A stretch of DNA of 64,000 bases, taken from Arbacia lixula (lineage: Eukaryota; Echinodermata; Echinoidea; Arbacioida; Arbaciidae). Below, piece after piece: positions 1 to 64,000 of the stretch. Under the pieces are notes generated by a model. It was given only the letters and a program-made list of their open reading frames with translations, made no database searches and had not been told where the DNA came from. Each line of letters starts with the position of its first letter. Within the stretch, counting starts at the first letter, position 1. The position numbers were made by a program, and so were the translations under genes. Location: positions 6,069,723-6,133,722 of the forward strand of contig OZ022589.1 in NCBI GenBank assembly GCA_963669155.1, written 5' to 3'.

Positions 1-373
1 GATATCACAGTATTTTTTTGCAGCTGCAAAATGGCTGTAACAAAGGCGAAAGCGAACACCACATTATTTGAGTGACTCCTCTTCATATACGCTGTTATCG
101 GTTTGGCAATGACAAAATTGCCGCAAATGTCAAGTGCTTATTTTGTGGATAGGAGCATGTATGAAGAGGGACATAGTTATTACCAATACTGCCCTGTTAC
201 CTTTCACATTTAGAAATTGCAAAATGCATTGATTTTCTGGCCTTGCTGTTGTGGGGAGACACTGGTGTCGAAATACAAATGGTAAATGGCTATTGTGTGA
301 ACGTGCTTCTGGGTTGATGATCCCCTAGAAAGATATTAGGAGTGTGCTAAAGTGACACCAAGCCCTCTCTTCT
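1..373. other. Unassigned intronic or flanking DNA
   Basis: AT-rich sequence with no coding signal, repeat or RNA gene that I recognise. Confidence 0.4.
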
Positions 374-409
374 TCACAGGCTTAAGCCTAATTGCAGTGT
401 ACTCTGGTT

Positions 410-657
410 TATTTCTTGGGGGAGGGGTGAGGGGGAGGGGGGATTGGATGTGGGGGAAGGGGCAAAGGGGATTAGAAAGAGAGGAGATGGAGGACAGGAA
501 AGGATGGGATGGAAGCAGTGATGAGAGGGAGGAGAAGGAGAAGGAAGGAGGAGGAGATGAAATCGCTGAAGGAGGAGGGAGGGCAGAGGAAGAGGATGAG
601 AATATGAAGAGAGGAAGAGAGACAAAGAGAGAGAGAGAGAGAGGTACATGAAGAGGC

Positions 658-690
<33 letters not shown>

Positions 691-756
691 AATAGAGAGA
701 GGGGGTGGAGATACAGAAATAGATTGGAAGAGGAAGAGGCAGAGAGGGAGAGAGAG

Positions 757-804
<48 letters not shown>

Positions 805-1060
805 GGGAGATAAAGATAGAGAAAGAGACAGCGAGGTGAAGGTAGAAAGACGAGTGTATGGAGAGATCACGAAAAGGAGGAAGCAGCAAAGAAAGAGAAT
901 GTGAGGGAATAGCAACATGAAGATACAAAGAAAATCGGATGAAGAGAAGAAAGAGAAAGGGATAAAGTGAGAAGAAAAAGAGCAAGAGGTGTTGTCAAGG
1001 AAGAGAGAGGAGAGAAGGAGCGGTGAAAAGGCAGCGAGAGACAAAAAAACAAGTAAAGGC
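410..1060. repeat. GA-rich polypurine tract
   Basis: A nearly pure purine + strand with (GA)n blocks, the longest at about 755-800, and interspersed GGA, CAGA and GAAA motifs. Open frames here are Ser/Leu or Glu/Arg low-complexity artefacts. Confidence 0.9.
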
Positions 1061-1340
1061 ATAATAGAAACAGTATTATACAGTGTTTGTACTTTGAAAT
1101 GCATTTTATACTGTAATTGTTGTATGATGTGATTAGCTTGGTGAGAGTCGGGAGTACACGTACAGTAAGTTCGTTGACTGGTGTGCAAGCAAGGGGAAGC
1201 AGGGTGATGTATTCCCCAGGGAACAATTACATCATGTAGGCAGCATGCCACAGGACTTGTATGTTTCCTCCCCGTGTCTTCATGTAGTTGATGAGCGACT
1301 GATTGTAAAGTGGGAGGTGACAGCACTTAATGAGTGGGTG
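1061..1340. other. Unassigned spacer between GA tracts
   Basis: Ordinary non-coding sequence of about 280 bases separating two polypurine tracts; no element recognised. Confidence 0.4.
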
Positions 1341-1344
1341 TGTT

Positions 1345-1387
1345 ATTAAAAAGAAAGAGAGGTGGAGAGAGGGGAGGGGTGGAGAGG

Positions 1388-1438
<51 letters not shown>

Positions 1439-1520
1439 GAGTGATACAGAGACTGACAGATAGACAGACATAGAGAGACAGAGGGAGAGAGACAATGAAT
1501 GGGGACAACAGAGAGAGAGA

Positions 1521-1571
<51 letters not shown>

Positions 1572-1654
1572 TACAGAAAGAGTAAGAGAGAGATTAAGAG
1601 AGAGAGAGATAGAGAGGAACAGCCATAGAGAGAGAGCGAGGGAGAGGGAGAGAG

Positions 1655-1691
<37 letters not shown>

Positions 1692-1701
1692 GAGAGAGAG
1701 A

Positions 1702-1733
<32 letters not shown>

Positions 1734-1890
1734 CGCGGAGAAGGGAGAGAGAGAGAAAGAGAGTGAGAGAGAGAGGGGGGAGAGAGCCACAGAAAGGGAG
1801 AGAAACAAACAGAAAATAACACCTTTAGCGAGAGAGAGAGAGAAAGAGAGAGCGAGAGAGAGAGAGAGAGAGAGAAATGCAGAGAAAGAA
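1345..1890. repeat. GA-rich polypurine tract
   Basis: A second long (GA)n/(GAGAGG)n tract on the + strand, interrupted by a poly-G run near 1430 and short CAGA stretches. Confidence 0.9.
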
Positions 1891-2044
1891 ATCAGAAGTA
1901 TTAAAGATCTATGGGAGAGAATGAATCATGTACAGAAAGATAGATCAAGTTTTTAATAACTGGGGTGGTCAAGCATTGATTAATCATCTTTTCATTTTAG
2001 CAAATAGTAATTCCCTTTTTTCAAGGAAGTATGTCTGTCTGCAC

Positions 2045-2220
2045 AAAGAGACTCAGAGAAATTCAGACAGGCAGAGGGGAAGGGGGGGGGGGATTAGATG
2101 GAGTGAGTGAGAGACAGAGAGACAGAGAAAGAGAGACAGTGAGGGAGACAGAGAGAAACAGACAGAGACAGATAGAGAGAGGGAAAGAGAGAGAAAGAGA
2201 AAGATAGGAAAAGAAAACAA
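2045..2220. repeat. GA/CAGA simple repeat
   Basis: A shorter purine-rich tract with a poly-G run near 2085 and repeated GACAGA motifs. Confidence 0.85.
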
Positions 2221-2221
2221 C

Positions 2222-3353
2222 AGAAAGAGATTAGAGAGGAAGAAGGAGTAGGGATCTTAACTAGTGTTTTGACATCACTCTTTTTTCTGTACTCTCTTCT
2301 TAGTTGAAATGTGAACATACCTATATATATTTCTAGAATTTCTAGGTCTTGCAGATTATAGTACTCTGAAAAGTATTACGCATGTAAATGATGTATATTA
2401 TGATTATAAATAAATCTCTCCCAGAAACAAAAAAAAAAATGGTAGCCAATGTTGGCAGCATTATGCAGTCGTTCACTCAGTCATGCATCTGTCGTAATGC
2501 CAGTGGCGCTTCAGAAATAAATTCTTTGCCTGAGTAGCAGTTGCCATGACAACTCGTGCGAAAATAAGTGAGTACACAGGTGCAGGAATACCCGCATAGT
2601 GTGCCAGCGATAAGTGCGCACAAGGGAGAGAAAAAAAATGATGTTCATACAGGATGAATATATCACAAAAAAGGGAGGAATTTGGAAAGCTCTGGAAAAT
2701 TGTCCACTCCCGATTAAGATGCAAGAAAGTTTGTCACAAAGCATCTTTTATTTCTTTGGGTAATGGTACATCTAAATGTTAAGTACAAACAAACATTTAG
2801 TGCATCAATAGGTTTTATGACTGCATGCTCCTCATCAAATAAGACATTTTCCTAGTGTATTCACAACTTTATCTCGAACTGCGAAGGAGCGGCGGTCGAT
2901 GCCATTCATGGAGCACTATTAACATGGTCTGCGAACAAAACTTCAAAGGGTACATTTTAAATTTTGTCTGCGTAACAAAAGCCAAGGTCATAGTGCATGT
3001 CTAATGATTCAGTTTTAATTGATGGAATGCACTTTGCATATATCAGTTGTTGCCAGTCGGACAAACCTCAAACAAGGGGTTACCATCAATTTATAATGTT
3101 TTTTTTCAAAGTTTTTTCAAAGCTGATTAATACTTTGTGTGACTTGCAGACCGCTCCTTTAAAGGGCTCCTAAATTAGAAAAACAAGTTCCCACTAATCT
3201 ATGTAAAATTATCCACTAAAAACGTATTTCACATTTGTTTGCCGCAATAAAGTCTCATTTTCATAGCGCTATCATAGCTCGATCCAATGGTCTGCCCACG
3301 GTCCGCCCTGCAGTGTAAACGGGCTCTATGGCAACAATTGAAGCAAGAGCTTC
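2222..3353. other. Unassigned intronic DNA
   Basis: No gene or known element is evident. The segment 3280-3335 (cggtccgccctgcagtgtaa, then acgggctc) resembles the end of a short transposon, but I could not find its partner end. Confidence 0.35.
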
Positions 3354-3854
3354 TTTAAAGGGATAGTCCACCCTAAAGTTAAGTTGGTTTCACTAAAAGC
3401 AGAGATATGAAGGAAACATAAAACTGAAGGTTTGGTGAAAATCTGTCAAAGAATACACAAGTTATAATCTTTTAAAATGTAAATTTTGTGATATCATGTG
3501 CGAGGTGCCCTCCTATATGTTGTGTGCTGTGTGATTCCATAAATTGTTCTTTTTCTGTGTTTGATGAAGGATTTTTTTTTTCATTGAGGTTTGTGTGTAA
3601 AAACACATTCCTAATAATGTATCAAATGCACAGGTAAAATATTGCACTTCCTTTTGAGAAAATGGACATTTTTAAAAAGAATTGTGCACAAGGTATGGAA
3701 GAGCACCTCGCACGTGTTGTCACAAAATCAAAACTTTAAAAGATCATAACTTTTTTTATCCTTTGACAGAATTTCATCAAGCCTTCTCTAATATGTTCCT
3801 TTCATTTCTTTTTATTGAAACTAAATGAATATCAGGGTGGACTATCCCTTTAAA
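3354..3854. mobile_element. Foldback MITE, family C, intact copy
   Basis: The 501-bp element begins tttaaagggatagtccaccc and ends in the reverse complement (gggtggactatccctttaaa). The inverted arms extend about 130 bp inwards (ggtttcact..., gaaggtttgg..., aagttataatctttt... and their complements). Two more copies occur here: a left-end fragment at 10536 and a copy split by a CR1-like element at 58703-63393. It has no coding capacity, so it is non-autonomous. Confidence 0.88.
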
Positions 3855-4280
3855 AGTATGACTGGTACTGGGTGCCTGTAGATGGCAAGAGTAGTGTTTG
3901 TTTGTGCGAGAGGTGTCGGACCGTTTGGCCAAAAAGGAACACTAGCGGTGCTGTTGAGTAATCTGAGGATGGACAGTGATGAAGAGTATGTTTGTGAAGA
4001 TGTGAAGAGCCTGTACTATCTAGATGACAAGATAGATGGGAGGAGAGAAGCTGAGGCTGGGGTGACATCAAGGATCCAAAGTGGATGAAACAATTTTTTT
4101 TTAATTGTCTGCTGTCCAGACTGTTAGAGCACCATCCCCAAAAAGCAAAAGTCAAAGGCTGATGTATTCGCAACGATGGCTAAACCTGTTCGTTGCTCAC
4201 GGTTAGATTTATGGGCTTCGATAACCCTGGTCCAGTAAGGATGTCAAAACTTGCCATGGAAGTGCAATAACCAAAGGAGT
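3855..4280. other. Unassigned DNA upstream of the first visible exon
   Basis: Short open frames on both strands (68 and 107 codons) show no recognisable domain and no clear splice partners. The sequence is more GC-rich than nearby intron, so an unrecognised exon is possible but unsupported. Confidence 0.3.
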
Positions 4281-4345
4281 GTGGCTCGATTCAAGATTCA
4301 AGATGGACTTTATTTCCACTATAAAAGTGGGTAAATTAAGTTATC
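4281..4345 (-). mobile_element. Probable 3' tail of a non-LTR retroposon
   Basis: On the minus strand the sequence reads ...gaaataaagtccatcttgaatcttgaatc, the form of a 3' end with a short ttgaatc repeat tail. Similar ends occur near 9312-9345 (minus) and 10037-10066 (plus). The body of the element is too decayed or short to classify. Confidence 0.4.
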
Positions 4346-4666
4346 AGAAGATAAGGGAAGATTTGAAGTTTAGATGTACAAAGTACGCAATCAATAATTT
4401 TTTCTTAGCAGTTTGGCTACAATGGACAGCCACATCTCCCAATTATGTAAATTGTAAATTGTTTTGTATCAATAATAATGTTTCATATTGTTTTACCCGA
4501 CATTCCATAAAGTCAGTCCAGGTTTAGCACACATAGTTTAGAACCAGTTGTCTCGACAACACGCCCTCATAACGTCATACTGATGTGATAGATGGCAACA
4601 ATGGTCAACATTAAACGAAAGCAACCTATCAAGTTCATCCTTTTTTGATCATGGCTTCCACCACAG

Positions 4667-4870
4667 AAAACCCTGGAGACCCTCTTGGGACCCTACAGGC
4701 TGGAGTACGTGGACCCTGACCTAGGGGTGGACCAAGAGGGCGCGGCAGCCCTGGAGGAGGAGGTGGAGGTGGCGAGGGAGCGGGAGCTGGAGCTGGAGGA
4801 GCTTGAGAGACTGGCTCAGCTGTACGGAGGTCTCTTCACTGAAGGCAGGCAAAGCCCCCACCAAGAACCG
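4667..4870 (+). CDS. ptprn: PTPRN-like exon a (first visible), luminal acidic region
   Basis: This 204-nt exon has 68 whole codons (phase 0 in, phase 0 out). The acceptor is a T/C-rich run ending in ccacag at 4666 and the donor is gtaggt at 4871. The translation starts KTLETLLGPYRLEYVD, then runs through a Glu-rich, probably helical stretch (ALEEEVEVARERELELEELERL) to AQLYGG and GRQSPHQEP. GC content and codon use are clearly richer than in the flanking intron. It belongs to the luminal propeptide region, which diverges quickly in this family, so no residue-level match is claimed. Any earlier exon is outside the window or unrecognised; the acceptor shows this is not a first exon. Confidence 0.72.
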
Positions 4871-6515
4871 GTAGGTACCCTCAAAGAAAAACATTCAAAA
4901 CGGCAATCCTCAATATCACAAATTACTATAAATTTTCACTGCGCGTGGCGCTCTGACACTTTTCAGATTTTTGGTGAACCAGGCACCCCCCCCCCCCCCT
5001 TAAAGAAAAACCCAGGTACATGTAGGTTCCCTTAAATAAACAAATGCAACATGGCAGATCTCGATGTCGCAAATAACTATGAAATTATCACTGCACATAG
5101 CGCTCTAGCACTAAAGATTTTGGGTGTGTTAAGTAGTGATTTGGGCACTTCTGGTAAGAGTACATGTAGGTCAGGGCATACGATTGCACTACCATTGACA
5201 CCTTCCAGGTAACCCACTTCCCACAGAAATTTGTCCTATATTTGGTATTGTAAGACAGGTTAAAGAATATAATCAATAGGATTATGCATTAATTTTACTA
5301 CTTGTTCCAGCCATGCATTTTTTGTGCGGCACTGTGCAATTTTCGTGCAGCATTTCCATTTTGTGTACAAACTCTATGCAAGCTAGGTTGCTCTGGGCAG
5401 GCGGATTGATCCAGCGCGCGGTGTACGCGTGTGCGCGCTTGAGCGTGTTGTTTTTTACATGAGTTGGTGTTTAAATTAGACGTTCGTGGATGCAGCAAAT
5501 TGAATTCTTCGTTCTGTAAACTCTTGCAATATTAGAGATTGCACCAAAATCTTCAAGGTATCGGTAGACCTCAGTGTAATAACCTTCATATTAAGACCTG
5601 TCTTATCACAAACGTTAAAATCATACTATACTATACTGTAAGGTGGTTCCTTGCACCGATGCAAAACACTATGTGGAGGACTACAAGACTAGAAGTATAC
5701 AGGTCAACAAATTCGGCTGAAAAGCTGATAGTGCTGACATTGATAATTACAACTGTAAGCCTGTCAAGGCAAAACAGGAGCCCCCACAACAATAAGTAGG
5801 TTCCCTCAAGTCAAACAAATTAAGCAGAGGCTCAGGGTGAAAATATAAAGAAGTAAGAAATGTGCCCCAAACATGGCATTCATATAGTAAATCATGATTG
5901 TCTCCAGATGTCAGGCTCAAAGAGAAGCCCTCAGGCTCAGATAGAATTTGATTTTTATTTCTAATCATGATTTTTCAATAAATCACATCTTCCATATGAT
6001 ATGTCTGATTTTGTACTAAAACTTTCACCTCACAGTTTCTCTGTTTTTGTTGTTGCTTTTATTAAATTGTTATCACGTTTTAATCAAGTTTATCAAGCAA
6101 TGTTACCATAGATCTATAGTGTGCATGTTAACAGGCTTATTTTTCATACAACTGAAGTAATTGATAATCAGGCATGCCTTTGACTCATGCAGAATCCTGT
6201 CTGGTTTATGCTCATAAAATGAATTCTGACGGATGGTCTCAAGACTACTTTTTAGCGAGTTTTATGTTGCTTTAATGACCGTACGTCTAATGTTTGTATC
6301 CATGTTCAGTGCCGAAAGCCCCTTGAATGTACTGTGTATGTGGTGGCCCCTTTTCTCATGATTAAAACTAGTTACATAAATCATAGAACGTCTGACCATC
6401 TGATCACCGTTATCCCTGACTATTGGAGTATTCAGGATTATTAACTGTAGGTGTCTATCTGTCGGAATGGGATTACAGTAATGAGAATGCATTATTGCTT
6501 TAACCTATTTACTTT
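4870..6515. other. Intron 1, first part
   Basis: The intron starts at 4871. It holds a poly-C run near 4988, a CG/GT-rich patch at 5410-5450, and otherwise plain AT-rich sequence. No gene recognised. Confidence 0.4.
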
Positions 6516-6519
6516 TTCA

Positions 6520-7076
6520 CTCTATTTTTTACCTCTCTTCCTCCTCCTTCTTTTTTCATCCCTCTTTCTCTCTCCTTGTTTCTGTTTTCCTCCTTCCCTC
6601 CATTCCATTACCAATCATTCTCTTCTTACCTCTTTCTCTCTTACACTTTCTCTTTCTTTTTCTCTACTTAACCTCCCTTCTACTCCATCTCTTTCTTCAT
6701 CTTTCCCTCTTCATCTCCTCCTATCCTTCCATATGTCCCTATTTCTATTTCTGAATTCCTTCTCACTCCCTCTATCTCTCTTGTGCTTTCTCACTATCCT
6801 TTTCTCTTTCTTTTTTCTCTTCAACCTCCCTCCTTCCCTGTCTCTCTCATCTTCTCTTCATCTCTTCCTATCCTTCTATATCCCTATTTCTATTTCTCTA
6901 CTCCCACACTCTCTCTGCTTCTGTCTCTCCATACGTTCCCATCTCTGTCCTGCTCTATGTCTCACTCTTTCTCCCACCTATCTCTCTCCTCCTGTCTCCT
7001 AACATATCTATTTCTGTCTCTCCCCTATCTTTTTTATTTCTTTCTCTCCTCCCTCTTACTTAATTGCTCCCTCCAG
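6520..7076. repeat. CT-rich polypyrimidine tract running into exon b
   Basis: About 550 bp of almost uninterrupted C/T on the + strand (tctctttctc, cctcctt and similar) ends exactly at the splice acceptor of the exon at 7077. The long Ser/Leu/Phe open frames here are composition artefacts. Confidence 0.85.
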
Positions 7077-7330
7077 TCACCAACATTTGGCAGGGATTCC
7101 CAGTACTTAACACGAGAAGACAAAAGGGCCCTTCTCACCCAAAACCAGCCAGCTAGGGGGGCGGACCAAGATTACACAGCTGACTTGATGCAGCAGTATG
7201 TGCAGGCCATCAAAAATTACCGCTCTGCCGAGAAAGACGAGACGGTGAATTTGCTGTACCAGCAGTACTATCAAAACTACCTGGACCTGATGCAACAGTA
7301 TCGGGACATTGAGGGAGCAGCAGAAAATGG
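7077..7330 (+). CDS. ptprn: PTPRN-like exon b, Tyr/Gln-rich luminal segment
   Basis: This 254-nt exon enters in phase 0 and leaves in phase 2. The acceptor follows ctccctccag at 7076 and the donor is gtaaga at 7331. It encodes SPTFGRDSQYLTREDKRALL, then a helix-like stretch rich in Tyr and Gln (DLMQQYVQAIKNY, VNLLYQQYYQNYLDLMQQY), ending in IEGAAENG. The two leftover bases (gg) are completed by the first base of the next exon. The exon is directly preceded by a CT-rich tract of about 550 bp that acts as an oversized polypyrimidine tract. The fold of this segment is unknown to me. Confidence 0.75.
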
Positions 7331-8135
7331 GTAAGAAATGCCTCAAAAACTTGTCAAGGATGATAACACGTCTTGTCTTGTAATCAGATGTGCTCTTCAG
7401 GGAGTATTTACCTGAAGATCTGAAGATTAGGAGTTGCATGTCAATGTCTCTGCATGTCAGTGGAAGTGACAGTTCTCGAGACCGTAATCCTACTTCAATG
7501 ATGGTCACTCTTGTTTTTACGCTCCAAATATTTATTTTCTTCTACTTCCAACTTATTTGTAAGTACTGAAAATAGACTTGTGTGGATCTGGGTAAATTTG
7601 CACGTATGCCGTTTTGCCGATTGTGCAAACGTGCGAACGACCTGCATAAAAAAATTAAAGAATCAATTATCCTGTTATGCTATTTTTGTGGTGCTTGCTA
7701 GTGCACAGGAAAACTAGAAATTGTCTCAGAATTATGTCCGATGCGATGCACAATACCACAACCAGAAGCCTGTAACCATCTTCACACACTTTTAATGCAT
7801 TGTAAGAAAGCATTATAACAAAATACTGCTGGTGCATAAATTGGACAGTGAAGCTTATAGAGTTCACTCCTTCTTTGTCAGAGGCATAATGAGCCAGTGG
7901 CACGCAGAGAGTTAACATTTCATCTCAAGGCTCAGTCAAGACCTGAAGTGACATGCTTCTCTACTGGGGGTCTTTATTTAGACACAAACGGACGTGGAGA
8001 GGTGCATGCTCTATTTATGTCTCTCTGTAGAGTTACAATTCTAGGGCTTATTTCTGAAAGGGCGTAGCTCCATTTTTCAATCAACATTGAATTTTCAGGA
8101 TGAGTGCAGTAGTAGGTTTGGTTTTCTAGCCATTT
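7331..8135. other. Intron 2, first part
   Basis: AT-rich intronic sequence after the donor at 7331; no element or gene recognised. Confidence 0.4.
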
Positions 8136-8233
8136 GGTCTACTCCCACTTGGTCTACTCTAATTTAGTCAACTCTAATTTAGTCTACACCAATTTAGTCT
8201 ACTCTAGTTTAGTCTACTCTTATTTGGTCTACT
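8136..8233. repeat. 15-bp tandem repeat, 6.5 units
   Basis: Six exact-length 15-bp units (ggtctactctaattt and variants such as agtctacaccaattt) plus a partial unit. Changes are substitutions only, so the period is strictly kept. A degenerate extra unit precedes at 8120. Confidence 0.92.
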
Positions 8234-8665
8234 AGCATAACCTTCTTCTTCGCCACCCTCTCAGTTTGTCCCCATTCTTTATCAGTTCCTTTCATATCTC
8301 ACTGTACTACCCATAGCTATTGCAAATGTGTTTCTCCTCCTTCATTCATTCTTTATTTGCTGATCATTCTATTCTCAGCTTGTTTCTTCTCTTTCTCCAT
8401 TTTCCCCTCCAACCCCTCCTCTCAGTCCGTTTCATTGAAAATCCAGCCTTTCTTAACTTCAAACCCTTCATAAAGATTTAATATACTTGATTGAAACCCA
8501 AAGCTCAATCCCCACCCTTAATCCTAGCTATTAGCTTACCCCCTGTACATCAACTTGACTGTGCTTGTAGATGAAATGGGAATGGTAGATCAAAGTATAT
8601 GAAGGGTTACTGTCAGCTATGAATCCAGCCACCATACCAACATATCAATATGAGAGAGATTAGTG

Positions 8666-8728
<63 letters not shown>

Positions 8729-8729
8729 C
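8666..8729. repeat. (TCA)n microsatellite
   Basis: About 21 uninterrupted TCA units. It abuts a more complex segment on its right side and may be the tail of a retroposon on the minus strand. Confidence 0.95.
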
Positions 8730-8985
8730 CTGTCGTCCGTTTTCCCACACTTTGTGGTTGGACGGTTAATTTCCTCTATGGGTCTCCACCATTTGCGGTC
8801 CATGACCTCCAACAGTGCGTGACTCTGATGTCTTCAGCCAATATCTCCCCCCAGGTTTTTACGAGGACTTCCGCGCAATCCTCAGCACAACAAACCGTGC
8901 ATTTTGACTCCAATTACCCACAGGCGCTTAACCATCAATGTGCCACCTGTGCAATATTTCACCATTGATACACATAAATCTCATA
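8730..8985 (-). mobile_element. Possible 3' fragment of a non-LTR retrotransposon
   Basis: Read on the minus strand, the sequence next to the (TGA)n tail contains a short reading (HCWRSWTANGGDP, then stop) resembling the C-terminal WRS/A-N motif of many non-LTR reverse transcriptases, followed by a short 3' end and the triplet tail. The match is brief, so this is tentative; plain intron is the alternative. Confidence 0.3.
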
Positions 8986-10197
8986 AAATAGGAGTTTGTG
9001 TGATACACAAATGGTTGAATAGAAATGGACAATGAGAGATGTTTTGAATTTAACCCTTGATATAGCACTTGCACTACATTGACAGTGAAAGATGTTCCAT
9101 ATCATACAATGTGTTTAATGATTTGATGCATTGTAGCTGCTGAATAGGCTGCCTGTAGTCTTAAACCCTTAATATGCTACTGTACATTTTTTCAACATTG
9201 ATACACATAAATCCTATGGAGCAATATGTTGTCTGGCATGAACAGGGTTTAATATCATTACTTGATTTGACACACTAGATGTGAGCAGTGAGCATGCTCA
9301 CTCCATCTCAATGCAAGATACAAGATATTTTATTCAGTCCAAAATCATGGAAATTTGCTTTCCACCAGCACAATAACATGACAGTGCGATACATATATAG
9401 CATTACTATAGACACATATAAACAACGAGTTGAAAAAAACATATCTTAACATGGTTGGAATTCATCTGTGTAATTGTAGATTATGTCCTATGTGACATAA
9501 TAATTGAAGACTGAAAAATCATTGGCTGCAGAATTGAGTTCATATTATTCTCTCTCTTATTCTTCTCCTGATGTAATAAATTAGATTTACTTTGTTTAGT
9601 CATCAATTCTAATGGAGGGAGGTTTATGGGATTAATGCGAAAAAGGGATTAGTGATGATAAATGGATCAGTAGTCCTTGCAAGAGTTTCTGTGTGTGCAC
9701 AAAAATGTGTATTTGGTATGTCACAGAAGGTGAACATGAAAGGGGAATGACACACATGCAACATTGCAAATGAGCTCTTTGTGTGCTATATTGATTTCAG
9801 CTCTATGGGAGCTGTATGAATTACATGTGAATAAATGCACCAATGGAAGATAAGGAGGTGTAAATACTGTTAGATATTATCATAATTGTATTTATCTTAA
9901 TACGGTGTGTGTCCAATATTTACAAGCCTTGCTTCCTTTTGGACCCCTCCACAAGAAATATTGTTTCTTTGAATTAATTGTGTTAATCATATTTTGTTTC
10001 GATTATTGTACCTGAATTTAACTTGTTGCTTTGTGGAAAAGTAAAGTGAATCTTCAATCTTGCATTTTGAAACTATATCAGGAAATGGACCTAAGACCTT
10101 TTGGACAGAAACTACTCTAATAGCTGAAGCTGCAGACAGACACTAGCCTTGGCCCGAGTCTAAATATTTAATTGTTCTCTCTGCTTTCTCTCTCTAG
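8986..10197. other. Intron 2, remainder
   Basis: AT-rich. Contains two short candidate retroposon 3' ends (minus near 9312-9345 reading toward ttgtatcttg; plus near 10037-10066 with aatcttcaatcttg). No gene. Confidence 0.4.
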
Positions 10198-10520
10198 GCT
10201 CCGCTTAGAGGAAGAACCCGAGGGAGAAGCATCCCCGGATTACTATGGCGAGGTCCGCGACAAGCTGGACTACTTAAAACAGTACTTAGAAGAGCTCTAC
10301 AGCGAAGAAGAAGAGATGGGAGGAGAAGGGGATGGGGTGACTGAAGAGCAGAAGGAGGAGGAGGAGGAGGAAGACGAGGAGGACGAGATGGGAGGAGATA
10401 AAGGGGAGGGGATGATACTGGAGGGAGGAGGGATAAGTGAGAGCTCAAGTTCTTGGTGGGAGAGCGCAGGTTCCAGCAGTAGTATCAGTGAAGGAGGATT
10501 AGAAGAACTCCTGGAAGAAG
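10198..10520 (+). CDS. ptprn: PTPRN-like exon c, acidic luminal region
   Basis: This 323-nt exon enters with one base completing a Gly codon and leaves with one base. The acceptor is tctctctctag at 10197 and the donor is gttagc at 10521, a weaker donor than the others. It encodes LRLEEEPEGEASPDYYGEV, then DKLDYLKQYLEELYSEEEE, then a long Glu/Asp/Gly run and a Ser-rich patch (SSSSWWESAGSSSS) before GGLEELLEEG. The chromogranin-like acidity suits a secretory-granule lumen. A partial foldback repeat starts only 15 bases after the exon end. Confidence 0.8.
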
Positions 10521-10535
10521 GTTAGCATTCATGTC

Positions 10536-10705
10536 TTTAAAGGGAAAGTTCACCCGGAAATTAAATTGGTTTCAATAGACGCATAAGCATAAAGGAAACA
10601 TATTAGTGAAAGTTTGATGACAATCCATCAAAGAATAAGAAAATTATCCTCTTTTGAAGTTTTGATTTTGTGATGTCACATTGGAGGTGCTCTCTCATAT
10701 TGTCT
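10536..10705. mobile_element. Foldback MITE, family C, left-end fragment
   Basis: Matches the left arm of the 3354 copy (tttaaagggaaagttcaccc, then ggtttcaatag, gaaagtttgatgacaatcc, and the gtgatgtcac...gaggtgctct motif). No right arm is present. It begins 15 bases after the donor of exon c and fills much of the 479-bp intron 3. Confidence 0.82.
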
Positions 10706-10999
10706 ACAATCTTGAAAATGTTAAAAGTCATGAATAAAAACCACTCAACATTTGATGTTCCTTATAGAGTTTCAAATTCTGTCCATTTTGTGTAATTTTA
10801 GTTAAAATATAGTTGGGAATTAAATGAGGTGAAAGTAAACTAATTGTTGACCCTTCATGTGCAAGATGCACTAAAACCCTGGGTTTATGTGCATTGATGG
10901 TGAAAAAATACACAACACAATACACAATAAAGAGTAAATCAATTCATGCAAGTCATGTGACTGTAATGTCTATCTTCCGTTGTGTCTTTTTCGTTTAAG

Positions 11000-11175
11000 G
11001 CATTGACCGGCTCGCCGTCCAGCTGATCACCAACGAGCTGATCCCCCAGATGACCCCCGAGGAGCAGGACCAGTGGCAGAGGCTCAACGAGGAGGAGAAG
11101 GAGGGCATCATCGAGGAGGCCCTGGAAGCCATCAACTGGGTTGCCGAGGAGATGAAGGCGGAGGAGGCAGAGGAA

Positions 11176-11233
<58 letters not shown>

Positions 11234-11278
11234 ATGTGGCGGCGATTGAAGCTGCTATGGTGGATGACGGAGAAGGAG
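11000..11278 (+). CDS. ptprn: PTPRN-like exon d, with (Glu-Gln)9 repeat
   Basis: This 279-nt exon is phase 1 at both ends; acceptor cgtttaag at 10999, donor gtaaga at 11279. It encodes GIDRLAVQLITNELIPQM, then EEQDQWQRLNEEEKEGIIEE, then ALEAINWVAEEMKAEEAEE. Nine GAGCAG hexamers at 11176-11229 follow, read as nine Glu-Gln pairs, and the exon ends AIEAAMVDDGEG. The first half is GC-rich and looks like amphipathic helix, so it is probably a constrained part of the luminal domain. The hexamer block is a coding microsatellite likely to vary in length between alleles. A GA microsatellite begins just inside the following intron. Confidence 0.82.
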
Positions 11279-11289
11279 GTAAGAAATTT

Positions 11290-11313
11290 AAAAGTTGGAG
11301 AGGAGGAGAGGGA

Positions 11314-11344
<31 letters not shown>

Positions 11345-11485
11345 AGAATTAGAGAGAGGAAGAAAGAAAGAGAGAGAGAGAGAGAAATAGAGAGTCATCA
11401 CCTGGGTTGCCAAGGAGATAAAGAGAGTAGGAGCAAAAGGAGATACAGAGAGAGAGTGAGCGAGAGAGAGAGAGAGAGAGTCATT
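11290..11485. repeat. GA-rich tract at the start of intron 4
   Basis: (GA)n blocks and a poly-G run begin about 12 bases after the donor at 11279. Two copies of a short motif (gggttgccaaggagat) lie inside at 11404 and 11489, so a larger unit was duplicated. Confidence 0.85.
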
Positions 11486-11489
11486 TAGT

Positions 11490-13650
11490 GGGTTGCCAAG
11501 GAGATGGAGGGAGTAAGAACAAGAGGAAAAAGCAGTGATTGCAGCTCTTGTAGTGAGTGAATGTGGTTTAGAAGGAGAGCGGAAGAGATAGAGGGTAGGC
11601 AAAGAGGGTGAAGGAGGGTTTCCACAGAAATGTGGGAAGAAGATGAGGATCGAGGAAAAAGGAGAAGAAGAATGAACAATATGAGTATAGGAGAAATGCA
11701 CAGATATAAGCGAAGGATGAGAAAATGGTTGCTCTTGTGGGGAAACGTAGAACAAGGGGACATATAGAGAATGGGGAGGAGATGGGGAGGTGGAGAAAGA
11801 CAAGATGGGTCACTCTCTCTGACAGAGGTCTGCTTTATCGTGTGACATCTATGTAAGCATAACCCTGAGCCATTATGTGGCTTATCCTCTCTCCCGCAAG
11901 CATCCAAGTCCCTCGAAAGCTCCAGGCTAATTTCGACCTTGTCCCTCTTACATTCAAATATACAATCGTTTCCTCCATATGTACAGTATGTACCTTCACC
12001 AGGCCTTGCATACACTTGTAGGTATATAGAAACACGCTGCCGATAGAGCTGAACTGTTTAGCTCCGCGTCTTCTGCTTGGCTTGAGGTACCCTCGTAAAA
12101 GAGTCTCCTCCGAGGCACTCTTTCTTTCACCCCCTTGTTGTGCTTGTCACACATGATGCACCCTCATGAATATTGATGAGAAGGACCTTCCCTTCCTGTC
12201 TGTATGTGCATACCTCTGACATCTAACTCATACAAGACGAAGGCCTTTATAGAACAAAACTGAGCACCATTTGGCTTTTACGGTTGCAACACTAATTTTT
12301 TTCAAATGAAATTTTTATGAAGAAACATAATGTAAATTCCATTATAAATTAATAAAACATCAAAATAATTCAAGATAGAGCAAAAATCATGGCAATTTGA
12401 AGAGCAAAAGAGGCATTTTAACCTTTTCAGCAAGTTGCCACTTTGAAGATTTAGTGCCCATTTGCCCCTTATTTTGCTTTTAAAAATCATTACGAAGGTA
12501 ACATATATCACTAAATGCCCAAAACAGATTAATTTTTGAATGAAATGTGCTCTTTCTTATGATGCATCTTTTATTTTTAACAATTGATGTCAATAGTTAC
12601 AGCCCCAAACCTCATGGAACTTCGGAATAGGTTTAAGGTTGGCATGGTTTTTCTTGTTTATTGATACTCAAGTATTGCCATTATCAGGTCCAGTCTTACC
12701 GTGTAGGTTTTGTCTTGCCTGTACCATTGTGTATCATGTGGTAATTGTGAATGAATATTGAGGTGTGTATGTGTTTCCATGCGGGGGAAAAACTTCTTGT
12801 TCTGGCCCAAATGAAATAGTCATGTGTTGTTTTGTTGCAAATCATGCTTAATATTCAGGGACCATTTGGCTGATCATTCCTATTCTCATTTGTCTGTGTA
12901 TGTGTGAAATGAAAATCATTAATGAGTACATATTGAGAGTAACAAATGTGTCCAGTTTAGATGTAAATACCTGTATGAGTGTTTCATGAATAGAATTGTA
13001 AATCGTTTTCAGAAATCGGTGTGGAGATTTCAAACGTAATCTGAAAAGTTACCTCACTTTCTGTAATAATTTTTTACTATAAAATCTTTGTTTTTAATGG
13101 AAATTCAATTTGATAACTCATATGCTAGATATTCCTTGTGATATTTATAAGATAATGTGGAGCATTAATGTTAGGTATTTTTTAAGTCTTTGTACGCAAA
13201 TCTTCTCGTCCATGATATTTATAATGAGTCACGTACAAAATGTGCTTCTTCTCACACAAATAGAAGCTGATTTTCTGATATCCTTCTGTTTGTGGGTGAG
13301 TGTGGTTAATTGTCTGAAGGAATTTTGTGTTTCTATGGTAACAGGCTATTTTTCAGCTTCCCAAGGCTTTGGAATCAAGAGCTTATTCGCCTAATTATGT
13401 TCAGGTATATCACTCCTTTTCTATTGGTGTGAAAACTTGAAATCTAATATCATTGTATGAGCAGACATTTGCAGGACACAACTTGCTGACCTGCTTTGTC
13501 ACTGATTACTCATTAAAGTTTTGTAGTCTTTCTTAAGATTTTGTTGATTCTAATGGAAAGATTTTTCCATTTGTCATTAAGGAGTATTAATGATTATATG
13601 GTTGATTTTATTCAAAGAATTTGTGCTATAGTAAGTTGTAACACACATAA
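11490..13650. other. Intron 4, unassigned segment
   Basis: Purine-rich to 11800, then ordinary AT-rich intron. The part at about 12040-12260 is less biased and has few repeats; it may be a conserved non-coding element. No gene found. Confidence 0.35.
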
Positions 13651-13654
13651 ACAT

Positions 13655-13855
13655 GAAGCTTTCTCTTACCCTTTCTCCCTCCTCTTTCTCCACATATTTC
13701 TGTGTATGCTTTGTGTTGTCTCCTCTTCCTTGCTCTTTTCTTTCTCTGTTCTTCTATCACTCCTTTCCCTACCTCCCTCTCTCCCTCCCCATTTCCCTTT
13801 CTTCTCTCTATCCCTTCTCTCTCTTTATTACTCCCCTTCTCCCCTCTTTTCTTAA
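13655..13855. repeat. CT-rich tract
   Basis: About 200 bp of C/T-rich simple sequence on the + strand. Confidence 0.85.
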
Positions 13856-13859
13856 ATAA

Positions 13860-14604
13860 TTTTAGATTTTTTTTTAGAAATTTTAGAAAAAAATATTACT
13901 CAGAAGAAAGGAAGGAGAAGATGGAGAGAAAAGGAATGAACACAAAATAAGACAGAAAAACCCCAAAGATAAAGAGAATGTTAACACTTCTTTCACATTG
14001 TACAAGGAATGCATACAAGTGAGCTTTAAATTTTCAGATATATCTACATCTAGCCAATATCCCATAATCATGGATAATAATGTATGCTGCTTCAAATCCT
14101 CACTCTCGATATGCTCCTTTAAAGTAATTACATTGCCATGGCAGCTCTTCACCCGTCATCAACCCAATCTGTGTGTTCGAGTATTTCTCAGACTTCCTCT
14201 CAGAACAAGACTGCTTCTGACAAAATAAAAGAGAAGATCGTTTCCATAGCAACTGGTCTCTGTTTCTTCTCCATCAACACAAAGGGAGATCTGTGTTGAG
14301 CATTATCTGCCTGCTGTAGAATTTCTTCAGATAACAACTCCTTTAATCACACATTTTTATCCTATTTTGCGGAATTTGGAATTGCAATGAAGTTTCCCCT
14401 GTAAGTATATTCACAACACAAAGAAAAGCATTGATTGTGGTGTGGTGTGTGTACGTGTACGTCATATCTCAGCTGTCAGAAGGGAAAGTTTCCATGTGCT
14501 CACATGAATAAGCTTGTGAGGTTCAATGACCATGTAAGAATATTGGATGTGTTTGGAGAAAAGAAAGTTTAGAAAGCCACTAAGAGGATGATGTTATAGA
14601 CTGT
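13860..14604. other. Intron 4, unassigned segment
   Basis: AT-rich intron with no recognised feature, directly left of the large inverted array. Confidence 0.35.
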
Positions 14605-17600
14605 GGGCTACCTGGACCCCCCATCCCCCCCCCTTAGCCACAATTTTCTTTTGGGTTTTTCTCTTAGCCAGGACCCTCAGCTATCAGAATCTGCCTGTTT
14701 GCCTTTGTGCTGGTGGTGGGTGTGGCCTACAGAGCCGTTGTCATGGGAATGCATCAGTGAAATATTGGCATTTTAGAAATTGCCATCCTCCTCTCAAATA
14801 TTAACACAAAAATACAAAATTAGTGTCTAACTATACATTTTACAAGTTGCCCAGTTGATTCTGATAGGAATCTAAGCCAGTTAAGCACAAGATCATGCAC
14901 AAAAATGGTTATTGCCATGGAAACGATGAGAAAAAAGGCATTTTTTTAGTTAGCAATTCAAATATATGTTAATAGGCAACTCAAAGTAAAATCGCCGCTT
15001 CTAAAAGGGTGAATATCAAGATATCAGACTCATATCAATGAAGACTGAGGTATTTTTAAGTGCGAACAGCCATGCATTAGAGCACCGTTGCTATGACAAC
15101 ACCATGGTGCAAGAAATAGTAAAATTACAGAAAAATAAGAAATTGCCATACATTTATCATATTGCGACCTAAAAACACAAAATTAGTGTTCTAGTATCCA
15201 TTTATGGAGGTGCCCAGTTGATTCAGCTTGAAATTTAAGTCATAACAGATCACGATGATGCCGAAAAATGATAGTTGCCATGGAAACGATATGAACCAAA
15301 AAGGCAATTTTGTTAGAAAACCATTCAAATATATGTGCACACACATCAAAAACCTAACCCTAGTTTATAGTTTTATGCATATTTAGATGTCAGAATAGTA
15401 GCAATCAAGATTAAGTCATTCCTAAGTGATAACTATCACCCATAAGATGACTGTTGCTATGACAACACCATGGTACCAAAAATATTGAACTTACAGAAAT
15501 ATAAGAAAGTGCCATATATTTCTCAAATGGTAACATAAAAACACAATATTAGTGCCTAAGTATACATTTATCATGGTGCCCAATTGATTCTGATTGGAAT
15601 CTTAGTCATGTAAGGTCATGATCATACCTAGAAATCGTGGTTGTCATGGAAACGATACATAAAAAATTTATTTCCTTTTACAAAACCATTAAAATATTTG
15701 TAATTACACAGCAAAAACCTAATCCTAGTTTATAGTTTGATGAATATTTAGATGCCACAAAAGTAGCAATCAAGCTTGAGTCATTTCTGAGTGATAACTG
15801 TCACTTATAAGATGACTGTTGCTATGACAACACCATGTTACTGAAAATATTGAACTTACAGAAATATAAGAAAGTGCCATATATTTCTCAAATGGTAACA
15901 TAAAAGCACAATAGTAGCGTCTAAGTATACATTTTGCAAGGTGCCCAATGGATTCTGATTGAAATCTTAGTCATTTAAGGTCAAGTTCACGGTCAAAATA
16001 TGTGTATTTCTACAGTTACGATACGAAAAAATGGTGATTTTTAGTGCAAAAGGGTAGCGCAAAACTTATTCCCAGTTTGCAGTATTATGATGGCTTATAT
16101 TTTCAAATGATATGAATCAATATTATTGAATTCTTAGGTGTTTATGGTCATGCCTATTTTGTAATCAATGTGAACTACTTGGTTGTTAGCATACGCAATG
16201 TATCACTTAAATATATACATCTCACCCTTTTAGCACCAAAAGACACACTGAAAGTGTATAGGGGCTATGAATTTCAAGCTTTCCAGACGAATGCCTTCAA
16301 GATTTGTTGTCAAATATTGTTGCTTTAGCAAGTACATAACAAAAATACAAATTATTAGAGAATTCAACCTAGGAAACACCACAAAATGTATCAAAAGTAA
16401 CAAGGTACATGTACATGTATATGACTTTTGTATCAAAAGTAACAAGGTACATGTGCATGACTTTTGTAACTGTGCTTCTGATTGTACATAAGATCCGAAA
16501 ATTCAAGGTTGTCGAGGTCATGCATAATTGCCAGGTACAATGTCAATACACTGGTGCAAAATATTGAATGTATTATACCATAATATGATGTATTATGCTA
16601 CATTGATGTTATATGTACATATACATATGTAGTTTTATGAACTCAATAGTAAAGTGAAAATATAATACCATACAATTCAATTTGAATTGTCAACTTCATC
16701 ACTGTCACCATCCACAGACTCTTCCTGCACATTGTAAAACATGTATCTTAGTATGCTGGACATCCTCATCCTGAGCATGCAACATACATGTACCATGGTG
16801 AGATACCATGACAATGGCCTAACACCAACAAAATCAGTTGAAAAGAAATCACACAAATAACGAGATACATTCACCAAGGCGATAAGAAAGCACAAGAGAT
16901 GAAAGTGCCTCACATCACCTTGGTATCGCTTTGTACGTGCTTAGGATATCAATTTTATTTTTGCCGCCATGGTGTTGTCATAGCAACAGTCATTCGAGGT
17001 ATGACAATAATCATGATTACTGCCATTCTGGCATGTAAATATTCATATCACTATAAACTAGGATTAGGTTTTAGGCGATGTATTTATATATATTTGAATG
17101 ATTTTCTAACAAAATTACCTTTTTGGTTCATATTGTTTCCATGGCAACTACCATTTTTAGGCATCATCCTGATCTGTTATAACTTAAATTCCAATCTGAA
17201 TCAACTGGGCACCTTAATAAATGTGTACTCGAACACTGATTTGTGCTTTTAGGTCACCATATGAAAAATATATGGCAATTTCATATAGTTCTGTAATTTT
17301 ACTACTTCTGTCACCATGGTGTTGTCATAGCAACGGTGCTCTTATGCATGGCTGTTCGCACTTAAAATACCTCAGTCTTCATTGATCATGAGTCTGATAT
17401 CTTAAAATTTACATTTTTAAAAGCAGGGATTTGGCTTTGAGTTGCCTACTAACATATATTTGAATCGTTAACTAAAAATGCCCTTTTCTGATCGTTTCCA
17501 TGGCAATACCCATGTTTTACGCATGATCTTGTCATTAATTCGCTTAGATTCCCATCAGAATGAACTGGGCAACTTGTGGAATGTATACTTAGACACAAAT

Positions 17601-19330
17601 TTTGTTTTTTTATGTTACTTTTTCAGAAATATATGGCAGTTTTGTAACTTCCTGAAATTCCAAAATTTCACTGACACGTTACCATGGCAACAGCCCTGGA
17701 GGCCACACCCATCACCAGCGCAATGGCAAACAGCCAGATTCTGACAGCTTAGGGTCCTGCCTAACATGAAAACATGGTTTTAAATTGTGGCTAAGGGGGG
17801 GGGGGGCGGGGGGAGGGGAGACGTTGTCGGTTTGCGGCCCATGGCCTACATATATTTGAATGTTTTTCTTACAAAATTGCTTTTTCTTTTCACAGCATTT
17901 CCATGGCAACAACCATTTTAGGCACAATTGTGATCTCTAATAAATTAGATTACAATCATAACCAACTGTGGACTATGGTAAATGTATACCTAGACACGTA
18001 TTTTCTGTTTTTAAGTTACCATATGAGAAATATATGACACTTTCTTATAATTCAGTAATTTCAGTATTTTTGACATCATGGTGTTGTCAGAGCAATGGTA
18101 TTTTTTTGCACGACAGTTACTGCAAATAAATGACTTAAGCTTTTTTGCAACTATTCTGGCATGTAAATATTCATCAAATCTTAACGAAGAATTAGGTTTT
18201 GTGCTGTAAATTTACAGATATTTGAATACTTTTCTAACAAAAATACCCTTTTTTACATGTCGTTTCCATGGTAACGACTATTTTAGGTATGATAATGACC
18301 TTACATGACTTAGATTCTGATCAGAATCAACAGGGCGCCTTGATAAATGTATACTTAGACGCTAATATTGTGTTGTTATGTTAACATTTGAGAAATTAAT
18401 GGCACTTTCTTATATTTCTGTAAGTTCAATATTTTTGGTACCATGGTGTTGTCATAGCAACAGTCATCTTATGGGTGACAGTTATCACTTAGAAACGACT
18501 CAATCTTCATTGCTACTATTCTGGCAACTAAATATTCATAAAACTATAAACTTGGATTAGGTTTTTTGCTGCATATTTACATATATTTGAATGATTTTCT
18601 AACAAAATTACCTTTTTGGTTCGTATCGTTTCCATGGCAACTACTAATTTTTGGCATTATCGTGATCTGTTATGACTTAAATTCCAATCTAAATCAACTG
18701 GGCACCTTCATAAATGTATACTTGAACACTAATTTTGTGTTTTTAGGTCGCCATATGATAAATAGATGGCAATTTCTAATTTTTCTGTAATTTTAGTATT
18801 TCGTGCACCGTGGTGTTGTCATAGCAACGGTGCTCTTATGCATGACTGTTCGCACTTAAAAATACCTCATTCTTCATCGATATGAGTCTGATATCTTAAT
18901 ATTCACACTTTTTGAAGCGGCGATTTGACTTTGAGTTGCCTATTAACATATATTTGAATTGCTATCTAAAAAAATACATTTTTTCTGATCGTTTCCATGG
19001 CAATAACCATTTTTTACGCATGATAATGGCCTTAATTGCCTTAGATTCCTATCAGAATCAACTGGGCAACTTTTGAAATGTATACTTAGACACAAATTTT
19101 GTCTTTTTATGTTACTATTCAAGAAATATATGGCAATTTTGGAACTTCCTCAAATTCCAAAATTTCACTGACATGTTACCATGGCAACAGCCCTGGAGGC
19201 CACACCCACCACCAGCGCAATGGCAAACAGGCAGATTCTGACAGCTGAGGGTCCTGCCTAACATAAAAACATGGTTTGAAATTGTGGCTAAGGGGGGGGG
19301 GGACCTTTTCGGTTTCTGGCCCATGGCCTA
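14605..19330. mobile_element. Large inverted (foldback) array of about 366-bp units
   Basis: The left arm (about 14605-16100) has four degenerate head-to-tail units spaced about 366 bp apart, each marked by a core like gccatggaaacgat (14910, 15277, 15643, 16010) and by cagtaacaaca-type cores. The right arm (about 16960-19330) carries the reverse complement (gtttccatggcaac near 17138, 17497, 17898, 18263, 18629, 18990; ccatggtgttgtcatagcaa near 16969, 17317, 18441). Both outer ends carry the same terminal block in opposite orientation: poly-C/G run, then ttagccacaa, ggaccctcagc, cagaatctgcctgtttgcc, ggtgggtgtggcc. The block recurs internally at about 17680-17850, so the right arm is a doubled module. 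The spacer is about 16100-16960. No transposase seen. The whole is probably a composite foldback transposon. Confidence 0.82.
16387..16472. repeat. 42-bp direct tandem duplication
   Basis: Two adjacent near-identical copies (tgtatcaaaagtaacaaggt, then acatgtacatg...gactttt) in the spacer of the inverted array. Confidence 0.88.
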
Positions 19331-19334
19331 TTAG

Positions 19335-21370
19335 GAGTAATAAGATATGTTCCGATTGGTAGGTATATAAACCATGATCGCTTGCCACCCAGACATAGAG
19401 CAGCTACAAATAATTATTAGTTAATAAGAGAGAAATATATTTACCAATTGTCTCCAATATCAACTGCTGCCTTACAGGTTTTATGTGTCCTTTTTAGGTA
19501 GAATGGTGCATAAGGAGTGAATGTGAAATTTAACCTGTTTTGAGATAATCCAGCTATATATACTTAAGTATTCGTTGGCCAGGTGTTTAAAGTATTAGTC
19601 ACTTTTAAGCTGTCACACTTTTAAGCTGACATTTTTGGGTGCAGTTTTCTTCTCTCTTGTTTCTCTAGACAATTTCCAGCCCATTTCAACCTGCAGAGCT
19701 GGACAGGTATATTTCCTTGTCAGATTCATAGTTTGCAGTTGCGCTCTAGCACAGTATGCAGAAGCTATTACTTTAACTCTTAGCTCGCTTCGTTCGACTC
19801 GCGGCACATACAGCGGGCTGCCAAGTTCGACTCAAGTCACATTTCGCGCACAATGCATACGGAACGCATTTAATTGTATTTTGCGCACACACATACAATA
19901 GCGACAAACTGCTACCTCCCTATATAACAATAAGAGGATCAAAGTATCAATAGGCAGGAAGTCTCCCAGGACAGGAAGTCTATTGAGAAGTACCCAGGGT
20001 CAATTTCAATAGAGGAGTTTAGTTCATCATGTTCATTGTTAGTTTATTCTTTTTGAATGCCCCATTTAAATCTAAATCTAAATTGCTTGGCTCATTATTC
20101 CCATAAAGACATGGGTTTGGTATGTAATGAAAGCTAAAGAACACATCTTTTCTATAAACTAACTTAAGAGAATAACCTTCATTAGGAAATATTGAACATA
20201 AGAGGTATAAGTTATAAGGTATAAACGATAATTTAGACAGAATGTAAAGTTATCATTCTCAGAATCTATGATATTATACATGAAAAAAATAATACCATTG
20301 GCAAGAGTATTAATTTCTCTTAGACTTTGCTACACATTTTTTTTTCATCACGACAAGCCAATAAAAAGTTATTGCAAGTTGAGTAAGACAGGGCATGCAA
20401 AGCCCCTCTGAATGTGGCACCCTGAAATTAATGTGGCGCAGGGGGGATAGTGTGCGTGGCGGGCAAAGAGTTAAAAACCTTGATTGAAGCATTTGATTTT
20501 GATCTGCGTAATATGAACAATTTATTATTTTGTAAGACCAGTCTAATAAAACACTAGCCATATCATCTTGCTTTAGTGTAAGTTTATTGGTTAATAAATA
20601 TGGTCTCTTTGTATAATTTAGGGAGATAAAGCACCCTTAGCTATTGTTTGGGATTGTTTTAATGTCTGAATGGTAAAAAAACAACAACAGATTTTGGACT
20701 AGTAGTCTTAATTCTATCAGGAATATTTACCATAATATGATAAAGTAGAAGTTGTAAAACCTCTTCTGTGTTTCTCTCATGTGAGCCCCCCCCCCCCCTC
20801 CCTCTCTTGAAATCATGAATTTTTAATTGCATAGATTTGCAGGACCACAAAAACCACTGTAAAGCATGTTTGGTAAGTTGGGTTTATCAATAATTATGTT
20901 TTTACAAATCTCCTTTTACCAAAGCTGTGCAACAAAATGCCATGTGAAGTCTGTAGTCTTTAGCCATTTCATAAGCAAGTCGGTACATGCCAGGTAATGT
21001 TATTATTTATTACATCAAGTGTTGAGTAATCATCGAAACTGGAAAAGAAAAGGAAATTAGAAACACAGGAAGGGGGAGATGAATTCAGGGAGTTCCTTTG
21101 CCAGGGGATTGCTTTTTGGTTTTGTTGTTCTGAGAAAGATGTACAAGGTTCTTTGTTCATGTTCATGAATGCTGGTGATTCTCAGGGCATTGACCTACAC
21201 GCTACATGAGAGATGGTGAGGGGGAAACACACACATTTCCTGCTTTAGTAAAAGGGCTTGTAAGAGAATGGAAGGCTGGACACGTCTTAGTGTTTTCCTG
21301 TGGGGGAGGTTGACAACCAGTAATGCTTGCGAATGTTAATTGCGGATGGAAGAGATTTATGGCCCGTGTG
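19335..21370. other. Intron 4, unassigned segment
   Basis: AT-rich intron with a poly-C run at 20788. Short open frames have no recognisable product. Confidence 0.4.
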
Positions 21371-21381
21371 ATGAAGAGATG

Positions 21382-21383
<2 letters not shown>

Positions 21384-21424
<41 letters not shown>

Positions 21425-21425
21425 A
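21384..21425. repeat. (GA)n microsatellite
   Basis: A short uninterrupted (GA)n run. Confidence 0.9.
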
Positions 21426-21529
21426 AAGGGGTGGGTGGATGGATTGGATTGAGGAGAACATGAGAAATGTTATGAATGATAGTACTCTAGAGAGAGAATG
21501 GGGAGGAAAAAAACAAGAATAATCAAATG

Positions 21530-21925
21530 AGATTGAGAGTCGTATAGAGTGACAGTGACATAAGCAAAGACATACCAGATGGACAGAAAACAGCAGAGAA
21601 ATAGTGAGAAATTACATGTTGCGAAACACCTCAACCAGTCAAAGAAATCAACAGGGTCTCGAGGGATGTCGACCCCGGAAAGCAAAATACAAATTCAAAA
21701 GGTAAAGAAAGACAGTGCTTAATAAGAGATTATTGAGATTGAGAGTCGTACATAGTTAAAAGCAAAGACATACAGATGGACAGAAAACAGAGACAGAGAA
21801 ATAGTGAGAAATTATATGTTGCAAAACATCTCTACCAGTCAAAGAAATCAACTGGGTCTCAAAGGGATGTAGATCCTGGAAAGCAAAATAAAACTCATAA
21901 GTTAAAGAAAGACAATACAAAAATT
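21530..21925. repeat. Tandem duplication, about 200-bp unit
   Basis: Two copies (about 21530-21720 and 21733-21925) share gattgagagtcgta, cagatggacagaaaacag, aatagtgagaaatta, ccagtcaaagaaatcaac, gggtctc and aaagaaagaca in the same order. Confidence 0.88.
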
Positions 21926-22581
21926 GAGAGAAGTCTTCCATCCAGACATTTTGTGAAATATTAGATGCAAGAGCCTTTGTTAACCCTCTCAGTACTGACC
22001 ATTGATAGTCCCATGTTCATTATAACACTATTTATTGCCTGTGGGACTAATAGAGTTAAAATGCTACTTTTCAACCTGCCTATCTCAGACGAGTCTTGCG
22101 TGTGTCAACACACACTGTCAGGCCCTGCACACACAAACTGTAACTAGCATCAGCAGTTGGCAGGAGTATCTTCACATCCTAAGTAGAAAGCCTTTGAGAG
22201 CGTCTTGTCAAACAAACCTCCCATCTCTTGAAACCCGCATTTGTGCTCATCTCAGCTTTGCTGACTAGGGATGCAGTGTATGTCAGGGATTTCTGGATAT
22301 CTGGCCTAGTAATAATCATAGCCTGTACAGTGAAACTTGTCTTAGTGGCCACTTGTATAGAAAGATCACTTGCCTGTCAAGACCATAATCCCAGCATACT
22401 GGATGATGTTGCAATTTTCATCATGAACTTCTGGCTGTCTTGAAATCAACATCACAGTCCAAGCAATGGGGTATACAGTACAGCCTGCTTCAGTGATTAC
22501 CTGTATAGAAAGAATTTTCTTCCAATTTCTGTGGTTTTTACAAAATTTCATTTTCTTGACTTGCAAAAGGGCTACCTTGTC

Positions 22582-22941
22582 TTTAAAGGGCATACTGTAC
22601 TGGGAAGGCAAAAAGCCTTCAAAAGGTAATTGTTAGCAATCTTCTTGCCAATGGTCTTAAGTTCATGTATTGTCCATTTTAGAAACTTGCTGAAATTTAT
22701 TTGCCCTCAAATGATCCATAATTGGAGTGATTAAATTCTCAAAATGTTCGGGCCGAACATTTTGAGGATTTGTGATTTAATCACTCATTACTCAAAATGT
22801 AAATCATTTGAGGGCAAATAAATTTCAACAAGCTTCTAAAATGGACAATACATGAATTTAAGACCATTGGTAAGAAGATTGCTAACAAAATTACCTTTTG
22901 AAGGCTTTTTTGCCTTCCCAGTACAGTATATGCCCTTTAAA
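22582..22941. mobile_element. Palindromic MITE, family A, copy 1
   Basis: A 360-bp near-perfect palindrome with almost no spacer. It begins tttaaagggcatactgtact, ends with the complement, and has its centre at aatgttcgggccgaacatt (about 22743). Both halves carry gcaatcttcttgccaatgg and tttatttgccctcaaatga or their complements. Two related copies lie at 23985 and 32198. Non-coding; a hairpin-forming non-autonomous element. Confidence 0.93.
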
Positions 22942-23054
22942 AGTAGTTTACTGTAGATCTAGAGCGTTCATCATTGCAGAGCATGCATGCTAAATCCAGT
23001 GCATTCCACATGCTCCTTGGTCTATACCAACAGCATTACCAGACTCCAGGACAG

Positions 23055-23302
23055 AGTAGGTTTAACCGTCTCAGTCCCATTGGTACACACATGTGTAGCA
23101 AACCACTGGAGCTTTCGTAGATTGGTGTTGAGAGGGTTACTCTTCTCAGTCCCATTGCCACACATGTGTAACACACCAATATGGTTTTTCACAGCTTGGT
23201 ACTGAGAGGGTATATTAACCTTTCTCAGTCCCATAGACACATACATGTGTAACACACCAATGGGGCTTTTGTAGCGTAGTATTTAGAGGGTTAACAGGGA
23301 TG
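23055..23302. repeat. About 85-bp tandem repeat, three units
   Basis: Three degenerate units each contain ctcagtcccat, acacatgtgtagc or acatgtgtaacacaccaat, and end in tgagagggtta. The ends (ctctcagt and actgagaggg) recur as short dispersed motifs at 21980, 31564 and 58610-58695. Confidence 0.85.
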
Positions 23303-23984
23303 ACAGGATCTTTTTATGGGGGAAGGGGGGAGATGTTTGTTGTCTTACAATCAGTGAAGATTTAGGAAGATTTTCTGGTACTTCAGCGAGTCACGTTTCA
23401 CATCTTCAAAATTGTGTACATTGTACCTCTTTGTGAGCATGCACGGCTAGGAAGTTCAAGCTATTGGTATAGTCTTTGCTTAAGACTTACATGCTGTGAA
23501 TCATGTTAACATAAGATGTGGATTGAAAGTGATGTATTTGTTTTGCTGACCCATATCCTGTAATTGGACTAAATATATATTAATATTTATAGTTGGAGCC
23601 TCTGCTGCAGATTCAAACTGTCATGAATTAATTTGATTGGAACTTACAAAATGAAGAGTGTAGGTTATAGTTATTAGATTGAGAGTTGAGACCCAAAACT
23701 TTTACATCTTTTTCATTGGATGTGGATAAACGGCAAAATTGTATGTATTTCACTACTCACACTGACAATATCAATTACATTTGTGGGCTTTAATACATGT
23801 ATGTAAATTATTTGATTCAAGTTATTTTTTATGTCTACATACATCAAGTAGAGCATATCTGAAAAGGTGCTCCAACATGACACCATCATTTATGTTAATC
23901 ATTCGAAAAGGTAGCCAATTTGCGATGAAAATAATTTCACAAAAAATATCAGTGCAATCTCAATATCTGATGTATACATGGCAA

Positions 23985-24352
23985 TTTAAAGGGAGTATAC
24001 TGTGCTGGGAAGACAAAATGGCCTTCAAAACGTGATCATGAGCAATCTTCTTGCCAATGGTCTTAAATTCATATATTGTCTATTTCAGAAACTTGCTGAA
24101 TGTCATTTGCCCTAGAATTATCCACATTTGGAGTAATTAGTGATTAAATCACAAATCCTCAAATTGTTCGGGCCGAACATTTCAAGGATTTGTGATTCGA
24201 TTCACTCCAAATGTGGATCATATGAGGTAAGATAACTTACAGCAAGTTTCTAAAATGGACAGTACATGAATGTAAGACCATTGGCAAGAAGATTGCTCAC
24301 GATCACCTTTTGAAGGCCTTTTTGTCTTCCCAGTACAGTATGCTCCCTTCAA
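23985..24352. mobile_element. Palindromic MITE, family A, copy 2
   Basis: Same structure as the 22582 copy: ttaaagggagtatactgtgc at the left, attgttcgggccgaacatt near the centre, and gtacagtatgctccctt at the right. More substitutions than copy 1. Confidence 0.9.
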
Positions 24353-24559
24353 TACCAACTAGCCTAATATTGATAGTATTAAAAAAAAACATGTTAATGC
24401 CTAGAATGACATATATACCAAAAGTGAGGTTAAAACCGGGGTGAAAATGTCCTCATTCATGAACTGGCATTTCTAAGAAGTGAAGGTGGGGTGATATCAT
24501 ATCATTTTGTGTATAGCAGGTGTAGAAGTGCAACAAGCGGCACTGGCAGAGTTAACTCT

Positions 24560-24870
24560 TTAAGTTGAAAAGCTTACCCAATGCTGCTGTGTTTGAGGAG
24601 GGCTTCCCGTTCGTGTATATCCAGCGTAAATTGTGTTTGAAGTCATGCCCTCTTCCGTGTTTTCACCCGCCATGCTCCCTCCCCCTCTAATTTTATTGAC
24701 GTCAGAGCGTGTGATGTGCTTCCACACTCTCCCTTCCCTCCGCTGCTTGTTTTCCTCTGCCAAACGAGGGCCGAGAAAGAGATGTATGGGCGTATTAGCG
24801 GATTTCAAAATAGCATGCTGTCAGTGTGATTATCAAAGAGCATTGGCTTTTATTTCTATTTAGCACACCC
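24560..24870. promoter_or_regulatory. Candidate conserved non-coding element
   Basis: Repeat-free, compositionally balanced sequence in an AT-rich intron, with dense motif-like strings (ttgacgtcagag, a CRE-like site; gattatcaaagagc, a TCF-like site). This is inferred from composition and motifs alone. Confidence 0.25.
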
Positions 24871-25346
24871 CCGTGTGAGGTATGGCTATGAGTTGTTTGT
24901 GATGTCTTAATTCAAGTTATTTTTGTAAAATTGTTTAAAGTGGTTATTTTTGGTGCGTACAATTAATGTGAAATTCAATATTTGTTTTGTTGACATAAAT
25001 ACAGCAACATACTGCAATGCTTTATTTGTTTGGCCAGCATAAAAAAATGCATTGGTTGTGAAGAAAAACTTACATAGGATCTTGTACATGGACTTTGTTT
25101 TGGACTTTGACTTACATGATGTCATATGATTGTTTGTGCTCATAGGACAAGTTTGGAAAGCTAGAACTATTAAGTCATTCTTAAAGTGTTCAACCTAGCC
25201 TTAACTGGTTAGCATGCATTTCTAATTAATCAGTTGACACTTCCATATTATGTGCAATCTAAATGTGCTGAGTGGTTTCCTTGTTTGACAAGCAAAGGTA
25301 ATAAAGATAATGGGGCTCTTTCCTACTAACATGCAACAAATCCATC

Positions 25347-25579
25347 ATTAATAAATACTATTGAGAAAATAGCAAAACTTTCGCTAACACCATGTGGTTG
25401 TATTCTTTCGGATAATTGGCCCACTTATGGGACGAATAAAAGAAAAGGAAAGGAAAGTGAAAAGTGAAAAAGGAGAGATGAATTTTTTTATATTTTATGA
25501 CACTTACACAAGACTATTTTTAGCTTTAGTTTTTGGTGTTACCGAAAGTTTTGCTATTTTCTCAATAGTATTTATTAAT
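25347..25579. repeat. 46-bp inverted repeat with 141-bp loop
   Basis: The arms 25347-25392 and 25534-25579 match at 45 of 46 positions (attaataaatactattgaga, then aaatagcaaaacttt... and its complement). The near identity suggests a recent small foldback element. It matches none of the other families here. Confidence 0.88.
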
Positions 25580-25739
25580 ACACTCTCACCATGGAAACAT
25601 TCAAAGAACATTTAAATCCATCATTGTATTGAAAAAAGCCAACTCCAGAATTATCCTGCAAAAAAGCAGTTAAATTTGGTGCTGCTGTTTGTATTCATGT
25701 TTGAACTTTTGGCATGTATTTTTGTTGTTGGTAGTTCAT

Positions 25740-26060
25740 TCAAAAGTTATCCTGTATGCATGCATCATCCACATAGTTTAGACGATACCACGCAGTGGGT
25801 TCAGTAATTTTCTCCTTGCTGTGACGTTTTTAATCAAAACAAAATGCACTCATTTCCAACCTTGCGTTGTGGGTTTTTGCGCTACGTTTCGACAGCTTTC
25901 TCAGCGTTTATTTTGACAACGACCACCGCCGCTGCTAGTTGAGCCTCACTCTAATGGATTACTTCCAGATGCTGGCCTGGCCTCTCAAATTTGCTGTCAC
26001 CTTTCGTAACAACCTAATCAAGATAATTCGCTCTCCCGTGTTCCGTCTTCCTCCATGAGT
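25740..26060. promoter_or_regulatory. Candidate conserved non-coding element
   Basis: Repeat-free segment with homeodomain-like (ctaatggatta) and TCF-like (ttaatcaaaac) motifs and higher complexity than its surroundings. Function is inferred only. Confidence 0.25.
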
Positions 26061-27160
26061 GCTAGAAACAACAGTAGCAACGAGCAAGATTGAGCTATAC
26101 GTCTTCTTCTCTTCTGTACACTCCACCCCCCCCCCACCCCTCCTTGCCCCACTAAATCTGTTGATGATGTTCTAACACTACCTGTACTGCGGAGAATCAC
26201 AAGATAAAAAATTACAGGCATCCTTTTGTATTTTTCAAGCCAGACGTTGTAAAACAAACCAAAGGAATCATGCTGTGTGCAATAACCTATGATAAAAAAA
26301 AATCACTTTTTTACTGGGGCTTTGTGGGGGCCCTGTTTTGCATATTCGGGGGCCAAGTCCACCTGGGCCAATGTGTATTTCTCTCAATATGCTGATGTTT
26401 TTGTACAGTATCCCCCTTTCCCCAAAGTTACATGTACATGTTGGCCTATGCAGATTAGAAAATGAGGGCTTAATGTAACAGATTGCAAATGTGCAAAATA
26501 TTTCTCTCAATATTTCCAAAATTCAAACACTGATCTACATCTTATTCAATCTATTGCACACATTTGATCCGACAATTTTTACTTTCATCAACATTTATAT
26601 CACATAGAAATTAGATGACAAAAATGTAGGATCCATTGTCAAGAACACTTTTGTTTTTTCGAGCTGGGCAGCTTGTCTTTTTGACAAATAAAATGATGAA
26701 GAAATGTACAAAAGAATCTAATTTTTATGGTAAGCCGAGTTCCAATCCATGTTGTAGTAGCATTACCTACACGCTTGTGTCATGTTAAGACGACTGAAAG
26801 AAATGTGAGACATTTCTGCAAATGTGTTTTATGGGTATGGGAAAAAAACTACCAGCAGTCACTTTTGTATGTGGTCTATATTGTATTTATAGGAATCATA
26901 AATGTTTTGTCATGGTTGCTCTGAGGAATAAACCACGAGGGGTTTGCTCTTACTTCAAAGCTTTTAGTAGTGTAAAAACAGTCACTTGTCAATCTTCTGC
27001 TCACAGTGATTTTTGCACAAACGGGAAGCGCTGTCAAGCTTGAATTTTAAACATAATCCCAGGTGGATAAGATGTCAGATACGACGGCAGGAAGTGCTAG
27101 AAGGAGCATGACATTCACTCGTTTCCGAGTGAACCAGTGTTCAGCTTTAGAAGGATTGTA
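26061..27160. other. Intron 4, unassigned segment
   Basis: AT-rich sequence with poly-C/G patches (26126, 26320); no gene or element recognised. Confidence 0.35.
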
Positions 27161-27163
27161 TTT

Positions 27164-27393
27164 CTATGGAGTACCCAAGTGTGAAGTCATTTGGGCACAT
27201 TGTCAGGACAACTGGTTCTAAACAATATGGGTAGAGCATGTAGTGGTGATCACAGCAGGGACTTTCTTTGGGAGTGCCCAAAAGTAGCCCAGTGGACAAT
27301 GTCGGGCCACCAAATCTTTCTCTTGAGTGATGTCGTTTTGAACCAGAAATACACATAACAATGAATATGATGACACCACTTTAGTGTTCTATA
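27164..27393. mobile_element. Short MITE, family F, copy 1
   Basis: Inverted ends gagtacccaagtgtgaagtc and gacaccactttagtgttcta flank a body with gacaactggttctaaa, gggtagagca and tgatcaca. The same body occurs at 41785-42015 and 42037-42684. Confidence 0.85.
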
Positions 27394-28039
27394 CATGCAG
27401 GGAAAGAAATATAGTTCTCTTGACATTATTCTTTATTTCACATTATTCGTATGGTTTTACCTATTCACTGCAAATATTAGAAATTTAACAACAGCAAATG
27501 AAAACAAGTAAATGTCATACCGTTGAATATTTAGATTAAAATCTGAGGGGCAAAATTTGATATCATTGGTGTCATATTTGATACTAAGAAAGAAGTCATT
27601 TGACACAAGAAAAAGTGTGAAATCAAATTGTGCCAATTTTGAATAGCTCTAGGCCATTGTTAAACATTCCACTTCATACTCATGATGTATGTTTTGTGAA
27701 TATGTAATTTTATGGTGTGTTTATAAGTAATTTGAATCATTGGTTTAATTCTGATTTGGAAGTGATTTAAATCACAATTGAAATTGAGCCAATGTTACCA
27801 TCTCTGCACCACATTTTGACCATCCGCATCAATGATAACACAATATATTTCCTATTGGACTGAGATATTTTTCGCCATACTATCCCTGCACAATGACACC
27901 CAAGGCTCATCCAGTATGTATTCAGTGGAGATATCCAAGGATACATGCATAATGCCTGTTTGCATGTTGAGGGACCTTACTTCATTTTATATAGTCTACC
28001 CTCTAGGCCTTTGGGCATTTCTGATCCCAATTGGCAAAT

Positions 28040-28215
28040 AGAGTCTAGTACTCTAAGACTACAGTCACTGTATCATTCTCCTTTTATATCAGTCTTGGGG
28101 AGCTAGAGAAAAAATAAAAAATGATTAGTCTACTGCAGCCAGACCCCTTTATTGATTACTTTGGTTTAGAAATATCCAACAGCCCGAAAACAAAGCTATA
28201 TTCTATGGAACGGGA
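28040..28215. repeat. Dispersed repeat G, copy 1
   Basis: Shares a core with 36045-36190 that includes atgattagtctactgcagcc, agacccctttatt, ttagaaatatccaacagcc and ctat...ggaa. Terminal structure unclear. Confidence 0.75.
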
Positions 28216-28375
28216 GGACCTTGGGGGTGATGTCTATCCCTGTTGGTAATCTAATGCCCCTTAGGATGATGTCTACAAACACTGGCCTCCCATTGGCCTG
28301 TCCACTCCAGTTTGAAGAGGGGCCGATATCAAGCCACATGACTGCAGCCTTCTCTCCTCATGGACGGGGGATGTT

Positions 28376-28567
28376 AGCTCCTTTTGACACACCAAAACTG
28401 CCTCATTGATGCATGGAGAGTTAGCTCCTTCTGCGTCCGACAGTGCTGTTCTATGGGATTTGTGTGTTTTGCTGGTGTAAAAATGCCTCATTGGTGCATA
28501 AAGAGTTAACTCCTTCTGCATCAGACTGTGCTGTTCTAGGGGATTTGTGTGTTTTGCTTGTGTAATT
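28376..28567. repeat. About 93-bp tandem repeat
   Basis: Two units plus a partial: tgcctcattggtgcataaag, gagttaactccttctgc, cagactgtgctgttcta, ggatttgtgtgttttgct. Confidence 0.88.
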
Positions 28568-28659
28568 TGTTTCTCATTATTGCTTAGTAAGATCCCAATG
28601 GTTTATAGGGTTTGGTGTCAAATATTTTTAATGATTTACCCATACTGTACCCATACCAT

Positions 28660-28941
28660 ACCCATACACACATCAAACACATGAAACAGTAACAATCATT
28701 TCCACAAACAAGCACACACACACACATAAACACACACACACTCACGCACATATGCACACCTACACACTTATACTTATACACATGCATGCAGCCACACACA
28801 TACACACTTTATGTATATGTACAGTACATACACTAACAATAATTACACAATGAGGCCTATATATCACACTCACAGACATACAGACATACAGAAAAACATG
28901 CATGCGTATGCACACAAACAAATACTCTCATACACATGTTT

Positions 28942-29007
<66 letters not shown>

Positions 29008-29010
29008 GAA
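28660..29010. repeat. CA-rich region with (CA)n microsatellites
   Basis: Interrupted CA/CACATA repeats, with pure (CA)n at about 28943-28965 and 28986-29008. Confidence 0.92.
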
Positions 29011-29308
29011 TGGATAATGCAAATAATCATGCAGTGCTATTATATCCAAGGTAGATGTGAATCAGTGTCTTATTGAGAATATTCATGTCTCACTTTGGTG
29101 TTGTACAAATACACGCAGACAGGTTTTGTCCTTTATTGGAACTTATTTTTTGCTTGATACTTATGAGAGAATTGCAGATGCTTTGTGGAAATTCTAGCAT
29201 CATTCTGCCGTATAAGCGATCATGCATCAATCTGTTGTCATGACCACAGTTGTCATGGTGAGCTGTTTTAGCACCTCATGTGTAGACCCACATCACTTGC
29301 TAAAATGT

Positions 29309-30660
29309 ATATTTTTTTTTTTACATATTTTTGCCCCAATGGGCAAGTTTATTTACAAAAAATGAACACGTTTACAGAAGTCAAATCATATAGATTATTC
29401 AAACAAATACATTATTCAAACAAATGTTTCAACATACTCCATTTCAAAGTAAAATCTGTCATTTTCCCATTCATAACATAAATATAACATTCATCTAAAT
29501 AATAAGTTTGTATTACCTTCTGAATCTTCTTAAAATCGGGTACAGTCTTGTTCAATCTCGAGAAGTATAATTGTTGTTTTACTAAAATGATAATACAATT
29601 TAAGGCATCATTTCGCTTTTCTTTATATCCAAACAAAATATTCTGTGGAGTAAATTTAAGAACAAACCTAGGAGATGATATCCACGTTTCTATTTTACTC
29701 CAAATATTTCTACTAAAATTACAGAAGTAAAAAAGGTGTTAAATTGTTTCCTTTACAGTATAACAAAATGTACAGTACTCGGTATTGGTGATCTTTAGTT
29801 TGAATAAAGTATCATTTAAAAACACAATTCTGTTGAAAACTTTGTATTGGAAATACTTTATCCGAATGTTGGTTGTGAATCTGAAGATCATCCTATTAAA
29901 TTCTGGTATTTTAGTGTGATCCAAAAGAATATTTGAATTTTTTTCCCATTTTGTTGCAATGGTTTTGGCAGAATCTTTAATTCCTATCAAAAGTCTGTAT
30001 ATGCTTTTACATCCCTTTTTATCACGTATTATAGGAGAAATATAAGGTATAACAAATGGTTCACATATTCTATGAGCTAGGTTTTGAAATTTTTGATTAA
30101 ACACACATCTTAGAGCCTGAGAAATTGAAAAATATTCCAGAACATTGACTTTTACACCGAACTTAGTTTCACATTCAGTTAAAGATATGATATTTCCTTC
30201 TCGGTCTATTAAATCATTAATAAATCGTATACCCTTTTCCTGCCAGTGTTTAAAATAAACAGACCTTCCATCTATTTGTATTCTACTATTTTTCCATAAA
30301 GGTTGCGCTAACCAATTTATATTTTCGGATTTTTTAAATATCAAAAATAGCATGGCAAAAAATTCTTTCCAAAAAGGATTACTAATCTTTTCCGATATGT
30401 TATGAAAATATTCATCCCCATAAAAAAGGTGGAAAGGCTGTCCTAAAGAAAATCCTAACAGACATTCTACGTCATCACATTTTCTTAATAGAATTCTTCT
30501 TAACCATGTCAATTTTAATGCTTTATTAAAACAATCCACATCGATCATTTTCAATCCCCCTTCCTCGTATGAACCAAGTATTTGTTCCCTACTAATTTTA
30601 TCTGGTTTTCCATTCCATACAAATTGAAAATGTATATTTAGTAAAACCTGTCTATAAATA
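29309..30660 (-). mobile_element. 5'-truncated Tx1/L1-like non-LTR retrotransposon
   Basis: The minus strand encodes the region after the reverse-transcriptase core of an L1/Tx1-type ORF2. It opens with FQFVWNGKPDKISREQ and EEGGLKMIDVDCFNKALKLTWLRR, continues through NPFWKEFF, SIYRLLIGIKD and FNRIVFLNDTLFK, and reaches a Cys-containing CTFCY segment. One in-frame TAA at 29739-29741 interrupts the frame; the same frame then stays open to a normal end at 29412. A poly-T run at 29312-29322 is the poly-A tail on the minus strand. The RT palm, endonuclease and ORF1 are missing, so it is a dead 5' truncation. The 5' junction near 30660 is approximate. Confidence 0.82.
29412..30660 (-). pseudogene. 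Tx1/L1-like ORF2 C-terminal fragment with a nonsense codon
   Basis: Coding remnant of the element above. Codons read through about 310 residues, a stop at 29739-29741, then about 108 more residues in the same frame to the natural stop. The single lesion and lack of frameshifts imply a fairly young insertion. Residues N-terminal of GIYRQVLLNIHFQF come from flanking sequence, not the element. Confidence 0.75.
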
Positions 30661-30689
30661 CCACTTATGTTATAACAATATACAATATA

Positions 30690-30835
30690 ACAATAATATG
30701 CAGGTGGTCTTGATGTACAGAATACTTGCATGCATGTTTCAACAGTAGTCTTTATAGACAGGTGGTCTTTATAAACAGGGGATAGATAGATACTTCTTAT
30801 AGACAGGTGATCTTCCTTTATACACAATTGGTAGC
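30690..30835. repeat. Short degenerate tandem motif
   Basis: Several copies of tatagacaggtggtctt-like sequence occur at about 30708, 30748, 30765 and 30798. Confidence 0.55.
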
Positions 30836-31484
30836 TCATACAATTTTCACTGCATATGATAAGTGAGACACCATGGGTTAAGATTAGTATAGGTCAGTAG
30901 TAGCAGATGTCAAATACATTCTCAAAACAAGCCATATGGTCCCAGATATAGCCATCTGTGTAAGGTGCGTATCCAACACGCATCCATAGACAGTGCACAG
31001 TGTAATTACACACAATCATCACACACTTGTCTTTTTCTCCTCAAGATCGCATGGGACATTATGTTCAGGCAGACGCAAGCACTTGAAATGGAGAAAGAAT
31101 TGATGTGCTCCTCTCCTAACTTGATTTGCCACATCCACCGTTGGACTCATTCATAATTTGCAAGTCCCTGCATGTAATGGATGCCCCCAAGCAATGATGT
31201 GAGCCCCGTTCATATCATAAAGTTAACCTCCCCTCTTAGTGTGTAGAAATGTTGTGTGCGCCCGTCACTTGCGTGCAGCAAAGTGTGATTGGATGAGGTC
31301 TCTTGCGCCCCGTATCAATCTCAACCAATGAAATACTATTAGTGGTGTATGTTTGTTGGATATCTTTAGTCTATATTGATATTATTATAGACCTTGTTGT
31401 TATTCCTCTGGCGTTTTTCAAGTTGAAGTTCAAATTCAAGGATGTACATGATATATGTATTGATTATCATTGGGTTATTATCAG

Positions 31485-32040
31485 GAGACTATTATTTTCA
31501 TGTGAGCAGGGTACTGACCCTATGATTGGTACAGTGCAGGGAGGATGACCATTACCTGTCTATTAACCCTCCCAGTACTATAGGTTCAGTAAATGTATAA
31601 TAATTCAATGGGCTTTTCATGGCTTGGTAATGATTTAGTTAACCTACATTCTATGTAGTCAGGGAGGCATATTTTCATGTGAAATGGGTACTCTACCCAT
31701 CATTGGTGCAAATCAGATAGGATGAACATTACCAATGTACTAATGTACTGATTCCCAGTCATTTAAAAACAGGAAGACTTTTTATTGTCATGTAAAGTGG
31801 GACACTCTACCCATCATTGGTGCAGATCAGATAGGATGAACATTACCCATCTATTGGTTCACAATCAGTTAAAAGTGGGAATACTTTTATTGTCATGTGA
31901 AAGGGGTAATCTACCCATCATTGGTGCAAATCAGATGAACATTATGCGGTATTAATTTACAATCAGTTTAAATCAAGACTTTTGTTTCTGTGTGAAGTGG
32001 GTACTCTACACTTCATTAGTGAAGGGCAGAGAAGATGATT
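31485..32040. repeat. About 120-bp degenerate tandem repeat
   Basis: Four or five units each contain ttttattgtcatgtgaa, gggtactctacccatcattg, gtgcaaatcagataggatga and acattacc. Confidence 0.88.
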
Positions 32041-32197
32041 TGCTGCTATCATGTTTCATTCAAGTGCTGTCCCATCTGGCACCGTCATACTGTCTAGATA
32101 TCTGGCATTTCACATCATCATTGGGTGGGATTTCCTCTTGAATATTTGATATCATGCTTATATGCACTCGTGTGACATTTAGTCACATCTTCTCACA

Positions 32198-32555
32198 TTA
32201 AAGGGCATATACTGTACTGGGAAGACAAAAAAAAATCTTGAAAAGTGTAATCATGAGCAATTTTCTTGCCAATGGTCTTAAATTAATGTATTATCATTTT
32301 TAGAAACTTGCTGAAATTTATTTGCCCTCAAGTGATCCACATTTGAAGTAAATAGTGATTTAATCACAAATTCTACTATAATATTCCGGCCAAACATTTT
32401 GAGGATTAAATCGTAGGCATGGCATTTAGCCTAAAAAGTATCATGTTTCATGCTGAACTGGACAAAATATACCACAGTTTAAATCTGCGGCTCCTTCCCT
32501 TTCCCTTTTCCTGTGCCAATTCCTTTGAGCTGTAGTGTATCTCTAATTTCCATGT
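32198..32555. mobile_element. Chimeric MITE: half of family A joined to half of family B
   Basis: 32198-32415 matches the left half of the family A palindrome (ttaaagggcatatactgtac ... tttgccctcaagtgatcc). From about 32428 the sequence switches to the right half of family B (agcctaaaaagtatcatgtt, tcatgctgaactggac ... cctttgagctgtagtgtat). Neither missing half is present nearby. Confidence 0.85.
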
Positions 32556-33475
32556 GGATTCCTCTCCATTTTTTCCATTCCTGCTTCCTGGTTTGTTCAG
32601 AGAATAACCCGATATCTGTTACCCTCCCCTTTTGGGTCGCCGTTTCTGCACCCATTCCTTCAGTGCTCTCCTACTATTCCGCTGCAATCAAAGCTATGGG
32701 GAAATGAAATTCGGAGGAGAAAGGGAAAGTATCAGATTTCATTGTCAACTCTCTCCAAAGTGCACATCACAGGCATGCAGGCTACTCATATTTTTTTATC
32801 AATGCTGAATTTGATCTCAAGAGAATATGTGTAAGGGGATGTAAAGAATGGATGCTAACTTTTAAGGATTTCAAAGGTAAATGTAAACATTTGATTCCCT
32901 TTATTTGATTTTTAATATTCAATTCAAATTTAGTCTCTGCTTTTTCAGACCATTTGAGGCAGGCTCCCTGACTAAATAGTTTGTATCTGAAAAACAGGTG
33001 AGCATAACAAGCGTAAACTCAATGAATTTACACATTTCAGTAAATTGCATAATGAAGAAAAGAGTTGACCAGGGTACAGGAAAACAAACAAACATAGTTG
33101 ATTTGCAAGTGGATTTTTGTTATCCCATGCTAGTGATGATCAAGTGTTGAATGTGTGTGCTTACTGCATTATCAGGTGAGCATTGAAAAGTGAAAATGCA
33201 ATTCATTTATTGCCACAAATTGAGTAATAAACGAATGAATTGAGTGGAGAAAACAGTTGCTCTGACAACACAGAGTTGTGTTCACTGTCACCGGATGTAG
33301 TCATTTTGAGGCTGAAAGTGTAATGTGGTCTTGAAATTGAAGCCGACCTCTCCAGGGTAGCTTTGTGTGGATGACAGGGAGATGTCATATTTGAACAAGG
33401 CACACATAATAACCCAAGTACCGGGCAATCAGAAATGTAGTGCTCCAATGCTATGGGACTCTCCTGCCAATATGG
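32556..33475. other. Intron 4, unassigned segment
   Basis: AT-rich intron with no recognised element or gene. Confidence 0.4.
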
Positions 33476-33477
33476 GA

Positions 33478-33487
33478 TGGAGGGAGG

Positions 33488-33523
<36 letters not shown>

Positions 33524-33990
33524 TAGGATGAGAGAGAGATAGGATGGGAGAGAGAGAGAGAGAGAGATAGGATGAGAGAGAGCGAGATAGGAGGTGGAGA
33601 TGTGAGGAAAGAGAATGAGAAGATCAGAGAGAGAGGGGTGGGGGTGAGGGAGAGAAAGAGATAGGTGGAAATGTGAGGAAATAGAGAAGTTTAAAAAGAG
33701 AGAGAGGGGTAAGACAGAGACGGGCAGAGGGCAAGAGAAAGTGGGGGGGGGGGGATAAACTGGTATACAGACAATGAGATAGAAGAAATAGATAAAGAGC
33801 AATAAAGAGAAAGAGGTATATAAGACAGAGGTATAAAGAAAATGAGAGAGAAGAGAAAGAGAGATAAAGAGAAAGAGAGAGAGAGGGGAAGAGAGATATA
33901 AGGTATATAACAGACAGAGATATTATGGGAATGAGAGAGAAGAGAAAGAGAGATAAAGAGAAAGAGAGATGGTGAGATATATATAAGACT
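33478..33990. repeat. GA-rich polypurine tract
   Basis: (GA)n with duplicated blocks such as gagagaagagaaagagagat and gagataggatgagagaga; a poly-G run near 33745. Confidence 0.92.
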
Positions 33991-34540
33991 GAAAGGAACT
34001 AATGTAGACTAACTTTATGGAGCGCAAAATAAATCATCTGATGTTGTCACAAATTTATTGATTTTCATCACAGAATCACAACATGGGTGATTTCAATTAA
34101 TCGCTGCAAATATTATGTGGACTAATTCAATATACCATAGTGATTCCAAGGACAAACTCAATCACATTGAATCAATAATAATGTTTTCATATTGTTCGAT
34201 TTGACTTTCTGTAAAATTTGTCCAGGTTGAGTAGACTGTTTGAGTTAAACCTCTGTTTAGAATATGGGCTATTGAGTTTCTAATGGTTTTAACTGTCATT
34301 GTTCCAATTCTTCTTTTGATGTGGAATTCATTATAACTTTTAGCATAAATTAAAACTTCACTGAAAGTTGTGCATGAGCAGATGCTAGAGGTGCCTAAAT
34401 CTAATATGGCATACATGCATAATATAATCATCTATACAAAAAAGCAATAGGAGATTTGAGTACCTAATATCATCACATAAATGTTTTTAAATGTTCACAT
34501 TGCAAATTGTGAACTCTTCGTCTCATGCAGTGAAGAGGTC

Positions 34541-34882
34541 TTAAAGATGGCATGTCCCTTTTACAAACATCTGCGAACTTCATGAAAGTTTGCACATATT
34601 TAGCATGTATCTTTGGGATACCAATTGTGAAATTTTAAGGTCAGAGGTACTAAAACTCCTGTAGAATAGATGAAAATCTAACGAGTTTTCATTGAGATTT
34701 GACTATTTTTGTGGTACAAAAAAAGAAAGCTCGATCAATTATCAAATTGATTATTTCCTCAAAACCGAATATTACGCTTTGTCGATTCCAGGGAAGAGTT
34801 TTATGGCCACTCTCTCTCTTAAATGATGACAAAGTCAAGGAACTTTCAGAATTAGGTCTGCAAAAGGGACGGGCTACCTTTA
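34541..34882. mobile_element. MITE, family E, copy 1
   Basis: Ends are ttaaagatggcatgtccctt and gggacgggctaccttta. An opposite-orientation copy at 51841-52210 shares the internal blocks (tgcaaacttcatgaag, tgctaaatatgtgc, aaattttaaggc..., tcctcaaaaccgaatatta, tttgtcatcattt and complements). Confidence 0.88.
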
Positions 34883-35429
34883 ACTTGTCAATGAGAGATA
34901 CTGTTTATTTTGCTTGTCAGTGAAAGACACCATCTGAACAACTCTATCATAATTTGAATTGCATGGAGGCGATGTATGGCTGTTCTGTGAGCTGAGATAG
35001 GTCACATAGGAAGGCTCACGGCTAACCAACAACAAATCAAATTAAATTTGTATGACATCACATCTGTAATTCATTGTTTTTATCTGCAAGAACTAGGGCT
35101 GTTAAGATAGCAGTAATGAAGAAAAAACGCTGACAGAGAAAAGTGACAAATGTAATTGACCTCTAGTTCGAATGTAAATCATGATGGAGCCTGGGAGGAT
35201 GGGGAAAAATATGCTCAGAATATCACTGGATTGCAAATGGATTTTGATCATCCCATGCTGTGGGGGTTGGGGTGTCGAGTGTTGTGTGTCGACTGAATAA
35301 TGTCTGAATTGTAATTCAAATCGCATTTTTGCATGCGGCATGAACTGGGGCGTTAAGCACGCAGAGTTGTATAAAGACGTGATGCTGAGAGCTTTTTACG
35401 GGAAAGTTTAAGGTGTGCTTTCTCCAGAG

Positions 35430-35570
35430 GATTTAAGGAGGTGGAAAGAGAGAGGGAGGAAAACAAAGATGGGAGAGGGGAGATAGAGAGATGAGTGGGT
35501 AGATGGAGGGAGGGAGGGGGTAATGCAGGTGGAGAAAGGAGGGAGACAGACTGGAGAGAAAGGAAGGATA
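35430..35570. repeat. GA/GGA-rich tract
   Basis: Purine-rich simple sequence. Confidence 0.8.
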
Positions 35571-35621
35571 AGTGATAAAGAAATAAGGAATAAATATTGA
35601 TTTAGAAGATAATAAAGTTAT

Positions 35622-35726
35622 AATCACACACATAAACACACACATAGACATACACACACATATACATGTATATACACAGATACACGTACACACACAAATA
35701 CATACACATAGACATACATATACATG

Positions 35727-35774
<48 letters not shown>

Positions 35775-35805
35775 TACACATACACATACACATACACATA
35801 CAGAA
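35622..35805. repeat. CA / CACATA minisatellite
   Basis: Interrupted (CA)n and (CATACA)n blocks, including a pure (CA)n at about 35753-35774. Confidence 0.93.
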
Positions 35806-35878
35806 ATAGGTAGCTTAACGAGATACAGAGCTGGCAAAGAATATGGAAAAGGGGAGAGATTAAAGTAGAAGGGAGAGT

Positions 35879-35912
<34 letters not shown>
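35879..35912. repeat. (GA)n microsatellite
   Basis: Short pure (GA)n run. Confidence 0.9.
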
Positions 35913-35915
<3 letters not shown>

Positions 35916-36044
35916 GATGGCCGTTGAGCCGTGTTGTGTTTCCGTGGGAGGCAGATATAGTTACCTGAAGATGCCTCAGAATGGAGACTGGTTAATAAGC
36001 TGTTGGGACATTTTTGGTCCCAACTGAAAACTGAAGTCTACCAC

Positions 36045-36190
36045 TCTTAATCATTCTCCTCATTTCTCAGTTTGAAGAAGTCTGAGAAGAATTCATGAAT
36101 GATTAGTCTACTGCAGCCAGACCCCTTTATTGCATAGTTTGTTTTAAGAAATAGCCAACAGCCTGGAAGTCAGGCTACCTGGAATGTAAG
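36045..36190. repeat. Dispersed repeat G, copy 2
   Basis: Second copy of the repeat at 28040, with the shared core atgattagtctactgcagcc and agacccctttattg. It lies about 430 bp upstream of exon e. Confidence 0.75.
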
Positions 36191-36615
36191 AGCTGTTAAG
36201 GACTCTCACTGTTGCCTTGGTAACTGCATCACCCTCTCAAGAGATGGGTCAGATCAGCCCGCTAAAAGTCACAGCTGCCATCTACCTTGAAAGGCAACAC
36301 TAGTCTTTATATGGTAGAAGCTATTTTCTTTTTAGGATAACAACGTGTCATGTAAACCCTTTTATGATAGAACTAGTCCCTGTATTGAAGAAACTATTCC
36401 AATTTAAGAAGGAAAAATGTGTGGGGGAATTTTATCTTTGACCAAAGAAAAATTCTTTATATAGCGGAATGATTACATAATGATAATATGGCAAAATTTA
36501 TCTGTCAGCATACATTGGTTTATTATTAGATGCGAGGTTTTGTGTAAACATTCCTTTCTAAACTGTGCCCTTTGAAGTTAATGTCGCTCTTTGAATTCTC
36601 CTGTCTGCTTTTCAG

Positions 36616-36732
36616 ATTTCGAGCAGGCCGACGTTCTGTTCCAGCCTGATGACGACAATGAAGTCGACAATGAGCTGGAGCTCGATGTCCTTCCACCGCT
36701 GTCCAAGAAAGCAGAAGAGGATGGGGAGGAAG
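36616..36732 (+). CDS. ptprn: PTPRN-like exon e, acidic linker
   Basis: This 117-nt exon lies beyond a 25-kb intron and is phase 1 in and out. The acceptor is tgcttttcag at 36615 and the donor is gtgagc at 36733. It encodes DFEQADVLFQPDDDNEVDN followed by ELELDVLPPLSKKAEEDGEE. The split codons on both sides rebuild cleanly with exons d and f, which is the main support because the exon is short and acidic. The Lys-Lys pair could be a dibasic prohormone-convertase site, but this is speculative. Confidence 0.78.
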
Positions 36733-37355
36733 GTGAGCTGTCATTTCTTGTCTTTTACTTTTAATTTTCTGTATGATGTTGATATTAGATGGCCATTAAA
36801 AATACAAAGCTGTGATTGGTCCACATTTTACCAACTGGTCAAAAATATTTTTCCCTTGTCTACCCCCTCTTCACTGTGTACTCTATAACCCCTCATAAAG
36901 ATATAAACACCTTGAAAGTGATATTTCAGCCTCCACCAGTCAATATATGTATTAATGTTGGTCTTGCAGGCAAGGGCTCATAGTGGTGAGGCCAGGATAT
37001 GGCTGGAGGACTTTCTATTTCATTCTGTTACTATCACATAGAGCCGTTATGTACCTACTTGTCATTATTGCCTCAAATGGTATAACCATGATCTAAAACA
37101 ATGATTTTTACTGGAAATCACAGAATGTACATGGGTGGATATTTGAAAATCTACATCAGGTGGTGCTATGTCGCAGTGCAGCAATATGTTCTAAAGCGAT
37201 TTTTCTATCAAACTACCACAAACGTCTAACTAATGGCTCTCTGAGTGCGAAACAAAAATTTGTCAAACTCCCAAATCACAAACCTACCTGTTGTCATGCA
37301 CCTTATGAATATTCTCTGGTGCAATGTTGTTGATCAGTTGGAGACCGGGAGGATT
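36733..37355. other. Intron 5, first part
   Basis: Ordinary intron after the donor at 36733; no element recognised. Confidence 0.4.
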
Positions 37356-37359
37356 CAGG

Positions 37360-38560
37360 CTAAATCTGCCCCTCCTCCTACCCCTCTCCCTATACCTCCT
37401 CCTACCCCTGTCCCTACACGTCCTCCTACCCCTGTCCATACACCTCCTCCTACCCCTGTCTCCACACCTCCTCCTACCCCATCCTCCACCCCTCCTTCTA
37501 CCCTCCTCGTACCCTCCTCCTACCCTCCTCCACCCCTCCTCCACCCTTCCTTCTCCTTCTCTGCCCTTCCGCAACCCCTCCTCCACCCCTCCTCTACCCC
37601 TCCTCTGCCCCTTCTCCGCTCCTCCTCCACCCCTCCTCCTACCCCTCCTCTGTCCTTCCTCCGCCCTTCTTTCGCCTCCCCTGCACCCCTCCTCCGCTCC
37701 CTCTTCACCCCTTCTACCTCTCCTCTGCCCGTCCTCCTACCCCCTCCTGTTACCTTCCTCCACCCCTCCTCTGCCCCATTCTGAAGGGACCCTAATCCCA
37801 CCGCGGTTCGCCCTCCTCCTCATTGTCCAGATGAGCCTCTCATTTGGCTGGTGGAAATGAGCCCGGAAATGAGCACCTGCAGGCATGCATCCCCCTCACT
37901 CCCTCAAGTCAAAAAGTCCCAGGAGGCCAACAACTACTCCCCTCACCCCTCATCTCATCTTATCTCTCATTATCCTCCTCCTCCCTTTTCCTTGACCTCT
38001 TCTCAATTGCTGCCTCCATTCTTCTCTTACTCTATTCAATCCCCCCCCCTTTCCCTCTCACCTCCCCTCCTTCGCCTTATTGAGCAATTCTATAAATTAC
38101 TTGTCTCCCTATCCCTTCCTCCTTCCCCCTTACCTCCCCCCCCCCCCTTGCTTCCTGGTGCAATTCTATAGATTACCCCTCTCTCCCTATCCCTTCCTCC
38201 TTCCCCTCTTACCTTCCCCCTCCCCCTTGCTTCCTTGTGCAATACTATAGATTACCCCTCTCTCCCTATCCCTTCCTCCTTCTCCATCTACCCCTCAGCT
38301 CATCTCTTATTATCCTTCTCTCGTTTTCTTGACCTCTTCTCATCTGCTGCCTCTATTTATCTCTGTTTTGTTTCACCCACTTCCTTTCCCTCTCACGCCC
38401 CCCCCCCTTGCTTCCTTGTGCAATTCTATAGATTACCCCTCTCTTTCTATCCCTTCCTCCTTCCCCATCTCCCCCTCCCTGTTCCAGCTGTCTACTCCCT
38501 GCTCCCTTATCCCTCCTCTCTACTGCCCCCCCCCCTCCCCTTCTTGCCTTCATTTGTAAT
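37360..38560. repeat. CT-rich minisatellite region
   Basis: 37360-37790 consists of cctcctacccctg-like short units. 38080-38480 holds a tandem repeat of about 100 bp (caattctatagattacccct, ctccctatcccttcctcctt, poly-C, ttgcttccttgtg). The long Pro/Ser/Leu open frames on + and Arg/Gly frames on - are composition artefacts. Confidence 0.92.
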
Positions 38561-39145
38561 TGCAGCTCTATGTACATTCCCTTATATTGAGAGGCATGGA
38601 AAGAAGAAATATGTATACAGAACATAAATGCAATTTAGTAGGAAAAATGCATCAAATCCTCTGAAAGGCAAAAAAAAAAGCTCCTGTTCAATGACTGTAA
38701 TTGTTCTCATACGGTATAGCATCGTTAGTTTGTTGATTTCATGACGTAAGGCTTGAATAGCAGCCACCCACCCTCAATTATTGTGTATTAGTTCCGTAAA
38801 TACAAGCCCCACGGAAGTGCAGCTTTTATGTGCAATACACCGAGGAGAAAATGTTGACCATATGTGATATATTTTTAGCCAAATGTCATGATTAAGTATA
38901 CAGACGGTGCGCAAGTATAAATAGACCGCATGACATCACGTTAGCATCCAAATGATAAATAAGTAGGGTGCAAATGAGGTTAGGATTGGGATTGGGGAAC
39001 GCACGCTGTCATAGCTGATACTGCTTGAAACATGCCGAAATTTGGAGGCTGAGAGAGAAAATTGAATCGGCACCGCATGGGCTACCAGGCATGCGACATC
39101 CATTGATTTGCTCACTGAGCTAGATGCGTATCAGATTACTGTGAT
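38561..39145. other. Intron 5, unassigned segment
   Basis: Non-repetitive sequence. A TATA-like string followed by a CRE-like string (tataaatagaccgcatgaca at 38917) is present but no coding exon follows, so no promoter is called. Confidence 0.3.
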
Positions 39146-39159
39146 GGTAGGAGTGGGAG

Positions 39160-40120
39160 GAGTGAGAAGGAGAGAGAGAGAGGGGGAGAGAGAGGCAGAT
39201 GGATGGAGAGAGAGAGAAAGATAGGGAGAGAGAGAGAGGGGGGAGAGAGGGGGGGGGGAGAGGGAGAGATAAAGAGAGAGAGTGGGGGAGAGAGAGGGGG
39301 GAGAGAGAGAGATAGGGAGAGAGGGAGGCAGAGAGAGGGGGAAAGAGAGAGGGGGAGAGAGAGGGGGAGAGAAGGGAAGAGAGAGAGAGATGGGAAGAGA
39401 GGGAGGCAGAGAGAGGGGGAGGGAGAAGAGAGAGGGGGAGGGAGAAGAGAGAGGGGGAAAGAGAGGGGGGGGAGAGAGAGAGAGGGAGATAGCGAGAGAG
39501 GGGGAGAGAGAGAGGGAGGAGAGGGGGGGGAGAAAGAGAGATACTGGAGAGAGGGAGAGAAGGAGAGAGGGGAGAGAAAGGGAGAGAAGAAGAGAAAGAG
39601 GCGGGAGAGAGAACGAGGGGTGGATGGAGTGACAGAGAGAGAGAGAGAGAGAGAGAGGGAGTGAGATGAGGAGGGGACAGTCATGGAGAGAGGGACAGAG
39701 GGAGGGATCTCAAATGGTTTGAGAAATTTAGGGGAGGAAGAGAGTATGGTTGTGAGAGGGGGAGATAGAAGGGGAAAGAGAACAAGGGAGAGAGAGTTGT
39801 TGAAGAGAATGAAAGGAAGGGGAGACAAAGTGGAGGAACAGGGGATGAGTGGAGAGTGGAGAGAGAAGGAGTGGAGAGAGAAGGAAAGAGAGAAACATGG
39901 GTGGGTGAGTGAAGGTGGGGCCAAAAAGAGAGAAAGAGGGAAAGGGTGAGAGGAGGGGGCAAAGGGTAGAGAGAGAGAGAGAGAATAATGTAGATAAGGA
40001 AATCTAAAGAATAGTAGGAAGGAATGCGAAGAGGACAAGTATGGAGAATAAGGAAAGACGAGATTTGCAAAATGAGTTGAAGAGAAGAGGAAAGAAAAAA
40101 AGAAGTAGAGGACAGGGAGG
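39160..40120. repeat. GA/GGGA polypurine tract
   Basis: About 960 bp of nearly pure purine on the + strand with repeated gagagagggggagagag blocks. Long Arg/Glu/Gly or Ser/Leu/Pro frames are artefacts. Confidence 0.93.
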
Positions 40121-40254
40121 CAGACGATTAATGATCAAACTTGTACTGGGAATAGTCATTCGTTCGATCAGTTTGGGTATCAAGCAAATTGGTGCATCTG
40201 TTACAGCCATTGTGTTTTTTTTTTAAATCCACTGCAAGTGTAAGGTGTAAACTT

Positions 40255-40595
40255 ACTTGAACTATTAGCCATCTATACACAGCATATAAATCACATTAAA
40301 ATACTCCTTTTGATTAATTTGTGCTGAATGGTAGAGCAGGACATTTGTTGTATTGTACGACTTGTTATCTGCACTTTATTTAAGTGCTCTTATTTTTTAA
40401 TTGTCAGTGCTCTAGTCAATAATATGTGTCCATTAGCTTGTACTACTTGCCATCATTAACTATGATACACAGCATAGAAAGCACAATGACATTTACATTT
40501 CAGTACATTTGTACTGAATGTAGGGCTGGAAATGTGTTTTATTGAACCCCTTTACAACTGCACTTAATAATGTAGGTGCTCTAAAGATTGCATAC
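40255..40595. repeat. Degenerate tandem duplication, about 195 bp
   Basis: Two related copies share atacacagcata, ttgtgctgaatg or ttgtactgaatg, attgtacgac or attgaacccc, tgcactt and gtgctct. Confidence 0.7.
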
Positions 40596-40758
40596 AAACC
40601 TATGGATATGAAATAAGACATCTTCCATGAAATAACACAGTAAAGTACAAATCTGCATTTCAAGACAAGAAAACATCTGGACTGCACATTAATGTGTTGG
40701 TATAATTAAAAGCAAAGGAAGTTTTCAATACGATGGAAACCCCACAGCTTGTCCAAGG

Positions 40759-40970
40759 TACACTACAGCTCAAAGAATTGGCATAAGGAAAAGGAAAAGG
40801 AAGAACTGCGGTATATTTTGTCCAGTTCAGCATGAAACACGATGCTTTAGCCTAAAAAGCATCATGTTTCATGCTGAGCTGGACAAAATATGCCGCAGTT
40901 TAAAACTGCAGCTCCTTCCCTGTCTTCCCTTTCCCTTTCCCTGTGCCAATTCCTTTGAGCTGGAGTGTAT
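40759..40970. mobile_element. Palindromic MITE, family B
   Basis: A 212-bp inverted repeat: tacactacagctcaaagaat at the left, cctttgagctggagtgtat at the right, centred on gatgctttagcctaaaaagc. A right-half copy sits in the chimera at 32428-32550. Confidence 0.92.
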
Positions 40971-41411
40971 GTCCGAGTTCCAACAATAAATAGATTTAAA
41001 GCGCTTTCCACCCATTGAATCTGAAAGACTAGATACAGGTGAATGCAATAACGTGGAACATCACAGTCGGGGATAGTTGTGAATATATTACAAAAACGAT
41101 TTATCAGGAGACCTTCTAATGGTGTGTACTAGAATTTCTGTACTACTCGGGACCCAATGCAGTATAGTTGTGTCTTTTGTTTGCAAGAGCGCCACCTTGT
41201 GTCAAGAGTTTGACAGTTGATGCTTGACGATTGATGTGGTTTGCCTAATTGACGAGGAAAAGGAGGTTGGTTTTGCTTGCTAGCAAGGGACTGGAACTAT
41301 TAGTAGACTTTGGCTCCTTGCAGGAGCTATATGCAAATACAAACCACTGTATGTGGTCAGTAGCTCAGTGCAGCATTCACATTGCAGTTCCTTCACCCTT
41401 TACACTCATGT

Positions 41412-41715
41412 TATGTGAGAGGAGGAGAAGGAGGAGGAGGGGGGAGGAGGAAGAGGAGTGGGAGGAGGGGGAGGAGGGGGAGGAGGGGGATGGGAGGGGG
41501 AGGGGGAGGAGGGGGAGGGGGAGGAGGGGGAGGGTGAGGAGGAGGAGGAGGAGGAGGAAGAGGAGGAGGAGGGGGAGGGGGGAGGAGGGGGAAAGGGGAG
41601 GGAAGGAGAGGGGGAGGGGGAGGGGGAGGGGGAGGGGGAGGAGGAGGAGGAGAGAGAGGGGGGGGGGGGGGGGTCAGAAAAGAAGAGTAAGGTGAAGAAG
41701 AAGAAAGGAAGATTT
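41412..41715. repeat. GGA / GGGGA repeat
   Basis: Purine-only tract of (GGA)n, (GGGGGA)n and a poly-G run near 41658; strong G-quadruplex potential on the + strand. Confidence 0.93.
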
Positions 41716-41784
41716 GAAGATGATATAAAGATGTCAGGCAATGGGAGATGTGTGATCTTTACATTGAAAGCTATTGCTCTCCTT

Positions 41785-42015
41785 ATTAGAGTGCCGAAGT
41801 GTGACGTCATTTGAGCATTATTGTCAAGACAACTGGTTCTAAAAAATGCGGGTAGAGCAAGCAGCGGTGATCACAATGGCGACTGTAATTAGGAATGCCG
41901 GACACTAGCCCGATAGACAATATCGGACCACTAAACCTCTCACTGGAGTGATTTTGTTTAGAGCCAATTGTTTTAACAACACATTCATATGATGACACCA
42001 CTTCGGTACTCTATA
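41785..42015. mobile_element. MITE, family F, copy 2
   Basis: Ends agagtgccgaagtgtgacgt and cacttcggtactctata are inverted repeats; the body matches the 27164 copy. Confidence 0.9.
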
Positions 42016-42036
42016 CAATAGCATAATGATTTAGCA

Positions 42037-42684
42037 TATAGAGTCCTGAAGTGTGATGTCACAGGAGCACATTTCATTTCATTTTATTTCATTTCATTTA
42101 TTTAACCATTATAAAAACGAAACAACAAAAATACAAAATATTTACCAACATAAAATAATGGTATGGACCCTTGAAATCAAATCTGCTTATGGGCGGAGCC
42201 CTTAACAAAACACAATACATGCATAGTGATAAACAATAAACATTTAAAGGAAATTAAAAATAAATTAATTTGCATAATCACACACAACATGCACAAACAC
42301 ACACTCATTCATGCGACAAAACAAGAGGGGAAGAGGAGAAGAGAAAAAAAGACCAGGGGAAGAAAGGAAAACAACAAGGAAACGAGGTACAATGTAAGGG
42401 AACTATTGAACAATAGATGACATGTTTTTAAATACAGATTGTTTGAGAAGAAATTTAAACCGTGTGATGGTTGAACTAGATTTTATATTATTATCAATAT
42501 AAGACAAGACAACAGGTTCTAAATTACATGGGTAGAGCAAACAGCTGTGATCGCAGTGGGAACTCTAATTAGGAGCGCCCTACTCTAGCCCTCTAGACAG
42601 TGAAACTCTGACTTGAGTGATGTTGTTTAGAACCAAAAACCTTCCTAGCAATGGATATGACGACACCACTTTGGCATTTGATAC
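42037..42684. mobile_element. MITE, family F, copy 3, interrupted
   Basis: The left end (tatagagtcctgaagtgtga) lies at 42037 and the body resumes near 42500 (gacaacaggttctaaattac ... gacaccactttggcatttga). About 430 bp of unrelated sequence splits it. Confidence 0.85.
42070..42500 (-). mobile_element. Retroposon 3' fragment inserted in the MITE
   Basis: The insert starts with (ATTTC)n-like repeats on the + strand, which is a (GAAAT)n tail if read on the minus strand. It contains gggcggagcccttaac and an A-rich body. The insert at 50625-51050 has a similar start and A-rich body. No coding part remains, so the class is uncertain. Confidence 0.5.
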
Positions 42685-42689
42685 TGCCC

Positions 42690-43369
42690 TTGTGCCTAGA
42701 GGCTGTAATTTCAGAAATGCTGCCATCTTGTGTCAGTACTGAGAGAGTTCTAAATGATTGAACAAAGTGCAATCTACCACCCCAATGTTAAAGGACTTGT
42801 TTTTGTGACTCGATTTATGTGTTAGCTCCCTTCTCTTGTCTACATTTGTGTGTCGTCATTATATTGTGTGAGACATTGATTGGTCTTAACAACTTCACCA
42901 TCCATTACATGAGAAAACATGATATGTGCATTACTATCTTTTAAATCATGAAGTTGATTTGTGTTTTAGTGCAACATGTAAATAGTGTTGAAAAAAAATA
43001 GAGGATATACAGGTGTGATACACAATGGTCATTGATGTGTTCTGAATATATTATCTGATACACATATAGTTTTAGGTCCAACTTTATTCACAAATGAAGA
43101 TTTCTTTCAATATTCCAAGGATTATTACAAAAATGTTTGATGAAATATCACAAAACCTGCATACAAAAGTGACATCCTTTGACATAATGATGTGTCAATT
43201 TCAGCTTGATTCGAGTTGTAATTTATTTTTAATCATTTTTCAAAAGTGTTGAAAATTATCTTAACACCTAGTATAACATTTACTTAAATATACATCACAA
43301 GAAAACATGAGAAAAAAAAATGTTTAAAGTCATGACATGTCTTGCTCTGATTGTTTCTCATTTCTGCAG
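42690..43369. other. Intron 5, last part
   Basis: AT-rich intron up to the acceptor at 43369; no recognised element. Confidence 0.4.
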
Positions 43370-43520
43370 AAGTATTGGCGGTTCCATCTGAAGAAACAGC
43401 AGATGTCAAGGAAGACGATGATGACAAGGTGGATGATGAGGAGAGTAAAGAGGATGATGATGACGATGAAGATAGGAAAGAGGCCTATTCAGGGTACATC
43501 TTCATCAAATTATCTGACAA
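43370..43520 (+). CDS. ptprn: PTPRN-like exon f, start of mature ectodomain
   Basis: This 151-nt exon enters with two bases completing a Glu codon and leaves with two bases (phase 2). The acceptor is tcatttctgcag at 43369 and the donor is gtgagt at 43521. It encodes EVLAVPSEETADVKED, an Asp/Glu/Lys run, then DRKEAYSGYIFIKLSD. GYI matches the first beta strand of the SEA-like mature ectodomain of the family. The Arg-Lys pair six residues before GYI sits where processing of the granule precursor would be expected; that assignment is inference. Confidence 0.82.
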
Positions 43521-43686
43521 GTGAGTAGAGATATTATCTCTCTTCTTTTCATGAACTGTTGGTGTATTAGAGGGTATGGTGAGAAGTGCTCTACTGCCCT
43601 CTGTTGTTAAAAACAGGTCAGTATTTTCTGGGGTCTTGATTGGAGAAGGAGAGTGTCTGCCTGAAATGTAATGAGGTTGGGTGTTG

Positions 43687-44087
43687 CAATTCTCCCTATC
43701 GCATATAGCCGATATCAAGCGATATGACCTCACGATACCGATATCTGATCGATTGCTCTTGGGACGTATACTTCCGGTAAGAGCTGGTTGTCGGCAGAAA
43801 GTGACCAAGAAATCACTTTTTTTTATGAATTAAGCAGTGAAAATTTTGTGTAGGATTGTGGTTAGGGTCAGGGTTAGGTTTAGAATAAGGTTTAGGGTTA
43901 GTGTTAAGGTCAGGTTTAGGTTTAGGGTTAATATTCATAAAATTAGTTGGATACCCTGGTCCCTTATATTGTACGGGATTGCCGAATGTTCGTGGACCGG
44001 AAGTTCATATCCCAAGAATTAAAGGTAAAAAAATTAGAGCGCCACACACGTTCAGATTCGGAGAGCTATATGCGATAGGGAGAATTA
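43687..44087. mobile_element. MITE, family D, copy 1, with telomere-like core
   Basis: Perfect terminal inverted repeats (ctccctatcgcatatagc and complement). Imperfect inner inverted repeats follow (cttgggacgtatacttccgg / ccggaagttcatatcccaag). The middle (43859-43932) is a run of ggttaggg/gtttaggg units resembling telomeric TTAGGG. 401 bp, non-coding. Confidence 0.92.
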
Positions 44088-44112
44088 TCCAAACTAAATA
44101 GTCTTAGTCTGG

Positions 44113-44440
44113 AGAAGAAGAAGAAGAAGAAGAAGAAGAAGAAGAAGAAGAAGAAGAAGAAGAAGAAGAAGAAGAAGAAGAAGAAGAAGAAGAAGAAGAA
44201 GAAGAAGAAGAAGAAGAAGAAGAAGAAGAAGAAGAAGAAGAAGAAGAAGAAGAAGAAGAAGAAGAAGAAGAAGGAGGAGGAGGAGAAGGAGGAGAAGGAG
44301 GAGAAGGAGAAGGAGGAGGAGGAGGAGGAGGAGGAGGAGAAGAAGAAGGAAGGAAGGAGGAGGAGAGGAAGAAGAGGTAGATGTTGTGATGATGATAAAG
44401 ATCAAGAAGAAAAGGAAGGAGAAGGAAAAGAAGAAAAAGT
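44113..44440. repeat. (GAA)n expansion and GGA/GAA block
   Basis: About 160 bp of pure (GAA)n (44113-44273) followed by mixed GGA/GAA units to about 44440. It starts 26 bp after MITE D, following cttagtctgg. Confidence 0.96.
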
Positions 44441-44759
44441 GTAAGGAATCATGGACCATATTTTAAGTCCATAGAAGAAGGACACAACAGGAGAAATGAA
44501 GAGATCAATAAAGCAAACTGTAAATGAAAAAATATAAGAGAGCAAGAGAAAAAAAGAGGTGATAGTAGCAACAGTGATGTTATTGATGAAGTGGATGGTT
44601 GTGGTCACCATGGTTACAGTGGTGGTGAGGGTGAGAAATAATCAGTGAATTTCTGTTCAAAATTCAATTTTGCCTGCAGTTTTACATGTTGGTTGTCTTG
44701 TTATGATGGAAAGGTGTGAAAATATGCTTCTGCCTGAAATAAATTATGGATGGTGCCAG

Positions 44760-44833
44760 AATGAGAGAGAGAGAGAGAGTGAGAGAGAGAGAGCAATAGA
44801 TCCATGGGTGGATAAATTAAGAGAAAGAGAGAG

Positions 44834-44880
<47 letters not shown>

Positions 44881-45135
44881 GAGAGTGTATGAGCTTTAGA
44901 AGGAAAGAGACAAAGAGAGAATGGAGGGGGAGGAAGAGGAAAAGGGGAAGAAAGAGTGTGAGAGAAAGGTATAGATAAAGAGTGAGAGAGGAAGAAAGAG
45001 TGAGAGAGAGAAGAAGTGAGAGGGAGAGAGAGAGTGAGAGAGAGGGAGGGGGGGGGGAAGTAAACAGTGTGAGAAAGAGAGAAAGAAAGAAAAAGAGAGA
45101 GAGAAGGAGAAAAAGAGAGTGAGTGAAAGTGAGAG
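44760..45135. repeat. GA tract with (GT)n insert
   Basis: (GA)n blocks flank a pure (GT)n microsatellite at about 44833-44878. Confidence 0.93.
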
Positions 45136-46720
45136 CAAAGTCAACTTATCAAGAGAAAACGATGGATGGAGATGTGTGTTTGTATGAGAACCTGTGATTA
45201 ATGTGTTGTCATAGTGAACGGAGCAAGCAAGGGGGATCGGATGAATGGTGAGATATTGGCTGGATATGGATAGGGGTGGGGGTGGGGGAGGGAGGTATGT
45301 GCAATGCTGATGAGATTAGTGTAGATGAGACAGCCAGGTTGAATACCACTGTAATACCCAAACTATATTTTCACTTATGATGATGATTAACACATCATTT
45401 GGGGTAAAATATTTATTATTAGAGATATGAACAAAGAATAGAGTGAACAAAAAGGATCATGTTTTATTTTTGATTCAGTGATTTATATTACTTTCATAGA
45501 TTATATTTTCGTTCACAAGAAATACTTGTCACTTCATATTAACAATCCATCCTTTTTAGTGAAAGGGCTTTCTGGGGTAATTTCAATTTATAAAGAAATT
45601 GTTAGGCATACACCCAGTACTTAGGATAGCGTGCTCCATCCTGTAAATGAATGAAAAACAAGACTTTGCATTAAAGTCATCAAAAAAGCCCCAAACAAAT
45701 CCATGAACATTTAATGCCACAAAAAAGTGGATGGCTGTGCAATGCGTCACAGCATGCAACAGGCACACTAGTTGAATGCCAATACTAGTAACTCTGGAAT
45801 CCCAGATAGACTTGCATCGCTAGCAGGATACTAGTAGATTGAAACTTATTGTGAAACTTATTCATGATAGCTCAGTGTTGAGGGAATAGCGCATATAGCG
45901 AAAAAATAAATGTCATGGAAATATCACCGTTTTACAGTACATCATTGTGAACGAATGGCGTTCAATGTGACAATCTTCAACATTTAGCAAGTCTGGAATA
46001 ACATTGTCTATTTTTTTGTTCCAAAATGTTACCTATGTTTGTATGACATTTATTCTTTTATTACTCCATGTAACCTTTACAGTTTCATTTCCTGTACTTT
46101 ATTTACAAATGTGTAGCTCCTTGTAGTGTACATGTAGTAAAGAGTTCTTTGAGCTTCGTTCCCCCCCCCCCCCCCCTCGAACCTACATTTACTCTGCCCC
46201 TCCCTCTGCCTTTTTCGTCCGTTCTTTTCATCTGGTGATTCCGTTCGATCACCATTTCCTTTCCTTCCTCTCGAATCCCGCCCCAATGTCACCTCCCTGA
46301 TCTCTCAAACACACTCCCCACACCCACACCCACTCCCACACCCACACCCACACCCCCACTCCCTCTACCTCCAAATCAATACCCAACAACGCACAGCCAT
46401 GGCCCCGTTTAACACCTGTGTGCTTTGTCCAAATAGATCTATGCACCAAACATATTGATTATACTTTCCAATTACAGATTTCTACCCAGAGCAAGCTAGT
46501 GCTTATTTTTCTCCTTTCCCTCTTTACTTCTTTACATTTTGATTTTTTTCCCCTTGCATACCATCTGTTGCCACGTGGGTTTGATCCTATGTAAACGGAA
46601 ATGGGAAAAAAATGCAAATGTAATGCCCCATTCACATTTAAACATATACAGATGGTATGTAGTAGAATCTCTTCAAGAGATTGTGGATGTGGGACAAGGA
46701 CCACCCCATCCTACCTATTT
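45136..46720. other. Intron 6, unassigned segment
   Basis: AT-rich intron with a poly-C run at 46160 and a CCCACA repeat at 46310-46365. No gene recognised. Confidence 0.4.
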
Positions 46721-46734
46721 TAGATGAGATTGTA

Positions 46735-46832
46735 GGTTGGAGGAGGGACGGGGGGGGGGGGGGGGGGGGAGGGGGGGGGTGGTCAGAATAATCCCATGTG
46801 CCTCAACTCCTCCACCCCCCCCCCCCCCCTTC
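46735..46832. repeat. Poly-G / poly-C hairpin-like block
   Basis: ggttggaggagggac followed by a long G run (46750-46779) faces ctcaactcctccacc and a C run (46813-46828), making an imperfect inverted repeat with a G-quadruplex-prone stem. Confidence 0.8.
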
Positions 46833-48735
46833 CCAAACAAGATAAAAAAAAAAACATGAAAAAAGACAAAATGGATAGAAGAATAAACAAAATTTATTAA
46901 TAAACAGAAGGGGGAATTTGTTTCGGTACTATCTTAGTTAAAAATCATTTCTTTAAAAACATCATGTCATCGAAGAGAGAAATTGCAAATTACTCTGTTT
47001 AATTTAAAAGAATATTGAGCAAATACTTCCTTTGTTGCAATAAAAAAAGCACAATAGTTGGACCACAAGACAAACCTGGATAATAGTGTTCTAGCAATTG
47101 AACATTTCATTTATAGTATTCTGTACCCTCCTGAGTGCATGTGGGTTTTACTGTATAATTAAAGTGCTCCTAAAGAGATCACATCAGGATGTTACCTTCT
47201 CGTTCGTGTGAATATCTCTTGAACTCCAGAAGGATCTCTGTGGAAAGACATCCCACCATAGACCAGTATAAATTAGCCAGAATTTAAAATAACTTGTAAA
47301 ATTATATCAGCGAAGCACATCTCTGGTTACAGAAAACTGACAATATGTTACAAATGCTTTTTTTTCAGCAAGGAAATGCTGTCAAGATTTGATTCATTTT
47401 CTATTTGAATTATTATGAATTGTTTTGGCATCGTTCAAATCAAGCCCATGTGAATAGATTAATTGTTGTTATTGATGCATCAGTGATTGATTATATAATG
47501 ATAGGAAAGCAGTGAGTGGAATTTCAGTAACATGCAAATAGTTTTATGTGAACAGGGATTTCCACACTTTTTTTTTCAAATAAATAAATGTACCATCTGT
47601 GCTTTTTTTTCCAATTTTTTTTGTTTTGTATTTCCCTTAACAGATTTGTATCCCAGAACTGCGCTTTGTTAGGTGACTGTGTCCCTGGTATCAAATGCGG
47701 AAAAGAAAAGAATTTATTCTGATTAATCTCACATTTTGTATTCTCAAGGTGTTTTTAGATTTGTGCATGTAATTAACCTTGCTTGCTCGTGCACATGTGT
47801 ATGTGAAGCGGTGCAGTGCATTTGTTGCTGTGTGTTTATGACAGTGTGGTTGGGGGAATGAAACGCAAGCTGTTTGAGGCTTAAATGGTAAGGTTGTGGA
47901 AGATAATAATTATTATCTCGTTTATCTCTATTCTCTTCAAATATTAACAATGGTCAGATGTATCTTGCATGTGCATACAATATGGAGGAGTATGTGTGTG
48001 TGTGTGTGTGCTTTTGTATGTGTGTATGTATACATATGGAGGTATACAGTATATGTGTGTATGTATCTATGTATGTACACATATGGGGAGTGGGCATGGA
48101 CTGTGCAATCTTAAAAGTTTTTTGTTTATTATATGTATTGCACATTGGTTTATGTTTACATAGCTATCACATATGATTGAAGAAATACTTGCTTTGAACA
48201 ATGATAAGAAAGAAAGACGATCACTTATGATTTTTTAGCTCACTTTTGATATCAATCAGTCCTGTTACGCATTGTTTTGATGAGTTTTTTTTTGAAAGAT
48301 GTGTCAGATAATATTAATTAGTATTAAAAAGGTAAGGAACAATATTGGTCAAGATTATGGAATGCATACTAATGGCAGAATGATTTTGCTGTGACCATGG
48401 TTCCTATTCATGTTTAATTTCAGGATCGCATGACAGATTTATATCAAAATAAGGGCCATTCACATGCGCCATAATTTGTGAGTTTTTGAACATGGCTGTT
48501 CGAAAACCTCATAATTATAGGAACTTGTATAAGTTAACAAAAGCTTGAAAAAAGTCATGATGGAGAACATCATACAGAATTATATATGTGAAAGTTTTAC
48601 AATGATTTGCTGAACAATGAAATAAAGAAGGCGAACATGACAAGAGAAGAAAAAGAAGAGATAGAATATATGTATATTTGATATGGTGATATCTTTTTTG
48701 TGCATCATTTTTCTCCTTGTTTCTCCTTGTTATCT
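46833..48735. other. Intron 6, unassigned segment
   Basis: AT-rich intron with a short TG-rich run at 47990-48080. A splice-like island near 47643-47672 was considered and rejected as an exon. Confidence 0.4.
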
Positions 48736-48739
48736 GATG

Positions 48740-49208
48740 AACAATTTTGACAGACATATCAGAAGATGTTATGCAGTGATTAATTTTCTGTGCATCTCCT
48801 TGACATTGTATGATTTTGTTACAGATATATCAAAAAATATTATTTTGTTTTTTAAAAAAGAATAGAAGTAATAAAGATTATGGGATCCATACTCAAAAGA
48901 ATTTTGACAGATCTATTAGAAGATGTTATGTGGTGAATGATTTGTGTGTGTGTCTTATATCTCCTTGCTATCTCCCTTGCTCATCAGCATACGGGAAGAT
49001 GAGGCAGAGGAGATCATCGCTACGCTAGTTCTCTGTTTTGTCTCCTTGTATCTCTCTGTCATCCCATGACAAATATTGAGAGATATATATCAGATAAAAA
49101 TTATGGGATCCATACTCTGAAGAATTTTGACAGATTTTTTTAAAAGATGTTATGTGGTGATTAATGTCTTGTGCATCTTGTATCTCTTTCTATCTTCTTG
49201 CTCATCAG
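48740..49208. repeat. Tandem duplication of intron plus exon g start
   Basis: Three related blocks begin at about 48746, 48900 and 49122 (ttttgacagatctattagaa, agatgttatgtggtgat...). The last two each run into ttgctcatcag and exon g-like sequence, with gattatgggatccatactc before them. Confidence 0.85.
48988..49028 (+). pseudogene. Relic partial duplicate of PTPRN-like exon g
   Basis: After the same acceptor sequence (ttgctcatcag) there is a 41-nt copy of the first half of exon g, reading IREDEAEEIIATL against ISEDEADEIVATL. Seven of 41 bases differ. Homology stops at acgctag, and the frame then runs through intron-like sequence to a stop without the LLQLP part or a good donor. The upstream intron is duplicated too, so this came from a tandem duplication of about 221 bp. 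It enters in the same phase as exon g. Confidence 0.75.
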
Positions 49209-49292
49209 CATAAGTGAAGATGAGGCGGATGAGATCGTTGCGACGCTAGCCGTTCTCCTCCAGCTACCAGGAGATGTCTTCTCAGACGTCCA
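49209..49292 (+). CDS. ptprn: PTPRN-like exon g, SEA-like ectodomain helix
   Basis: This 84-nt exon starts with one base that completes an Asn codon with exon f and ends with two leftover bases. The acceptor is cttgctcatcag at 49208 and the donor is gtaagt at 49293. It encodes ISEDEADEIVATLAV then LLQLPGDVFSDV. This is the clearest family signature in the window: vertebrate phogrin has LLQVPSSAFADV at the same distance after GYI. The next exon should continue the SEA-like fold with a G-P-A-V-T-F type strand; I did not find it before 64000, so the following intron is at least 14.7 kb. Confidence 0.85.
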
Positions 49293-49818
49293 GTAAGTCA
49301 ACTACCATTGTTTGATGTATTATCCGCATGGCTAGCGCATTTTGAGAGCTAGATTTATACACTATTTGACTTTCAAATTGGCAACACATTTGGGAATACA
49401 AATCAAATACGTAGAGATGGAGTGTGAGTGTGTGATTGTGAAATTAGGAAGGTGAGATTGGAGTGGAATTGGAGAGGAAGAATAGATGAAAAATAAAACA
49501 AGAACTATGCATTTCATTATTAAGATGATAATACAATATAAAATAATACAATTTATAGCAATTATGTGACAATAAGAGCAACAGTTAGAAACGAACATTC
49601 CCACATTATTTTTTATATGAGGAGTTAGAGGATTTTGAGGCATGGAAATGTTTCTAGAGAAATTATGTCAACATTGCCTATTCACAGAGAGTATGCTGAA
49701 CATTGTGGCTAATTTAATCGTTAAGCAATTATTTCAAGGTTTTGTCACACATATCCTTAATGAAGCTATTGTGGATTTTTTTTTAAATCAAGACTTAAAG
49801 GGATTTGTATGCACCACA
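49293..49818. other. Start of the intron after exon g
   Basis: AT-rich intron; nothing recognised before the Tc1-type element. Confidence 0.4.
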
Positions 49819-49820
49819 TA

Positions 49821-50558
49821 CAGTTGAGGCCAAAAATTTACATACATTCATGGAATTCAGTAAAATTTGTTCGCTTTCCAAACATCGTAAGACTTACTAT
49901 ATCTTCAGAAATGCAAATACTACCACGACGAATTTGGTATCAAATGAAAGAGCGTATCAAGTTCCTTCACATGGGAATCCTTTTGGGATTAAATTATATT
50001 TCAGGTGGAATTTTCTCTGAAGAAAAACAAGTAATATTCGTGCCAAATATTTTTTATTGGGTGTTATTATATTATCAAACATCATTTCATAGAAAAATAT
50101 AAATGCCAAATCTATGAAGAAAAACAAGTAATATTCGTGCCAAATGTTTTTATTGTGTGTTATTATATATTCAAACATTGTTTCATAGAAAAATATAAAT
50201 ACCAAATCTATGACCATATTACATTTTCTACCGTGATGTGTCACCACTGAACAAAAAAGTGTTATCTGAAATGTTTGTGTTGAGATGTAACTAGCACAAA
50301 TATGAAATGTTTTTGTCAAAGTTTAATTTTTAATTTGTCTAAAATATGAAGATTTTGGGAAAAAATGACACCTCAATTTTCTTCAGCTTCTGATGACAAA
50401 GCAATGAGATGAAGGGGCATGACATACTTATCTGTTTGATATAAAATTTGTCATGATAGCACAAATATTTTATAAGATACAGTAAATTCTATGATGTTTG
50501 GCAAGTGTCAACTTTTCTTTGAATTTCCTGGGTGTATGTAAACTTCTGGCTTCAACTC
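49821..50558. mobile_element. Tc1/mariner-type non-autonomous element
   Basis: The left end cagttgaggccaaaaa, followed by tttacataca, and the right end tgtatgtaaac, followed by ttctggcttcaactc, form an inverted repeat flanked by TA on both sides (49819-49820 and 50559-50560). This fits Tc1/mariner insertion into TA. The 738-bp interior has no transposase frame. Internally a 98-bp unit is tandemly duplicated (about 50017-50213). Confidence 0.9.
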
Positions 50559-50619
50559 TATGAGTTCTTTATGTGCCATGTTTGTTCATCAGTAATGGGC
50601 GTGACGCAAATTCCATGTT

Positions 50620-51060
50620 TTTAGCATTCATTCATTCATTCATTTATTTATTCATTTTCATTTCAATTAAAAACAACACATGTATATACAAATAATAATT
50701 CAATGTATACATGGTATAAGTCAAAATTAAAATAGGAAACTACAAATAAAGCCAAATGGTCTTGTGGAGGCGTAGTTTCCAGAACATTGTCACTAGTTTT
50801 TACCTATACGCACAAGAAGAAACAACAAGAAAAAACAAAAAATGACAAATGGACAGAATATGAGTTTGAATATGAAATTGCTTGCATATAACACAGAAAG
50901 AATATATAGGTTTGCGTCAGTGATATTTAGATATAAGATGCTGCTTTAGGTTTGTTTTAAGTAAGTGTAATAAGGTCATAGGCGGAATTAATTTATAAAA
51001 AAATCACCTTTTCTTTGGTAGTAACATCAGAACGTGATAAAATCTGCAGATGTTTCTACC
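50620..51060 (-). mobile_element. Probable retroposon 3' end
   Basis: Begins with (ATTC)n on the + strand, i.e. a (GAAT)n tail on the minus strand, followed by an A-rich body resembling the insert at 42070. No coding sequence recognised. Confidence 0.4.
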
Positions 51061-51840
51061 ACAGTTTGTACTAAGCCTCAGTCAAATGGGTAACATCAAT
51101 GTATATATGTATGACTGAAACTGTCTGGGATTGATATATACAGTATTATAGTACACCTTCATTTCACCAGTTCTATTGACATGACTAGACATGAAATGCA
51201 GTCCTAAATTCACTTGTCACGTTGTAAACGGCCACTCAATCCTGGTTCTATAACATGCACAGATCACATTATATGACCGTGCAATACGGGAATTCAAAGA
51301 CGGAAATAGACATGGCCTGAGGGGCTGTTCGTTTTCAAACCCTCTATGTCCTAGATATGGCAGTTCTCCGAAAGGACGTGAGATACCATATGTGTAGGCA
51401 TGTGTGGGCGTGTCTTCATGACCCTAATGTTAGAGTATAAACGAGATTAGCCACAGGTAGGGAATTAGCACGATGTTAGGAATCATGATTGGCATTAAGT
51501 GGTGAAACAGTACAATACCACAGTGTGTATGGTATTGAGGTAATGATGGTATTAGTTAATTCAGTGCATTGTATTCAATTTGATCTTTTTTATCATATTA
51601 AACAAAATAAAAGCAATTTCCATAAACAGTGAATTCAAGGTATCACCATAAAGCTGGTGGCTTATGAAGTGCAATGATTGTATTGCAATGATCGTGTTGG
51701 AGGTATGTTGTCTAGAATTAGGTCTAAGCTCCTGCATACATGTACTTTCAAAAATCAGCAACTTACTAGCACAGGAAAGGGGCAGGGTATTTGGGAACCT
51801 CCCATCAGGCCACTGTTTATATGAAAAGCTCCCTAGGCCC
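51061..51840. other. Unassigned intronic DNA
   Basis: No gene or repeat family recognised. Confidence 0.4.
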
Positions 51841-52210
51841 TTAAAGGTAGCCCGTCCCTTTTGCAGACCTAATTCTGAAATTTCCCTGACTTTGTCATCA
51901 TTTGAGAAAGAGTGGATATATAACCTTTCCCTGGAATCAACAAAGTGTAATATTCGGTTTTGAGGAAATAATCTTCAGTAATTAATCAAGCTTTCGTTTT
52001 TCGTACCACGAATATAATTATAATTTCAAAAAGTCAACGGTCAGCAATCAATTTGAATCAAATCTCAGTGTTAGATTTTCATTAATTCTACGAGAGTTAT
52101 AATACCTCTGGCCTTAAAATTTCATAGTTGGTATCCGAAAGATACATGCTAAATATGTGCAAACTTCCATGAAGTTTGCAGATGTTTGTAAAAGGGATGG
52201 GCCATCTTTA
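51841..52210. mobile_element. MITE, family E, copy 2 (inverted relative to copy 1)
   Basis: Starts ttaaaggtagcccgtccctt and ends gggatgggccatcttta; body is the reverse complement of 34541-34882. Confidence 0.88.
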
Positions 52211-52364
52211 ATATTCCCCCCTCCCCCACCCCCTCTCCCTCTCTTTCCACAGGTAAGGAATTGACCCAATGTTAGGAATCATGAATCCTGATGTATTAAT
52301 GTAGTGATATTGCAGGCTCTCAAGGAAACACCAACTATATGTCCCCAATTCTCACCAGCTGGTA

Positions 52365-52648
52365 CAATTCTCCCTATCGCATATAGCCGATATGAAGCGA
52401 TATCACCTCGCGATACCGATATCTAATCGATTGCTTTTGGGACGTATACTTCCGGTAAGAGTTTGTTGTCGGCAGAAAGTGACCTAGAAATCACTTTTTT
52501 GATGAATTAAGCAGCGAACATTTTAAGTAAGGTTATGGTTAGGATCAGGGTTAAATTTAGAATTAGGTTTAGGGTTAGTGTTAATTAGTGTTAATTAGAG
52601 CGCCACACACGTTCAGATTCGGAGAGCTATATGCGATAGGGAGAATTG
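52365..52648. mobile_element. MITE, family D, copy 2
   Basis: Same ends and body as 43687 but about 117 bp shorter, lacking the right inner inverted repeat. The telomere-like core is also shorter. Confidence 0.92.
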
Positions 52649-52784
52649 AAACAACATCTTGGAGCAAATCGGTTAACTACTAAAGGAATAGCAAGGATAC
52701 AACATGGACAGATGTTGATTTCACTATCCTTGTTCATGTCTGTGTTCATGTACTGTGTATGTGTCCAGAATGGCTATGAAAAGA

Positions 52785-53335
52785 GTGTGACATTTTCATC
52801 CAGTAGAGATGTGTCCACTTAATAAACAAAGCGAATCCCGTCTTCATAAAAAAAAAACATCTAGAGTACATGATAATGGTACGTAAAGCTGCTCATTGCG
52901 ATTGTTTCACTTAATGGAATTATTATGCCAATTCCCTAAATGTTAGAGTGGTGGAAACCATGCACAAAGTTAAAAAGTTGATATTTTCATCCAGTAGAAA
53001 TGTGTTCAGTGAATGTATGAAACAAACTCTGTCATAAATAGCATAGATTACATGTTAATGTTACACAAAGTACTTCATTGCATTTATTTCTCTAAACAGA
53101 ATTATCACGATCATTCCCCACATGTTTAGAGTGGTGTAGACAGTGCAGAAAGTAGAAAAGATTGTGAAATTAATTTTTCATCCAGAAGAGATGTGTTCAT
53201 TCAATGTATGACATGAACCCCTCATAAACAAACAGCATAGTTATACACAAGTTGTTCATTGTGGTAATTTCTCGAGCCGGAAATTATCGTGAGGATTCCC
53301 CACACGTTGGAGTGGTGAAGACGGGGCGGGCAGGG
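52785..53335. repeat. Degenerate tandem triplication, about 193-bp unit
   Basis: Units starting near 52793, 52987 and 53176 share ttttcatccagtagagatgt, aatgtatga, cataaa, tcattgc...tttctc, aattat and gttagagtggtg. Confidence 0.85.
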
Positions 53336-54340
53336 AAGGAGAATGAGCACAAGTGGGCCCGCCTGGGGGGCACAACGCTTTTCTAGGTCAGGAGTAATAT
53401 TCATGTTGACGCTGGAGAATCCTCATGTCCAACACACGCAGCTCCGTGCACTGTGTAGTAACTGGGAGGTTATCATAATAGTACAGCACGTTCTTCCTGT
53501 AGAAGATACCGGGTGTAGCAATACATATCATATCGGTAAACAATATTTTCTTTAGTGTTGGAGTTATCTTTATTAGCTATAAAACAAAACAAACATTCAA
53601 AGTCACGCACATTATAATGGGTAACATTATCCACCCATGCTCATGGCATGCAAAATAAATGATGTACCTTGGGTAGAGTGTACATGGATAATATATTTAC
53701 TTCTGTGGAATTAAATGAAATATATATGGAGATAAATGTAGCTGGCAAATAGACATAATTTTTATGTTGAGATGAAAACCTACAGAATATCAATTAGATT
53801 ATAGTATACTTGAATTATGCTATTATTTATTATATTCTTATCATTTAATAATCACAGCTTTTTCTTGACAAATATATGTTTTTCCAGGGAAACAGTTAAG
53901 TTTAATGAAATATATGATTAAAAAGCGACAGCTGTTATCAATGTAAGTTAGAGCACTCTGTATCTAATGAATACAGGTTTATCTCATGTGTTCATTAAAA
54001 GGAAAATACAGCACAATGACCAATGGTGATATACCAGGCATACATGTAACATGTGAATCTATATAGATAACCAGTCAATATGGACTATAGAAAATGGAAA
54101 CCTTGGGTAGGATTAGAATGCTACAAGAAGATTCAAAGCGTTGATAACAGTTGCAGTAGGAACGTTCGATAATTCATTTGCCATTTCAAGATTTGTTGAT
54201 AAATGCAGCCAGCTCATGCTTTGAGAAGGTTATGTGATGGGTATCTTTTATTGTCCAAAAGAGGAAATAGTTCCTTCAGATTGGGATGTAGTTTTGATTT
54301 AAAAGTGGATAGGATTCATATAGCCAGATCGGTTGATGGA
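53336..54340. other. Unassigned intronic DNA
   Basis: AT-rich; no recognised feature. Confidence 0.4.
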
Positions 54341-54344
54341 TCTC

Positions 54345-54760
54345 TACAAAGAGAGAGAGGAGGAGAGGGAGAGGGGAGGGGGGGGGGGGGAGGGGGAGAC
54401 AGATAGAGAGAGGGGGGAGATCGACAGACAGACAGACAGGCAGATTGGAGGAGAGTGATAGGAAGAAAGAGAGGAGAGAGGGAAAGAAAGAAAGAAAGTG
54501 AGAGAGAGAGAGAATTACACAGACTTAAGCAGAAAGAAAAAGGAGAGATACCAAAAAGACAGTGATAGTGAGACAGAGAAAGAGAGACAGTAGGACAAAA
54601 TAAAATATAGAGCAAAAAATACATGGAAAGAGAGACATAGAGAGAATGGAGATATTTGCATTGCGAGATAGTGGTGGATACTCAGATACCAAGAGATGAG
54701 ATATAAACAGACTGACACAGAAAGAGTGAAGAGAGAAAGAGAAAGGAACGGATAGAGGCA
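54345..54760. repeat. GA / CAGA-rich tract
   Basis: Purine-rich simple sequence with a poly-G run near 54380 and GACAGACAGACAG at 54422. Confidence 0.9.
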
Positions 54761-54799
54761 GACATGCCCAATGATCAGCAGCCAATGCATATTACTTTT

Positions 54800-55200
54800 C
54801 CTGCACAACTCCCCATGCCCATTCCTGTACGTCCAAATTTGTTGTGATGTCATACCTCGTTTCCATAGCGATCCACGAGAGGTATTCTGCGGGTAGTTAC
54901 TCCATCCTAAAAAGACCACCGGGGTAAGATGATATCAGCCCTCCCCCCCCCCCCCCCACCCTACTTGCCTGATGCAGAACTCAATTCTGTGCCACGCGCT
55001 GCGACCAACAACATCAGAGGCATGATGCATTATGCGGTAACAACAATATGGCGGCAGCCATCTGAGACTTGGCTACTTACGAAGCCGTTGCCAACTGGAA
55101 AATGGGGACGATTAAATCTGCCGATGATTATCTCATCTCCCACGGATAGTGATGTAGGGATGGTCATGGAGTGGCCAGGAAGGTCAGTTATATTTCAAAC
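54800..55200. promoter_or_regulatory. Candidate conserved non-coding element
   Basis: Higher-complexity, repeat-free DNA (apart from a poly-C run at 54941) with a YY1-like string (caatatggcggcagccat). An exon was considered and rejected. Confidence 0.25.
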
Positions 55201-55574
55201 GAGGTTGAAGTAAATCATTTGATACTGTAATGATCCTTGCAAAGTGGATCGCATATAAAATTTATTGGAATGAAAATGGCAAGTTTATGGCTGAGGTCAA
55301 AGTATAAACTTGGTACTTAAAAATATATATGGAGATGTTTTTACAATTTTAGATCAAAACTTTTGCCAATGTGAAGAGTTCAATCTAGAAGTGGACACAC
55401 AAAATGCATTTTGTGAAATGTAATTGTATCATTTAAAACAAGCCCTTTGATATCATAATTGTATAATGTGCAATGAGTATTCTATATGATACATCTTGGA
55501 TCCAGCATTGTACAATATGATGAATAAGTTAAGTCAGTACAACATGAATATGCAAAGCATCCCAAAATTAGTGT

Positions 55575-56005
55575 AAGCTGTTTTTATAGGAGCATAAACT
55601 CACAAAGATGTCAGATTTATAGGAGAATAAATTCACCATCCTGTAAGTTTAATAGGAGTATGAATTCACAAACATGTCCGATTTAAAGGAGAGTGATATC
55701 AACTTTATAGGAATAAAATCACAAATAAACATGTACATTTTTGGGAAAATAGAATCATGAAGATATTATGTTTATAGAAGAAGAGTCTTCAAAGATGTCA
55801 GTTGTATAGGAGAAAACAGTCATAAAGATGTAAGTTTAATTGAAAAATAATTCACAAATGTGTCAGTTTTATAGGAAAATTAATACCCAAGATATTTGTT
55901 GTAAGTCGAACAGGAGAATATATGGACGAACAAGTGACTTTTTAAGGAGAATGGATTCACAAAGTTGCCAGTTTTATAGGAGAATTAATTCCCAATGATT
56001 TTTAG
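55575..56005. repeat. Degenerate minisatellite, about 38-bp unit
   Basis: Roughly ten diverged units built on ttataggagaat, aattcacaaa and gatgtcag. Confidence 0.82.
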
Positions 56006-57425
56006 GCTGCTTGTGGAGCAAAGACGTCTACCCCCCGACACACACCCTGAGCATCACCTGCCATCTTCTTCTTGTGATGTCCTCTACCAAGATGGATTTA
56101 TTGATTCTGAGCTCGCTCCGTCTATTCCTTAGTTGCCACCGGCGCCGCCATGGTTTCAACTGGCGCACGTTAAAAGCAAACTGGGTCAGATTGTAACACC
56201 TCCATAATGCCCCTTTCTCTTCTGCCTTAAAGGAAAGGTAGCTCTTTCGCAGGCCAATATATTCACATTTTGTGAATACCACAGAAAATGGAAGAAAATA
56301 TTGTTAAAACTCTTAGAACTGTTAGAACTGGAACCTGACTTCCAGATTTTGTTTTTTTTTGGTGATTGCTAGATTTTGAGTGTGACTCATTCAAAACAGT
56401 ACATCATGCTTCTCTGCGCCGCATTGATACTTTGATGCAAAAAGATGCGTGCGAACCGATGTCTCACGCACTGACTGGTGTGATATGGTATTCAAATGCA
56501 ATCAAGTGTTTCAAACATAAACAAGGATAGTTTTTCACATTCCTGAAAAGGTTTATGAAACATTGACTGATATTTCATACATGTCATTGTTTAGGTATAC
56601 TGTTGTTTGCACAAAATAGTGATGAGACACAATCATCTACTGATGGCATCCACACTTATTACAAAGAGCAAGAATTTATTTTTAAATAATGGTGGCACTA
56701 GTTTGCGGTCATCACATGGATTAGATTTTGTATAGATTCAACAATTTTATCATTTTAAGATGATTCCTTCCCGATATCATGATACATGTATCAAATGATG
56801 ATAGGGCCCACAGTCATGGCAAAGTGGCATTCCATTGACAATAGTACCTTAATCTTTACCACTCTGTACCACCCCTTCCCTTTAAGAGCCTCCCAAGTGT
56901 AAAATTGTCTCAGTTTCCATCTCCAGCAACCTCAATCCTCTCAAAAATTCAATTAGGAGTCTTGTGGAGGTAAACTGTCAGAATGATGATGGTGGGGGGA
57001 TGGAAGGAGGGGGTGGGGGTGAGAGAAGCTACCTGTTGGGGAAATTGAAGAGATTTGTTTGTTACTCGTGCCATCTTTCTCCCCCTGGAATCAGTAATTG
57101 TTTGCCATTAATATTTTCACGGCCAAATGTAATCATGGATACCTCATACCCCTCACCCACCCTCCTCCTTCGTTTGCGACAATTTGCCACGAGTCACCAT
57201 CCGGGTTGTGTTGTGATATTAACCAAGGAAGGAGAGAAGAGGGTTAAATGTCGCGGGAGAGTGTTTGGATATCGTCGATTCGGCTCGTGGTTGCATGATA
57301 AGACTCCGGTACGTGTTTGTCCACAGGTATGGAGGCAACGTACTGGCTGACTTTGTCTCACACACACTCACACACACGTGTGTATGTAACCCACGCCATT
57401 TTGTGCATATATTGCACATTGACAC
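56006..57425. other. Unassigned intronic DNA
   Basis: Contains two repeat-free GC-richer islands (56010-56200, 57050-57330) but no recognised exon. Confidence 0.35.
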
Positions 57426-57427
57426 AT

Positions 57428-57471
<44 letters not shown>
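57426..57471. repeat. (CA)n microsatellite
   Basis: Pure (CA)n run. Confidence 0.95.
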
Positions 57472-57473
<2 letters not shown>

Positions 57474-58702
57474 TCTCTCTCAATCACAACCTTGTCCCAG
57501 ACACAGGAATTTGTGTATGGTTTCTGCTGGCTGCTCCCCCAAACAAATCCACACGACCAAGTCCGCACACGTCCAACTCCCCCTGCTCCTGCCTGGCATC
57601 GTATTGGGAATACCTCTCCGTTTCTCCATCTCCATGCACTCGTGGGAAGATTCTCTCCAGAAATAGATAAATATCTCCCCTCTCCCTCCATCTCGATCTC
57701 CCCCTCTCTTTCTCTCGATCTGCTCCACCCCCACAATGGCCTGTGTATGCAGTGTCTATGCAGGAAGTATGTTTTCTTCGTAGAATCCAAGAATGGAGAA
57801 GTGCTTTTTCGACAAAGGTGAGAAGCTATTCATGGCTTTTTAAAAGGGATATGAGGGCAGACGTGACATGCCGGATTCCTGCCACTGACAAATCAAGGAA
57901 TTCTGCTGTGGATGTGGTTGTCTTCCTGAGAGCCTTCCTGGTTTGAATCCATCTATATTTAATTATCGGCACTGACATTGACCTACAAATCTCTCTCTCT
58001 ATGAGCATAATTGTATCATTTGTCCAGAATGAGCTGGGTGTTCAATCTTCTTTTCATATGGAGTACCATCGTCTTTGTGTAGATGCTGCATTGGGCAAAT
58101 GTATTTTGTGTTTAAATATAGAGAACATACAGTAAAAGCATTCGTTTCCCCTTCTCTGCTCCCTAGAAAGATGCACTTCAGAGTGGATGTACTTCTTAGA
58201 ATTTGATATTGTAGTGTTCCTGTGACAGTGGAATGTATAGTCAGGTAGTTCACATGCTTTTAGTTTTACTTTTGGTAAGAAAAAAAAGGAGGATAAGATG
58301 CTTGAAGATGCAGCTGTGATATATACTTGAAAGTATAAGATGGTGTACTGTTTAGCACATCCTGAAATATTAGTGACATTCAGATAAATATTGATTGGGA
58401 GAAGTCAGTAGACTGAAACTGCGCTATGCTTCATTTGCTTTCAATCAGACAGACACATTCCCTCTCGCTCTAATCATTAACACGTCAAGAAGCTTAGCAA
58501 GAGAGGGAAACTGGAAGCCAGTATGTTTTTGCATGCATCGTTCTAATCAAACACCACTGTTAAGTTTCATTTGTCACAATGTGTTTGTATAAAGGACATA
58601 TTACTTAACCTCTCAGTACTATTTGCATGGATATGTGTAGTACATGTAAGTCAATGGAGCTTGTAAGTACTGAGAGGGTACTGGTACTGAGAGGGTTAAA
58701 CA
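57472..58702. other. Unassigned intronic DNA
   Basis: Intronic; the end carries short inverted motifs (cctctcagtact at 58610, tactgagagggt at 58670 and 58685) of the kind seen at 23055-23302. Confidence 0.4.
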
Positions 58703-58796
58703 TTTAAAGGGATAGTTCACCCTGAAATAATTTTGGTTTCATTAAAAGGAGACACATAAAAGAAACATATCAGTGAAGGTTTGACGAAAATCGGTC
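58703..58796. mobile_element. Foldback MITE, family C, left part of a split copy
   Basis: Matches the left arm of the 3354 copy (tttaaagggatagttcaccc ... gacgaaaatcggtc) and stops exactly where the CR1-like element's 5' end begins. Confidence 0.9.
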
Positions 58797-58960
58797 TGTG
58801 TGTGTGTGTGTGTGCCAGTGTGTGTGCTTGGCCAGTCTGTGTCTTCCAAATCACACTTAAAATTTCACCTTTAGGCTTCAATTTTACTGAACATTTTTGC
58901 TTGCAGTAGATCTCTTTTACACCTGCAGACACCTGTGGACTATGATTTGGGGAAAAATTA

Positions 58961-59167
58961 TTGCCTGGAACTGTTCAGAACTGCAAGAGTTAATTACTAA
59001 CCTTGTTTGTTTGGTGCTAACTCCATACATGTAATGCTCATCATGTACTTCAAATCAACCTACATGGACAACTGTTGCTGGATGCTTCAATTGTGGAGTG
59101 CACATTCTTCTTCTATGGACAAAAGATTTGCCTGGAACTGTTCAGAACTGCAAGAGTTAATTACTAA
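58961..59167. repeat. Partial 167-bp tandem repeat in the element's 5' leader
   Basis: A 40-base identical block (starts ttgcctggaactgttcagaa) lies at 58961-59000 and again at 59128-59167. Tandem 5' repeats in non-LTR elements can carry promoter activity; that role is inferred. Confidence 0.88.
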
Positions 59168-59185
59168 TCTTAATTCCCATTATTC

Positions 59186-62100
59186 ATGAACCATTTAATG
59201 GCACAGCAGCCAACCACGATGCCATATGTATTGTTTCTACGCTTTGTGATATTGTTATATACTATTTCATCATTAGCCATCATCTCGAGACCAACACTTT
59301 CATTAAGTGGAGATGTGGAAATCAATCCTGGTCCGGCCAGACCCCCGAAATTTCCATGTGGGGAGTGTGGTAGAGCATGTGCGGATTACAGAGGGGCAAA
59401 GTCCAGTATCTTGTGTGAATCATGCGACACGTGGTACCACGCGGACTGTGTTGGTATTCGTGCATCCTTTCTGTCCCTTCTAGGGAGATCAGAATTGCCC
59501 TGGGAATGCTGCAAATGCGGCTTACCAAACCCGTCGACGAGCCTGTCTGAATCCTTTGCGACAACAGGGTCTTCAGAAAAGGAATCGTCCTGTTCTTCAA
59601 CCAGCACAGGCAACACCACACATAACTCAGATCTACCAGGTTCCCCACTTGCATCATCGACTCCATCCAAAAGGCAAATCAGTCACGGTCCTAGACCCCC
59701 AAAATTTCCATGTGGGGAGTGTGGAAGAGCATGTACGGATTACGGAGGGGCAAAGTCCAGCATCCTGTGTGAATCATGCGACACGTGGTACCACGCGGAC
59801 TGTGTCGGTATACGTGCATCCTTTCTGTCCCTTCTAGGGAGATCAGAATTGCCCTGGGAGTGCTGCAAATGTGGCTTGCCAAACCCGTCATCGAGCCTGT
59901 TTGAATCCTTTACAGTAGCAGGGTCTTCAGAAAATGAATCGACCTGTTTTTCAACCAGCACAGGTAATACTACACCCAACTCAGAACTACCAGGTTCCCC
60001 ACATGCATCATTGACTCCATCCAAAAGGCAAAATGCTTGTAAGTCCAACCTGAGAACCTTGACCATAAATTTTCAGAGTATACTCTCCAAACGGGAAGAG
60101 TTTTGGAGTCTTATCGATGCAACCAAGCCCGATATCATCCACGGCTGTGAAACATGGCTGAAACCAGGTATAGGAAATGGTGAAATATTCCCGCCGGGAT
60201 ACAAGCTGTACAGAAAGGACAGGAAAGATGGATATGGAGGGGTACTAGTGGCCGTCACGGACAGTTTGAACAGTCATGAGATTACAATGCATGGTGAATC
60301 CGAGCTCATTGCAGTCAAGGTATGTAATGGCAAACATGATGTGATATTTGCTTCTGTTTATCGACCACCGAATAGTGACCAAGGGTACATGGACAATCTA
60401 AGCCAATCCATCACAGATATTTGTTTAGCCAACCCACGTTCAGCGGTATGGATCTGTGGTGACATGAACCTACCAGATATAAACTGGGAAACTGAACAAA
60501 TTATGTCTCATCAGTACAGGCAGTCAATCAATGAGTCCTATCTTCAAGCTCTTGCAAACATGGGACTGGAACAGGTTGTAAACTTTCCAACAAGAAGAGA
60601 TAACATCTTGGACTTAGTTTGCACCAATCGTCCATCTCTAGTCAGGCTATGCCAACCCATGCCAGGACTCAGTGATCATGATGTTATATTCATGGAATTG
60701 ACTATCGAGGCTGTTAAGCATAAACCAATCAGACGAGAAATATTCCTATGGAAAAGAGCAGACTTGGAAAGTATTCACTCAGATGCCAAAGCATGGTCAG
60801 ACCAGTTCATGGCCAATTATGATGTCTCCACTCCAGTTGAGGAATTGTTCAATGAAATCCATCATTCACTTGAAAGAATTGTACGTGCTCATGTACCTTC
60901 CAAGATGACCTCTTCGAGAGTTAACCAATGCTGGTTTAACACGTCCACCAAACGTATGTGTCGCAAGAAAAACCGAGCCTACAGGAAAGCTAGGCACATA
61001 TCAAGCAAACCATCCAGTAGTAAAAAGGCAAAGGCAAAGGCCTGGGATCGCTATCATGAAATCAAGAGGAACACTCAGAAGGCATGCCGGCAAACCTACA
61101 ACAAGTACCTTGAAGACATAATCAACAGTGACCCAGGAAGTAATAAACGCCTTGGAGCTTTAGTCAAATCTCTCCGTAATGACCAGACTGGAGTGGCTCC
61201 TCTGAAAGAAGGGAATATCTTCCACTGTGACCCTAAACAGAAGGCAAACATCCTGAACAAGTACTTTTCGTCTGTGTTTGGCACCGATGGCCAACATGAG
61301 ACACTTCCTGATCTGGGACCAAGCCCATACTCGGACATGGATGACATACAAGTAACCACAGCAGGGGTACAGAAGTTGCTGAAAAACTTGAAAGACCATA
61401 AAGCTACGGGACCAGATGGCATCTCGGCGAAAGTACTGAAGGAGACTGCTGAACAGATCTCGCCTGCAATTACATTGCTCTTCCAGGCTTCCATCAATCA
61501 AGGCTGTATACCATCTGCATGGAAGAAAGCTTTAGTTGTTCCCATCTTTAAGAAGGGTTGTAAGTCAACTCCAGCCAATTACAGGCCAGTCTCCCTCACT
61601 GCTATCCTGTCTAAACTCTGCGAGCACATTATGCATTGTGCCATCATTCATCACCTCATTGAGCATGGCATTCTTTCTGACAGTCAGCATGGATTCAGGA
61701 AGCGTCGTTCATGCGAGACACAGCTGATACTCACCATCAATGACCTAGCAAAAGGACTGGAAGATAAAGAACAGATTGATGTCATATTGCTAGATTTTGC
61801 TAAGGCCTTTGACAAGGTTTCTCACCAACGACTTCTCCTTAAGGCCAGGTACTATGGTATAAGCGGCCTTACCCTTCAGTGGATTGAAGACTTTCTTACT
61901 GGGCGAACTCAACAAGTCATGTTGGAGGGCCAAATCAGTAATGAGATAGGAGTCACATCGGGCGTGCCACAAGGTAGTGTCTTGGGACCCTTACTATTCC
62001 TAATTTACATCAATGACCTACCAGATGGCATATATCACTCAAAATCCCGCCTATATGCTGATGATTGTCTCCTATACAAGACTATCAAAACACACCAGGA

Positions 62101-62860
62101 TTGTAACCAGCTCCAAGAAGATCTTGCTAGGCTTCAAGAGTGGGAGGCCAAGTGGAAAATGGAGTTCCACCCTGCCAAATGTCAAGTCCTGCGAGTGACC
62201 AACAAGAGGAACCCAATAGCTGGCCAATACAACATACATAATCATCGTCTGGAGGAAGTCAGCTATGCAAAGTATCTTGGGTTGCACATCGACAAGAAAC
62301 TCAACTTCAATACCCATGTCGACGTCACCGTCAAGAAGGCAAACTCTGTCTGTGCATTCCTACGACGAAATCTAAAACACCTCAATCGCAGGGTCAAAGA
62401 AGCTAGCTACAATATGTACATTAGACCGGTGGTGGAATATGCTGCAACAGCATGGGACCCACACACCCAGAAAAATGTCAGCAAGATCGAGATGGTACAG
62501 CGAAGGAGTGCACGATACGTCACTGGTGACTTCCATCAAACTAGCAGTGTCACTGCAATGCTGGCCCAGCTGAAATGGGCGTCGCTTGCCAGCAGACGAC
62601 TACAAAGCCGGCTTGCCATGATGTACCGCATCCGCTCTGATCTTGTGGACATCAACTGGCGACTACACCTTATAGAAGCAACATCCTCAACCCGTGGACA
62701 TGGATCCCGTTTCATCACTCCCAAGAGCACCAACCAAGTCTACAGCCAGTCCTTCTTCCCCAGAACTGTCAAGGACTGGAACAGCTTACAGATTGATCCA
62801 GCCAAATCACCCTCCCTCGAGGCATTTAAGGCTTCGTTGAGGGAGGTGTATACACCATAG
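59186..62860 (+). CDS. Retrotransposon polyprotein: leader-2A-PHD-PHD-endonuclease-RT
   Basis: An uninterrupted 1224-residue protein. Residues 13-34 form a hydrophobic leader. Residues 42-50 (GDVEINPGP) are a canonical 2A ribosome-skipping motif, predicting release of a 49-residue peptide and a downstream protein beginning with Pro50. Two tandem PHD-type zinc fingers follow (first Cys at 58 and 176), each in a 118-residue duplicated block. The apurinic-like endonuclease shows E322, GDMN with D426, and SDHD with H498. The reverse transcriptase shows LLDFAKAFD (D870) and the YADD catalytic box (957-960). The end matches the CR1-type PRTVKDWNSL...FKASL motif. All motifs are intact, so the copy may be competent. 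Start choice: this ATG gives the complete leader plus 2A; a Met at residue 5 or 12 is an alternative. Confidence 0.93.
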   Translation: MNHLMAQQPTTMPYVLFLRFVILLYTISSLAIISRPTLSLSGDVEINPGPARPPKFPCGECGRACADYRGAKSSILCESCDTWYHADCVGIRASFLSLLGRSELPWECCKCGLPNPSTSLSESFATTGSSEKESSCSSTSTGNTTHNSDLPGSPLASSTPSKRQISHGPRPPKFPCGECGRACTDYGGAKSSILCESCDTWYHADCVGIRASFLSLLGRSELPWECCKCGLPNPSSSLFESFTVAGSSENESTCFSTSTGNTTPNSELPGSPHASLTPSKRQNACKSNLRTLTINFQSILSKREEFWSLIDATKPDIIHGCETWLKPGIGNGEIFPPGYKLYRKDRKDGYGGVLVAVTDSLNSHEITMHGESELIAVKVCNGKHDVIFASVYRPPNSDQGYMDNLSQSITDICLANPRSAVWICGDMNLPDINWETEQIMSHQYRQSINESYLQALANMGLEQVVNFPTRRDNILDLVCTNRPSLVRLCQPMPGLSDHDVIFMELTIEAVKHKPIRREIFLWKRADLESIHSDAKAWSDQFMANYDVSTPVEELFNEIHHSLERIVRAHVPSKMTSSRVNQCWFNTSTKRMCRKKNRAYRKARHISSKPSSSKKAKAKAWDRYHEIKRNTQKACRQTYNKYLEDIINSDPGSNKRLGALVKSLRNDQTGVAPLKEGNIFHCDPKQKANILNKYFSSVFGTDGQHETLPDLGPSPYSDMDDIQVTTAGVQKLLKNLKDHKATGPDGISAKVLKETAEQISPAITLLFQASINQGCIPSAWKKALVVPIFKKGCKSTPANYRPVSLTAILSKLCEHIMHCAIIHHLIEHGILSDSQHGFRKRRSCETQLILTINDLAKGLEDKEQIDVILLDFAKAFDKVSHQRLLLKARYYGISGLTLQWIEDFLTGRTQQVMLEGQISNEIGVTSGVPQGSVLGPLLFLIYINDLPDGIYHSKSRLYADDCLLYKTIKTHQDCNQLQEDLARLQEWEAKWKMEFHPAKCQVLRVTNKRNPIAGQYNIHNHRLEEVSYAKYLGLHIDKKLNFNTHVDVTVKKANSVCAFLRRNLKHLNRRVKEASYNMYIRPVVEYAATAWDPHTQKNVSKIEMVQRRSARYVTGDFHQTSSVTAMLAQLKWASLASRRLQSRLAMMYRIRSDLVDINWRLHLIEATSSTRGHGSRFITPKSTNQVYSQSFFPRTVKDWNSLQIDPAKSPSLEAFKASLREVYTP
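59312..59335 (+). promoter_or_regulatory. 2A-like ribosome-skipping site
   Basis: Codons for DVEINPGP (residues 43-50), matching the D-V/I-E-x-N-P-G-P consensus. Skipping would occur between Gly49 and Pro50. Confidence 0.92.
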
Positions 62861-63020
62861 TGACCCCCAAGAAAGGCAGTCTTTTTACTAGCACAATTTG
62901 TACATAATGTGCACTTATTTTTATTCAATGAATCTGGCTGGCGCACACATATGGTGCTCACACATGCACACAGTGCGCAATCTTCAGTAATGAAGCAGCA
63001 CTCTACTGGAAGAAGAAGAA

Positions 63021-63393
63021 GTGACGTCATGTGCGAGGTGCCCTTCCATATGTTGTGTACTACTTTTTTCATAAATTGTCTTTTTTGTATGTTCTTTGAT
63101 GAAGGAATACATTCTTTTCATAGTGATATGTGTGTAGAAATATGTGTCTAATGATATATAAAACCCACAGGTGAAATGGAAAATATCCTTTTGAGAAAAT
63201 TGACAGTTTCCAAAAAAGTTGTACACAACACATGGAAGAGGACCTTGCACGTGATGTCACAAAATCAAAGCTCTGAAATCAAATAACTTTCTTTTCCTTT
63301 GACCGATTTTCGTCAAACCTTTACTAATATGTGTTTTCATATGTCTCATCTTATTGAAACCAAAATAATTTCAGAGTGAACTATCGCTTTAAA
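63021..63393. mobile_element. Foldback MITE, family C, right part of the split copy
   Basis: Resumes at gtgacgtcatgtgcgaggtg and runs to the right inverted end (gtgaactatcgctttaaa), matching 3488-3854. Confidence 0.92.
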
Positions 63394-64000
63394 GCTTCGT
63401 TAACCAGATTAAGTGTTGCTCAATAAGAGTTGTGTGTAGTGCAGAGATGCCACAGTGGTACATACACAGTTAAGTTAACTCTTTGGATGCCATATGTGGA
63501 ATTTATGCACCATTAATGCATACAAACCCCATAGAGCGAGATTTGTCTACCTCTGAATTAGTTATTTGCGCCGATTCCTTTATAGCTTGAAAAGGGGGGC
63601 AGGAGTGCTTGAAATTAAACCTACAGCGACGTTCTTTTCTTGGTAGAGTGCATGAGCCTGGTGGGGTTTCACTGGGATGAATATGCTCATCAAATACGGC
63701 TGCTCCAATTCTCCCTTCCTAATCAGATTGCGATGATTGCGCACCGAGCCAACGGAGTCTTCTATCCTAAAATCTAAAGAGAAAAAAGGCCGGTGTGGTT
63801 TCTTAGCTGGTGTGGACATTTAAACCAATAAAGTGCATTAGTCTCAAGGTCGTGAGGTGTGTATAGATGTGCTAGGTTAACTCTTTGAGTGTTTTCGGCG
63901 TGTTCTTGCTACAGTGATGCGTGCTAACCCCAGAGGAAAGTGCTAGACTAGCATTGATGGGGTAAACCTGTATATTTACCATAACACATGTGTTCAGTAG
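63394..64000. other. Unassigned DNA at the window end
   Basis: Non-coding sequence, presumably still the intron after exon g; nothing recognised. Confidence 0.4.

Follow-up and report, generated by a model that had tools for sequence, protein, structure and literature searches.

A hydrophobic leader ahead of a 2A core in a single-ORF LINE of Arbacia lixula, and related junctions in other LINE families

The element, its insertion site and its single ORF

We identified a CR1/L2-like LINE in the window, the 64,000-nucleotide stretch of Arbacia lixula contig OZ022589.1 that was analysed, where it interrupts a MITE-like repeat (Table 1). Compared with one empty-site copy of this repeat (L101), a target-site duplication is not apparent and approximately 36 bp of the target repeat have been replaced. 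L101, which is uninterrupted, has a left arm that aligns at 87% with the left part of the broken repeat; in two other copies (L102 and L103) this arm is missing. In the genome searched (607 Mb in 590 contigs), the MITE-like repeat was found at 39 other places at 84-89% among 40 scored of 6884 candidates, which points to a large family; 38 of these 39 matches span most of the 379-base query. Among mitochondrial genetic codes, the one of echinoderms suits the cox1 of this genome best, though narrowly (502.1 bits, against 501.3 for code 4, 496.6 for code 13 and 493.7 for code 5; under code 2, three stops appear). The window also includes, at 29739-30893 on the reverse strand, an open frame of 384 aa that weakly matches the reverse-transcriptase zinc-binding region (E 0.013, below the cut-off) and is probably an old LINE remnant.

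Table 1. Features of the LINE and of the interrupted repeat, in window coordinates.
Feature	Position	Strand	Basis or remark
MITE-like repeat broken by the element, left part	58703..58796	.	Pairs as inverted repeat with 63301-63393
CR1/L2-like LINE, ~4.2 kb	58797..63020	+	Comparison with one empty-site copy (L101)
5' UTR direct repeat (92%), copy 1	58954..59004	+	Repeat comparison
5' UTR direct repeat (92%), copy 2	59121-59171	+	Repeat comparison
Upstream ORF, 51 codons	59034..59189	+	TGA overlaps first ATG (ATGA at 59186)
Single ORF, 1,224 aa	59186..62860	+	Uninterrupted translation
Leader, residues 1-42	59186..59311	+	Starts also possible at 59198 and 59219
Hydrophobic stretch, residues 13-34, R19 inside	59222..59287	+	Highest hydropathy in the ORF
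2A/StopGo core DVEINPGP, residues 43-50	59312..59335	+	Translation; predicted skip between G49 and P50
In-frame tandem duplication, period 354 bp	59339..60032	+	Starts just past the 2A; yields two PHD fingers
PHD finger 1	59375..59518	+	Pfam PF00628, E 1e-07, two stretches, best residues 64-111
PHD finger 2	~59729-59872	+	Placed from the 354-bp period
APE-type endonuclease	60068..60688	+	Pfam PF14529, residues 387-501, E 1.5e-12
Reverse transcriptase	61550..62290	+	Pfam PF00078, residues 789-1035, E 5.4e-32
MITE-like repeat broken by the element, right part	63021..63393	.	L101 comparison and genome matches

The initial annotation had described a CR1-like ORF with its whole arrangement intact, and Pfam agrees, placing PHD, endonuclease and reverse transcriptase (RT) within the uninterrupted frame. 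An APE endonuclease and an RT thus share one ORF with PHD sequence in front, as is characteristic of single-ORF LINEs of the CR1/L2 type; a PF03372 match at residues 295-487 of the ORF is below its cut-off. These domains, instead of an NLR gene, lie downstream of the 2A. The 354-bp units of the duplication, compared over 113 codons, have a dN of 0.061 and a dS of 0.21, which suggests that constraint kept both PHD fingers. The second unit is preceded by ISHGP (59678-59692), which aligns by eye with the INPGP of the 2A, and the duplication may have taken along the tail of the 2A, which was later lost. LINEs of CR1 subgroup 6 and L2 subgroup 4 likewise have a single ORF with N-terminal PHD, endonuclease and RT (PMC4120745), but the window element differs from them in its duplicated PHD. 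A term search of the main text of PMC4120745 gave no mention of signal peptides, of transmembrane or hydrophobic sequence, or of 2A peptides, oligopeptides or skipping. A coupling of the upstream ORF's stop to the main start through the ATGA at 59186 was considered and dropped; nothing like it is present in the 400 bases upstream of the relative L002.

Four further copies (L005, L017, L023 and L026) have 97.7-99.8% DNA identity to the element, among 38 scored of 6963 candidates. All are 5'-truncated before the leader, at least four such copies thus being present, and they have a common 3' end at the equivalent of 63021-63025, after GAA repeats. The high identity together with the common 3' end indicates that the family of the element is young. 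No second close copy with a leader was found in a search with residues 1-115, in which all 106 candidates were scored.

The leader and 2A core of the window copy

The translation of 59186-59335 is MNHLMAQQPTTMPYVLFLRFVILLYTISSLAIISRPTLSLSGDVEINPGP. It has three possible start codons, M1, M5 and M12, of which M1 and M5 are in poor start-codon context, so that the position of residue 1 is uncertain. Residues 13-34 had been annotated as strongly hydrophobic and residues 42-50 as a perfect 2A, and both descriptions stand. The top 19-residue Kyte-Doolittle window of the entire ORF covers residues 15-33 (2.35), each of the twelve top-scoring windows begins at residues 9-21, and the best value beyond residue 50 is 1.29; R19 is the one charged residue within the stretch. 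Residues 42-50 read GDVEINPGP, in which the octamer D43-P50 is a canonical D(V/I)ExNPGP core and the sole full 2A core in the six frames of the window. Eight residues separate the hydrophobic stretch from the core, which is the abutting arrangement of the SpNLR2A type. When the 42 leader residues were shuffled, an equally strong 13-mer arose in 175 of 2000 cases; for the window leader alone, the evidence is therefore its composition and position.

The hexapeptide before the core, TLSLSG, ends in SG and contains two Leu, against four in the LLLLSG class; in an NLR 2A, changes in the Leu tract lowered skipping (PMC4981915), and the departure counts against the reading proposed below. Viral StopGo sequences of LLLLSG-like classes likewise combine D(V/I)ExNPGP with an L-containing context ending in SG (PMC12846837), whereas the sequence here belongs to a retroelement. 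According to the same source, L-rich 2A context classes end in A/S/C-G before p12 (PMC12846837).

The nearest family consists of L002 and L055, with 68% identity over residues 20-114. Each retains a hydrophobic leader, with a Met 38 codons ahead of a DVESNPGP core, and PHD sequence follows the core. L002 appears to be single-PHD, since its long match starts at query residue 169 with its 2A directly before. The initial annotation had looked to sister copies for a conserved 2A core; this expectation holds for L002 and L055, which keep both leader and core, but finds no counterpart in the four close copies, in which truncation falls before the leader. In an ungapped comparison of the window leader with that of L002, 16 of 46 residues agree, and changes are seen at 26 of 35 synonymous and at 50 of 103 non-synonymous sites (p 0.054), with synonymous change near saturation. 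Selection on the window family's own leader is only hinted at by this comparison.

2A junctions, leader layouts and selection in related families

Beyond what the initial annotation had noted, we found the arrangement in many families of this genome, most of those examined having long leaders in which the hydrophobic stretch and the 2A are apart, and several having non-canonical cores. Of the 62 hits that the search of the genome with residues 1-115 gave, 41 were read at the junction; the remainder are 20 further hits and the window's own second PHD unit. Many of the 41 junctions are near-identical copies, so that independent cases are fewer. NPGP is kept in 40 of the 41 junctions; a canonical D(V/I)ExNPGP is present in 15, and other residues precede an intact NPGP in 25 (DTE 11, DIS 4, GLE 4, QIE 2, DIQ 2, QVE 1 and YIE 1, with the QIE cores in L070 and L071). 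The DTE, GLE, QIE/QVE, DIQ and DIS cores fall outside even (D/G/C/N)(V/I)ExNPGP. NPGP lies at differing distances from the first PHD cysteine pair in these junctions, and is therefore not merely the start of the PHD fold.

Simple decay was considered as an explanation of the non-canonical cores and was rejected in view of the DIS copies, the long open frames and the grouping in an RT tree. Four long copies represent the DIS family; their N termini are almost identical, and two of the four have one in-frame stop. Downstream, the pairs of this family differ by 6 synonymous and 2 non-synonymous changes and by 17 and 9, respectively. Open frames of more than 1,000 codons exist for QIE, QVE, GLE, DIQ and DTE copies. 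In the RT tree, which was built from copies of this genome only, with a midpoint root and some long branches, single representatives of the GLE, DIQ, QVE and QIE types group together (100/99). Two junctions do fit decay: L077 has NPRP in place of NPGP, and L078 has the YIE core and a stop approximately 40 residues upstream, and by their sequences both look decayed.

A survey of viral cores names G, C, N, T and V at p12, G at p13 (with G at p12), H at p14, H at p16, and M or W at p19 (PMC12846837). The relatives here have Q at p12, T or L at p13, and Q or S at p14, which are unnamed in section 9 of that source, and the older motif DxExNPGP, quoted in PMC5972666, allows T at p13. This natural series of non-canonical cores, several of them in copies with long open frames, offers a panel for what StopGo needs, above all with regard to E14; in the F2A structure, this residue stacks on rRNA (PMC12846837). 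Should these cores work, retrotransposons would have gone further into StopGo sequence space than viruses.

For the leaders, 15 representatives were hand-picked from the 41 junctions; L069 and L073 come from a single family, and what counts as the first Met in L073 is the first within the sequence piece analysed. A signal-like stretch (13-residue mean hydropathy of at least 1.79) is present in 13 of the 15. Two layouts can be distinguished. In the short-leader layout, that of the window family and L002/L055, 38 codons separate the Met from the core and the stretch is near the 2A. The long-leader layout was found in 13 representatives, with 73-132 residues from the first Met to the core. Eleven of these contain a 13-mer whose mean hydropathy lies between 1.79 and 3.15; it begins within 25 residues of the first Met in 10 of the 11 and follows a second Met in L011; the GLEL family, with two representatives, has no clear N-terminal hydrophobic stretch (0.81 and 0.97). 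Counting all long leaders, the best window is within 25 residues of the first Met in 12 of 13, two of the 12 being weak. Such early placement has a chance probability of 1.8e-5 (12/13) or 8e-5 (10/11), assuming independent families, which they are only in part. In the 11 strong long leaders, 63-116 residues lie between stretch and core, so that the stretch is not just 2A context; a second, Leu-rich segment adjoins the core in most long leaders. Shuffles match the best 13-mer in less than 5% of cases for six of the 13 long leaders (L006, L008, L010, L012, L062 and L079), in 7-35% for L011, L027, L065, L075 and L076, in 55% for L073 and in 89% for L069; for the short leader of L002, the figure is 512 of 2000. 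A Pfam scan of 10 long leaders gave nothing over the cut-off, with the best match to V-set at E 0.015, below the cut-off.

Selection was assessed on 10 hand-picked pairs from eight families, all of them outside the window family. Of the differences in the pooled leaders, 20 are synonymous and 16 non-synonymous, although 77% would be expected to be non-synonymous, giving a pN/pS of 0.24 (p 2e-5), or a ratio of 0.29 (p 2.6e-4) with transitions weighted twofold. As a control, the 5' flanks of six pairs were read in three frames and gave 0.81, 1.04 and 0.83 (p 0.21, 0.61 and 0.19); the control omits L065/L066, L079/L080, L073/L074 and L002/L055, which have too little or no comparable flank. The downstream part of the pairs, with a pN/pS of 0.14, is more constrained than the leaders. 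The leader ratio of 0.24-0.29 against non-significant flanks thus indicates that the leaders as a group are coding and constrained, although less than the replicase.

A related LINE that stands outside the junction, representative and pair counts, L048 (C12:8344720), has a hydrophobic start, a canonical 2A and an endonuclease, with a PHD match below the cut-off approximately 109 residues further on.

A proposed working of leader and 2A, and its rivals

Odon et al. 2013 (Mol Biol Evol 30:1955) are said to have found 2As in the Rex1, Crack, L2, L2A, CR1 and Ingi clades, that is, reportedly in APE-type non-LTR retrotransposons and linked to single-ORF elements. Like the element described here, the 2A-bearing retrotransposons of that study are reportedly single-ORF LINEs with the 2A before the replicase. 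StopGo sequences from LINEs of trypanosomes and of the purple sea urchin are also mentioned elsewhere (PMC5972666). The sea urchin NLR 2A likewise has an N-terminal hydrophobic stretch directly before the 2A, and dual targeting by this signal sequence was shown experimentally (PMC4981915, Roulston 2016). The initial annotation had stated that some N-terminal 2As of sea urchin non-LTR elements act as signal sequences when skipping fails; such activity is indeed published, but for NLR proteins, with the LINE 2As as a separate category (PMC4981915). In that system, a 26-aa 2A-like sequence belongs to a host NLR gene, whereas here a retrotransposon replicase follows. LINEs with 2A, single-ORF PHD LINEs and NLR 2A signal sequences are already known separately. 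Among the open-licence papers searched, we found neither a signal-like leader before a LINE 2A across families nor leader selection combined with a LINE 2A, nor these non-canonical cores.

The ORF, its domains, the core, the hydrophobicity, the recurrence and the pooled leader selection are established here. With moderate confidence, we propose that a signal-anchor-like leader is coupled to StopGo, such that skipping would free a hydrophobic peptide and the replicase while the read-through product would be drawn to the ER. At the Gly49-Pro50 bond, most ribosomes would skip. The products would be a hydrophobic peptide, 38-49 residues long according to which start codon is used, and a PHD-PHD-endonuclease-RT replicase that begins with Pro, is made in the cytosol and is able to reach the nucleus. 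In a minority of cases, ribosomes would read through, and the fused protein would keep the signal sequence and be drawn to the ER. The idea in the initial annotation that one mRNA could give three products is right as a possibility. We infer the skipping, the SRP targeting, their proportions and the element's use of the peptide; dual targeting is plausible, and the relatives support it better than the window copy does.

The order of events may differ between the two layouts, given that the ribosome tunnel holds 30-40 residues (PMC2978324). In the short-leader family, 38 to 49 residues would have been made when Gly49 is in the P site. The hydrophobic stretch would then mostly still be in the tunnel, and skipping would release the peptide too early for SRP to bind it, so that skipping and targeting should be alternatives. 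A skip-versus-target scheme was shown for an NLR 2A (PMC4981915). In long leaders, the stretch should leave the tunnel well before the 2A is made, so that docking should come first. The leader would come into contact with SRP and the translocon early enough for an ER-targeted product of 88-132 residues to result and, if skipping survives docking, a cytosolic replicase as well; with some upstream sequences, translocation can interfere with the 2A reaction (PMC2978324). More tentatively, a LINE radiation may encode a secretory-pathway peptide ahead of its 2A in these two layouts, with several lineages on DTE, GLE, QIE/QVE, DIQ and DIS cores, for which function is not known to have been reported.

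The hydrophobic leader could instead be just the upstream tunnel context of the 2A, without targeting, the peptide being released and degraded. We regard this as unlikely, although L-rich hexapeptides are a known 2A context class and a hydrophobic cluster in the tunnel belongs to the F2A mechanism (PMC12846837). In addition, residues that act on 2A lie within approximately 30 aa (PMC2978324), a reach that overlaps residues 15-33 of the window ORF. The stretch of the 11 long leaders, however, is beyond that reach, and it is the second Leu-rich segment that adjoins their 2A, an argument that bears on the relatives and not directly on the short-leader window family. It is distinctly unlikely that the 2A is dead, here or in many relatives, and that the leader stays on the replicase as a membrane anchor or is tolerated there. 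The TLSLSG context of the window core and the non-canonical residues in 25 of the 41 junctions would fit such a loss, but the window core itself is perfect, and the retention of NPGP in all junctions but one amid varying neighbours and PHD spacing is hard to explain without recoding.

Hydropathy alone cannot separate an ER signal from a leader that targets another membrane, for example that of mitochondria, or that is a self-acting membrane peptide. We consider these options very unlikely, since the N termini are by eye plainly hydrophobic and not basic and amphipathic; N-glycosylation sequons in 10 of the 13 long leaders, 7 of the 13 having them outside the last 14 residues before the core, also argue weakly against them. 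That a random hydrophobic 5' extension merely met a random 2A match is extremely improbable. The motif is short and 9% of the shuffles of the window leader equal that leader in strength, but a degenerate DNA pattern encoding D(V/I)ExNPGP occurs 74 times in the 607-Mb genome while its reverse occurs 0 times, the arrangement recurs at the same PHD junction in many families, and the leaders are under selection.

If leader and StopGo do work as proposed, ribosome skipping would let one mRNA yield both the replicase of a LINE and a peptide that is secreted or goes to membranes. This could provide single-ORF LINEs with a substitute for the missing ORF1 and a tie to membranes; a membrane-targeting role has been proposed for the esterase ORF1 of other LINEs (PMC4120745).

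Canonical 2A cores are also present in other surroundings in this genome. Within one 3-Mb stretch (G000 C17:17.99-20.99 Mb) lie 29 of the 74 canonical sites, and at the one place examined there (L099), Death and NACHT coding stretches follow the 2A; the region thus resembles an extensive cluster of NLR genes that carry 2A, such as sea urchin has. DIEPNPGP cores are found in open frames of approximately 255-262 codons in L036 and L060 (C8:3711044 and C13:15794964), the latter without a Pfam match. Further groups of similar short open stretches that end soon past a canonical 2A core occur on C12, C19 and C22; the members on C12 are L043-L047, L049-L054, L058 and L059, with a hydrophobic start in L049 and L050.
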